A stretch of 64,000 nucleotides of DNA from contig NC_135246.1 of assembly GCF_947623445.1 (NCBI RefSeq), positions 12,259,856 to 12,323,855 of the forward strand, read 5' to 3'. Each line of letters opens with the position of its first letter. The first letter of the stretch is position 1. A program made the position numbers and the translations under genes. This document shows positions 1-64,000 of the stretch, piece by piece. The notes beneath the pieces were generated by a model that searched no databases, was not told where the DNA came from, and saw only the letters and a program-made list of their open reading frames with translations. The stretch is from Clavelina lepadiformis. Taxonomy: Eukaryota; Chordata; Ascidiacea; Aplousobranchia; Clavelinidae.

Positions 1-1189
1 CACCAGAGGGGAAAGTCGTTTGTTGTATTCGTCCGACATTTTAATATCCCATAAGACGACCTTGTATACGCCCACTTTGCTTAAATTAACGCACATTTCC
101 CGTTAATATGCAGTATAATTTCTGAAAATATTTTATAAGGTTATAATACAAGTGCGGTAAAAGAATGATGAAAAATACAAAATACGTTAAATTAAGGACT
201 AACTACAGAAATGGCCCCTTTTTTCCAAAAAAGTGGGTAAGACACTTTTCTTCAAACTGGAACATATTTTTAGAGAGCAGGGCAGTCTGTCGGCGCATAT
301 TAATTTCTAAAATATAGAGTAATAGACGTTTCTTCAACCGTTACACATGAACATCATCCGGATAGGATAGAGAAAGAATATTTGAAAATCGGTTTATATA
401 TTATTTGAATAACAGCAAGTATTTGTTGATAGCACAAACAGCTCTGTCGCATGGAAACCGACTTTTTGAGAAATACATTTCGAGATCTTGTCATGGATCT
501 GGTCTTGTGGTAGCGAAAAATATTTTTTAGAAAACCTTCTATGTTTATTATCAGTTGATCACACCACTCCTTACATGTCGAATACTGGCCACACCTTAGT
601 TATTCTTTTGGATAAAAATAGCAAAAAAAATGTTGTAGAAAAGTCGTCCGTTTACAATGTCGAAGTTTTTAAGCTGTTTCCATGCAAACGTCATCCATCA
701 TGGAATATGAAATGATTTGGAAAGAAAAAAAATTGTAAGACTTCCGTTGATACGTCAAACAAGTATTACGTAAGATCTGCCTTTTGTATAAAAAAATGAC
801 CAAAAAAACAAGACTTTTTGGAAAAAACGATCTCAAAACTTGAAATGCCAGTAATTTCCTGGAATTACCTGAAAGAATTCAAATACTTTTAAAACAGAAT
901 TTCACAAATTTCAAAACATGAGAGGTCGTCATCGGTAAATAAAAGTATGCGTGAAGCGGTGAACCTTTTCTTTATCTGAAGTCGTTATAACATTGTAGAA
1001 GACTTTTTGAACTTGGGCAAGATGCAATCATGGTATTATCCACTGTTTTGTATTTTGAAGTCTTATTAAAATTTGGGCGATTGTAAACTGAGATATCACA
1101 TCGCAATACAATCAAATACACAAAAGTTTGATATTTTCCTCTACGAGATGGAGAATTCAGAAACTCAAATCTTGGCTTTTTGAAATGTT
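1..1189. other. 3' flank / 3' UTR region of the PDI gene; nothing else recognised
   Basis: No reading frame here looks like a known protein. A minus-strand AATAAA signal (plus-strand TTTATT at 544-549) lies about 640 nt past the PDI stop codon and could be its polyadenylation signal, but no transcript evidence is available. Confidence 0.4.
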
Positions 1190-4100
1190 TCAAAGTTCGT
1201 CTTTCTCTGATGTTTCATCGGTTCGCGTCAACAGAGATCTTTCTTTCAAATATTTAACGAGTTGATCAAAGTTTCCTTGTTGCAGATCGGCGAAAAATTC
1301 GCCTTTTTCGTAATACTTGAGTGAAGGAAATTTTCGCACCGTCAGATGATAACAAACCACTGGAAAAAATAAAATTCACCAAAAAGCGAACTTTACAACA
1401 TCGTTATCAACCATATTAATAATTCAGTAAGACAGTGAAGAATGACATTGTGTCACTCACAGCCTTGCTGGGGTTGTCTGTGGCAGTCCACTGCACCAAA
1501 TCCGACGTCAGAAACTTCATGAAATTCGTCAGCGGCGATGCGAAAATGGCGTCTGGCCGGATCGCACGACTGATAGTAGAGCGAGTGGAATAAGACCACA
1601 GATTGTTGCTATACAAAAGTGACATTAAGAATAGGATATCTCTGAATGACTTCATGGCTTAGTGAAGCGCTTTGCTTATGTCACCGACGAATCTGACTCA
1701 AGTTGCATGACTGAGATCGCCAAGTAAAACGCGACCAAACGATTGCCAAGGCTTGCGCTAAACACGCAATTAAGCCATTTCAGTCTCTCTCCAGAGTACT
1801 ATTAATCGCATTTTTTCCGAAATCAGTAACTTAGAACAACCAAATTGGCCTACATGTTTCTTGATAAAGTCTTCGTAGGTTTTGTTTCCCAAGTGTATCA
1901 CGTGACCGTACTCAGCTTGGTCCATGTCCTGCCAGGAGGTTGGTTTGACTTTCTTCGCCAGATCCTCACTTGGGCTAAAAGAACAGAGGAATATATCTGA
2001 TTCGATGATCGTAGTACAGACCTTATCTTCTAACTTGTTCATTCGGTCAGTCACCAGCCTGTACAGAACTCACTTTCTCATAAACTTTATGACATCTTCT
2101 GACTTCCAGGAACCATAGTATCTGTAACGCGCTTTTCCCTTGCTGCAACATAGTGGTATTTTTTAGAATGATTTGAAAACACTATTTTTTTACGATATTG
2201 TGAACGTGCGACTGTTAATTGGTCAGTAATCGTTAGCTGGTCATTAGTCGTACTTCGATTGATCCGACAACGACTCACTGAAAATAAAGAAAACTTGGAA
2301 AACTGTTTATTTCATATTTCGTTGAGATCGATCGTTCTGGACCGGCATTGACAGCTGCCATACCAACACTTGTAGGCAAGATTCTTCCTAGTTCCTCGGC
2401 GGCTTTCACGTATTCTGGTTTTACGTGCGTAAGGCAAACGGTGCACACTGCGAAATAATTTGCAACGTTGAAATCTGGTTCATAGTCATAGCATATGGTA
2501 GTGTAGGGCAAAGAGTAACAAGGTTATCTACAATGAAAATCAATTGCAAACTATTTGCTGACCATCTACGTAGAAGAAGAGCATAACATGATTGTATTTT
2601 TTGATAAAATCTTCAAAATTATCCTTATGCAGATGATTCACGCGACTGATTTCATTTATCCATGGTGTGGCGCTCTCTATTGGTTTCAACGGTTTCTGTT
2701 CTTGAGGTCTACATAACGTAATATGAAAATCTAATAAAACAAAAGGTTGGGGATAGAATGAAGATTAATTATAAACGATGCAGCAATCTACATTCTACAC
2801 ACGCAAGAAAAAACCACAGGTACAAACTCGCTCAAAAAGTTTAAAAATCCTCGTTTCGTGATGTCGCCATGATATTTAAATTTTCGATCAGCTGCTTCAA
2901 AGTACCAAAATGTTGGATAACCCTTGAACATTGCACAGAAAATTAATACTGATCAATTGACAGTTTATCAAGCACAAATCCTTCCGTGAGTTTGTTCATG
3001 CGAGCTACTGAATGTGTGAACGTAATGTTCTTGAAAACGTTTCATTGCATTAAACTATGCAGCAAAATGTGCATACCTTGATGTCAAAGTCTTTTAAGAA
3101 ACTTGCATATTTTTCAGCATTAAATATTCCAAATCCTACGTCAGGAAGGTCTTCAGAGGCTTCTACGCTAGCTTGAAAAAATGGTCCTTTTGCGTTCTTA
3201 CAAGCTCCACACCCTGACAGAAGAAATGTTGGAAATAAAAAGAAACATTAAAAAGTAGAAAAACGGTTGTTCTTGTGCTTTTCAATTTTTGTGCTATTTC
3301 AATAAAAATATTTAATAAAGACTTCATAATAAGACATTTCCAGAGAATTTTCAAACAGAATTCATATCTATTACGGTAACCCACATGGAGCATAGAACAT
3401 GACCACGGATTCATCATTTTCTTCAAGAAAAGTAGTCAAATTTGAAGGAGTTACCCATTCAACTTCTGGTGGTTTAGAGGATAAAATCTCGTCTTTGTCT
3501 TGAGTTGGAGATTCAGTTCGGGATTTTCCACTCAATCTTCAAAAAGATAGTTTAAAATGCAAGGTAGTCCTGTTTGCATTAGAGTATGTCAACACTGTTT
3601 AGTGTCCAGTCTTTTGAATAATATTTACATTGTTGAACTTACCCAGTCATGAATTTTGCAACAGAAACTGCTGTCCGTGGTCCTCGATACCGTTCAATGT
3701 ATTTACCATTTCTGAATAACGATAGTTTTGAAATGTTGCATGTACTGGGTAATAGAAACTTAACAAAAAGCTACAGGGTATAACAGTTAACCAATTTTTT
3801 CAACGACCTAAAATAGATTAAAGTAGGAAATCCAGTGACATTGTAACGCTCCAAGATTTTTTTAGATTCTTCTCCATCAAAAGCCGCCAAATGAGCATCG
3901 GATGTTTTTGATTTCAAAGAATCCGCAGCCTCCACAAACTGAGGTTTAAAACGTAAACAGTGGCTGCACCCTGAAAAAGTTTAAAAAGAATGCAGCAAAT
4001 GTTATGAAAATTTTACATTGTATCACTGACCAAATTTCAACTTCATACTTACACTTAGCATAGAACATAACCAGCGTGTGTTTACTGGCTTTAACAGATT

Positions 4101-7100
4101 TATAAAAAGAGGTTCTCTGCAATATGGTGACGTTTGTTTTTGCTAAAGACCAGTCCTTGTCAGCTTTTTTCTTTTCAATAAACGCTGGCCTCAACATAAC
4201 AAATTCATGTTTTAGCATTTATAAATGTTTTTTTGGTATAACAGCATCAGCAAATATCACTTACTTCTTCATAAATGCAATAATGGAATCAATGTCGAAT
4301 TTTCCATGATATTGATATTTGAACTTCCCATCATAAAAATAGGCAAAGTAGGGGTAGGATGAAATGGAGTATTTAGCTTTCAGTCTCAAGGCTAAAAAAC
4401 ACCGAAAACATTTATAACACAATGTCATAACACGAATACTTTAATCATAAAAAACTGAAATTATCAAAGCAGAGATATTAATATAAAAATTTTCCAGGGT
4501 ACCTTTAACAATATTAACTGCAGCCAGTGTTACATCAGGTTTTTCTATGTCCAACTGCAGGGCTGTTTGTTCATAGACCTTCCTTAGCTTGTAACATGTA
4601 GAACACGCTAAAAATGTGAAAAAAATTAAGAATACTGTTTGTAAGGTCAGATTGATCTCTTAAGGTACCTGTACCGAATAAGGCCCGGTCCCTAATAAGG
4701 CCCATTGCTCATATTTCGCAAACCCGTGCAAATAAATAAAAGATTTTGTCCCTACATAAAAACTAATATAAATTCATGATGGTTTACCAGATTTCATCCT
4801 TGTCACGTGATCAACCGATTCGCTAGAGCACAACAAAAATTTGATATTTGCAGTTAAGGTGGTTTTGTTAATTTAGAAAAAAAGTAAGTGAGAATTTGGC
4901 CGGTTAAATGAACTGTTGTCAGCCGGCTGAAGTTTTCATGTAACAACCAACTTAGTATTGAAAAGGATAATGCACTTTTTTTTGCTAAAATTTTTCTGAT
5001 GATAAAAATGTGACATTTTTTTCGTGGATGCCACATGCGCCTAATAAGGCCCATACAAGATGCTTGGCTAATTGATGTCCAGACTTCAAGAGTGGTTCCA
5101 GTCATCAGTTGGCAAATTGTTGCAGTTACTTTGATGCGCCTAATGGAATCTTTTTAAATGTTTGTACAACTTAAAATGTGAAATTTCTAATAATGTTATA
5201 TGTTGTCTATTACTATGTTTTGAATCAAAATACTCACAAAATTGGTGGGCCTTATTAGGAGCCTATGCTCCTAACAAGGCCCATTTTTTGGAATTTTTAA
5301 TTTCTTTATAAAAATTTTTTTGGGGGTTGTCAGGTATTGTGGTTTTAATATGTTGTAGTCATATACCCTCACTAATAGAATACGATTTTTCAGTCTATTC
5401 TCATTTATGGTTCTTGAGTTATTTTCAAAAAAGTGTTAGGTGGGCCTTATTCGGTACAGGTACCTTAATGCTTACTGGGAGAATAGAAGAAAACCATCAT
5501 TCCATTTTGCTCATTAGCAAACTGCTCAAATCCTTCATCCTGTAGATGGTAAATGTCCTCAGCAGCTTCATCCATTGACCAGTTGGGATACGATTTTTTA
5601 ACTTCAGGTTTAACTGGGCTACAATTTTTTAAATTTTCAACTGATAACCATAACATCACAAAAACTTTTTACTTAAATTGGAACGTTGCACATGGGCTAG
5701 GAATTGTTGATCAAAATATGAGTTAATACAAAGCTATAAATGGAACGTGAAAGTCAGGCAAGGAAATGTTTAAATAATGTTCAAAAGCATACTTTTTCAC
5801 AAACTGCAATAGATCTTGGGATGTTCTTGACTGCTCATATTCAAACTGCTTTCTACCATTTTCAAACCACAATAATGTGGGCACACCCATCTCTGTTACC
5901 CAAAACTGGTAAATGTATTCACTGTATTTATCACTGTCTATCACTGCCAGGTCCACCCCTACCTGAAAAAAAGGAAAATCAAATTCACTTTTTAACAAAT
6001 TTCACAATACAGAGCGAGTTGCTAAAAGGTCCACTAATTTTAATTCGTTTAGTCTCTCACATTTTCTTCTTTAACACTCCTTGCACATTTAGCAAGATGC
6101 TTTCTTACATCCTTGCAATTTGGACAGTCTTTGCTGTAAACTGTAAGCAGCACACGTTGATGTGACCGAATAAAACTTTCCCAGGTTGTGTCTGAAGCAA
6201 GAAATCCCATTTGGAAGCTTTATTTTAAATCACTGATAAACTTACAGTTCATGCACATAAGCAGTGCACTTAAACACTGTAAACTTACTTGTAAGTATGT
6301 GAAGAAGATCGGAATTTGGAACATGTTTCCAAAACTCATCCTCCTCAGGCAAAACAGCACTGGAATTGGAAGCATTTTGTTGCATAGTGGCAGAGGTTTC
6401 TAGATTTTGTATGAAGTTTACCAGAGCAGACGTCTGCACTCAAGATTTAAGTTGATTGCATAAATAAGGTGCGATTTTTAACTTACAGATTGGTCTTTAA
6501 TGAATTTCCCAAAAACTTTGACCAAACTGTCCAATATATTGCTAAAAAAATTCAGCCAATTGTTTAAGCAGATAACATTATAACAAAGCTAGCAATGAAC
6601 TAATGGGTTAAAAACTAAACTAGAGCCAAAAATCACAGCATATAATATCACCAGCTTGATTTTTTTTATTTTGCCCTTTCATGATCTTACTAATTTTGAG
6701 TATAATCAGTTCATTGTTACACAAACATCAAAATATGAAAATACAAGCAAACTTGCAGAGTACAAAATACATGATAAAAGAGTAATTTTCAAAATTGTAG
6801 AAGGCATAATTTGATTTAATGTCAAACACACATTAAAAACCACAAAGTTTAGACCAAAAACAATTTGAGTTTAGGTGCACCAACATGTATATGAAACACA
6901 TATTTGATACTGTATGAAATATGGCATCTCTCCATTACTAAGAACAGGCTTTTTTATTTTATGACACATGCTGCTACATTTATCTACTTCACCGAGATAA
7001 AGCTGTAGTGCTACAGTATAATTCTGGAATAATCTCTAACCGGAAAATATTGCTTCCTTCTAAAAATACTACTACCTGCAACATCGTGGGCAAGTGTGAA

Positions 7101-10100
7101 GGCTTAACTGCCTTTGAAGTTTACAGCAATTATACTAAAGTGCATTAGCAAATGTATATCGGAAAGTGAAACATACAGGAATAAAGCTTTGATTGAAACT
7201 TGATATCAAAAATTGCAATGCTTAAACAATGGAAAATATTACGCCTATTATAGCTTAAAACACACATGTACCTCTGGTCAATGACAGAGAATGCTTGTAC
7301 CAATCTGACATCTGTTATAAAGCCAAATATAACAAGAACGAGAATACTGTTAATTGCACATAAAACAGTTCAAATTCAGGGCAAAGAAAAACCTACACAC
7401 GTATCATTCAACAAATCAAATTCCAGTTAAAAACAGAATTTTGGCACAAGTGGAAAAACGTTTTCAGAAAATCACTTGCAACACACTAGAGTGTAGGTAA
7501 AATAATTTTTAAGTCAGGTTGCTTTCTGGAGAAAAGATCTTGGCCTCAATGCCAAACACTTGAATGGAATTCCTATAAGCTAATAATATAATTTTCTACA
7601 CAATAAAAAATTTCCAATTACAGCTCTGTCTTGACCAAACTCGTTTTCTCTGTCATGAAGTCCACAAAATTCGGTTCCTACTCAGGTCGAAGTGAAAGGT
7701 GTTATAAGGCACAAAATTCAACCAATTGTTGTTTTGTGTCATCACATTAGAGTTCCCACAACCAACAAGAAAGATGAACAAGAGAAAATACAAAAACAAA
7801 AAACTTGAGAAAGTCAGGTAAAATAAATTCTACAGACTACCCACTACTCTTCAGAATATTATTTTTTTTAAATATTGCTTCCAATGTACTTTTAGTGGTA
7901 ATTTTATGCTTACTAAATTTCATAAGTTTTACCTCTCGGCCTCCCTGATATTTCATTGCGTTTTTTCCATAGGAAAGATAATAGAATGTTGGGTAACCTT
8001 TGACATCGTAATTACCGCAAACTTCACTACTTTTAGTACAATCCACAGCAGCAAACAAAACCTAATAATCAATGAGTATAAAAAAAGTTTAATCTTGGGG
8101 GGATAAGGAAGATAAGATAAAACAATTTAATGAAATTAAGGCGAAATTACCTTTTTATCTTCTGCAAATTGCGAAGCTGCATTCTGGTATTCTGGTTTTG
8201 CTTTTTTGCAATGTCCACACCCTGACAAGCAACATATTTTACACACCCATTGATAAAAATTGAAAACCTGATGTTATTATTGTTATCTTATAATGAAGCT
8301 TACAGGGAGCATAAAACATCACTAAAGCGTGCTTCTTTTTCCGAATGGAAGCTTTAAATGAAGTGTCATCCAAATGCACAACATCACTTTCGATTTCATG
8401 CCAGGCCTTCTCAGGTGGTGGAGGCTCTTTTGGACTAGTAAATCAAAAACTAACTTGAATAATAAAGTTTAACCAAAGCAAAAACGTGCTTTGAAATAAA
8501 CAAAGTGCAATATATAATGTGTCACCAAATTATTATTCCCTGTTATGCTTACTATGCTATCAACTGTAACAGACGTTTTCCTACAAGGTTTACAATAAAA
8601 AACAATGGCTGGGAAAAACTGCTTGTGTATTTTAATGACGGTGCGTTCAGATTTTGTTTCTCAGAGTCACAGCTGCTGTACAGGTTCTTATTGATTTTTA
8701 CTGATCATGTACAGTGCTTTATTGAATACTTGACAAACAACTACACGTCACAACGACGGGATCAATTGTGACCATAAACAGCACTTAAAAGTTAATTACA
8801 CCCATCACAAGAGAGAGAAAACAAGATAATCACCACTTACTCCTTTATATATTCAACAATGCCATCAGCAGTTCTTTTAAAAGCTGAACCGGCATCATAC
8901 TTTTTCTCGCCATTCTCGAAGTATATTATAGTTGGATAGCCAGACACCTGAAACAATAATCTTTAACAGTCAAGTTGCAAAATACTTATTCAAAAGTCAA
9001 AGTTAACCTGATTTGGAGTACAAAACAGTTTTGCGATTTTTGTAATATCACCACAGTCACCTTGAACTGGTCAGCATACTTCCTATACTTGGTTGCGTCC
9101 ATAGCAGCGAGCTTCTCACTTGCTTCTTCTTCCTTCAGTGTAGTTGCCGCTTTCTCCCATTCCGGTTTCAGATTCTTGCAATGACCACACCCTGGTCAAA
9201 ACACACCACAGTTTTGTTTTTTGACATTGTATGTAACGGTAGCAGTTTTCTTAATATCTTGCAGTGCTAAAATTTTTAATCATATTGAAATACTCTAGAC
9301 CTGTGATTCCCAAACTGTGTGCCGCCACAGATTCTCAGGTGTGCCGCGAATCTTTTTGAAATTTTGGAAAAGAACTGTATAAATATTTAAAATAAGGCAT
9401 GCAGACAAGCATATGCGACTTAAAAGCTTTCTAGCTGCTTCAATAGCTGAGAAATGAGCACATGTGACGATGAAACCAATTATAGCATTGTCAATAGAGT
9501 AGGGTAATTTTTTAAAGTAACATTTCTTCTCTTGTAAGTGTGCCGCGAGCGTTTTCTAATTTTTTCTAGTGTGCCACAAGCTGAAAAAGTTTGGGAACCA
9601 CTGCTCTAGACACTATGTCCGGTAACTTACAAGGTGCATAGAAAAAGAGCATAACTTTTTCATTATCGGCAATAAAGCTTTCAAAAGTTTCGTCAGTCAA
9701 ATGGTAGACATCATTCTCCGTATCAGACCATTCCTGCTCTGGTTCTTTTGGTTTGGGCTCTTGTGGACTGCATCGAAAGTATAAAATTCATTTCAACTCT
9801 TGATATTAGAAGATGCTTATTACAAAATAACTCATAATTAAGATTGATATGCAATTTATTGTTTTATATCACAGTGGTAAAAACATGATGATGTTACTTA
9901 CTCATTTAGCCATTCAATCAATTCTTCTTTAGTGTGGCCAGATGAGTATTCAAATAATTGCTTTCCCCCGCTGTGAAAGAGCCACGTTTTAAATTTATTA
10001 AAACACGATGTTTTAGTAGATTTCATTGGTGGTAGATTAAGATTAATATCATAAAAATATCTGATTTAAAGCTGAACCTACTTGAAGTAGACTGTTTTTG

Positions 10101-13100
10101 GGAAACCAGTGACATTGTAAGTTTCCCGCAGGTTCTGACCATCTTTGTTACCTTCAGCATCAATTCCAGCCATGATCTTAGCAGACAATATAAGAGTTAA
10201 AAAGGATATCAAAGTAATGAAAATTATGACATAAATGAAAAAATTACCTAAAACAAAATCATTCATTTATATTAGCAAGGTTGGGCTACCTTTGCATCCT
10301 AGCTTACTGTAAAGAAATGTATAAAACATATTAATTTTGTTTTGAATGTGATATAGGACACCGCTTTGCAGAAGAAAAAAAACAAGTCCGTTTTAGTTAA
10401 GAAATAAGATAAATAAAAGTTCCAGTATATTATACCACTTTTCCTTTCATTTCAGTTGCAACCTCTGCAAAGACTGGTTTGAAACGTTTGCAGTATCCAC
10501 ACCCTGTAAAACACAAGTAACTGACAAATAGCTTATAATCAATCACCAATATCTACTGAGATGGCAAGTTCTAACACAGATATACTCACAGGGAGCATAG
10601 AACATAACCAAGGTAGGTTTATTTTTTTTCAATATTTTGTTCAGTTGCTTCTCAGATTCAATGTGAACAACATCCTTTGCACTGTCTTCTTCTTCCCATG
10701 GGCCGTCGCCTGTTGGGTTTTTCAAGAAGCCCACAATAGACTACAAAATGTAAGTAAACAAAATTTACTTCAACACGAAAAGCTTTTAAATGTTTTTGTA
10801 CATTCCATTGTGTTTACTTTAACGGAAAATTTTCTCTCATAAATCGCACTAAATTCTCCATCTTTATAATGCTGAATTTCCACAGGGGCTGGGTTCGCTT
10901 TCTGCTTTTTGCAAATCTATCATAAAAACACAGTAAAAGGTAATTATAGGTACTACAATAATGAACTTAACAACCTATCATACAGTAAGTGAAAAAGGTA
11001 AACAAAAACAAGGATTAAAACTAACTGCAGTTAAAAAGTGATAGAAACATTGTAACAGTAGAAGTATTGTAGAATCAAACATTTATTTTTTGTATTCTTA
11101 AGATCAGTAAAAATTGAGTTAGCATCAAGTTATGCTTACCTTTTTGCCTTCTTTGTTGCTGCAATCGATCCATGCTAAAGTTGCTGTACCTTTAGACGCA
11201 AGAGCAGCTTCTCCATATATGGTAAACTTCTTCTCTGCTGATTTTTCTGTTTAGAAACAGTATATATATATATATATATATATATATAGGATATTTTGTA
11301 AATTAAACAAAGAGATTAAATTGAACAGAATTAAACAAAAAGCACTGAAGAACTGTTAAATACAGTATACCTTACACACAGTAGAGGTGTAAATAGTTGT
11401 TAATTACAGTTAACAACGAAAACTAAACCTGGTTCGGATGGTATGATAAAAACCATAGTTAATGGCATTTCCTCAGACAGAATTTAGTAAATGCACTATG
11501 TATTACACCTAATCAAGAGATGTCGAAATAAAACCAACTCATATATGAATAGAATATTATTACAAAATCAATTTTTCTTAAAATGGTGGATTTGCTCTTT
11601 TAAAAATTTCCCCTTGGTGCCGTCATTCTCTACAAAAAAATCTTATATTTTACAAACAATTATCATGGTTTTCAATTTGTTGCAATCAACAGATATCTAA
11701 CTTGTATCGAGAAACGTTTCCAGTTGATCAAGCTATGTATTATCTATCAATTTGGCTTTAAAGTTTGGCATTCTACATGTATGATACTAAGCTTAATCGA
11801 GGCGTAAATGCTACTAAACTTGTCATAGTGAATAAATGCTACCATTTGGTAGGAGTTTTGTGTTTTTCTTTTACTGGTAGGCGGAAGTTTCGTATTGTTG
11901 TTCTTTCTGTTTTCGTCCAAGGCTTTGAAAAAGCTGTCATGACAACTCGTGTCTGACCTTTCCTCGAAGCAGGCAGCAAAGTAAAATTGCGCAGCGGATT
12001 TTCCTAGCATCCTTCAAATAGGAATTTGTATTTTTCTAAAAGTTCAGGATCAAATTCTAAAAATCTTTCTAGAATGCTGAACTGACTTCGAACGTCCTAA
12101 ATAATTTAGCAACTTTTGAAAATTTTGATATAAATAGGTTACAGTCACTTTATAAAGTACATGTGCCTAGTGCAAAATCTGCAATTATGGCAGTCCTTAA
12201 TGTACAGTGCATCTTAGTCATGGTCTATTTTTGTATTTTTTGCCAGTTTGTTTGATTCATTCATTCAATGAAGCTATGATATCGTCATACTGTACTTCAT
12301 ATCGTCACTTTAGCAAGTTATGAAAGGTATTGTAACTCAATACCAACTACCGGTACTTGAAACTCTCTTCTAATAGTGCATATATCATAGTTAATTAAAT
12401 TATTTTAGACTGGAAAAATATAGCAAATAAATACATTTTTCTCAGACTGGAATATATTTTATAATTCACTTTCTAGTAAAGTGCGGTACTTATTACCAAG
12501 AGGCCTGCATGATGAGCCAAGATCCTTTTCAGACATAATGGATTTCTCATATAATAATTACAAATAAATGGCCCCAACTTATGAAATACAGTATATGCAA
12601 GGTCTACACTCTACAGCATATTGCAGATTTGAAACAGCACGATTGATTTGCAAAGATACATTTCACAGCAAGTTGAATTCAATTAAGCTAAAGATACATG
12701 AATCACCACTAACCATTATCAGCAAACATCACCAGGACATTGGTTTTAGTCCGAAGCAATTTTTTGAATGATTTCATATTGTCAATATCTTGTAACCATT
12801 TTTTCATGTCAGATTTCTTTGCTGTCGTCCCTGCAGTGAGGTATACCTGCAATAAGAGATTAACAAACAAACAGTTATTCTTTCAAACTTTTTTTCACAT
12901 GCCCAAACAAGTTTTCACCTAAAACAAATTTTGCCACAAAAACAGAAGACCATAAGTTGACTGCAATGTGTTTAGCTACAAATAATAAAGGCATTTTTTT
13001 GTATTTGGTGAACGTCTCACATGTCATCTTAAACCCCTTAAGAGCAACATGTAGTTCATCTATGATAAAAGTTCAAATCCAGTTAACTTTAACTGTAAAT

Positions 13101-14761
13101 ATGGTGGTGACTTTAGATTACGAGGATGAGATAAGTTTTAGGTATATTTCACTTAAATCCAAGATCATTGTGATGTGCTTTCTTGTCAATTCAATACTTT
13201 TATAGTAAATAGTAAATCTTGCACTATCACTGAAGATCTTTTTGGATAGTTTGCATAAGTGCGCCAGATAAATAAGTCACAACTGTACTGCCAAATTTGC
13301 ATTACAAAATCTTCTGTGGTGCCTACAATGTAATAGACTGTGAGATAGTTGAAGGTCATAATGTCAAATACGGTTGCTTGCAGTGACAAAAGGTTGGTCA
13401 TTTATAACAGTGGTTCCCAATATTTTTTGTCTAACCTGGTTTCGATCGAGAATAGTCTGGTGGACAGGTAATAACTAAGTTTGACATCACACATAATTAG
13501 GCCTAGATCTAGAACAAGAGGATTCAAGGGCATAATTGTAATTTCTTATCACTGTTTGATCACACTTTCAATTGCAATTATTCTGGTTAAGATAAAAATT
13601 GTCGTATTTCCGGATAAAACTATTTTTATCTCTTTTGCTATAGTTACCTGTGCATTTTTTTCATATTTTCTTTTTCAATTTTACTTTTGCCATTATTGAC
13701 GTTCACTGCCTTTGCTACATCATGAATGTTGCTTAATTAATAAATTCTTGCTTTGTTTTTACACTCTCGCAACATTTCCGGCAATGTCTATATACATAGA
13801 AGTATATACATAGAAAGATAACTGCAATTGTTTTCAATGGGTTCAACATATAAGATAGGAAATGCTTTTAAATTCCTTATCTTATCCTCTTATCCAGTTG
13901 TTTTGATTTATACAATTAATTGACCTTTACTATTACAACAAAGCATAAACTGTTATAAGGATATAGAGTATAGACCAGTTATTGTTGGCTAAAGACCGCC
14001 ATTTAGATTAAATGTCCTCGTAAACCAGTAGCAAACTTTTCGTCACACAATACTGGGTCACGATCCAGCAGATGGAGACCGCTAATTTATAACATGTGAT
14101 ACTTTCTCATGATTTAAACAAAAGCTTTACTTTTTCTTGTCTTCAATTTGTTTCATAAGGCAAAATCTTATCTCAAAAAACAAATATTTTTCAATGACAA
14201 TTGTCTGAAAAGTTGTGACTGTAACCAAATATAGTTAGCGGCACACTTCTTGTCTGGTATCTTTCCTTCTTAGCAAAAAAGAAAAACCGAAAAAATGCAT
14301 CATCATTTACTGAATTGTCCTTCAATATTACGGAGTTACCAATTGATATCTGAAAATGTAGAAGCCATTGCTCATTTTACGTAAATACCGACAGAAAGCT
14401 CACCCTTAAAAACGTGAGACTATATAGATAAAAAATTAATGACATACAGTGAGCGGAGATATTGCAGTTTGTTTGTTGTTCCTTGCCATGAAGCAATTTA
14501 ATGGTAAAAAATTTTTTGTTCAAGTGATAACTGAAAAAACCACTAATTTAATTTCCGACAAATTTGCACCGTTAGTCTCAGTAACTTTTGTGGAATCGTT
14601 TTGGCTAATAAAAGAATACAATGGCACAAAGCGTTAAAATTTTTGTTCCTATTAAAACAAAATGACCCACAGACTATATAACGTCCAAACAACACACTTA
14701 CCAATACAAAAATGAAACAAACTGCAGCCACAGAGCCAGATACATTGCTTCGAATATTCAT
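1190..14761 (-). CDS. PDIA5: Giant PDIA5-type protein disulfide isomerase, ten thioredoxin-like domains, KDEL end
   Basis: ER thiol-disulfide oxidoreductase/isomerase, 1,294 aa. Coding exons: 14702-14761, 12714-12846, 11140-11246, 10818-10916, 10590-10740, 10436-10503, 10082-10176, 9902-9970, 9631-9767, 9061-9191, 8841-8947, 8304-8434, 8151-8221, 7933-8061, 6289-6433, 6061-6191, 5793-5962, 5476-5618, 4503-4607, 4265-4391, 4053-4189, 3808-3970, 3643-3711, 3385-3536, 3077-3213, 2828-2922, 2563-2708, 2279-2447, 2074-2142, 1854-1974, 1461-1608, 1190-1359. All have GT-AG borders and the phases sum to 3,885 nt with no stop. A hydrophobic signal peptide spans exons 1-2. Residues about 30-133 are a PDIA5-like N-terminal domain without CxxC. 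Nine further domains carry, in order, WCGYC (184), WCGHC (307), WCGHC (430), DCPNC (566), TCSTC (693), WCSHC (816), WCGAC (944), VCTVC (1070) and SCDPA (1203, second Cys lost). Where checked, a cis-proline motif follows (GFP, GYP, GVP, SYP, SFP, KFP). Residues 1291-1294 are KDEL, the ER-retrieval signal. The first four domains match the PDIA5 layout; the other six are extra. Family assignment is sure; the role of the added domains is unknown. Confidence 0.95.
4664..5464. mobile_element. 801-bp inverted-repeat DNA element with TTAA target duplication, in PDI intron 18
   Basis: The ends are perfect 23-bp inverted repeats starting GGTACCTGTACCGAATAAGG. They are flanked by TTAA at 4660-4663 and 5465-5468. 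A TAATAAGGCCCA-type motif recurs inside, near 4690, 5042, 5250 and 5272. No transposase frame is seen, so it is non-autonomous. TTAA duplication is known for piggyBac and Kolobok-type transposons, but the terminal bases are not the usual piggyBac CCC, so the superfamily is left open. The element makes up nearly all of the 868-bp intron (4608-5475). Confidence 0.8.
9301..9603. mobile_element. hAT-type miniature element (303 bp) in PDI intron 9
   Basis: The right end read inward is CAGTGGTTCCCAAACTTTTT and the left end is CTGTGATTCCCAAACTGTG, typical hAT termini. An identical 8-bp target duplication, CTCTAGAC, stands at 9293-9300 and 9604-9611. GTGTGCCGC motifs recur inside. There is no coding capacity. 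Confidence 0.9.
11261..11288. repeat. (TA)14 microsatellite
   Basis: An uninterrupted TA run of 28 bp in PDI intron 2. On the minus strand it sits 14 nt upstream of the exon 3 acceptor, so it overlaps the usual branch-point and pyrimidine-tract zone. Confidence 0.95.
13408..14084. mobile_element. hAT-type non-autonomous element (677 bp) in PDI intron 1
   Basis: It starts CAGTGGTTCCCA; the other end read inward is TAGCGGTCTCCA, an imperfect inverted repeat. An exact 8-bp target duplication, ATTTATAA, stands at 13400-13407 and 14085-14092. No transposase frame was recognised. The weaker terminal match suggests an old or hybrid copy. Confidence 0.75.
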
Positions 14762-14898
14762 GTTTTTAAAGACAAAATTACAAGAGAAGTAGACTAGATG
14801 ATAAACAGTTGTCTATCACTACACATGATCTGAAAAACAAATATAAAGTGACTGAATGATATTGATAACCACTCAAACCAATGATCTCACAACCAGCC

Positions 14899-15017
14899 CA
14901 GATTAGAAAGTTTGCTAAGTGCACGAGAGATTAAAATTAGTTGCGCATATAATGGTTACCGTTTCATTTTGTTACGTGGGGGATATCTCACCCAAAAATA
15001 GCAAACTTTCCAATCTG
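14899..15017. repeat. Short foldback (19-bp inverted arms, about 81-bp loop)
   Basis: The left arm CAGATTAGAAAGTTTGCTA (14899-14917) pairs with the right arm TAGCAAACTTTCCAATCTG (14999-15017) with one mismatch, and weaker pairing continues outward. It resembles a tiny foldback/MITE. No clear target duplication is visible. Confidence 0.6.
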
Positions 15018-15121
15018 GCAACCAGTAATCGTATTGGCATAGGTGTTAGGCCCAGGCAGCCCGGACTGCAGAGTATAGCAGTAAAACTTAATCTCAACTT
15101 AGAACTACGTACTAATTTTTT

Positions 15122-15388
15122 CAAACTTTAAATTAAGCTAAAACTAATATTCTCTGGCCCAAAATCTCACTTCTCTTGATTAAATTACTGAGCCAGCCTG
15201 CAAATTGAAATAAACGCTTTTTTTCGACCGACCTCCGACTAAAACTCTTATGATTAAATTAAAAATAAATTTGTAAAAAATAAAATAAAAATAAAAAAAA
15301 GAAATAAAACGACGGCAAGATTTGAAGCTGAAACCGCTAGAATACAAGCCCTAACAACCACTACACTACTGCAATGCCTTGTTCTCGT
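15122..15388 (-). mobile_element. tRNA-derived SINE, copy A
   Basis: Read on the minus strand, a tRNA-like head (A-box-like GTAGTGTAGTGGTTGTTAG, B-box-like TTCAAATC) is followed by a T-rich stretch. The body then matches the 58.2-kb copy segment by segment, for example AGCGTTTATTTCA and AGTAATTTAATCA in the same order and spacing. Confidence 0.7.
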
Positions 15389-15437
15389 CGGATTAACAAG
15401 AGTCATAAACCCATCAGCGAAAATCTGCCATTTGAGT

Positions 15438-15497
15438 TGCTGGGGCCTAATATACAAAGGCATCCTGTGGTTGTGAGCTTGTATATTAAACCCCAAA
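15438..15497 (+). repeat. Dispersed GGGTCTAG-type repeat, partial copy
   Basis: GCTGGGGCCTAATATACAAA and the following GGCATCCTGTGGTTGTG match segments at 53598-53690 and, inverted, 51611-51701. It is a short fragment of an unnamed repeat. Confidence 0.55.
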
Positions 15498-17957
15498 TTT
15501 GCGTGCCCACAAGTTCTGTCCAAGTTATTAAGTACAAAATAGTAGGCTACACCTTAAGTGCACCACAGAAGCGTTACCGATAACTAACTTTCCGCAAAAC
15601 ATAGGCTATTCAAACATTATTTACATAATCTCGTGAGTGAGGAATGAGTCTAAAATTACACAAGTTATATAGGCCGATATGCTAGGCCTAGTCATTTTCT
15701 GCTACTTCAGGTTATTAACGCATAAATTATCCATATATATAGCAACATAAACGTGTTTTTTATTATATATGAGCACAGTAATAACATACTAGGCTAATAC
15801 CGATACAGTAAGTTTCGATAATACGGTAAAATGCTAGTTACTTGCAGTGTACAGCTGGCGGTAAGCTACTAAAGGCCTGATATAATTTTTACTTCAGAAA
15901 AAGTAACACACTACCGGTGGCATTTCCTGTAAAGTCACCATAATTTGGCCAGATGTTCTCACCATAGACATCAGAAATAAATATACACAAGCAATCATAA
16001 TAATTAATAACAGTAATTGAAGATAAAAAATATATAACATTAAAACCTATGAAAAATAAAGACTGATTGAATGCTCAGATTTGAATTAATTATAAAACGA
16101 TTACTATCTGTAAGAGCGTTGAGAGATTTCATGACTTCGCCTGGGCCGTACATGTAACAATGTACCATTAAAAACATATCATATCATCAGTGAACTATTA
16201 AAAAAATATGAATTTATACAGAAAAACGTTCAGCATTTTACAAAGTCAGCTGAAACAATATTTTCAACAGCTACCTTGAATTTTGCATTTGATACATTAG
16301 ATTTTAAATCAATTGAGATTATGTTAAATTTTGTTCACAAAAATCGTTATGAAACCGATTTATAAAGAGATTTTTGGATTTATCAATTGGCTATTTTCAA
16401 TTTAAAAATTCCGTCCCAAAGCAAATTGCATTTAATACGTTTGTGGATTTATTAACAGTATTACGAATTTGCCCTCTAATTATGACGAAGAACGCCACAA
16501 TTATGACGTCACAATGTAAAACAATATGTCTGAAAAGTCTGATCATCGAGATTTGCATTAGGCACATCTTTACATATCTAGCTAACGCGTTTTGGATGTT
16601 AAGGCCAACATGTTTTCGGACTTGCCCGTCACTTTAATCATGTCCGTTAGGCTGTAGCCAACCCAATACAGTGCTTTCTCGATTATTCAGTTTAGTTGGG
16701 ACGATATACATGCGTAGGTAATGTTTGAAGAAATAGCATTGTGACGAATGCCCAGGCTATATTTACATGGGCTATTAAGCCAAGGAAACCTAGAATTTAT
16801 AATTTTTATCACTAGACCTTCTTTATCCTGGCTCATTGCTAGTTCAACTTCCTTTTTTAAGCTTCATTTTGGTGGGAACCTTCAATTGGCTTCAATTTCG
16901 GTTTGGTCAGGGTCTTTATATACCGGCTATACACAGAGGTATATTCATGTATATTATGGCATCTTTTTCTGTACATCACTTTCATTGTACCAGATAAGAT
17001 TCCATCTTCCAACGAGTAGTATTGTCATCACATCTTCCAAAGATTTTATCAATAGTGTGCATTCTTGCTTTACAAACTTGGGCTAATCAACAATATCCTT
17101 CCTTAGTGTTATGGCCACCAGAAACTGGCCTCTTGCCCTTGGTTTCTTTTCCCATCCACTGATGTACAGCATTGAAGTAATTTTCATTCATCAGTTGCTT
17201 GAACACACCACCTGCTCGTCTGCCTAATTTTCACTTTTTCTACTTACGTTTTATGGACTTAACTAATTATAGGTCTGGTGGCCTTGCTAGTTATTAACCA
17301 GCAATTCTTAACGTTATTATTCTCGAGCACGTTTTAAGCCGTTTCATCTATTTTACTTCTTCCTGTTCATTGGCGCGTGTGAATAAAAACTGACTTGATT
17401 TTTTGTCCCCATCGTGCTTTTGACGAAAAATAAAATGATTGAGGTACATATAAAAACTCTGCGATAAAAAGAAGTGCGATGTACTGTAGTGTTTGGTTTT
17501 GCAAAAAATATATCAATGAATGATATAATGCTAATGTCCACAAAAATATTCTGATTTCAGAAATTTTACCTTGAAGTATTCATTGCCTGTCATTATTTCA
17601 CTGGAAAAAGTTGTGCATGTGAAGCTGTGACTTATGATTTCTTATTAAACTAAAATTTAGCTCCTAAATTAAATGTTGCAAGGTAGTCCGTGTAATCTAA
17701 GTTCTAACATGTACCATGTAATCTAAGTTCTAACATCGTTCTCACTTCAGTTCAAAGTTAAAATCAACTTTTGTGTACATTCTTTGTAACTTCACTAGCT
17801 ATCTTTAATGACAGGCTCTATGGTCTACTTGACAGTAAAATCATCTCTTTCTTATTTAATAGCAAAGCTCTTTGGCCTATACCTCAAAAAACGATAGCTA
17901 CTGTATTGTTTGTTGAACTTGGTGACAGTGAAGAATTTTTAGTACACAATTCGAACT

Positions 17958-20900
17958 ATGGCGCAAGGTGCTCCTCCTACTTACCAGGATGCCATAAACA
18001 ATCCAGAGAAATCTTTTAATCCTGGATCTGGGGCAGATCTAGGTCAACCGGGTTACCCACCTAATCCGGATCCAGCAACTGTTGTGGTTTACCCTTTAGC
18101 TGGGTATGCGGAATCCCCTCAACCTCCGCAGCAGGTGTACAACACTGGTTATGTCAATCCGAACTATGCACAAGAACCAACAACTGTTGGTAAGATGGCT
18201 GTATAATGAGTTTGTTTCTGTAGAGAGTGTTTGATATTGTTGCACCTCATTATTTGTTGTGTAGAATACGAATATGTTGATTCATTTGCAACATCTTATT
18301 TTATGTTTTTTTATTATCATATGGCTTTTTTATCTAACATTTTTACTTGGATTTTTCTTGCAACAAATACTAACCTTTTTGCCATACTAAAAAATTTTTA
18401 GTTGATACTATGCCTATAGTTGCAATGAGTGAAACTCTTCAAGGAGCTCAACCAGATCACGGTGCGGAAGGATTTACAACAGTGTGAGTCTATTTATATA
18501 TATTAAGATAAGTTAAGAGGTGTTTTTAGTAGTAGATAATACTTTACATATATACAGTACCGGTAATTGCATATTTAAAATATTTTTCCAAATTTCACGG
18601 GAAATGTGATATTTGATCTTAAACAGAACAAACGGTGATTTTCTTCGATGATACATTTGCCGCTTGTTACAGCAGCTTGACACATGTTTTGTTTTCATTT
18701 AAAAGACTACTTTTCCAAGTGTAACACCAAAAAATGGTCCCTGTTGTTGAAACTGGATTGGATCGTGGTCCGCAAAACTAAAAACAAAATCATAAAGATA
18801 AAAACTAATCAATTCTTTTTTCTTGATCACTGAATAAGCACAGGAATGCATACAGTAAATAAGATAAAAAATGATCTGATATCAAAACTTGTGTAACTTC
18901 CTTTTTTCGCACACACTTTTGTAGTGAAAGTCGTCCTCAGATTTTGCAATTCCCAAGAGTGTTACATTAAGCGGGAGGGATTGGGACATTGTACAGGATT
19001 ACTGGCTGCTGGTATGTTTTGGCCTAACCAGTATTCATGTCAAGCTGCCATTTCTACAAAAAATAGGGCAACTGCGAAAACAATTTCTCGATGAAAAAAA
19101 GTGGTCACTAAAAATTTTACCTTTCCGAATTTAAAAGACAGCTAAAAATCAAACTTTGCATTTTTTATTTATCTTTACACACTTGATGTCAAGATTTGTT
19201 TTTATCTTTCAAATTTGTGCTCATCTCTTTGTATTTAAGAGATTCCGATGAAGTTACTTTCATTAAAACCACCAACATTACGGACATTTTAAGTTTCTGT
19301 ACATTTTGTTAATGTTTGAAGATTATTTAATGTAGTGCTCAATATTTACTATGCCTTTTTCACAGCGGCTCATTTAGCGATTTATCAGTTCGGCGCATAT
19401 TCATCAGAAAGGTTTTCATCACACTTGGACTCCAACTTCTCTTCACATTTGGTATTGTTTGCGTCTTTACGTTAATGTGAGTCTGTTATTGCTCTTATGA
19501 AAGCTGTTTTTTATTATGTTGTAGTGTATGTTGTTACACATGTGTTACATTGTGTAGTAAGACAAACATTGTTAACTTGGGGATAGTACTATGAAAAACA
19601 ATTTTTAAATGTTGGCTTAACTTTTTTTTGCTTTTGCAGAGATTCAGTCAAGGAGTTTGTGCAGTATAATCCAGGACTTTATTATGCTGCATAGTAAGTT
19701 TATCCAGTTTTTCTTGTATCTTGTCATTGCCTATTATGGTTATTATGTGCATATGTGACTGTTTCTTTTAATTAGAAAATCATGTAATGTACTTCTGCAA
19801 TGTAGCACATGATATTTTTGTTTATATACAGTGCTGTTTTCTTGGTGATGTACTTCGTCTTGGTTTGTTCAGTAACGGCTGCTAGAAAACATCCCTACAA
19901 TTTGATTATGCTCATTCTTCTGGTAAGTAGAGCTAAGTTATATATATGTTCCCAGTTCCTACACTGGAATAATCCCGCTACACAAGAGATAGAAGCTCAA
20001 GAATTAACATTTGTCAAAATTAATGATTTGTTTGGATAATTTGAAAGAAATTGGAAAAAGTTGCAGAAAATTTTTAGTTTCTTATGGAGCTTTGATTAAT
20101 TATTTTGGCTTTGGTATCAAAGCAGGTGTACCTATATAAAGTTGTAATTTGATGTTGGTTGTACACTTGTGCTTATGTAAGCAAGCGTATATAAATGTAT
20201 TGCTCAGTCATTATCAAATCTTTTAGTCAAATGGATATAAGATAAAGTAATAATTTTATATTGACTACATATTCATCATGGGTAGTAAGGAAATTATTTT
20301 CAACCTGCTACGCATTTGGTTGATTGTGTTCTATTTCTATTCGTTTTGATTTTGTTCTTGCTTAGTTTTTATCATAGCATCTGTAAAATCTATAATCAAG
20401 AGTAGAAGTCGTTGTATCATGGGCATGTTTTGTATCATGCAAAGTGTTTGTATCATGGGCATGTTTTCCATTAACCTCTTTCTTCTGACAGACTATTGCC
20501 CTGACATATATGGTTGGCACCATATCAAGCTTTTATGACATCTATGCTGTTCTAATGGGGCTAGCAATAACTGTGGTAAGTATCATTTATCAAGTTATCA
20601 AACATGCTAGTTTAATAACTGCAAAATGAAAGTGTGCATTTATGCCATGGTATATAGGTTATTGTTGTTATTATATACTAGTTATTGTTGATTATTACTT
20701 AATACACACTGAATCAGTTGTGCTATCACTTTGCAGTTTGTTAGCAAATATCATGGCAATCAATTAACAAGATTACCACCATGTGCTCTAAGCCGTGATA
20801 TGGACATGTTGGATTAAGTCGTTTTTAACATATATATAGCAATCTTTCGAGACTCTTGTTCACACACTAATTACATCGCGACTCAGCTATTGCAAAGCTC

Positions 20901-22363
20901 TACTCTTTGGCTTACTGCATCAGATGTTGGCCCGTTTGCAACATGTTCAAAATACCACTGCACGGCTGATTCCCTGCTTAAAAACATCTGAGAACTAATC
21001 TGCCCTCAAGTCAATGCATTAGCTACCTGTTGAATTCAGGCTGCGATTCAATATTTTATCCATTGCTTTTAAAGCTCTTAAGCTTCATGGGGCCTGACTA
21101 TAACAGTACATATCAGTCAACGTCTGTGCCACTATTGCTCAACGAGAGTTCTGTGGTCCAAATATAAGTACTTCCTGCAAGTCTTACCTTGTTGGACCGC
21201 AATATATAGCGACACAATGTTTTTCGCAGTCACTTCCAGGGCATGGAACAGTCTACCGAAGGACGTGCGCAACATTGTCAGCCTCAATGCTTTCAACAAA
21301 TCATTGAAAATATTCCTCTTCCGCTGTGCTTATCAGCTCTAAGCTTATTATCTATGTCAACTATTATCGCTGTTTTTACTGACCTTTTATTTCTGTTATA
21401 TTTTTCGAACTATTACCTATGCTGTAGGCTATATGTTACGCGCCTTTGAGCAGCTATTTTTTTACCAAAATATGGCGCTATACAAATATTATTGATTTAA
21501 TTATTATTATTCTATATAACACTTGTTCAGTTTGAGCAAAAAAATTAGGTATGAGCCTTTTAATCACCAATCAGAATACGAAAGGGAAAATTGTTATGCT
21601 CAAGTGATTTTGAACCTATAGGCCGGCAAGCTTGGTGGAGCCTTTTTTCCACAGTTTTGAAAAAGAAATCCTCTCTTTCATACTCTAAATGGTGACTCAT
21701 AAATGACTGTACCAAAAAATTGCATCTTTTGCAGGGTGTTTGCTTGACTGTCATTCTGTTTTCAATGCAAACAAAATTTGACTTTACCAAATGTGGTGGA
21801 TTGATCTTCATTCTCCTCATGGTGCTTGTACTGTATGGGTTTCTCACCATCTTCACATGGCACTACTATTGGGTATGCATTAGATATGATTTTGATATGT
21901 GTTATTAGTAATATGAATACAAAATAAACATTATAAAATATATGTTTTATTTTGGTGTTTTGCCTTCAAATTAATTTTTTCTTTCTGCTTTTAGTATGTT
22001 CAAGTTGTCTATGGAGCACTTGGAGCATTGGTGTTTACCCTAGTAAGTTGGTTTTATGTCTGACGAGAGCAATTTTACGCTTCATGTTATTGTTCCCACA
22101 CAATAATAACAAATCCTGTTTGTGATGACTCACAGAATCAATTTCTGTAAATATGTTCCTGCAAATGAAATGACATAAACTTAACAGTTGGTTTTGTTTT
22201 TTTAATGCAGTTTCTTGCCTTTGATGTTCAGCTGGTGATGGGAGGAAGAAAGTATGAACTGAGCCCTGAGGAATACATCTTTGGATCACTAGTACTCTAT
22301 ATTGATATCATTTACATTTTCCTGTTCATTCTTGCTATCTTCGGTGGTTCATCAAGGTCATAA
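17958..22363 (+). CDS. LFG: Lifeguard/TMBIM family membrane protein, copy 1 (GRINA/TMBIM1-like)
   Basis: Multi-pass protein of the BAX-inhibitor-1 superfamily; relatives sit in ER, Golgi or endosomal membranes and act in calcium balance and resistance to cell death. Exons: 17958-18189, 18402-18483, 19366-19476, 19640-19693, 19832-19922, 20492-20575, 21735-21872, 21995-22042, 22211-22363; 993 nt, 330 aa. Residues 1 to about 105 are rich in Pro, Tyr and Gln and begin with a PPTYQDA motif, as in GRINA/TMBIM1. Residues about 120-325 form about seven membrane segments. The last exon has AFD and LYID, the two aspartates of the family's proposed pH/calcium switch, and the SPEEYIFGSLVLYID signature. 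The gene is divergent from PDI and convergent with cyclin T. Which vertebrate paralogue it matches cannot be settled by eye. Confidence 0.95.
20830..21511 (+). mobile_element. 3' end of an L2/CR1-like LINE in Lifeguard copy 1 intron 6
   Basis: Broken reverse-transcriptase C-terminal coding sequence is visible in the sense direction: a YCKALLFGL segment, RLQHVQNTTARLI, then RAWNSLPKDVRNI and LKIFLFRCAY. These are the closing motifs of L2-type LINEs. Several stops and frame changes interrupt it. It ends in the characteristic GGCGCTATACAAATATTATT tail with ATT repeats. This is a dead, 5'-truncated copy. Confidence 0.85.
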
Positions 22364-23255
22364 ATTCAATATCACTGGAATTATCAATTAATATTATTTA
22401 CGACAGCTATCATTAAATGATGAAACAAATTGAAAAGTTTGCTATGAAATACTGTAACTTATCTGTTATTACAACTGTGTTACTTCTGCATTAATATGTA
22501 ATGTAAGGATATCATTCGAAACACGGTTTTTCTTGTACATATGTAACATACATATATCTTTTGTGTTTAACTATTCATCTTTCTCCTCTTTCTGTTTCAA
22601 AAATAGTTAGAATTTGTACTTATATTTTGCCAAGAATTCAGTCCAACGCTAACAGTATGCGCATATTAAAAACTGGTAACCCTGGTAGCAATAAAATCAT
22701 CTTTTAAATTAGACCAAAATCATTACAAATCATTTAGGAATAAAATCAAAATGATAGAAAATTTAACTTATGAAGGTTTGGGTCAACAGAGAAGGCATGT
22801 TAAACATGTTTGTATATCGAGAGCATTTCATGGCGTTTTTTGATCTTCATATTCTTAACAAATATTACATTCAACATGTATGTAGAAAAGTGTGTTTCTT
22901 GCTGATTTCATATTTTTAACTTGTTATTGTAATACTAATAGTATGTTTGGTTAATTGATTTCTTTCTTTGTAAATTTTAAAAGCGTTTTTTATGTATATC
23001 ATAGTTTCATTTAAACTGATTGCAGCCTGAAACTTAAGGTTGATGCTTTTTTTGTGAAATTCAATGTGTATATCTTTGTCTAAAGTAGTAAATGTTTACA
23101 TGCAAAATTGCTTTGCTTCTGTGTTAAGCGCAAAGAAACTATTCTGTAACTGAACACTGCTAGTGAAGCTTTGTGCAACACATTGCGTAAAAGTTCTTTG
23201 CGTAGTGTTGTTAATTGTGTATATTTTGATTTGTTTGTGTCAGAAATGGAGATAA

Positions 23256-23261
23256 AATAAA
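23256..23261 (+). promoter_or_regulatory. Probable polyadenylation signal of Lifeguard copy 1
   Basis: AATAAA about 890 nt after the stop codon, the best-placed canonical hexamer downstream of the gene. This is inferred from position only. Confidence 0.4.
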
Positions 23262-23397
23262 CATTGGAACAATTTTATGATTGCTGATGCAAATTTTTCA
23301 TTCCTTTCTGCTTTTATAACACTTACCAAAGTAACAATATGCACCAAACAAGCAAGATCTGTTTTTTCAAAATGTGTTTAACCAAATGCTTATGTGT

Positions 23398-23475
23398 AGC
23401 AGTTGTTCCCAAACGTTATGCCACAGTAACTTGCCAGGAACACCACAAAGCTTGAAGAAGTTTGTATTCTTCTCT
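23398..23475 (+). mobile_element. Truncated relative of the 9.3-kb hAT miniature element
   Basis: CAGTTGTTCCCAAACG and the following GCCACAG, CCAGGAACACCAC and TTGAAGAAGTTT align in order with the left end of the element at 9301. The other end and target duplication are not found. Confidence 0.5.
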
Positions 23476-24785
23476 GAAGAAATACATACTGCTGGCAGGT
23501 TTGACAGTGTCCGAGTTGAAACAGCAAGATTCGCTTTAAAATGCCATTGCCTATTCCGTTTTAAAGTTTTGATAAGGTTTGTGCAAAGATTGTCAAATTT
23601 ATAAAGAGAATCGCATTAAACTATATCAACAAATCCTTGTGGTGTTGTATTTGATTAAACATGTTATGTTTTTGAAATTAAAAAAACAGGGCGTGTGTGC
23701 ATATCTTCAGCTCAATATCATAAAGAGAATGATTTTCCTTAACAAATTGGCTTCCTTTGAAAATTGTAGGCATAATAATTCTGCAAAACAATGATATATA
23801 ATGTTTCATCCAAAGAAATCAAACTTTCAATGGTTAGTAATTGCATCCATTTACAACATGCTATTATCCTGAGGGTGATTGTATTGTTGAAAGCAGTTTT
23901 GAAATAGAAGAGTTTTGTCTAGTTTTTAATAAAGAAATGTTGCACAGACGAGAATTACGTAAGTGCCAGGCCTTGTTATATGAACAATTCATGCCCTTGT
24001 GGTCTGCAAGATGCTACACATTTACTACTTTTTAATATATTTGTAAACAAATGTAAATAATGCCAGCTTGAAGCTAGTTAGTATGAAAGAAATTGGTTAC
24101 TTGAAATTGTTTTACTAAATGTATTACACAGTTGAAAAAAGTGGTAATCTGCTGACGTTTCGTACTGTGTGTTTCTGTTAGGGATGTGCCAAATCACACA
24201 TTGACCATTTTCGTTTTGTTACAAATCTTGCATCAGTTGGCTGGACCAAATCTAGTCCTATAGTTTAAATGAAGTAAAAAATCTGAAATAAAACCTTAAA
24301 TGGCTCAAGTTTTCAGTAGTGTATGATGACAAAAAAGTGGAAGTTTGGCTATAAATTTAGTAGTTTTCTATTTTTTATAAGTAGATTTTTTCACAACCAA
24401 GGTGACAAATTTAAACATCATCCCTTTGCTTGTCAGGTACTTGATTAAACAAAACGAGCAGAGTCAGCATATCGGGATTCTCATAAATACAACAAAGTGT
24501 TACTAGGTTTTGTCAGAGTAGAAAATCTTTTTCAATTTAACATATCCCATGTTAAATTGCATGTAAATATGGATATAATTATACGATTATAATCATCGTA
24601 TGTAAGGATACTGATGCACATATGTATACAAATAATGTAGCACTTGGGTGTGTCAATGGACAAGTGCATCGCGCACACAATTATTTTAGCCAACTCCCTT
24701 CGTGAATCAGTAAAAACATCCTAATAATAGTCAATGTTTCTACAAATAAGAAGTAATAGATAACTAAGTTCGCTCCAGTGATAAG

Positions 24786-25316
24786 TAGTGGTGGTCAGCA
24801 ACGAAGTAGTTTTAATTAAATGGATTTCTTCTAGTAGTTTGTTCATGGATACTTTAGGTCAAAGTAACGTACTTACGTACTTGAGCAAGTCTACCAAATG
24901 CTGAAGTAGGAAGTAGTCTGTGTTTCAGTTCGAAGATAACTCACAACAATTTTCATTTTTTATCATATCTGCACAAAGCGTTTGCATAGTCTACAAATTG
25001 ATTTTCACGTAACAATGCTCGAAAGAACAAAGTATGCTTGAAACTATTTAGCTTCATAAAATTATGCTCTTTTCTGCAGTTGTGCGAGTATCATCTCGTA
25101 TTGCTTTTAGCAAGCTCGCGGAAATTTGTGCTTTGAAAAACCCATGCTTTAGAAGTTTAGATCATTAACTACTTCTTACTTTAGTTAAAATGATCAACTT
25201 TCTACTTCATACTTGAGTAGTTTTTGAAAAGCAATACTTCTACTTGTAGTGGAGTAGATTTTTTCAGGAGTACCAATAATTTGACTTAACTAATGTGGAT
25301 ACTTTCGACCACCACA
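24786..25316. mobile_element. Candidate hAT-like inverted-repeat element
   Basis: The left end AGTAGTGGTGGTCAGCAACG and the right end read inward (GTGGTGGTCGAAAGTATCC) form a short imperfect inverted repeat, with many AAGTAGT/ACTACTT motifs between them. GTGGTGGTC termini are hAT-like. A matching target duplication was not found, so the borders are approximate. Confidence 0.5.
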
Positions 25317-26091
25317 ATTTTGACTACATCACAATCGCATATTGATTTTGATGGAAGAAGTTCGATCATTTCCATGCTCGATTACATAAAACATGCAAAA
25401 AATTAAGCTTGTCAAATGAGATAGGTGTTTTTATTTTGGTTTTGCAATTGCCTATTAACAAAATACATAACATGAGAGCACACTGAATACACCAATTTGC
25501 ATCTCAAACACATGACTTGACCACTCAACGAAAAGAGAAAAAATTGCTGAATGTTGCAACAAGCTTAAAATGTTGGCATTTCACTGCCACCCATTTGTAC
25601 AACAACAGCCACAATGGTCGGCACAAACAACCTTGCTTCTGAAAGTAACATTTTTAAGCGTCAGCTATTCATGGTTATCCATGGGTTGAAAATTAACTAC
25701 ACCATGTAATGACAAAGACAGGAAAAACAGCATCAAAATGCTCTAATACTTTTTTCTTTGTTTTTTGCGCAGTTTAACCAATACCACTGCTATTAAGCAA
25801 AAAACAGGCCACGGCACAAAATTAATAATCAACACATAATTATGTACAGTGTAATAACTTATGACACAGGTAATTCACAAATTGAAAACACCTACTCGCA
25901 ACAAATTCTGACTTTCTTAAGAAAGCCTGTGTAGCATGGTTTTCTTTGAAATTAATGCAGGCAGTGATTTATGACTATGTGCACGATACATTTCACCCAT
26001 TTCACCATTTAGTACTTTCCAGGTTAAACTGTGTATTTAACTTAATAGACTTCATGGAGCACATAATCCTACTGTATGGATGATTTCTGCA

Positions 26092-29000
26092 TTACTGGCG
26101 ATGACATAATCCGGTTTCAGACTGTCCGGAATATCCGTAACCTGGCATAACATGCTGCATTCCTGAATCTATGGGTGGGGAAAACAAGCCACTTGCTTTC
26201 TGAGTGGAGTGATTGGGGCGCCCTTTAATATAAGGAGGACTTTCATCTTTGATTTCACCCGGCTCTGGTGTCGATTGAGAAGAGTCATACGAGACCAACG
26301 AGCCAAATCTTGAAAGATGTGGCGCAATGCAAGTGCCGCCATCATTTTCTTCTTCAAAAATCTCATCAGGCATCTGTGCAGAAACTGGGGCCGTCGGGTC
26401 AAAATCTTGTTTCAAGGAAGCTGAACTAAAAAAGTTTGATTCCTTTCCATTTGAAGCTCGTTTTAAAGTTACAGTGGGAACTCCAGATCCTCCAGCTTGT
26501 TGTACCTGTAATGTACACATGACTTTGGAAAAACATTTTTTCTCTTAGGTAGTAAGTCAGCTTTTTATCAAGCACATCAAGTCAAAATACTGGTGGGAAA
26601 ATATGGCTTTGGATATCTTTGTTGAGTACAGATTGTTGCCATTAAACGATTGTGGTGCAATAATCAAGTCAGACAAAATCATGTGTGATTGCTGTGCAAC
26701 CAGGGGGCAAAATACTGCATGAAAATGTTTGAAGTACAGGGCAGTATCATCACAGATGCCAGTTTAGACTGACTTTGGATTAATTTATTGTTCAGTTTAA
26801 TAAAATTCTCAACCTACATTAATTTATTTTTTTGTTAGGTCAATAAAATCTTGCCCTAGTAGTCATGCTTTGGTACCTTCGTGATAGCATCTGAAAGTGA
26901 CTTCTGAAACACAGCTTCAGCTATTGGTTCATTATGCTTTCCAGACCTAAAAAGAAATACAGCATAAAAGGGTTTTCAGATATACTTAATACACAACTTT
27001 GGTCACCACCCTTACTTTGATGGATGCTTGCTGTGGTGCTTCTGCTTGCCAGTACCATTACCACTGCTGGATCCATTACCACCAGAATGATTATGACGAT
27101 CTTCAGATCTACAAATGGAAAACCGTTTGTGATGAAAGTATAAAAATCGCTTGTTTGGAGTTATGAGTGAAAATTGGGTACCTGCGTGAATGTTTAGCAG
27201 TTGTATGGCCTGCAGGATCCGCAAGAGCCCTTTTACGGGAAGGAACAGGGGATGCCTCTGATCCCGAACCAGAACTAGAGCCAACAATTTTAGCCACAGA
27301 CGTGTTTGTGCCACTTTCTACAGGCTTAGGACCTAATTTGATTCGAAGAGTGAGAGGACCGGCAGGAGAATCTACATGTGTGGTATGAGACTCATTATCT
27401 ACTGCTGGGGTTTTACTGTGTAGTTTCATTTTGGCTTGATTTTCAGCAGCTTTCCTTCTTCGCTTTTCCTCTTCTTTTGCCTGCAACTTAGCATAAATAT
27501 TCTTTTCTTCCAGCGTGAGTGGTGAAGATTGAGCTTTATGCTTTAGAAGGCTTTTCAGCTTGTCAGGATGCTTTCGATACATTTCAATCATTCGCTTTGA
27601 ATCCAGCTGGAATTTATTTTTACCGCTGTGTTCATGTGAGCTCTCGCCAGGAAAAATCTTTTGATCATGAGGTCGGCGTGCCAATTCAACAGGGCGACCA
27701 TCACATGCATTTTGCAATTTTTCGCTATGATGGTGGCGTGATGAATCGTTTGGATTATAGTTATCTTTAGCAACACTGTTATTATTACTGCGTTGCGAAT
27801 GGTGAGGCAAAGCAGCAGGATGGGTTCCAGACCGATAATGTCCGGCAGATTCTGCTGTAACGTTCTGCAAGAGTTTCTCAGACTGAATTCTTCCTTCTAA
27901 ATCTTTGCTTACAACCAAAATCTCTGCAGGTGTATCATCGTTATCAGCTACATGTTTTTGTTGAAGCGAGTTTGAAACTGGGTGATGGATATTGCTGTGT
28001 GGCTTGGAAGGTTTTTGGTGGTCAATTGGTTTGACATGTTTCTTTTCCATTCCGGGAGGCTGAGGCTTCATCATATTTTTATTGTGCTGTTGTTCATTGG
28101 CTTTCACTCGGTCACTTCCCGGCCCAGGCTTGTGGTCATGGACAACATGTTTGTGTGACTCATTTACTGCTTTGTGAAACGGGTGAGATGGTTTGGTCCC
28201 GAAATCTTTCAGATAATTAGGTTTGGGCTGACTATGATGAGGTAGAGCATGACTTGTTCTTGAAACATCATGACCGGAATGACTGGGTGGTCCATGGCTG
28301 TCAGTCTTTTTAACTGCCCCTGCAGACACAATAAAATCATGCTTTATATGAGCTTGGGTGAAATCTGATGAGGAGTGTCTTAATTACCTGTGTGTGAGGG
28401 AGGAGGAGGTTTATTTAATGGATGACTGGATTTCGTCTGTTGTGGGGGACGTGTTCTCTTGTATTCCTCAATTGACATGGTTGGTTTCTTTTCCCTAGAT
28501 TTTAATTTTCTTTAAAGTTTGCTTTACGCTATACAATACATTTTATTTTTGAAGTAGAAGAAACAGCATAACTTGGTCATAATCAATTAAACATACTTCA
28601 CTGTTGCTGATGAAGGGACCTGTGCTCGGCTATGTCCTTGCTGGCCTGCAAAAGACTCAAACATTATCAAACCTTCCTTGGGAAATCTTGAAAGTGAAGC
28701 ATGCATGTGCTATGTACAGTTGTACACGCTTTTGGGCAGCCTATTGTAACTCAGCAGAAAGTAAACGACTTTCAAACATCAAGGGCAAAACTGACACCCA
28801 GTTGCCACTAAACTAAAGCAATGCGAAGAGAACATTTGAATTGAATACTACTAATCCTAATAACAAAAACTTACTATTTGATGATTTGGAAGATGAAGCA
28901 TCTTGCCTTGATTCTCCATCTGCTTTTGTAGACTGGGCAGGCTGCAAAAAAGAAATTTTGTGAAACCCAAAGCACCAATTGAGTAACACATAAAATGTGC

Positions 29001-32000
29001 AGATGATGACCAGTATTTTTGTTCCAACATTGCTAGCTGTGCGTAACATAAATGAGCTGTGACATATATTTCTGTTCTGGAGTGAAAGCAAGCCCTGCCA
29101 TGCTATCAAGTCTCTACCTTGGACCGGCACCATGTAGTAGTGCAAAATGGCACTATAAAGCACGTTGCCAACAAGGTCCCACTGACGCGAGATTTGCAGC
29201 TATACCCTGTGCTTTATACACACGAGACTGCCTAGTCCACAATGGCTTCGACCACAAGCAAAGATAACAGAGCAACAAGCACGCCGAAGCAAAATTACAA
29301 AGTACAGACCAATCTCATGAGAGCAATTGAACCATTAATACAAGAACGAGCCATCTACTAAGTTTGTGAACTGATTTTACGTTTAAAGTAACTACAGTCG
29401 TGGCCAAAAGTTTAAGACCAGACTTGATTTATGACGTTTTTTCTTATTACGTCAAAATACTGCATCAGATATTGTTTCAGTTGCAGCATCTTTATTTTGG
29501 GTAGAAATCTGATGTAATCAGTCATTATTTAGCAAATATCAATTGAATATTAGCCAGTAGAGATTACCTTTCCGATTATTTATCTGTCTAAAATGGGTAA
29601 AATGTGCGCTCTTTCGGAGGTTCAGCGATGTCAAATTATTGTTCTCCACAGGGAAGGCTACACAAAACGTCAAATAGGTGAGCAGCTTGGATTTAGTAAA
29701 ACTGCTGTGATTCAGGCAATTGTGAAATTTTAAGAAATCAGAAACTTATACTGATACAAAACACAGTGGTCGTCTCTGGAAAACAACTCCTAGAGCTGAC
29801 ATCTTCATGAAAAGGCAAGTGGTGAAGTCTCCAACATGTTCAGCCAAAAAAATGAATGAAGCCGGTATTCCAGTGAGCAGGAGGACTGTTAGCCGCCGTT
29901 AAGTTGTAGAATTTGGTTTTAAGTCACGAAAACCAGCAAGAAAACCGAGGCTTACACCAGCGATGAAGAAGAAGCGCCTCCTAATGACATTGCAGCCCAA
30001 AGACTGGACTTCTGCCCAATGGTCTAAAGTTTTATTTTCGGACGAATCAAGTGTCCAACAGTTTTGTGCAAGAAAAAGAAATGTCCATCGACCCTCAGGA
30101 ACATGATTTGATGAAAAGTATACCCGGCAAACGATGAAACATCTACCTAGTGTGATGATATGGGGAGCCATTTCGACCAAAGGTAAAGCGGAATCTTTTT
30201 TCTAAAACCAGGAACCACGATGAACGGCCGGAAATACTTGGACTTAAAGGAAGGAGAAGCTACAACTGCACATGCCGGTGCACGATTTCTATGCAAGATG
30301 GAGCCCCATGCCATCGTTCAAAGGTAGTAACAGAGTTTTTAGGGCTAGGAAATTACTCCTCTGCAGTGGCCGGGGAACAGTCCTGATCTTAACCCTATCG
30401 AAAACTTTTGGTTTTTTTAAAAATAAAGTTGCTGAAAAACATCCCTCGAGTATTCCTTCCCTAATTGAAGCAATCAAATTAGTCTGGATCCGTGAAATTC
30501 CTGTAGAACTTGGCAAGAATTTGATCGAAAGTATGCTCAGACGAATCAAGGCTGCCATCAAAGCGAAAGGAGGACTCACCAAATAGTAAACATTTGAGAT
30601 TTTGATGCAAAATACAATATAAGTTCTTATTACTTTGACTTATATTTAGTTTAGCAAGAAATAAGTAAAAAAGCGTCAAGAAATAGGACGGAGAATTGTT
30701 TTTCTCAAAATTCACGGTTTGGTTTTAAACTTTTGGCCACGACTGTATATGAAGATAGTTACAAGATTAAATACGTGAGTTTCACACAAACTGAGTGACA
30801 AGGCTTTAAATGACTACATCTTACCTTTTATTTAAACAGAAGTTTAAACATTTTCATTCATGTAGATATGGTACTATCATATTCTGCGTAGACCCATTAG
30901 TTGGCCCAACCAATAATATTTACCCTCCAGACACTCTTGGTGTGGCCACCTTCTCCTAGTTTGGGCTGGTTCTTAAACAGCGGCAGACATTAAGAGTGCC
31001 ATTTATTTATCACCAAACCAAATTATGAAGGTTGCAAGCCAGTAAATACCAAGATCAAGAGGGTAATTATGGAACAGGTGAGCTAACTAGAGCGCTTTAC
31101 CATTTGCTATGATCCAGCAATACAACTCAAAATCAAATACATCTGAAGAGTGACCGAAGCCTGTGTACAGGATATGCAAACACAAACAAAACACGTTATG
31201 TTGAAAGGGTGACTTTAAGCAAAATTTAATTGCAATTGTGCCTATATCTGATGATCTTAGGTCTTTAGTAACATTTATTAAAAGCCTTCTATTCTTTTTT
31301 TCTATTTACATATTTAGTGCTGGTATTCTTCGGGTGAATACACTCTACATTCAAACACCTCTACGCAAGATACAACTTCAAAAATCCGATCTGCAGCAAG
31401 CTTGACTAATTCAATGTAACGCTTTTTTCCCATTAAACCTTGCTTTTAACTTTTTCAGATAAAATTACTAATCTCCAAACACTAAACTTAACAACAAAAT
31501 TGGAAAACAAACAACTTACCCCAAATTAAGCCAGCTTATAGGGATAACGGACATAAGTTAGCAATACTAAAAATGAAAATTAACATACCCGATAATTCTT
31601 CAGCTTACGCAATCTGGTGGGACATCTGTTTAAAATTTTCAGAAATTCACTGATAATAGTATCAAGCAACGATTCAGATATAGAAGGATCCATATACGCC
31701 CAGTATGCTTTACCATCAGATGAAAGGGGAATCTAAAGCGACATCTTAATCTTAATATCATAAATGCATGAACACACAGCATGATATAAATTAAAAATTA
31801 TGGAATGTTTCAATCTAAATAATAAATTACCTACATATATTTTCCTACCTCATAATTTGACCATTTACAAGACAGGTGAATGCACATAGCAGCAACAACT
31901 GTTGGCTTGTAAAGCAGACAGAATTTTGTCAAGTGTAAACTACATAAGTATTGATGGTTACTGATTTAAAATTTAAAATCAAAATTTAAGTATTAAATTA

Positions 32001-35000
32001 GCACACAGCAGATAACATCTACAGGAAGTAATACAGCCACTAAATAAAAGGCTAAATAGAAATCTTTTACTACAGAAATATTGCCTGTTGCTATGAGATA
32101 TATATACAAAGAAAAGGTTTTTGAAACACAAGTGATGGCTGTTACCTGTTTGTTGCCATGAAGTATGCCATCTGTGAAAGATCTCTGCTGGCTGAAACCA
32201 CACACAACATGTGTGATAAATATTTGTCCGCCAAAAATCAAACAAACTCAAGTAAATCAATATAGATCACTAGTCTGTGAAGATGTTTTACCTTTAACTA
32301 GTTGTGTACACTTCACAACATGGGTATGAGGGTGGTCCACAGATATATCAAAACCTGCAAACAACCACATTGTGTTAACTGAAATTTAAAATAACAAGGA
32401 CAAGGCAGTGGAAAATCAACAACTTTACCCAAAGTTTGCAACAAAACAAGTTCATTCTGCACTAGTTCTTGAGCCTGTTTGAGGTAAGGTTCACTGTGAG
32501 TGTCTAAATGGGGTTTGTCTGGATGTAGACATGCGTGACAAATCTGTAATGCGACAGTACTGTATTTCAAAGCCAATCATTTTCTAATAATAGCAAGAAA
32601 CGGATGCTAAATGTTTGGCATTTGTAAATATCCTCCTATGTGCTAACAACCCATTTAAAACCAGGGTTTTACGCATTTCTTACTTTTAAAACATGCTCCA
32701 ATTTTTTTGGCTGTTCTTCGACTTTTGCAGCAAGAAATAGAGCAGTAGGTGCAATCGCCTGCATAATATAAATGAATTTGGGGCATCACTTTAAAATTAA
32801 CACAATTACATTAGATAAAAACCTCAATATCATACAAAGTGTACTCAACATGCTTAACAAATATATACTTAAGATAAATAAATTAAGCAAAAATAAGTAT
32901 GTAACTTACGTAACGGGAAAATACGGCAAAAGAATGATAAACATAAAAACGATGCATATATACAATTGCTGTGTTGATTGTCAGCTGATTTCTGCAAAAA
33001 TAATGAGAAGGTCAAGCTAAGAAAAAAGAAGTTTGTCACGTATATGTAAGATTGAGCAACAGTTTTTACCAAACGACCGCAATGACATCACATTACAAAC
33101 ATTGCTTAGCTATTGCCCACTTCCTGAAAACAACAATGTGGCCCAAGAGCTAAAAACAGATATATATCTCATTTTATTTGTTTTTACATATATGTGCATA
33201 CAAGTGAAAAAGCTAGTTATCAACATATAGTGTGAATAAATTATATTTCAGCTAAAGTTTTGCCACAGGTGCTGTGTTAAATAATTAATATAATTGTTAA
33301 GGGTCATATCATACGAAATCATATTTTTTTTGGATTTGGCTAAATTAAAGCGGCCAGCCGAAATTTCGATGCACCTTAAAAATTAAATTTTATTAATACA
33401 GTCTAATCCGGTTAATTGCATAGTCAATGTGCCAAGCCTTTTATGCGATTAAACAAATTATGGGTTTATGCGCAAGTGCAAAGTCCACTTATTGTCTTAC
33501 TTGACATGCAAAGCTGGTCACGTGTAAAGACGTCAACCCCCCAATGCGCAAAACACTAACATTTATTGTGTATTGCGATCATCAATTCATCCAAACAAAA
33601 CAAAACACTCTATTTAAATAATAAAAATACCGCGCGATTGTTGTTTGTTTAATTTTATTTTCTATGCTTTCTTGCATTTGTGTTTCAAACGAACAAATGT
33701 GGTCATGGTCGCCCCTTCAAACTGTAGTCGTCCGCGAATTTTATCAAGTGAATGCAGAACTTCTTTATTTTTTGGTGCAGTCGCAGCGATTGCGTCAACA
33801 GAGCTTTCTTCGTTGATGTCATCTTTTTTAAATTGTTTGTTTCGTAAAACTTCTTCACGTATTACGTCATCATCTTGAACCCCTGCTACTTCAAGACCAT
33901 CATCAAGATTTAGGTATTGTGTGTATGCATCCAGTTCTAATTCAGATTGAACTTCATCCGATGGAAATCCAAGAAAGGGCTCATCAGGTACGTCGGGTGT
34001 TAGACCACCGAAGAAACAGCTTTGAAGTATTATCTTTACAAATGATAGACTATGGTTTGAGATTTGCGCTCTTCGTGCAATAAAACGGATTATGCAATTA
34101 TCCAGAATGCAATTAACCAGATTCGACTGTATTAGCAGTTACAAGCAACATTAATGATAAGTCTTCCCTTTTAAAACCCTAAAACTATTTAGTGGTCTGT
34201 TAATTCAAATCATGGACAGTTCAACCCAAGGACTATAAAACTCACAGATGTGGGTTAGGGTATCTTCGGTTTAATCAGCCTGGAACCTTATATTATCGAA
34301 GAGCAATTTTAAGTTTATTAAATTGTATCGACCAAAAACTTAAAGCCTTACAAAACGTGCAGTCTCAGCCCCTAAAATTAACTGTATATCGTGTAAATAT
34401 CTGATTGACAAGCTTGTAGAACTCAATAAAAAGAAACAGAATTTTGTTCCAATAGTTATTCATTCAGCAGAATGGCATTTATACTCTAGGAAGGGATATA
34501 TTCAAATGTTTTATTTTGCAAAAGTATACGAGCAAACTTCGATTCTTAAGTTTTTTATAGGGGGCTCCTATTTTAAGATTTAATGCACAGTGGAGTGGCA
34601 TGAACGAAAAAGTTGTATGTTCACTATGACTTGCACTCTAATTACTGTAAGTTTCTTAAAGTAATGGGCAAAGCCAAAAACATGTTAATCTTATATGAAA
34701 AAAAACTACCAGATAAATATTCTGGTAAAATAGTTTTGAAAAATATTTCTTGTTTAGGTATTATAAGCAAAAGGAAATTGACGAAGATGTCATAGGTAAT
34801 CAGACAACATGGGCAAATTCAAAAATTTAGCACCACCTACTGCTTGACGCCTAATTGAACATCAGCTAAACTCCTATGACGTACACTCTAGTTACCATTT
34901 TTGCCATGAACATGTAAAAGCTCGGTGTGTACCTTGATGAGTCTCATTAATGCACCCAAATAGAAAAAATGGCAGTATTTTACATGAAATCGTGTGTGCA

Positions 35001-36718
35001 CAAACATAAATGATGACATGGGTCAAATGAAGTCAAATTCTTTGTCTATGTATCTATCTATCTATGAACTTAGCGTTTAAACAACCAGTTTTCCTTAGTG
35101 TATTGATCATACAACGGTGATCAACATATTCGGCATGCATGTCGATTAATCTTATGCTGTAAGGTGACACAATTTCCACTCTGGCTAACAATCTGTTTAC
35201 TGAGTTTGTTTTTAATTAAAATTTTTGCCAATTTTTGATCATTAATAATTCAGATAAAGACACCCTTAGTCTGAATTCAGCCAATAATCTGAAGAAACCT
35301 TGAAACAAGTGCCATATATATTACCTTCAGCAATAAAAACAAACATTGTATCATAACAATTAGTAGTGATGTTTCGGCTTAGCAATGCTCATTTTTATTG
35401 ATGCATCGGCCGATGTTTGTGACCTTTCACAAAGGCAACATTTAATGCAATGTTATATTTTTCTTGCACACTGCATCACGCAATATACCATTTTCAGTTT
35501 TTTCTAAACCTCGACAGCTAACTTGCGAATTTTTAATGTTGGGAACCTACATTTAGAAATATGTTCACAGCATTTTGTTAAGAAGTTTTTTGGAGACCAA
35601 TAAGGTTCCTTAAAATTTTCATTCCTGCAACTACACCATAAAATTAGCCGTTAAAGTTTAATTTTTAGTAGGTTGCAGTTTCTTAGCGGTCACCAACGCA
35701 AAACCCTGTATGCTCCAATAATAACACATCTGTTAGAGTGACTTTGGCTCTATAGTCTGTGATGTGTAGTTCTATGCAATAAATACATATGATGGGTAGT
35801 TCTTTTCTTTAAAGGTTTAAAAAATTATATTTTGATACGAATAAACGTTCTACATTAAAAGAACTAATAAAAGGCTCAAAAGCAGTTCTCAAAAAAAGTC
35901 AAAGGTTATGCAAAGCATTAACTGATGCATTGGCAAAAAACTGTGCTGGCGCATCAGTAACATGAACAATATATTGTTTTTCCTATGTTTAACATTGGCA
36001 TATCTTTAATAATCAGGGTAGTTTACTGACAGTGATTTTAGTCTCTCACTTTCAAAGCGAGATAGTATAATGAGGAAGTATATCATAACATATTATATCA
36101 TCTATTACTTCATAAATCCTAATTCTATTTCAATGCAGTCATGCCTTTATTTGGGACAACAAAAGTACGAGACCAGGTTTCCCATAAACTTAGTTTTTCA
36201 TTCATTCATTTTAAGAACCTTAATGCTTTATGGTTGTAGCCTAGTTATAATAAACCTACTTCCAAATTACTACCAGAAGATGAAAAGACTAGTTTTCATA
36301 ACAGCGTATAGTAACATTATATGGTCACAGCATACATTGATAAAATTAATTCATAAGCTACAATTTTTAGGCCTTTTTCTTCGAGAGTACTTAAGTAAAA
36401 GATAAAACTGACTAAACTATAAAGGAGCACAATAAATAATACAGCAATTAATTATAAAAAAAATCAATACAAATTATTTTGCTAGTTAAGCTTGGCTAGT
36501 TAAGCCATCATTTTCAATATAGGCTTAGCCTAGATTTACCGTATGGTAACAGAATGAAAAACTTACACAGATAGTCTTTGGCCCATGTCTTGTATAAGAT
36601 TGGCGGCTTGCTGACGATAGCTGAGTTCTTTTTCTGCATCAATTCCATCTTTTCGACTGGGAGTCTTCTCAAGGAAATCTTTAGAATAGATCCACTTTGT
36701 ATCTTTATCCACCGCCAT
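26092..36718 (-). CDS. CCNT: Cyclin T, P-TEFb regulatory subunit
   Basis: Partner of CDK9 in P-TEFb, which phosphorylates the RNA polymerase II tail and negative elongation factors in the nucleus. Exons: 36567-36718, 32910-32991, 32684-32758, 32429-32543, 32292-32354, 32146-32191, 31849-31939, 31589-31732, 28875-28941, 28597-28645, 28388-28494, 27182-28319, 27016-27108, 26877-26946, 26092-26505; phases agree over 2,706 nt, giving 901 aa. The cyclin fold spans residues about 10-256, with [45 protein letters not shown] and [12 protein letters not shown] as in cyclin T1/T2. The tail has a SIEEYKRTR segment (about 305), a long His/Lys/Pro/Ser-rich region in the 1,138-bp exon 12 (compare the His-rich, phase-separating region of human CCNT1), a Lys/Arg/Glu-rich helix near its end, and an acidic PDEIFEEEN patch. 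It is longer than human CCNT1 or CCNT2 (about 730 aa). Intron 1 (3.6 kb) and intron 8 (2.6 kb) carry transposons. Confidence 0.95.
29395..30745 (+). mobile_element. Tc1/mariner element in cyclin T intron 8
   Basis: Inverted repeats starting CAGTCGTGGCCAAAAGTTTA lie at both ends, flanked by TA (29393-29394 and 30746-30747). The element is 1,351 bp, near full length for Tc1, and lies opposite to the host gene's strand. Its transposase is broken (separate entry), but the well-kept ends could still be substrates for a transposase supplied in trans. Confidence 0.93.
29593..30586 (+). pseudogene. Decayed Tc1-like transposase
   Basis: Starts [16 protein letters not shown], a Tc1 N-terminal helix-turn-helix, and reaches IVKF before an in-frame stop. 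Later pieces in shifted frames include [10 protein letters not shown] (second catalytic Asp region), SVMIWGAIS and, after a break, [11 protein letters not shown] (last catalytic acidic residue). Several stops and at least two frameshifts make it non-functional. Confidence 0.85.
33399..34129 (-). mobile_element. Tigger/pogo-type deletion derivative in cyclin T intron 1
   Basis: Ends are inverted repeats: left CAGTCTAATCCGGTTAATTG, right read inward CAGTCGAATCTGGTTAATTG. They are flanked by TA at 33397-33398 and 34130-34131. At 731 bp it is far shorter than an autonomous Tigger, and it keeps only the C-terminal coding remnant on the minus strand. Confidence 0.85.
33662..34016 (-). pseudogene. 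C-terminal remnant of a Tigger/jerky-like transposase
   Basis: An open minus-strand frame of about 117 codons without a start. It has an acidic [16 protein letters not shown] stretch and ends in [14 protein letters not shown], like the C-terminal tail after the DDE domain of Tigger-type proteins. The DNA-binding and DDE domains are absent. The identification rests on the tail plus the pogo-type element ends. Confidence 0.6.
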
Positions 36719-36770
36719 TTCCCAACCGAAAGACTAGTTACTTCTCCAAACGCTGCAGTTTTAGTCCAGC

Positions 36771-36812
36771 GCGCATGCGCAGATAGAGCGTCAGCACGGG
36801 ACCGTGACGTCA
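36771..36812. promoter_or_regulatory. Likely cyclin T promoter: NRF1-type site and CRE palindrome
   Basis: GCGCATGCGC at 36771-36780 equals the NRF1 palindrome, and TGACGTCA at 36805-36812 is a full CRE. They lie 53 and 87 nt upstream of the cyclin T ATG in a locally GC-rich patch of an AT-rich window. That transcription starts here is inferred. Confidence 0.5.
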
Positions 36813-38189
36813 TTCTTGCGCAAGTCTAAGGTAACAAAAGAAAACGTTACGCACGGATGAGCAATCGATAAAACATTTTTTATTAATCTCGGACGCAGCA
36901 TAATTCCAAATGCAGCAAAAGTTGCAAGGAAAACTATAAGATAAATCGTTAAAAAAATAAATGGCACTCTTTAGTCAGCCAATGAAACATTTTTCACTAT
37001 ATTTCGAAAGGAGCGTTTTGGCATTCGTTAAAATATTTTTCCAGAAAAAAAAGTAGCTTATACGTTATTTGGAAAAGAAAATGAATAGAGTACAGTAAAC
37101 AAGTATCTTATCCAAATTTTTGAAGGATAAAAAAATCAGCAAAGCAAAATGCACTTTCTTTACGTGCAATATAAAACATCAAAATAGGACTATAGCTTAC
37201 CTGATTTCTATAACACGGTTTACTCGCTACGTTAAACACGGTCTTACGAACAAAGTACCTAGCTGGGTACACTGATCAATGAAATGTCAGAAACTAGAGA
37301 GCGCATATGCTTTTATACGCATCAGCATGATAAATTGTTGCTGCTTACGCACAAACATCCATAACCAACATGAAAAAGCAAAAATTTGGAAATCAACCTG
37401 ACTGCACTTCTTTGCCAAACATTTCTACAAAGTGCGACGATGTAAGAAGGTAGGTTCATTTTATTGCTCGGCCTTGTTTCTCTCTTTTTTTCACAGATCG
37501 TTCTTTCTCGTCATCTCTCCAATGCGTTCTTGCCTTTTTCTGTGAATCGCCTAGTTTACCCGGGGCGCTGCCTAACGGCAAAAATGATACACAGTTAAAA
37601 GTGCATTTCCAATTACCAAGTTTTTAATGATACGATTTTAATATCTTCTCAGTACAAATCACTTCTAAGGTTGGTGAAATTTTTATCTAAAAAGCTTTCT
37701 TTGAAAACTTTGTGTATTGTATTTTGGTCGACAATGATGTTGAATATTTGAAATTAATGATTATAATACGTTCATTGATTTACCATCTTACTGCATATGA
37801 ATTTAACCAAATGACTTCATATTTATAACATAACACTTCATAAATTTATGAAGGACGCATGTCCATAAACATAAACGGCTTTTCTGTCTGTTAAACAAAA
37901 GATATTTAAACAAAGATGGCGAGAAAAAAACACAGATTTTCGTATTAACTTTGTTTTTTATTTAATTTGCTAGCAAATTTTTGAATACATTAGCATAAAT
38001 GTATTAATATTATTAAATAGGCTAAAATGTACAACATAAATTAAACTAAATATAGACTGCGGGAAAAGATTTTACGAAATTTATAAAGTACTTTGAAATA
38101 TCGCAGAATATATCCTACTTTGCGCACTAAAATAAAAATTCAAGTTTAGAAAACTTATAAGTACCTTTTTCGCTGGCAACTTGTCAATC
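36813..38189. other. No gene or repeat recognised
   Basis: An AT-rich stretch upstream of cyclin T. I see no coding frame with family resemblance, no RNA gene and no clear inverted repeat. Confidence 0.4.
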
Positions 38190-39420
38190 AACTTCAATGA
38201 ACTTTCAGGATGCACGAAGGACACTGAAGCGGAATGGACGCTGATTAAGTCCGCGGTCCTATAGCATCTGTCACAAGTGCTTGCGGGCGGAAACGGTTCG
38301 GTTTGGCGAGAAATAGTGAGAAAAGAACCCCATAGTTAAAGAAGTCATTCGAGCAAAGAAGGCTGCTTACAAAGACTGGCCCCTTGACAGGTCTTCATCT
38401 CCTTTACGAGCTCGGTATACTGAGGCTCGAAAAGCTGCGGCACAGACATTGAAACAGCCCAAAGAGCAGACTCGGAAGGAATTTGGACAAAAGTTGTAGT
38501 CGGACTACAGAACGGCTAATAAATTATTTGGGAAATTCATCCGCATATTGTTGGACAAGAAGTCATCAACTACAAATTCTATTAAAAACCAACAGGCTGA
38601 CCTCGTAACCAAAGAGGATGACATCCTTACCAGAAGGGGAAAATATTTTAAAGATGTATTGAACCCTGTCGCTGAAACATCAACTAACACACAAACAATA
38701 TATTTCGGAGAAGAAAGTAATCTCACTGAGGCCGAAGTTACCCAAGCTGTAAGATCCTTAAAAGCTAGAAAGACGGCGGGATATGATGAAATCCGATCTG
38801 AAATGTTGAAGGCCATGAACCTAGGAGGAATCTTCTGGCTGACCCAAGTGTGTCAAGCGGCATGAAGTTCAGGTAAAACACCAAGAGATTAGCAAATGGA
38901 TGTTATCATTCCAATACACAATAAGGGTGGCAAGGAAAGGTGTTCTAATTATAGGGGCATTTCTCTGCTTAGTCTACCTTTTCAACTGTCTTGAAAAACG
39001 ATGCCGTGAAATTGATGAGACACAACTTGAGGACACACAGGTTTTCTTCCCTATCGGAGAACAACGAATCGAATTTTCACTCTTAAGAAAATTTTCGAAA
39101 AATCTTGGGAATACGTAAAAGATGTCTACGCTTACTGCGTTGATCTCCAAAAAGCATATAGTGCAAAATTCTCAATTTTGAAGTCAGTTTTCCTTCCTAT
39201 TCTGAAGTATGGTCATGAATCTTGGATAATGACCGAAAGAATGCGCTCACGGTTAAAAGCTTCAGAAATGATATTTTAAAAGGAGTTTAAACGTTTTTGG
39301 TGTAACGCTACTTATAGATCAAATGTGCTGCATAAAAAAATCGTAATTAAATTAATCGATGGGCAAAACAAAGAAAAAGTATGGCCTAAAGCCCTAAAAC
39401 AATGAGGTCTAGCAGGTCAA
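38190..39420 (+). pseudogene. Broken non-LTR retrotransposon reverse transcriptase (RTE-like)
   Basis: Sense-strand pieces appear in order: a linker ending in NQQADLVTKEDDIL; VRSLKARKTAGYDEIRSEML (finger region); CSNYRGISLLSL (RT core); FEKSWEYVKDVYAYCVDLQK; and SVFLPILKYGHESWIMTERM (C-terminal region). Stops and frameshifts separate them, and the YADD core is missing. It is a dead, internally deleted LINE. The clade is an estimate from the RT motifs. Confidence 0.8.
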
Positions 39421-39474
39421 GAATGGCGTAGGAGCCCAACATAACTACTACAGCAAAATAGGCCACAAACAGTA

Positions 39475-39585
39475 GTAGCCTTAGGGTGAGGCGAGCGAGT
39501 CAGTCGCCTTCAGCCCCCTCCAAGGGGTCCTTCTTGTTAGTGTATACGCGCTCTAATAGAAAAATCATTGCATACGAGTATTATT
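39475..39585 (+). repeat. Dispersed repeat, copy 1
   Basis: The stretch containing CCCCTCCAAGGGG and GTATACGCGCTCTAATAG aligns, gapped, with 42625-42735 (CCGCCTCCAGGGGG, GTTTACGCCCTCTAAA). It directly follows the LINE wreck and could be its 3' tail. Confidence 0.5.
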
Positions 39586-40200
39586 GTTAACTTTTTCGGG
39601 TATTGCATTTTTCAGTATTGTTATTGTTAACTTGGTCGCAGTTCTTCAGGATAGGAGTCATTCACTGGTTCATGCTAATTAGCAATTTGAAGTTTTGAAC
39701 TGTATTTAGAATAAGGGAAAGCTGTATAAATCCAACCTTCGTGAAAATTCATCTCCTAGTGCTCTGAGATTTCTTTCATATAGATTGATGTTCAAACGCT
39801 CACGTGATTTAAGGCATCTTGCCAAGACAAAGAAAATGTTGTATTCTCTGTTGGCAAGCTTCTGAGGTATCAGGCGCTCGATAGCTACAAAGGAATGAAG
39901 GGTGTGAGATGTTGGGGCCCTAAAGGAACATTGAGGGAGCCATAAACTGATAAGAAATGCACAAACAAGTCTCAGGTAGTTCGTTTTGGGACAGAAAACC
40001 CAACATTTTATGCATTTTAGACTATAATGTAAACACAATTTTTTCCGGGGGAGTCCTGACCTCGGATGCTTTAGGATAGATTGCTACGTCTTCCGTAATT
40101 TTGGGAACCCTCAAACGAAGTTGATCCGTACGAGATAAGCAATGGGAATGGAAACCGTTAGTTTTACAGAGTTGCTCTTTATGAGGTCATGTAAAATTTG

Positions 40201-40577
40201 CAGGCTTGTCCATGGGAAATGTCCCATGGGATGGGATGGGATGGGACAGCACGAATTGCAATTCCCATGGCATTGAAAATTTGCTAAATGAGCACAGTGA
40301 CTCGGAATATGAGTACCAATGATAATAAATTGTCATAGATAGACAACTTTTCTGAACTTTAAAGTTAACAAAGTCAATAAATTTTGTCGTTTTGTATCTC
40401 TCTTTGTACATGTAGTCAATTCTAATAGACATTAGACTTAAATTTCCATAAATTTAATAACATTTATTGAATTGTATTTTGATGGGATGGCATGGGATGG
40501 GATGGGATGGGACAGGCATGAATTGCTATGGGATGGGATGGGATGGGACAGAAAAAAATGTCCCATGGACAAGCCTG
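40201..40577. mobile_element. hAT-type miniature element rich in GGGAT repeats (377 bp)
   Basis: Terminal inverted repeats CAGGCTTGTCCATGGGA are exact over 17 bp. The 8-bp target duplication AAAATTTG stands at 40193-40200 and 40578-40585. Tandem ATGGG arrays near both ends (about 40226-40247 and 40482-40549) make up the subterminal regions. No coding capacity. Confidence 0.9.
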
Positions 40578-41536
40578 AAAATTTGTGATGCAAAGGATGT
40601 TTAATTTTAGAGTTTCTATTCATTGAGGTACAGGGGTTATTTTCTTTAAAGGCTTCTAGGACTTTATTTTCATGATTATGCTGTTTGCATATTTTTAGTT
40701 AATTTTTAAACTCAATTTTTTCCGATGTATAACTTACAATGATTTAATTTTACGTGTTTATATTTCCACTCTAATGAGTGAAATAATGTAACCTAATAAG
40801 AAACTTGTTAGTTGTTTTATGTAATAAATAAGTTAAATATTTCTATTTCTGCAGTCGGAGTACGTCTGCACCTTTTGGTAATTTTGAGATGTGTATCTTT
40901 TTCTTTCAGCTGATGCAGTTTTGCGTCCCATTGTACAGTAAAGGTTTATAGTTAGAGGAAAACCTGACGTTTATAGTTATCGTAATATCTGTACATAAAT
41001 TATTCTATACCTATATGTATCACGGGTGATATCCACCAACATAGCTCGATTGGAAAAACCCTGGACATATTCAAGAGCAACATAAAAGCATACAAAAGCG
41101 TTTGTCGGTTTGTCATCGTATTGTTTTCGTAATGATACTGTGGCCGACTGCTTTAATAAGAGATAAAGCTGCCCGAAATAACGGAGGCTATAATTGCCTT
41201 CTTAAATTGTTGAAGGTTGCAAGTTCATCTCGGTACTGCACGTGCTCAGCAGAACAAAAAAAATAAAAAAAACTGATAAAACTTCTTTTACGAACTGACA
41301 AACATGATTTAAAGCATTGTATTCTGAAGTCAACAAAGTTGGAAACGCAAGGGTACATAAAGAAAAGTAATTAACGCAAGAATGAAAGTTAAGGACGAAA
41401 ACGGAAAGTTAAAGGAAAATGTCCAAAACCGTGGGGCGTAACGCCACAATACTACACTTGTCAAACACAGAAAGCTAAAGAAAAGGGCCCTTGAGCTTAC
41501 GATATTTGACCGAGTTGGGCGTTATTGTCTCTCCAC

Positions 41537-41774
41537 CAACGTTCCCTCTAATTTTTCACGAGTCTGAGCAAACACACTACCTCCCTGAGCGGTCCCTTGG
41601 ACTACTGTGAGCAACATCAGACGTGCCACGTGCGCACTGTGGCCATTATTATGCGTTTATTTCATTTTCAATTCAGGTTGGATTTTTTTCTTGTGCGCAG
41701 CACAGATTTTCTGTGCGCGGAGACCGTGTCAGCAGTGCGCATTTGCGCACGCGCGCAGCTTAGAGGGAACATTG
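41537..41774. mobile_element. hAT-type miniature element (238 bp)
   Basis: The left end is CAACGTTCCCTCTAATTTTT and the right end read inward CAATGTTCCCTCTAAGCTGC. The 8-bp duplication CTCTCCAC stands at 41529-41536 and 41775-41782. The interior is GC-rich with repeated GTGCGCA motifs. CAATGTTCCCTCTAA ends are a widespread hAT terminus. Confidence 0.9.
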
Positions 41775-42082
41775 CTCTCCACTTGTTATATTTTTAACGG
41801 GTGCTGTAATGACTCCTCCCAATGCCAAGGTCAAACCACTGACTTGTATGCTCAGTGACTAAATTAAGTTCTTTATTGACCAAGGTCAAACAGTTGAATA
41901 AATCAGATACCACAAACACAACAAAATTGCTTCAGCTGTTTATCACATTGAAAATTCCTTTACACCTTCAGTAACAAGCTTTAACGAAATCATTTCTGCT
42001 TATTAAGATTTTTAAATGTATATTTACAAGCTACTTGAAATGGTATAGTTTATATGCCTATACTTGCTGTAGTGGCTTTAGG

Positions 42083-42620
42083 CATAGGTTTGGGCAGTAC
42101 CGCGGTACTATAGCACCGAATTACTGTACCGCGGTACTATAGCACCGAATTACTGTACCGCGGTACTTTTTCAGTACCGATACCGGTACCGTAGCTACTT
42201 TTGAAAAAAAGTACCAAATCTCTGTACCGAATTGATTTTTTCAAGAAATTTCAATCGGTCCCGGTACTCAGTACTTTTCACGTAATAATTTCAAAGTTTT
42301 AACAAGTATGTTTTTAAAAATACATGTTAATTAATCCTTAATGCTAATTTTAGCATCTGTTGATCTTTTCCTATCTAGAAATGTCAAGTAAAACTGCAAG
42401 CCATTAACGTGACATGTGTTTTGACCTGGAATAACCTTTACCGGGGGCATATGAGCGGCAAACATTGCATTCGCAGCAGCATCTTTTACACAAAAAGTAC
42501 CGGTACCGAGTACCGACCTATCTTTTTAAAATAGTACCGATAACCGGAACCGTATATTTTTTTACCAAAAAACGGTACCGTTACGGACGGTACTTTAAAA
42601 CTATTGACTGCCCACCTCTG
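42083..42620. mobile_element. hAT-like element built of GGTACCG-type repeats, copy 1
   Basis: The right end read inward is CAGAGGTGGGCAGTCAATAG and the left end CATAGGTTTGGGCAGTACC. The flanks GCTTTAGG and GCTTAGGA are near-duplicates differing by one base in length. Subterminal zones hold many GTACCG / CGGTAC repeats on both sides. Confidence 0.7.
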
Positions 42621-42624
42621 GCTT

Positions 42625-42735
42625 AGGACAGGTTATGGCAAGCGAAACGGTCGCGTCGGGCCCGCCTCCAGGGGGACCGGCTGTCTGTGTTTACGCCCTC
42701 TAAAAACAAACATTGCAACGCATATTATAATTATT
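42625..42735 (+). repeat. Dispersed repeat, copy 2
   Basis: Counterpart of 39475-39585, lying between the two GGTACCG-type elements. Confidence 0.45.
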
Positions 42736-42749
42736 AAGTGAATTAATCG

Positions 42750-43235
42750 CAGTGTTTTGGGACAGGACATGGCTCAAGTCATACTGTATTTAAAGAGCTG
42801 TATTGACGCGAGTCAGTGACTCAGCTCGAGACTGACTCACGTCAGTTTTTGCAAAGACTTGATTTGACTGAGCAAACTTTCACACTTTAAGGTTTTGAGA
42901 AGTTTGTTTTTTAAAATTTCATTTTATTAAAACTTAATGCCAATTTTGCGCTTTTTTGTTCTTTATTTATCTAAAAATGTCTGCTAAAGTCGCAAAGAGT
43001 GAGTTCACATATTTTTTGACCTGAAGTAACCTTTAGCGTGGTTGTAATATCTGCAAACAATTGCACTTGCAATAGGATCCGCTGTACAAAAAGTACCGGT
43101 ACCGTGTACCAGCAAATTACCGAACTACTTTTTTGAAATACTGCCGGGTACCGGAACCGTCGGTGTATTTTTTGCCAAGTACCGGTACCATCACCGACGA
43201 TATACTTTTAAAGTATCGACTACCCTCCACTGCGG
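42750..43235. mobile_element. hAT-like GGTACCG-type element, diverged copy 2
   Basis: Its interior (about 42870-43110) follows the order of copy 1: a TTTTAAAATT stretch, CTTAATGCCAATTTT, ATCTAAAAATGTC, then AAAAAGTACCGGTACCG. It ends with ACTACCCTCCACTG, a variant of the copy 1 terminus. No matching target duplication was found. Confidence 0.55.
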
Positions 43236-44926
43236 AGTGCTAAAACTGGTTTCAGCGTAATAGCATGAAAGTCAGAAACTTAATTCGTAACTTAACTTAG
43301 GAACTGTTTTGTGGCCATGCTAACCTACCATCTTATAGCACAATTCTATTATTGCTATCTTGCATGTTTTAAGCCCATTTTTATGTGTAAATGTAGCGCC
43401 AACTGCTGCCACAAGTTAAAATCGATGAACATAATTATTTTCTCTTTCGCATTCTGATTGGTAAAAGACTTTACCCAATTTTGAGCACCATTGCGCCACT
43501 GCTGAAAAGCGTGTTGTACAGGTAAAGATTTATTGATATGATTTTCTCGGTTGATAATAGTTTAATTAATCAATTACGCTAATATTGGCAGGTAGTTACG
43601 AAGCAGACACTCAATGATGTGTATTTGTATTGTTAATTTTTCACTATTCACTGTGGGGAGCGAAAAGTATTGTGCTAACCTCATTGTAGAATGGCGACAC
43701 AAGGTGTTTGTGTGTGCAAATGTTCTGATAACTGTTTTATCCAATTTATTAGCGGGCGTCCACTTCCAGATGATTTTATCTGCCTTACTGTACCTACTAG
43801 TATACTAGATTAACTAGAAGGTCACATCTTATATGAGTGGCACGCTTTCCGCAGTGAATTATTTATTCTTATGCGTGTAAGATGAATTTCATTACAAATC
43901 ACACACTAACTCAAACAAGAGCTTGAGATCATGTATTATGACCACAAACGATTAGTTAATGAAAACATATGAGCATTTCGATATTGAATTTTCACTACAC
44001 TCATACACTGTGTTAACAATATTCAAAAATACAACTTGTTCGTTTATTATTACATAAAACAACAAATGACAACATTAAGATGACGAATTTATCTCTTAAA
44101 ATGAACATCACAGCTATAGACAAACCACAGGACATGTATAAATTCTACATGAGTATTTCGCAAGAATTTGATAAGGAATGAGTGAAAATGATGAAACACA
44201 GTAGTAGTACCGTATTCGTATTTAAGTACTTTTGAGTAATTTGTTATATTGAGCCACTTGTAATGCAAAATTATGTCAGTAATTGACAACATAGGTGTGG
44301 AGAATTAAACCAGAGATCCCCAGTCTTTTTTAGTTTCCATGAAATGCTGCATTTAACTCACAAAATACTTTGGGAATCAAATAATTATCTTTTTGTAGGT
44401 TTCGCACCTCTGAAAAGGTCGGCTTGGTTGGGGTTGTGAGCACCCTTCATGTGAAACCCTGAGTTAGCCCAAAGTCACAATTCCGAAAATACATTAAAAA
44501 TACCAAAAGTTACATTTAACTTTTACAAAACGACTACCTTGTAAAAGGCAAAACTAGGTTACAAATGAAATAGTTCTGAGCTCATGCTATTCGCAGACTT
44601 AGCAAAGAAGATTATGCTAAGACCCGCTACAAGCATCAATCCAATGAAAAACTTAATAACCTATAGAGGTTTGTTGGATATATCATACCAAGATTGTCAA
44701 ACACTATACAAGGAGTATGACTCAGTAACAATTGTGATTGCGAAACCATGACTTTATTATGATTTATTCTTTCAGTGTGTGTTAACAAAGTGCCAATTAA
44801 CCCAGAGCATGAGTAAGAGACTATGGAGTTCTTTTCAGCATTTGGTCAGCTACAAATCTGAATAAAGAGGCCATGCATGCATGCGACTAGTTGCGATAAG
44901 CTGACAGTGCTTCTTCATAAAAGCCT
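43236..44926. other. 3' flank of Lifeguard copy 2; nothing else recognised
   Basis: A minus-strand AATAAA (plus-strand TTTATT at 44763-44768) about 160 nt past the stop codon is a good polyadenylation-signal candidate. The rest holds no recognisable gene. Confidence 0.45.
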
Positions 44927-47900
44927 TCAATTGTTGCTAAGACCGACAATCTGCAAGATGAATAGGAAAATGTAGACTACGTCTATGTAGAGGTTGAGGG
45001 CTCCATAAATATACTCTTCAGGGTCTAATTCATATCTTTTCCCTCCCATTACCAGTTGTACGTCAAATGCCAGATACTGCAAAAAAGTAAAAACTCAAGA
45101 AATGGGTTTGTTCACATAATATGCTTCGGCATATTTTAACCAAGTGCACCGGTACAGTTCACTTACTTTCTACCTTCAAAGTATTTTGATAGTTTTAATG
45201 TGGTTATGATATTGATGTAACAATTCTACTTTTGTGTACTAGTCTTTAAAAACTAACCAGGGTAAACAGCAGTGCTCCAAGAGAAGCATAAACCACTTGC
45301 AAGTACTGTAAAATATAGAAATTATTAAAGATGAGTTTTAAAATCAACAATAATGGTTAAACTTTTACACTTATAAAAAAACCGTTAAAAAGCATCATAA
45401 TGATCATTAAAATAAAATCTTATACAGCTTTAGATAAATTTTCTAAGAAACTACATATCCACACCTACCCAGGAGTAAAAATGGGTAAAAATAGTGATAA
45501 TTCCAAAAAGGAATAGAACCATTGAAAGCACAAAAAGAAGACCAGAACACTTGGTGAAGTCAAACTTGGTCTGCATTGAGAAAAGAACGATAGCCAAACA
45601 GACACCCTGCACAAGAAAGTTGAAATTACTAAATGCAAAAAATTAGTCAATTAGGTGCACAAGTAATGATTACTGGCGACCTGCACTTAATGTAAATAGA
45701 GAAAACATAAGTTATAACTAGGGCAACCAGTTTTTTGACCTAAAAATTTTAAATTTTGACCTTAAAATTTGCAAATTTTGACCTCATTTTGACCTAAAAA
45801 GGTTGCATTTTGACCTTATTTTGACCTAAAACGTTTACATTTTGACCTTATTTTGACCTAAAACGTTTAAATTTTGACCTCATTTTGAAAAACGCTATAC
45901 TGATAGTCTCTACACTGTCTACAGCAACTTCTAGTCTAAAGCTGCATTTAAAAATGACAAAATGCTTTTCTAGTGTTGACTTTTTTTTCGTTTTTGCGCA
46001 TTAAGATTGACAACTTGCAGTTTCAAACGCAATGCCGTCACATCGTGACGTCACCAAACGCGCTGAAAAGCCTTCCCTCTCTTTGTGGCTTTGGTTCCAA
46101 GTAAAATTTGCGGGACTGGAATTGTTTGCGGTACAAGAAAAGAGAAAAACGGAAGAATAATATTACAAACTGGTTACAAAATTACAAGTTTAATAGATTT
46201 TGACCTAAAAAAAAGACCTAACGAAACAATTTGACCGTATTTTGACCTAACGTAACATTTTGACTTTATCTGACCTAATAACTTCTATACCACACGTCGT
46301 ACAAAGCTGAAACTTGTTTTGTGCTTGTTTCATAGCATTCTGAGCAGGTAAAAAAAATTGACCATATTGACTTTTGGTTGCCCTAGTTATAACCAATGAA
46401 AACAATACATGACCATGAGACTTAAGCTTACAAGAGCTTTTATTGCTAAAGTAATTGCTTTAAACATAGTACTTACAACTGTAATACCCAATGCTATCAC
46501 AACAGCTTTGGTATCATAGAAACTTGCTATAGTTCCAACCATGTAAGAGAGGGCCAATGTCTAAAAATCACAAAAAATTTCATTAGCAGTTAAATATAGC
46601 ATCACCATTGAAACGATATCAACTTCCTGTTGTAATTCAAACACAATAGCACTGGTTAAATCAAACAGCGGTTTGAAGTAACCTTTCAGAATTTGGAGCC
46701 ACATATTTCTGCATTTGTCAACAATTTAACAAGCGATAATACCAAAATGTAGCAGCATGTAATTATAGAATACAGACGTACTGTACATGGGATATACCAT
46801 AATTTGGGAGTTTGATGGTGCTATATAAAAAATAATTAAAACCTTTATCACATATACACATATAAATACAGTAACTGCTTATAATCTTATTGGATGCATC
46901 ATACCTGGATTTAAAACCAGGAGCCATCATAAACGGTTTGGCAACAATTGAAAACGTACAATTCTAACTCTCTAACCTTGTAACTCGTAAATTCTGGATT
47001 ATAATTGTCAAGATATACCTTATAAACAACAATGTACTTACAAATCCTATAAGTAGAACGATATTGATTGGGTGTTTTCTTCTTACATTTCCACAGCACA
47101 CAAGGATGATGTACAAGACAAAGAATACACCACTGCAAAATAGAAGCAGTTTTTTTAAATATAATGTGTATGCATAGTGTAAAATACCATAAATGGAGTC
47201 TCTATGGTACATGTACATACAATACATCCTATGTGCATATAAAACACATTTATGGGAGTTTGTATTGTTTAATATGTGACACCTATGTACTAAATTTATG
47301 ACGATGAGTCAAAAAAGTATAAAGTGTTTAAAGATTTAACACCAAATATAGCAAACAAATCTAGAAAAATGGTTTGTTGTTGATTGTGAGGTCACAATGC
47401 AAAACGACAATGTGTAGAGGTTGGTGATCGAATCAAATATTGGTGTAACCTTGAGTATTTTCTATTAGTTTTGGCATTAGAGTATGTGATAGAAAGCATA
47501 TGAGTTTTACATCAAGGGTATTTTAGGTTTTCTATACATAAAGACATATATAAATAAATATATATATCTGCAATTTACTCAGTCTGTCACAGATGAGAAA
47601 GGCTTTTTAATGGAGGCGTAACGTCAAACTTTCACTGAAGTTAGAACTTGACACCATGCTGGTTTTAAAGCGCTTTGATTACAAACCCAGGGGCTGCGTC
47701 AGAGGCGAAAAGTTGGCCCCAGTCCCTTTAATCTCACCCAGTTTTTCGAGAGTAGGTGGAAAAAAGGAAAGCTTCCGTAGCAACGCGGAAACTAGCCTGA
47801 AATTTGTTTAACTTTTCACGATTACTGGAGGTAGGCTGGATCAATTTCGACAATTAAATTATTTCTAACACAGCAAGACATTCTTCTCTCCAAGTGTGTA

Positions 47901-50900
47901 ATCGCCTTTCTTTTATCTACAGTGATAAGTTGAAGAATTGAATATTGAATATTTGCAAGTTTAACTATTGCCAACAAAGCCACAATGAAGTCATAAATAT
48001 GACTTGATATACACTGCTGGTAGCTTATTTATTAGAAGACATAACGTAATGACAGTTGTGGTTTAAGATATGGACACAAATTCGGTTAACTGAAACTTAT
48101 GTTTGAAGTATGAGCATTACTCTTTTATTATGTGTTAGTTAGCGGATAAATAGGCCAACACATAAATGCGATACAGTAGGCTATAGCCCTAGGTATCACA
48201 TTTCAAATAATATATAACCACGTTATTACAATAACGGAAAGAAGTGTGTGTACTGATAACCGTTTGTGCAGAAACAAAATTTGCATCCATATTTGACTAG
48301 ATGACTGGTGAAAGTAATAGTGTTTGAAAACCCATAATAAAAAACATAATTTTCAGAAAATGGAATGTTAGCATTTTCAACGTATAATGAAATGCTTTGT
48401 GTTTTTGAACATGGACAATGCAATGTCTTTACATCATGGGTTCTTAACCGGTGGGCCACAGGAACATTTTGAGGTGGGCCATGTGCAGAGCTATTTGGAA
48501 AATTATAAAGTTGGTGAAAATTTTAGTTTTATTTAGTTGGTTACAATTTTGTAATGTCCGAATTAGCATTGTTGTTTGATCAAATTATATGATTTAAGTG
48601 ATAATGATTTATATGATTTTGTGTCGCCCAAAACTCCAGGTCCAGGTCCAAAACTTAGGTGATCAGCATTGAAAGTGGGCCACGAGCAAACGAAAGTGGG
48701 CCACGACTATAAAAAGGTTAAGAACCCCTGCTTTACATGATAATGCGACAGTGAAATTACTTATAATCAGTGTAACGTAGCAAAGGTGTTTTGCAATGGG
48801 TAAGAAGATGCAACATACTTCATGTGGAGATACTGCTGAACCAATAAAAGTAAATAAAATAACACAAATATAAAAAGGCAATCAGAAAAAGATCTTTTTT
48901 ATCAGAGGAAATTTGCCATCCAGGGGATGGCGGGGCCCTCTAGTAGATAGTATTTCTGTTAGTGGGCTGTACCAGTGTAAATTACCAGTATATTGTAACT
49001 ACAATACTTGGTCAAACACAATTACAACAATCAATTCAGTATGAATGCATATTATGGCAAACAACAATATATATTTCAACAATTGTGGTAAAACAGAGAC
49101 TTCACATTATGAAAGCATAATATATTATTACTAATTAGTAATTACCCAACTACGAAGTATGTAACTGTCGTAGCATGTGGTAAATTTTCCACACATATTT
49201 GACAATTCACTGCTTTACCATGAGATATTTACTGAGTAATTCTTTGTTTAGCATACTTACTGCCAAGTTTAATATAAGGTTCACATGTATTAGCATTAGT
49301 CACACTTTAAATAACCAGGAACTTACAAAGCAGCATAATAAAATCCTGGATATTTTCTGACGAATTCTCCCACAGCAGGGCTGAAAATACAAAATGGAAA
49401 CCAGTATATTTTAAATAGTTAAACATGTGGTGAAATCTTGCAATGCAACAAATTTCAATAAACTAAAGCAAATATGGTAAAACCTGGCTAACTCAAAGTT
49501 TTAAGATAACGCAAACTAATTCATCTAGATCCTTTTGCTTTCAGTTAATGAGCATCCAATGTAAGGAACAAATACACATTAACACTTACATAAATGTAAA
49601 GACGCATACAATTCCAAAAGTTACAAGTAGTTGCAATCCTAATGTCAGGAACACTTTTCGAATAAAAAGACGTCGAACAGTTTTGTCATCAAATGATGAC
49701 CTGCAAATTATTCCAGAAAAAATAGAAATATATAATTTGTCCATTTAAATATTATGCAAATCACATACTGTTTAATTATTCATGTATTAAAAACAGAAGC
49801 CTACCAATTAAACAGGTTAGTATGGTATGCACGTAACTCCTGCTTTCTATGTAAACCAATTTTGAATTGTGGGAAATTAGCCCTTATCAGTATGCGAGCA
49901 ATAATGATAATGTTTTATTAACTTGTGGAGCACCCATGATCGAGTGGTTAAGGTACTCAACCGTTAATAATCATCAATAGATTCAGGTTTGATGGTACAG
50001 GTCATGAGGCCACATTGTAAATATTTTAAAACTTATCTTTCTTTCTAAAACTCATTTTCCTGTTATCTTATGTAACATGGTAACAGCATAATAGTGAAGG
50101 CAAAAGGTTATTAAAGGAAAACTGGCCACTCCACTCTGCTTCCATTAGCTCAGGAAAATGAGAAATTAAACTTCGCTTCTCCAAAGCTTGGACCAAGAAT
50201 GGGACCCGCCTGTACTTTTTTTAATCAAGCTTAATGTGATCTATTACAAAATTTACAGAACACTCACCCAACAGTAAAACCTTCCCCATCAGCAGTTGGA
50301 TTATGTGTTTCAGGTGGAGGTGCTGACTGATACGTAGGCTGATGAAAAGCTCCTTCTGCAAATATAAACGCAAAGTCAAGGTTAAAAAATACAATAGTCC
50401 ATCTATGATGAAAACATATGCTGAAAGTGTATCAAAAAAGTATTGCTTCTTATGATATGATATTGTTAATTTTTTGTTGACAGTTTTAAATTGCGCCCAT
50501 AAACATTATTACTAGTTAAGCTAAAAAGACTTCGGCCTAAGTCAAAAGTCATGACATGACTAATACTTTGTTGACAGTTTTATGTCCATAAAGATTAGTT
50601 ATCATTTAAGCTAATATGACATCAGATCATGTTAAAACTCATGACATGAAAACATGTGTTCTACATGGTAAAAATGGAATGTGCAAGGACATATACCCTA
50701 TACACATTTTGTTCTTCAAGATAGCACATAGAGAAATATACACAAATCACCAGTAAGGCGGCAACTGAAGTATCTATAAAATCAGGACTTCAAATACTGA
50801 TAACATCCAATGGTGTAAATTCAGACAGCAGCTGTTTCAGGAAGCATTTTAAAATGGATTAAGCTTGTCTTTGATTTTGACATAATTGAGTAAAATAAAT

Positions 50901-51401
50901 CGTTGTCATCAACTTTTGGGTGGAGTGGACTAAAACTAAAGCCCCTTCTAAAATCATAACATAGGTGGACTGTGACGACTGGCAATTAAAACAGAACTTC
51001 ACTACGCCCTATAAAACTGATTAGAATAAAAAGGAATAAGATTGTCTTGTTCAAGTTGTTGTCTAATTAAAATCCTTTAGTGAAATTCAAAAGCAACTGA
51101 TAACAACAAAATGATTCAAATTCTACAACAAAAATAACAGCTAATGGAACAAAAATTAAAGGAAAATGATGACGTTATTACGGAAGCTAAATTTGTTAAA
51201 AAGTACACTGCACCAAATATTTAGAAGTATACCTGATGGATATGGCTGATTTACGGGACTGTAGCCCTGAGGATATGTTGTTGGCTGCGGTGGTCCGGAT
51301 GGATATGGCTGCGTCTGTGGCGGATAGGGTTGTGTCTGCTCATGTCTGTCTTTTTCATACACAACATCATTGTATGCAGGGGGGGCACTAGGCTCAGCCA
51401 T
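44927..51401 (-). CDS. LFG: Lifeguard/TMBIM family membrane protein, copy 2
   Basis: Same family and presumed role as the 17958-22363 gene. Exons: 51233-51401, 50268-50355, 49590-49700, 49327-49380, 47042-47132, 46477-46560, 45469-45606, 45258-45305, 44927-45076; 933 nt, 310 aa. The N-terminus has a PSAPPAYNDV motif and tandem QPYP/PSG repeats. Membrane exons carry RRLFIRKVFLTLGLQLL, SMQTKFDFTKC and DPEEYIYGALNLYIDVVYIF; both switch aspartates (AFD, LYID) are kept. Exons 3-8 are 111, 54, 91, 84, 138 and 48 nt, identical in size and phase to copy 1, while exons 1, 2 and 9 differ. The pair therefore arose by duplication and now stands inverted around cyclin T. hAT elements lie in introns 4 and 6. 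Confidence 0.95.
45719..46385. mobile_element. hAT element with TTTTGACCT repeats (667 bp) in Lifeguard copy 2 intron 6
   Basis: Inverted ends are TAGGGCAACC, and the 8-bp palindromic duplication GTTATAAC stands at 45711-45718 and 46386-46393. A TTTTGACCT(A/T)A motif recurs many times at 45737-45890 and again at 46198-46275. No transposase frame. It makes up most of the 870-bp intron. Confidence 0.88.
48435..48730. mobile_element. hAT miniature element (296 bp) in Lifeguard copy 2 intron 4
   Basis: The right end read inward is CAGGGGTTCTTAACCTTTTT and the left end CATGGGTTCTTAACCGGTGG. The 8-bp duplication CTTTACAT stands at 48427-48434 and 48731-48738. GTGGGCCAC motifs flank the centre. Confidence 0.92.
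49934..50000 (+). mobile_element. tRNA-like SINE head in Lifeguard copy 2 intron 2
   Basis: TGATCGAGTGGTTAAGG resembles a tRNA Leu/Ser-type A box, and about 45 nt later AGGTTTGATGG resembles a degenerate B box. Stem pairing is poor, so this is more likely a SINE head or tRNA relic than a working tRNA gene. Confidence 0.4.
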
Positions 51402-51610
51402 GTTTTAAAAAATCTCTTCACAAATTAAGCTTAAGAAAGTATTACCTTGGCTACAGAAAGTAATTGTATTTTGAAGAGAAATTGACAAATTTCTATATTT
51501 GGGGCAGCGGGCATAGCTGTAAAGCTTTTAAATATACTTTGTTTTTGTTGGCAAATGGTGATGTATTAAGCCATGGTATGATATGGCATCAGAATTTGAG
51601 TCTTGTATGG

Positions 51611-51701
51611 AAGTGCACAACCACAGGATGTCTTTGTATACTAGACCCCAGCTATTCAAATTGTGATGTCATCGGGTTGTGCACTTGTGTACTAGACTCC
51701 A
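51611..51701 (-). repeat. Dispersed GGGTCTAG-type repeat, copy 2
   Basis: Read on the minus strand it contains AGCTGGGGTCTAGTATACAA followed by AGACATCCTGTGGTTGTGCAC, matching 53598-53690 in order. Confidence 0.6.
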
Positions 51702-52863
51702 GAACTTTTGTCTTTGGACAAAAGTTTTTGTACAACTTTAACTTGGCGATGACTTCTCACTGCTTGAGCTACAGTTACCTAGCTTACATTTGTGCAAGTT
51801 TTGATTGACAAACTTATTTCTTAGTCATTTGTTTTTTGATTTTTATATTGTGTATGCCAATGCCATATGGTTGGACTGTTCGCCAGAACTATTGAGCAGA
51901 AACAAGTGTTGTTTATGAATAATCCTAGAGGACATTACAAGAATAACCATCATACCCAAGTCACATTAAATTACAAGCGGGGCGTTCTAGGTATTCGGCC
52001 CAAAACTGACAAACTTCTTTTTATTTGGTTTCGATTATATTAGACCTACTTCATTTGCAAGGTTCCGGTATGCACTCTTTCGCCCAAACTACAGACTTCG
52101 TGTGTTTGGAAAAGAGGAAGATTGGCATCAACTTGGCAAAACAGCAGGGCATATGGTATGATGTCAGCAAGTTACATCGCATTGTATCATGGACATCACA
52201 AATGTTACTGTCTAGTGGTTACTAGCCTAGTATATAATAAGTCTAAAATATTGCTTCACGTACAGTTTTTTCCTTTCACACTAGATAATGCAATGTTTAT
52301 GTCATGCTTCTAAACTAAAGCAAGTCTATTTATATTGTAGTAGTACTGGTATATATTCACTACTATTTACTATTCAGTTGGTCTCGTGTAGTCTTAAAAC
52401 TGTGCAAAACCACAAAAAATACTTGAATGTTTAACAATTTGGTAAACATGAGTAACTTGTACTTTTGCATTTTGACTTGAAGAGATGAATGAGATTGAAT
52501 TATGGAGTAATAGAAAGGAAAATATGAAGTAATAATGCTTCAATACTCGATCTTGATATGGGAGTGTAAAAGAAAAGTAGACTTGTAAATATTACCTGTA
52601 TTTGCAATCAAAAGTACCAAACTTAGCTGCTTACTTTATCGAGAGAAAGGATTTTTTCAATTTCTTTCATTGCTTAGAGTAAATTTTTTGGCAAAAAGCT
52701 TCCTCTTTAGGCAGATACTACCTCAAAGAAGGTTTTGCCATTTTGATCTAGTGTTCTTGACTTGGTGTGCACTGTACAGCCTGTTTTACACCAAAGCAAG
52801 TTTGGCATACACATGACAAACTCTGCTACTTCTATATTTTTTGTACCGTATTAAATAAATAGA

Positions 52864-52911
52864 ATTCTGTTGATATTATATTTATCTAGTTGATATTATA
52901 TCAACAGAATT
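52864..52911. repeat. Short AT-rich near-palindrome
   Basis: ATTCTGTTGATATTATAT is followed after about 15 nt by ATATTATATCAACAGAAT, a short hairpin-capable repeat. Function unknown. Confidence 0.4.
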
Positions 52912-53597
52912 ATATCAACAACCGATGTACTTTATAGGTAATAAACGTCTCTACAGTGAAAAAATCCGAAGCAATAACAACTAAATAAATCAATAGCAAT
53001 TACAACCACGCGTCACATACGTATGTGTCAGTGATGCTTGACATCATTACATTATGGCGAGTGAGCTTTGGCGCACAGAATTGATTTGCTGCGCATAAAG
53101 ATAAAGGCCTATTTTGCTATTTATGGCAATGCTACGGTATCGTATGATATGAATACATGTTTCCCCCTTTACTCTGGGAGCTAAAATATCATTCAAAAAA
53201 CTCTGGCAGGTTTTTAAGATGTTTCAATGAGCTGTAGGCTATAGTTTACTGTTTGGAAGTTGTTAGTAAACAAAGCCTGTGTGCTGACCACAAACTCTGG
53301 GACACCGTTGGGAACAATCAAAATCATAACACATAAACTGAGAAATTATTTTAAATCAGTAAATTAGAATATTCCACCAAAACAGAAACTTCAACCAAAG
53401 TATGCAACAATTCGCAGGTACTATGCTCCCCAAAATTTACACACTTGTATGCTGTACTTGTTTCATAAATAAATGTAATAGGCTATATCATAAACTACAA
53501 CTGTATTTTTAAGAAAGCGATGAAGCTGGACTTATAAAACATTAATACGCAGAAGTTAAGTTATATCTGTCATTTGTGGTGGCATTGAAGTAAAAAT

Positions 53598-53690
53598 GGG
53601 TCTAGCATACAAGTGCATAATCAGATGATGTCACAATTGTAGTAGCTGGGGTCTAGTATATAAAGGCATCGTGTGGTTGTGCACTAGACC
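53598..53690 (+). repeat. Dispersed GGGTCTAG-type repeat, copy 3
   Basis: Starts GGGTCTAGCATACAAGTGCA and ends TGTGCACTAGACCC, so the copy is bounded by an inverted GGGTCTAG. A second GGGGTCTAGTATATAAAGG lies inside. It is the most complete copy in the window. Confidence 0.6.
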
Positions 53691-54664
53691 CGTAAAAATA
53701 AGGTGCGATAAATGGATGCCAAAGTCGCATCAAAATCGTTTGGCTGAGGTGTTGTCATGTAAGTAAGATAATCAACGCTCTGCCTGCTGTTAAAAATAAA
53801 AACCATTCCTTGCCAATAACTTATAGTTAACGCGCAAACCATAACTTTCTGCGCATGACCACAACTTTTGATGCAAAAGAACCAGAGTACAACAAGTGTA
53901 AAGTATACCTACCCTACACGGGCTACACCATCTTCTAAATGCACGCTTTTCACTGCATAGTAGCCTACATATTGTTGTTCACAGCCAAATTATAAATTTC
54001 AACTCATTAAATACTTACTACAAAAATTTTGCATAAAATTTAAATAGCTAAAATCAACTTTTTACATGGTCTTTCTTCTAACCTAACCGCTTATGTTTAG
54101 AGACGGGGTTATAGCCTCTGAGTCACGATTTGGCGCAAAAAATTTGAGCTATGGTTGTGGTGCATCTTGCTCACGGCCAAAATCTGAGATAATTATTTCT
54201 CAACTAATGGCAGACAGTGATCAATGGACATCGACTAATACGCAAGAGATTTAATAAACAATTACATGGATTAGTGTTGATTGTTTTCCTTTATAAAGTA
54301 GCATACACTCCATTGTTCCATAGCGCCGTCGCCATCGCTATACTAGTGTATTGGAATTATCTAAAGCCTAAGGCTTTATTTGGCCTCGAAAACTCCTTTA
54401 TCTATTTAACTCTAGACTCCGTTGTGCTATCGATTCTTTGTTTCTTCTAACCTGCACAGCATTCACGAAATTCCAATTCTTTTAGGTCTATTCTAAAAAG
54501 GCAGTCGTACTAACTACATAGTGGAAGAATCATGCATGTAGCCTGCAATTTCCCAAAACATATTTTTTCAGAAGACGCTTTCATAAGCCGAGATTTCAGA
54601 AAAGACCTTTTAGAAGAGGGCGATTAAGACAAAACTATTTCTTTTTAACGCTTTATGCTATAGC

Positions 54665-55663
54665 TAGGGCCATTTTTATTTTGACCTAAAAAAATTTTTT
54701 TTTGACTTTATTTTTGTCAAATTTTGACTTTATTTTGACCTAACGAAATTGCTTATTTGTAGAGGCCACAGTTCTTCCTCCAGTTACCCAAACATAATAT
54801 TTTGTCGATTTCAGACCCAAACGTAATATTTTGTCGAAAAGTCAAGGTGTTTTATGGATTATAAAAAGTGCGTCGTGTTTTTTGGCGATAGATTTAGGTA
54901 GCTTGTGTTATTTTGTCCTTGTGAAAAGGGCACTTTGCCTCGATTTTCTCCGCATGGTAAATTCTAATAAACAGCAAATTAAACAGGGAATGCTTGTTGT
55001 TGCTCCAATCCAGCTTGATGGCGTTTACTTTTCCTGTGGCTTTCAACAAAATACTTTTTATCGCACTTCACTATAACCTCGCAAAAATTGCACCTTAAAT
55101 CACCCCCGGGAGTTGCATTAAATTCATCAGAAAAATCTCGACAAATCTGTCTAACTTTTGCTGAAGACGATTTAGCTTGCTTGGGCATTTTTGTATTACA
55201 GAATGTCAGTAGGCTATTCCTAAAATCCAAACTGTTGATCTTCGAAAAGACCACGTTTATGAAGAGGAAGTGTTCTATAAGAATTATTTAAATACGTAAC
55301 AATGAATAAACAATGGACAATTTGCGATAAAAGTTACTGCTGATCCAAGTGGGCATTGTGACTTATTTCCTGCTTTTATGGGTTAATATGGTTTAATTGT
55401 GTCGCAGTTCCTGATTTACAATGCTTCCACAAGGATTTTTACAAGAATTACAATCAAGAAACACAAAAACTTTGTAAAAAGCCATATTTTGACAAATTTT
55501 GACTTTATTGAAAATTTTGACTTTATTGTAAATTTTGACTTTATTTTGACCTATAAACTTCTTAAAAACAATCCCCTAGGTGCTGAAAACAACTTTATTC
55601 TTTGATTCGTGGTCAGACGAGGTCCTTAAAAATTTTTGACTTTATTGACTTTTGCGGGCCTTA
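54665..55663 (-). mobile_element. hAT element with CGGBP1/BED-like zinc-finger frame (999 bp)
   Basis: The left end is TAGGGCCATTTTT and the right end read inward TAAGGCCCGCAAAAG. The palindromic 8-bp duplication GCTATAGC stands at 54657-54664 and 55664-55671. TTTTGACTTTATTTTGACC-type repeats stand inside both ends, as in the 45.7-kb element. A zinc-finger frame lies on the minus strand, but the catalytic transposase is missing. Confidence 0.88.
54979..55254 (-). pseudogene. N-terminal zinc-finger exon of a hAT transposase (CGGBP1-like)
   Basis: 91 codons; the natural start is probably the second Met at 55188 (MPKQAKSSSAKVRQICRDF). The protein has a CNFC...HRKSKRH cysteine/histidine finger, with a CEV-VKCDKKYFVESH spacing like CGGBP1, a domesticated hAT zinc finger. 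No catalytic domain follows in the element, so it is a leftover exon, or one copied into a deletion derivative, with the frame still open. Confidence 0.65.
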
Positions 55664-57209
55664 GCTATAGCCAAAGAGAGTAAGCCAATCTGACGACTTT
55701 TGAAAAAGCGTTAGATAAATTAATCTTGAGAAACAATGCACCTGTTTGACCGAGCTTGATGTTTTTATGACTGTGTCCTTACAATCTTTGATGCCTTTTA
55801 AGCCTTATGGAGACAACTTAGAAAAACAATATTCTGTCTTGGAGATAACAATTAATACGCAACTTATAAAAAAGGTAATAAACTTATTTACTTGATCTCC
55901 ATTGGCTAAACTGCAAAGTGTATAAGATTGAAATTTTAATTACACCACTTTCTGTATGCAATATATATTTGTTTTATTTAGTTATTGGTTTCTTTATTAT
56001 TTTCCAAACCGTATATATGTAACTGTTTTTCACCTCAAAAAGTATGAGTTGTTGAGAGTTATTAAAAACAAGAAATGAGACTAGCGGAACACTGTCGTGT
56101 AAAGACTAACTCGGGGATGAGCCCGAGGGTCTACTCTAAGGGTTAATAATACTGTAATTGAGTGTCATTGAATGGTAACATTTCTCTGATAGATTATTAT
56201 CATAGAATGTGTTGTGAAGCGAATGTACAGAGTTTATATGTGTTAATTATCCTTCGCATCTTATGTTTTTATCTGGAACGTTAAACAGATTAATTATACG
56301 GAAATTAAAAAAATTAATTTAATATAATGCTTTAAGTTGGCTGATGGCTATAGTTTTTGTGGCTGAATATATTTGCGCCACCTTCACCAAATTGTGGCGC
56401 ACAGATTACAACCACACTGTAGCATATTTAGCAACAGGCTGCGTAACTGTAGTCATAGTGTAACCTATTTACATTGAAATAGTGATTCTCTAAAGATACA
56501 GGCGGTTAGGTTAGCAGAACCGGTACATGCAAAAAGTTTATTTTAGCTAGTTCAGGCTCTATTGAAGTTTCAGATTAGAAAGTTTTATTTGTTCTGCTGT
56601 TAGTGCTCTAGTATGTCTCTGTTTTTATTTTACAGTATTGTATCTGTTTATTTTTCGACACTATAAACGTATTATTTTAATTAATTGGGTTTCAGTTTTC
56701 TATCCGTTTTAATTGTTTTTTTTTGCGTTAGAATCTGGGGAAGCTGACTTATATGACTTTGAGGTCTTTTCGCTACCCCACACCAATCAATTATAATTAT
56801 ATTAGAATTATATTATGATATTTCTTAGTTTACTTAAAATGGTGAAAGTAAACTCTCTTTCCCACTCTCTAGGCACGACTGGAAAGTAGGGCAATTTTCA
56901 ACGAGAATTTGTGCATGCAAAGATGCAATTTTTGGCGTGATGACATGCATTAAAGCCTCAATTCCTTGTTTCTTTTATTATAAATTGACATTCAAACAAC
57001 AAGCTTTTCTTTGTTTATTTATTATAAATTGGTGAAAAGATAAAAAAGTTTGGTGTGCAAATTGATGTTTAAACATCTGTGTGCAGGTGCCATAAATTCC
57101 ACTATTGTATATAGGTCTACAACTTTTTTATTTTTAAACCTTTGTTATCGCCCATCGGAACTTCCAGGGTTTACTAGATTTACAAATCAGCTGAAGTATA
57201 ACATTTAAA

Positions 57210-60200
57210 ATGGATAAAGAGGAAGCGATTTTTTGTTTAAAGCAAGCTTATGCTGCTTCATCCTCGGATGATAATGATGATGATAATGCCGACAGTGTTA
57301 CGTCCACTGGCACTAGTCCTGCAAAGGAAGAGGAACTTTTGCATTTAAAACCGCCTCCACAAGGAAGTGGTGCAAGCATGGCTCTGGCTGCCATTAAATC
57401 TAATCCTGATGTAATTACAAAGGTGAGATGAAATGAATGTTAAGGTTTTCTTGTGGAATAAGCTAGGGCATTCTATGTTTTTGCTGCATGGTTAGTGTTT
57501 GCAAGGTCAGTGTGCTTGCATTTTGACATGGTATGTTGCTGATTATTTGTGCTAATTGTTATAATTAGCCCTTATTCCTACGGAATTCTTGTAAGTGCAG
57601 ATCTGATGATATTATAATGTTATTATAGTGTTCTATTTCGTGTGTTTAACAGCAAGCACTGTACTATATTTTGGCCGTGTTTAGTATACGCAACACATTT
57701 TATTACTTCCAAATTATGTCATTCGTTATCAAAGCTTTTAATGCACTTTCTCAATTGTTCAGTCCAGCATTGGCAGTCATACTGAATGCATCTCTATTTT
57801 GTGCTCTGAAAGCAAGAACATTGTCAGCTTGGTTATTGTATTGTGATGCCCAACTAGTCTATCATTATTAAACGAACAGACATAGGCCTATCAGTGGAGT
57901 CAGACTAACGAACAAATAATCAACCAGAAAGTAATTACACTTAAAAAAATCTAGTAAGAACACTGGCAGGTGTCACAAATTATCTAGATTATAAAAGTTT
58001 ACTAACGTCAATCATCCCAACTTTCGACTACTTCTTTAACTCTCACTGCCATGAACACTGAAGGGCACTTATTGCGTAAAACTTTTTCAGATTATGGTAA
58101 GGGAGCATCTAATATTTTTTAAGAGAAAAAATATTTTTAAAATGACTATCTCACCGGCGTCCATTCATTGAAGTTGCAAAATCACAATATGGTGACCAGC
58201 AGATTTTCGCTGATAGATTTATCATTTTTGTTTTGGACGAGAGGAAGAAAGCAATGTGATGGCGTAGTGGTTTACGATGGGACTCGTATGCGGGAGGCCT
58301 CGGGTTCAAATCTTGCTATCATTTCACTTCTTTTGTCCAAATTTATTTTTGATATAATTTAGTCATGAGAAGGAAGAGTTTGGGTCGGAGGGGATTAGTT
58401 TTAAGTTCATTTAAATTTTGGAAACAAGTTGTTATTTTTAGTTGAAAAATAGCGTTTATTTCAGTTTACAGCCTAGCTTAGTAATTTAATCATGAGGAGT
58501 GAGAGTCAGTAGGGGTTCAGTTATAAGTTAATTTACACTATGGAAAAATTTTTATTTACCCTCATTACCCTGGTTTACAAGTTACCCTCCACATTGTGCA
58601 GTCTAATAAGCTGGGTATACAATGGAAGCTCAATGATTTGTAGTTAAAGGCAACCATTAAATTAATCTGTTATTTGTAAAGTTTCATTTATAAATGAAGT
58701 TTACAATATATAGGACACCTCACACTGTTACACCTGTAGCAATTTTTCGCAAATTGAAAGGTTACTTTGGTTTGGGTTATCTTGAATTTCAAGCAGAATT
58801 GAGTTAACAACCTTCCACTCTTATGTGTAATGTTTTTAGCCTACTGCCTACCATCTGTTGATATGTACTAATTTGTCAAATTCCAACAATGTATGCCAAC
58901 CAGGCTACAATACAGCATATTTAATTAAAAAATCCTATACCATTTGTGTATTTACTTGCAGCATGATGTCTATAACGTGAAGGTGGTTGACCATGTCACA
59001 AATAAGGTTGTTAGTTACAATCCAACATTTGCTGAGATGCATGTGCCAGAGCAGGTAACGGTATATCCATTGGCTATTGCGTATTTAAATAAACCTTACC
59101 TTTTCAGAACAATACTAGTTAGTACATGACAATTTGTTAGTTCTCTATGACATTCTATTTGGTGATGCTTGTTATGGGGATTATATCTTTATACGGTTTC
59201 TTTTTGAGTTTAATATGATAAGGCATGATTTTTATCAGGGGCCAGCAAATCCATTCAAGACCAGGCAGCAATTAGCACAGAAAAATACACTCTCTGGGTA
59301 TGTGCAGGAGGCACATGTCAGCCATTTTAACTTTGAAACTCAGAGAAGGACGTTTCATAGTTACGGTAAAACATATGATTACTTCATTTTTTTGCACTGA
59401 AATGCTTGTGCATAATTTAAACGTTGTCACCAATTTTATTTCATTTGTAGGATTTGCTGTGGATCCCTCAATTGAACCAGGTTCAAAACAAGAGAAACTT
59501 GTTGGTGAGTTAATGTATAAAAAACAAGTCACATATTATGAATTGTTCTGAAGATTTTTTGCTATACATACATCATATTTGTAATATATAAAAAATACAG
59601 ATGAAACTGAACAACTGTGTCTTGGTGTTACTTTTTCAAATGTTATTAGAAAAATATATTAGGTAAAATATGCTATATGTGACAATTCTTTTGTTTTTTG
59701 ATGCTGGACAGTCTGCCAGACAGATTTTGATCACGATCCAGATGAAAAGAAGGAAGAGGAAATAAAACCCAAAAACTCTGTCCCCAATGGAACTAAAACT
59801 GTGTTTGAAAAAATTGAAAAACGTCCCGAGGACAAGCGGAAACGAGTTCGTAAAAATGATCCTGAAGATATTGAAGGTTTTATGGGTCCTTGGGGTGGTT
59901 TTGTTAATGAAGTCAAAGTTGCAAAACCAAGCGAAGTAAGTGGCCGTGCAATGCGTGAAAATGCCATAATGATATTGGCTCGTGTTTGGATTTACCACTT
60001 GTGATGGAATAGATTGTTTGCAATTTTGCTATTAATTATTTAGGAAATGCAGAAGGAGTTGGATGAAATCACTGCTAAACGACAAAAGAAAGGCAAGGTT
60101 GACGAAGAGAAAACCATTGAGGAGAAGTCAACACTCCATGTTCCAGATCCTACCGACTATCAGGTTTGTGGACTGCTGTTTAGTGCTTCATTAAACTTGT

Positions 60201-62132
60201 TGGCCAGTAGTGTGTGTCTAAGTCTTGATCTTAATTTCTTACAATTTGCTTACAAAATTGTTGAACAGGGTCGAACATATCTTCACATTCCGCAAGATGT
60301 TGGAATTAATTTAAAATCAGACGTTCCTCCTGATAAATGTTATCTCCCCAAAAGACTTATACATACCTGGAGTGGCCATACGAAAGCTGTGTCCTCAATC
60401 AGATTGTTTCCTAAATCTGGTCACTTGTTACTTTCAACATCAATGGACTGTAAAGTAAAGGTGAATATCAACACTTGCAATTTAAAGGTCATCCGAAATC
60501 CTTCGCTATCAAAATTGAAATGAAGAAGCTGCAGTTATGTTTCGGCTTATAACAGTTTTGAGTTTACATAAATATCTTTATACAATTTTTTTATACAATT
60601 TATCATAAATACAATTTTTATTTATAAAGCTGTGGGAAGTTTATCATAAGAGAAGGTTGCTTCGGACATTTTCTGGCCATGCAAAAGCAGTGCGTGATGC
60701 TTGTTTTAATGCTGATGGAACACAATTCTTGACAGCTGCCTATGACCGATTTGTAAAGCTCTGGGATACTGAAACCGGTGGGTGTCATTATTATGAGGTA
60801 TTGTGTCTGCAAATGTGCAATGGATGAGGAAAAATGTGTTCTGTGTAAAAAAGAGGATAAATCGTGTTTGTTTGTAGCCTAAAAAGAAATGGCTGCATGC
60901 AACATGCTGGAGCCACCGATCTTAAACCTAAGCTACTGCTACTCACATTCAACTGAAATATCATATTTTATGCTGATTTCAAGCAATTCCACATATTTTG
61001 CTCTTGTTTTTGCAGGGAAGTGCCTTTCAAAGTTTTCAAGCCGCAAAATACCATATTGTGTCAAATTCAATCCTGACCTTGACAAACAACACTTGTTTGT
61101 TGCTGGACTTTCAGACAAAAAGATTCTTACGGTATTCATAGCAACTATATTATTTGGAAAACGTTTTTTGTCATTTTGGTAAAACCAGAATGTAGCAAAT
61201 CACCAATTAGTGGACATAAAAATACTCATGAAATCAACATAATATGAACCGTTAAATTGCTACTGGCAGTGGGATATCAGATCTGGTGAAACAGTACAAG
61301 AATATGATCGTCACTTGGGGGCGGTAAACACTATCACGTTCATAGATAACAACACAAAGTTTGTGTCAACATCTGATGACAAAAGTCTACGTGTTTGGGA
61401 ATGGTAAGCAATGGATTAACTTAATTTCAATGATTTTCGATATACGACTTCTGGTCGACTCCATTAATTTGTAACTGTTTCATATTCCTTGATTTTGTGT
61501 TGTTTCAGGGACATTCCTGTTGATTACAAATACATCGCGGACCCTTCTATGCACTCCATGCCAGCAGTAACACTCGCTCCAAACGGCAAGTGGTTAGGCT
61601 GCCAGTCGTTGGATAACAGAATCGTGATATTTGATGTACAGACAAGATTCCGTCTAAAGCGTAAAAAGATTTTCAAAGGGCACATGGTATAACAACTTTA
61701 TAAATTAACACAGATTCTTTTGCCAGTAGTTGCTATATTCCATTTCAATTTGTGGTATATTTTCCTTTGCAATTCCAGTAAAATTAAATTTTAGCTTTAC
61801 TCTAACCAGCTATGCTCATTTGCAAACTTTTGGGGAACATCAGCTAGGCAAATAGAATTGAACAGTTATGTAAAATAAACCTACCTAAATTTAGTAATTT
61901 TGTTTTAAAGGTTGCTGGCTACGCTTGTCAGCTTGACTTCTCACCCGACATGTCGTACATTGCGTCTGGAGATGGCGACGGTAAAGTTTTCATTTGGGAT
62001 TGGAAGACAACCAAGTTATACAGCAAGTTCCAGGCGCACGACAGCGTGTGCATCGGATGTACTTGGCACCCGCACGAGACGTCCAAGCTCATTACATGTG
62101 GATGGGATGGCCAAATTAAGTTGTGGGATTGA
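57210..62132 (+). CDS. CDC40: CDC40 / PRP17, WD40 pre-mRNA splicing factor
   Basis: Second-step splicing factor of the spliceosome. Exons: 57210-57422, 58962-59054, 59239-59365, 59451-59504, 59712-59935, 60044-60163, 60269-60460, 60630-60777, 61016-61131, 61270-61403, 61509-61686, 61911-62132; phases agree over 1,821 nt, giving 606 aa, close to the human protein (579). The N-terminal part has the family blocks [31 protein letters not shown] and [15 protein letters not shown]. From about residue 285, after [12 protein letters not shown], come the seven WD40 repeats: [24 protein letters not shown], the DKKILTWDIRSGE region, [24 protein letters not shown], and a final [13 protein letters not shown] at the stop. 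The start follows an AAA at -3 and the frame is open to the first donor. Introns are short except intron 1, which carries a SINE. Confidence 0.97.
58243..58550 (+). mobile_element. tRNA-derived SINE, copy B, in CDC40 intron 1
   Basis: The head has an A-box-like TGGCGTAGTGGTTTACGATG and B box GGTTCAAATC (58303-58312) with tRNA-like spacing. The body shares TTTATTTTTGATATAATTTA, AGCGTTTATTTCAGTTT and AGTAATTTAATCAT in order with the 15.1-kb copy. The two copies are clearly diverged. Confidence 0.7.
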
Positions 62133-62399
62133 TCTGCCAATGTAAGGCAGGCAGATGCTTTCAGATCAAGCAATCTAATGCTTCAGGCTCGCAGAGTTTC
62201 ACTCAGGCCAAGCTGACTTTATGTATAGCGTTCTGTTAGTGGTTAAGTATTGCCGACAAACATCAGCTATCAAATCTAACGCATAACGGGATATAAGATT
62301 AGTCCCCATGCGGTACTCTTATGACATCATGTCAAGTGGAAATTGCTTTATTTCTTTGCATTGTCACCACTGCCACATAGTTAACGATGATGCAGTTTT

Positions 62400-62405
62400 A
62401 ATAAA
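62400..62405 (+). promoter_or_regulatory. Probable CDC40 polyadenylation signal
   Basis: AATAAA 268 nt after the stop codon, the first canonical hexamer downstream. Confidence 0.55.
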
Positions 62406-63690
62406 GAAGAGAAAATCGCCTCTTAATTTGCTCTTGTTATTGATCTAATTCTAAAGAACTAGGTGAAAGAATATAACGACATGATTAGGCTTCCTACTGC
62501 GTTAGAAAGTTATCAACTTTTCAAGGCAGTTTTAAGCATTGACTTGGGTTTGCTTGCATTTTTGTTTTGTTTGACAAATGAAGAAAGTCATAACGTTGAT
62601 CCTTGTTAGCATTAAATAGCAACCTTTCTGTTATAGCCGTAGTAAGGAATAGTGCCATCCTAGAACCTATCAGCAAAATTCGCGTATCAATCTCATGAAA
62701 TTAATACCACGCATAAATATAAGACATCAAATGAAACTCCCATGATTCTCTTGTGATTCATTACTCATAGATGGTGAAAATTTTATAAATTGGAGAATAC
62801 CTGCTTGCTTTGTAAGCGGTGTTTGTTTTCATAAAGTTGCCATTTAACCTGGTTTTCAAATCTCGCTATTGTTAAGTATGTTCCCCTATAGTCCCGCTTT
62901 GTCATCAAGTCACCTAGGCGGGGATATTCTTCTATACTACGCGTGTTTTCGGTGTACACTGCCTATTGAAGACAGGGGATATTTTAGTAAAAAGGTTACC
63001 GGTATAGGATATAAGTCTGTGTCAACATTAGGATGTAAATACTGTGGGCAACTTTCCACACCAACCACTGCAATCGATATCGATGTCTAGCTACCTAAGA
63101 TTAGCTACGGGTGATAGCCAACTTTAAAAATCGAGCTTTTTAGTAGAGGTGTCTTGTTCATCAGCTGTGATGAAAACAACAATCAAAAATTTTTGGAACG
63201 TTAGTAGGTGCAGCACAGTACGTATACTTCGCAGTACGCTAACTACAGCTACTTTAACGACTAACAGAATGAAGCAGATGAAAGCGAAACAGTAAAGAAA
63301 TTAGTTCGCTTCTGCTACACTAAAACAAACAATACATCACTATAGTGAGCGACAGGTGGGAGTCTGGGCGAGTACAGTATTTTAAAAATTGGACCCGATG
63401 TTGATTTTGGGCGAGCGACTTTTCATCAAGTACAAAAGTCGTCAAGGGCAACCCAGTACGTTTTCGATAGCAACTTTGCTTTTCGAATGAATAACTTAAA
63501 TGCTTTGTTAGCGTTAGTTGTGTTAAATGTTCTGTGTTAATCCTTTTTTAGTCTGAGGTAGGCTACATTATTTACAATAATTGCAAACTGCCAAGACCGT
63601 CCTCCGTTTAGTGATGAGACAGCACAGGTAAGTTAAGAACAAGAGGAGGAGAAAGAATTGTGTCCAAGTCGATCCTGTACCAGTTAACAG

Positions 63691-63724
63691 TATGTGCCGA
63701 TGGGGCTGCGTTTACAATGACACG
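63691..63724 (+). other. Candidate small 5' exon of an unseen downstream gene
   Basis: The acceptor TTAACAG and donor ACG/GTGAGT bound 34 nt that contain ATG and 11 open codons. Just upstream is a donor, ACAG/GTAAGT, with an intervening 63-nt intron (63628-63690). This could be the first exons of a gene that runs past the window; there is no homology support. Confidence 0.2.
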
Positions 63725-64000
63725 GTGAGTTATAGCAAATTCCTATTACAAACGTTTATCTATGGATTCTCTTTCCGATGTAATGTGAGATGAGTTTTGT
63801 CTGGGTCGCCAATTTTACAAAAGGAATAAGATGAACACTGGAACAAAATTAAAAGTATTGGAATAAATCACCATGGTGTGACTTATAGAATAAATACCAA
63901 ACTTGTTACTTTGTTGGAATTATTCTGGTGATGATATTATTCTGTTGTTGATATAAAAACGGGTCCCCTTTATATTTCCATTACACTTGGATGCAGACGT

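Follow-up and report, generated by a model that had tools for sequence, protein, structure and literature searches.

A PDIA5 gene in the ascidian Clavelina lepadiformis that may encode four-domain and ten-domain forms

PDIA5 proteins and the domain series of the Clavelina gene

According to the accessible parts of two publications (PMC3500226, PMC3629029), in human PDIA5 (PDIR) a non-catalytic first domain (D1) precedes three catalytic ones, and the protein has a KEEL-type end. Longer proteins of this kind are also known: the accessible text of one of these publications already includes a Hydra PDIR (XP_002159276) with eight catalytic domains (PMC3629029), and public PDIA5-like models of amphioxus reach 1,565 aa and 12 domains. 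Both precede the protein described here, which the initial annotation of this locus had placed among the largest PDIs and regarded as possibly undescribed, and a long PDIA5 as such is not new. No report of a long ascidian or amphioxus PDIA5 was found in the open-licence literature, as judged by titles and abstract openings.

The window analysed, a stretch of 64,000 nucleotides of C. lepadiformis DNA in which Rfam and tRNA scans gave no matches, carries the gene on the minus strand from 14761 to 1190. Re-splicing it independently of the initial annotation returned the identical product, a single frame of 32 exons joined in phase, with GT-AG at all 31 introns, encoding 1,294 aa with the C-terminus SEKDEL. 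Exon 1 (14702..14761; all features are on the minus strand) provides the start codon and a strongly hydrophobic, signal-peptide-like N-terminus, with a score of 3.42 (simple hydropathy score only). The Pfam family PF00085 matches the protein with an E-value of 1.2e-163, nine stretches passing 0.001 individually, and an iterated HMM delimited ten domains, D1 and D10 without CxxC and D2-D9 each with one. The latter count is not fully independent of the protein, because the HMM was seeded with five of its own domains, unlike the count obtained with Pfam. Ten thioredoxin-like domains, six of them (D5-D10) after the first four, had been claimed previously; the iterated HMM bears this out, and the nine individually significant Pfam stretches are in line with it.

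Judged by its sequence, the gene is an ascidian PDIA5 (PDIR), in agreement with its earlier designation as PDIA5-type. D1 (exons 2-4, 10818..12846, at 12846-12714, 11246-11140 and 10916-10818) is of the non-catalytic PDIR/PDIA5 type; its residues 39-156 match the solved N-terminal domain of PDIA5 (4i6x) with an E-value of 4.5e-26, and its clade obtained a support of 100 in a domain tree. Three CxxC domains follow immediately, D2 with WCGYC (exons 5-8, 9902..10740), D3 with WCGHC (exons 9-11, 8841..9767) and D4 also with WCGHC (exons 12-14, 7933..8434), delimited, as were the later domains, by splicing and HMM. D2 (support 99) and D4 (support 96) form clades with those of other animals, including Sorex, and D3 was placed beside the ascidian D5 (support 91), away from other D3. 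The tree was built by a quick method from 105 domains and 110 columns, covering 14 of the 25 HMM-scanned proteins (the other 11 were omitted for size); 21 of its 102 inner branches are starred and 39 of 102 are open.

Beyond exon 14, exons 15-17 (5793..6433), which are supported by splicing, HMM and helix score, encode an alternative D4 end (TSALVNFIQNLETS), a linker and D5 with CPNC. D6 has CSTC without a preceding Trp (exons 18-20, 4265..5618), D7 has WCSHC (exons 21-23, 3643..4189), D8 has WCGAC (exons 24-26, 2828..3536), D9 has CTVC, likewise without a preceding Trp (exons 27-29, 2074..2708), and D10 (exons 30-32, 1190..1974), with the first active-site Cys lost (YYQSC), is followed by SEKDEL and the stop codon. 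In seven of the nine domains D2-D10 a phase-1 intron splits the codon directly before the first Cys of CxxC (Trp in five domains, Thr in D6 and Val in D9), and in seven of the nine a phase-2 intron lies 76-78 residues past the first Cys; these recurrent positions are found before as well as after the D4/D5 border.

A structure prediction, as the initial annotation had proposed, was obtained for P0001, the public Clavelina model that comprises D5-D10. The AlphaFold2 model built with alignment A1 has a mean pLDDT of 80.6 and contains six thioredoxin units (secondary structure read by eye); its best match among solved structures is ERdj5 (E 1.2e-36), and the relative placement of its domains is uncertain (pTM 0.39). 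This model replaced a fold made without alignment, with a pLDDT of 30.0. All ten domains are evident from sequence and D5-D10 additionally from the predicted fold, the thioredoxin folds of D1-D4 resting on sequence matches.

Two exons at the end of domain 4

With GGRE as its last residues, exon 14 stops in phase 0 ahead of helix alpha-4 of D4. Inside intron 14 lies an exon overlooked in the initial annotation (7618..7677), which encodes EPNFVDFMTEKTSLVKTEL followed by a stop codon, with KTEL at the end. Phase 0 from exon 14 is accepted both by this exon and by exon 15. Joined to exon 14, exon 7677-7618 completes D4 and yields a complete PDIA5 of 515 aa, identical at 511 of 515 residues to the public Clavelina model P0121, and similar C-terminal endings were seen in six other short tunicate-like proteins among the matches listed. 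An ER-retrieval signal stands at both C-termini, KTEL in the short form, with four domains in total, and KDEL in the long form, with ten. The first four domains, previously taken to have no ending of their own, are thus provided with one within the interval of 6.4-7.9 kb. Transcripts ending near exon 14, which had been named as one of two signs of separate genes, are probable in view of this predicted terminal exon with its ER-retrieval signal. Since the extra final exon sits mid-gene, the gene can be read as a four-domain or as a ten-domain enzyme.

The completion of D4 was scored with an HMM of 141 domains from which Clavelina, Styela, Ciona and Phallusia were excluded. The score rose from 138.2 bits at the end of exon 14 to 150.5 bits with the first 16 codons of exon 15, and was 151.5 bits with the 19 codons of the KTEL exon; none of the 1,917 stop-free 16-codon stretches following an AG elsewhere in the window reached either value. 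By these scores, D4 can also be finished in phase with exon 15, which supplies helix 4. The long-form extension of Styela scored 146.2 bits, and the helix fit is weaker there, because this value is equalled or exceeded by 4 of the 1,917 background stretches. Both competing 3' splice sites are weak by eye. A 33rd exon (6588-6487) was in phase but had a poor acceptor and was dropped; its later part, starting at 6541 after a T-run acceptor (SNILDSLVKVFGKFIKDQS), needs phase 2, whereas exon 14 ends in phase 0.

Probable exon choice in one gene, and other explanations

The exons, their phases and the fit of both helix completions are direct observations, and from them we infer that one gene, through a choice of last exon, probably gives rise to a four-domain and a ten-domain form. 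Since two exons are each able to supply the last helix of D4, the same gene would yield an ER thiol oxidoreductase in two lengths. Exon 14 stops just ahead of this helix, and either downstream exon can provide it: exon 7677-7618 would add the helix, KTEL and a stop, giving an ordinary four-domain PDIA5, and exon 15 (6433-6289) would add the helix and a linker, leading to six further thioredoxin domains and the KDEL end. Both mRNAs would be made in Clavelina. The long form may be an oxidoreductase extended over several active sites: the WCxxC domains D2-D4, D7 and D8 would carry out disulfide exchange of the ordinary kind, the domains whose CxxC lacks the Trp (D5, D6 and D9) would have changed redox properties, and D10, with one remaining active-site Cys, might bind or hold substrate without turnover. 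The public model P0001 supports the joined gene, as it begins at Met513 within exon 15, has an N-terminus that is not signal-like and ends in KDEL despite this.

Twelve tunicate or tunicate-like proteins were noticed among the matches listed (the best 120 of 201 and the best 120 of 7,965), a tunicate origin being deduced from similarity for P0124-P0127, P0129 and P0135. Short forms with an X-EL end make up seven of these 12 (P0121, P0122, P0124-P0127, P0129), two are D1-D4 records cut short (P0123, P0135), two comprise D5-D10 only (Clavelina P0001, Ciona P0039) and one is joined. The latter, P0003 of Styela clava (1,267 aa), is one predicted protein with ten domains and 51% identity over 99% of the query, so that the layout for which a search in related species had been suggested does recur. 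The D5-D10 series also occurs in the predicted proteins of two further ascidians, Styela and Ciona, whose single domains are 36-50% identical to those of Clavelina; each of D5-D10 groups by position across the three (SH-aLRT 93-100), and CPNC in D5 and the loss of the first Cys in D10 are common to them. A protein search with P0001 gave no further tunicate D5-D10 protein among the matches listed, which means little because Ciona P0039 is also missing from them.

Two adjacent genes, a KTEL-ending four-domain PDIA5 and a separate D5-D10 gene with its own signal-peptide first exon or a trans-spliced leader, are in our view an unlikely explanation. The completeness of the short form with its KTEL and the seven similarly short proteins among the 12 listed would agree with it, as would Ciona P0039, which comprises D5-D10 only and has a different short N-terminus, and the division of the public Clavelina annotation into two models, P0121 of 515 aa and P0001 of 782 aa, which counts against a joined gene. 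However, the Styela record is joined, and the D4-completing helix that opens exon 15 would be needless for a separate protein. Signal-like ATG stretches do occur in 7617-6434, where the ATGs at 7267 and 6807 give three ATG-donor combinations, but their number is at chance, since one or more occurred in 191 of 300 shuffles and three or more in 61 of 300. No second-gene signal-peptide exon stood above chance in this interval under a coarse hydropathy and donor rule, past which a true exon could hide, and a second transcript bearing a signal peptide of its own, the other sign of separate genes named initially, gained no above-chance support from it.

A functionless long form, arising by rare read-through or cryptic splicing, is very improbable; the joined tunicate protein is only one among the matches listed, but the D5-D10 frames stay open at the identity given above and share their active-site states with Styela and Ciona. 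An assembly join or collapse at 6.4-7.9 kb, for which no evidence was seen, has a negligible probability, as the gene contains zero N bases, P0121 and P0001, each on a contig with a stated length of 15,448,049, probably share one contig in another assembly too and the domain order of Styela is identical.

Comparison with PDIA5 of other animals and with ERdj5

Vertebrate PDIA5 has the layout of the Clavelina short form. The motifs given for human PDIA5 in the accessible part of PMC3629029 are CSMC, CGHC and CPHC, against CGYC, CGHC and CGHC in D2-D4 of Clavelina. The vertebrate protein stops after D4 (human in the accessible print sources, Sorex P0201 by HMM), whereas the Clavelina long form continues, and a total of four domains appears to be a vertebrate rather than a family feature, because between 5 and 12 were counted in the other invertebrate relatives that were scanned. 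As a tentative proposal, for which we would claim somewhat less than even chances, ascidian PDIA5 may be subject to a regulated exon choice between a KTEL four-domain and a KDEL-type ten-domain form, the vertebrate protein representing the short choice, fixed after loss of ancestral extra domains. If true, splicing within one fold could switch the domain number of a folding enzyme, and vertebrate PDIA5 would be a trimmed version of a longer animal enzyme.

In amphioxus and Hydra, a single predicted chain holds D1-D4 together with additional domains. Hydra PDIR, in the accessible part of its description, resembles the Clavelina long form in joining a PDIA5-type N-terminus to a run of extra C-terminal thioredoxin domains. 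The Hydra record P0025, which may not be XP_002159276, has nine domains, with WCxxC in eight, against ten domains in Clavelina. The ascidian D5-D10 form clades of their own, and the grouping of the ascidian D10 with the terminal domains of the Hydra and amphioxus proteins has a support of 82 only. The amphioxus models P0004 (1,565 aa), P0007 and P0005 share with Clavelina a D1-D4-type start, further domains and a last domain without CxxC; they differ in having eleven or twelve domains with WCGHC as every CxxC, and many of their extra domains group with one another in the tree. In automatic annotation, long PDIA5 genes are divided or misnamed, the Styela protein being named 'uncharacterized', several cnidarian ones 'PDI A4', and that of Clavelina being cut in two. 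ERdj5 (DNAJC10) is, like the Clavelina long form, an ER oxidoreductase with many thioredoxin domains, but it carries a DnaJ domain, as stated in the accessible part of PMC3500226, whereas the DnaJ family is absent among the 15 Pfam families that match the 1,294-aa Clavelina protein.

Domain content and a predicted alternative last exon

The exon chain proposed in the initial annotation could be rebuilt: 32 exons on the minus strand, from 14761 to 1190, encode a product of 1,294 aa with the C-terminus SEKDEL, with GT-AG borders at all 31 introns and zero N in the gene. The exon ends are predictions: consensus, reading frame and fit to the domains guided the choice of splice sites. The ten thioredoxin-type domains that it claimed were located (42 to 144 bits) by an HMM seeded with five domains of the Clavelina protein itself and iterated over 25 proteins, at residues 35-143 (D1), 153-263 (D2), 277-388 (D3), 400-508 (D4), 535-647 (D5), 663-772 (D6), 786-895 (D7), 914-1023 (D8), 1040-1151 (D9) and 1170-1280 (D10). 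Pfam alone (PF00085) gave E 1.2e-163 and 9 stretches.

The same annotation had left the first four domains without an ending of their own, having missed a terminal exon in the middle of intron 14. The public short model of Clavelina lepadiformis (P0121) ends in GGREEPNFVDFMTEKTSLVKTEL, and the exon encoding this end (the KTEL exon) was found at 7677-7618, in phase 0 and with a stop. Of the 515 residues of the short product, 511 match this model; the long product, which continues through exon 15 (6433-6289), matches a second public model (P0001, D5-D10) from Met513 onward at 775 of 782. Similar ends are present in the Phallusia short form P0122 and in the tunicate-like P0124-P0127 (all KTEL) and P0129 (KMEL); P0126 is 77% identical over 488 residues to the joined ten-domain protein of Styela clava (P0003). 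The Ciona savignyi protein P0123 (475 aa) stops short of the KTEL-exon point and P0135 is cut off within D4.

Completion of D4 and the number of genes

Exon 14 ends immediately ahead of helix 4 of D4. An HMM of 141 domains, none of them from Clavelina, Styela, Ciona or Phallusia, gave the D4 core 138.2 bits without extension, 150.5 with exon 15 (16 codons), 151.5 with the KTEL exon (19 codons) and 138.8 with the retained intron. Among 1,917 stop-free 16-codon stretches after AG (15,001-64,000, both strands), none scored up to exon 15 or the KTEL exon, while the Styela long-form extension (146.2 bits) was equalled by four. Exon 15 thus appears meant to follow exon 14, the main evidence being this fit, which tests the helix rather than splicing.

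One gene with two ends is the reading that we consider probable. Two separate genes seem unlikely. The D5-D10 records begin with MQRHKGALIILYARTC in Ciona (P0039) and at Met513, inside exon 15, in Clavelina, and neither carries a clear signal peptide by a simple score (1.62 and 0.46, respectively, vs 3.42 for the full gene). The number of signal-like candidates for a first exon in the interval 7617-6434 did not exceed chance level. Among the matches listed, 12 tunicate or tunicate-like proteins were noticed, seven of them short forms and one joined. The long form may accordingly be less common than the short one, or its records harder to find.

In an alignment, residues 1-16 of P0039 fell on the D4 strand KHALVMFYAPWC, so that this unusual N-terminus may represent a diverged thioredoxin exon. 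An exon-like stretch at 6541-6487 (minus strand; SNILDSLVKVFGKFIKDQS), with a T-run acceptor and a GTAAGT donor, is helix-4-like by eye, but its phase does not fit exon 14; it is possibly a relic or belongs to a different transcript.

Introns, active sites and fold

A phase-1 intron splits the codon before the first Cys of CxxC in D2, D3, D4, D6, D7, D8 and D9 (Trp in five domains, Thr in D6, Val in D9), and a phase-2 intron lies 76-78 residues past that Cys in D2, D3, D5, D6, D7, D8 and D9. D5 and D10 lack the former, and D4 and D10 the latter, D4 closing instead at a phase-0 intron at +66. These recurrent positions fit exon duplication inside one gene.

WCxxC is present in D2-D4, D7 and D8. 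In all three ascidians compared (Clavelina, Styela and Ciona), D5 carries CPNC, D6 and D9 have CxxC without Trp, and the first Cys is missing from D10. The redox behaviour of D5, D6 and D9 may be changed, and D10 could have a binding role. Read directly from the product, a Pro precedes strand 4 in each of D2-D10, which by analogy we take to be cis-Pro. The predicted structure of D5-D10 (P0001, alignment of 25; mean pLDDT 80.6, pTM 0.39) suggests six thioredoxin-like units by secondary structure. Against the PDB, ERdj5 ranked best, followed by PDI-containing entries. TM-scores normalised by query length were low (0.13-0.22 among the top 18), which we take as a sign of uncertain domain placement in the model.

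Two introns hold mobile-like elements. The 809-base one at 4660-5468 (intron 18) has perfect 27-base inverted ends with TTAA as their first bases, piggyBac-like by the TTAA rule. All 40 copies scored out of 248 candidates, the one in intron 18 among them, are close to full length and 99-100% identical, so the element was recently active and is probably more numerous than these 40. The short element at 9294-9610 (intron 9) has 23-base inverted ends (87%) reading inward TTCCCAAACT, similar to hAT-type ends. Elsewhere in the window, an ORF at 60044-60523 (plus strand) contains a WD40 repeat (Pfam E 3.2e-8), and a His- and Lys-rich frame of 424 codons at 27109-28383 (minus strand) had no Pfam match at 0.01.

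Relatives and known PDIA5 proteins

With one HMM over 25 selected proteins, ten domains were counted in Clavelina and Styela, 11, 11 and 12 in amphioxus, nine in Hydra and in a further amphioxus model (B. floridae) without retrieval signal, eight each in Oculina and Gigantopelta, seven each in Patella, Argiope and Exaiptasia (the last incomplete in Exaiptasia), six each in Owenia, two urchins, Glandiceps, Crassostrea, Lingula and Ciona P0039, five in Daphnia and four each in Sorex and Phallusia. Also scanned were P0012 and Dimorphilus, duplicated or fused by appearance, and Sphaeroforma, where the non-catalytic D1 is absent. In the domain tree, D1 (support 100), D2 (99) and D4 (96) are common to Clavelina and other animals, and ascidian D5-D10 cluster by position across three species (100, 94, 97, 95, 93 and 99). 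D5 adjoins ascidian D3 (91), and D10 joins the final amphioxus and Hydra domains with a support of only 82. Clavelina and Styela are 62-71% identical in D1-D4 and 39-48% in D5-D10; identity to Ciona is 36-50% in D5-D10.

In titles, abstract openings and some passages of the literature on PDIA5 and large PDIs, no description was found of its two alternative ends or of the ascidian D5-D10 series. According to passages of the published work, human PDIA5 has 519 aa, four domains and KEEL (PMC3500226), and some PDIR orthologs have extra C-terminal catalytic domains, the mosquito protein having four catalytic domains and the Hydra protein eight (PMC3629029); therefore, on these passages, many-domain PDIA5 is already known.
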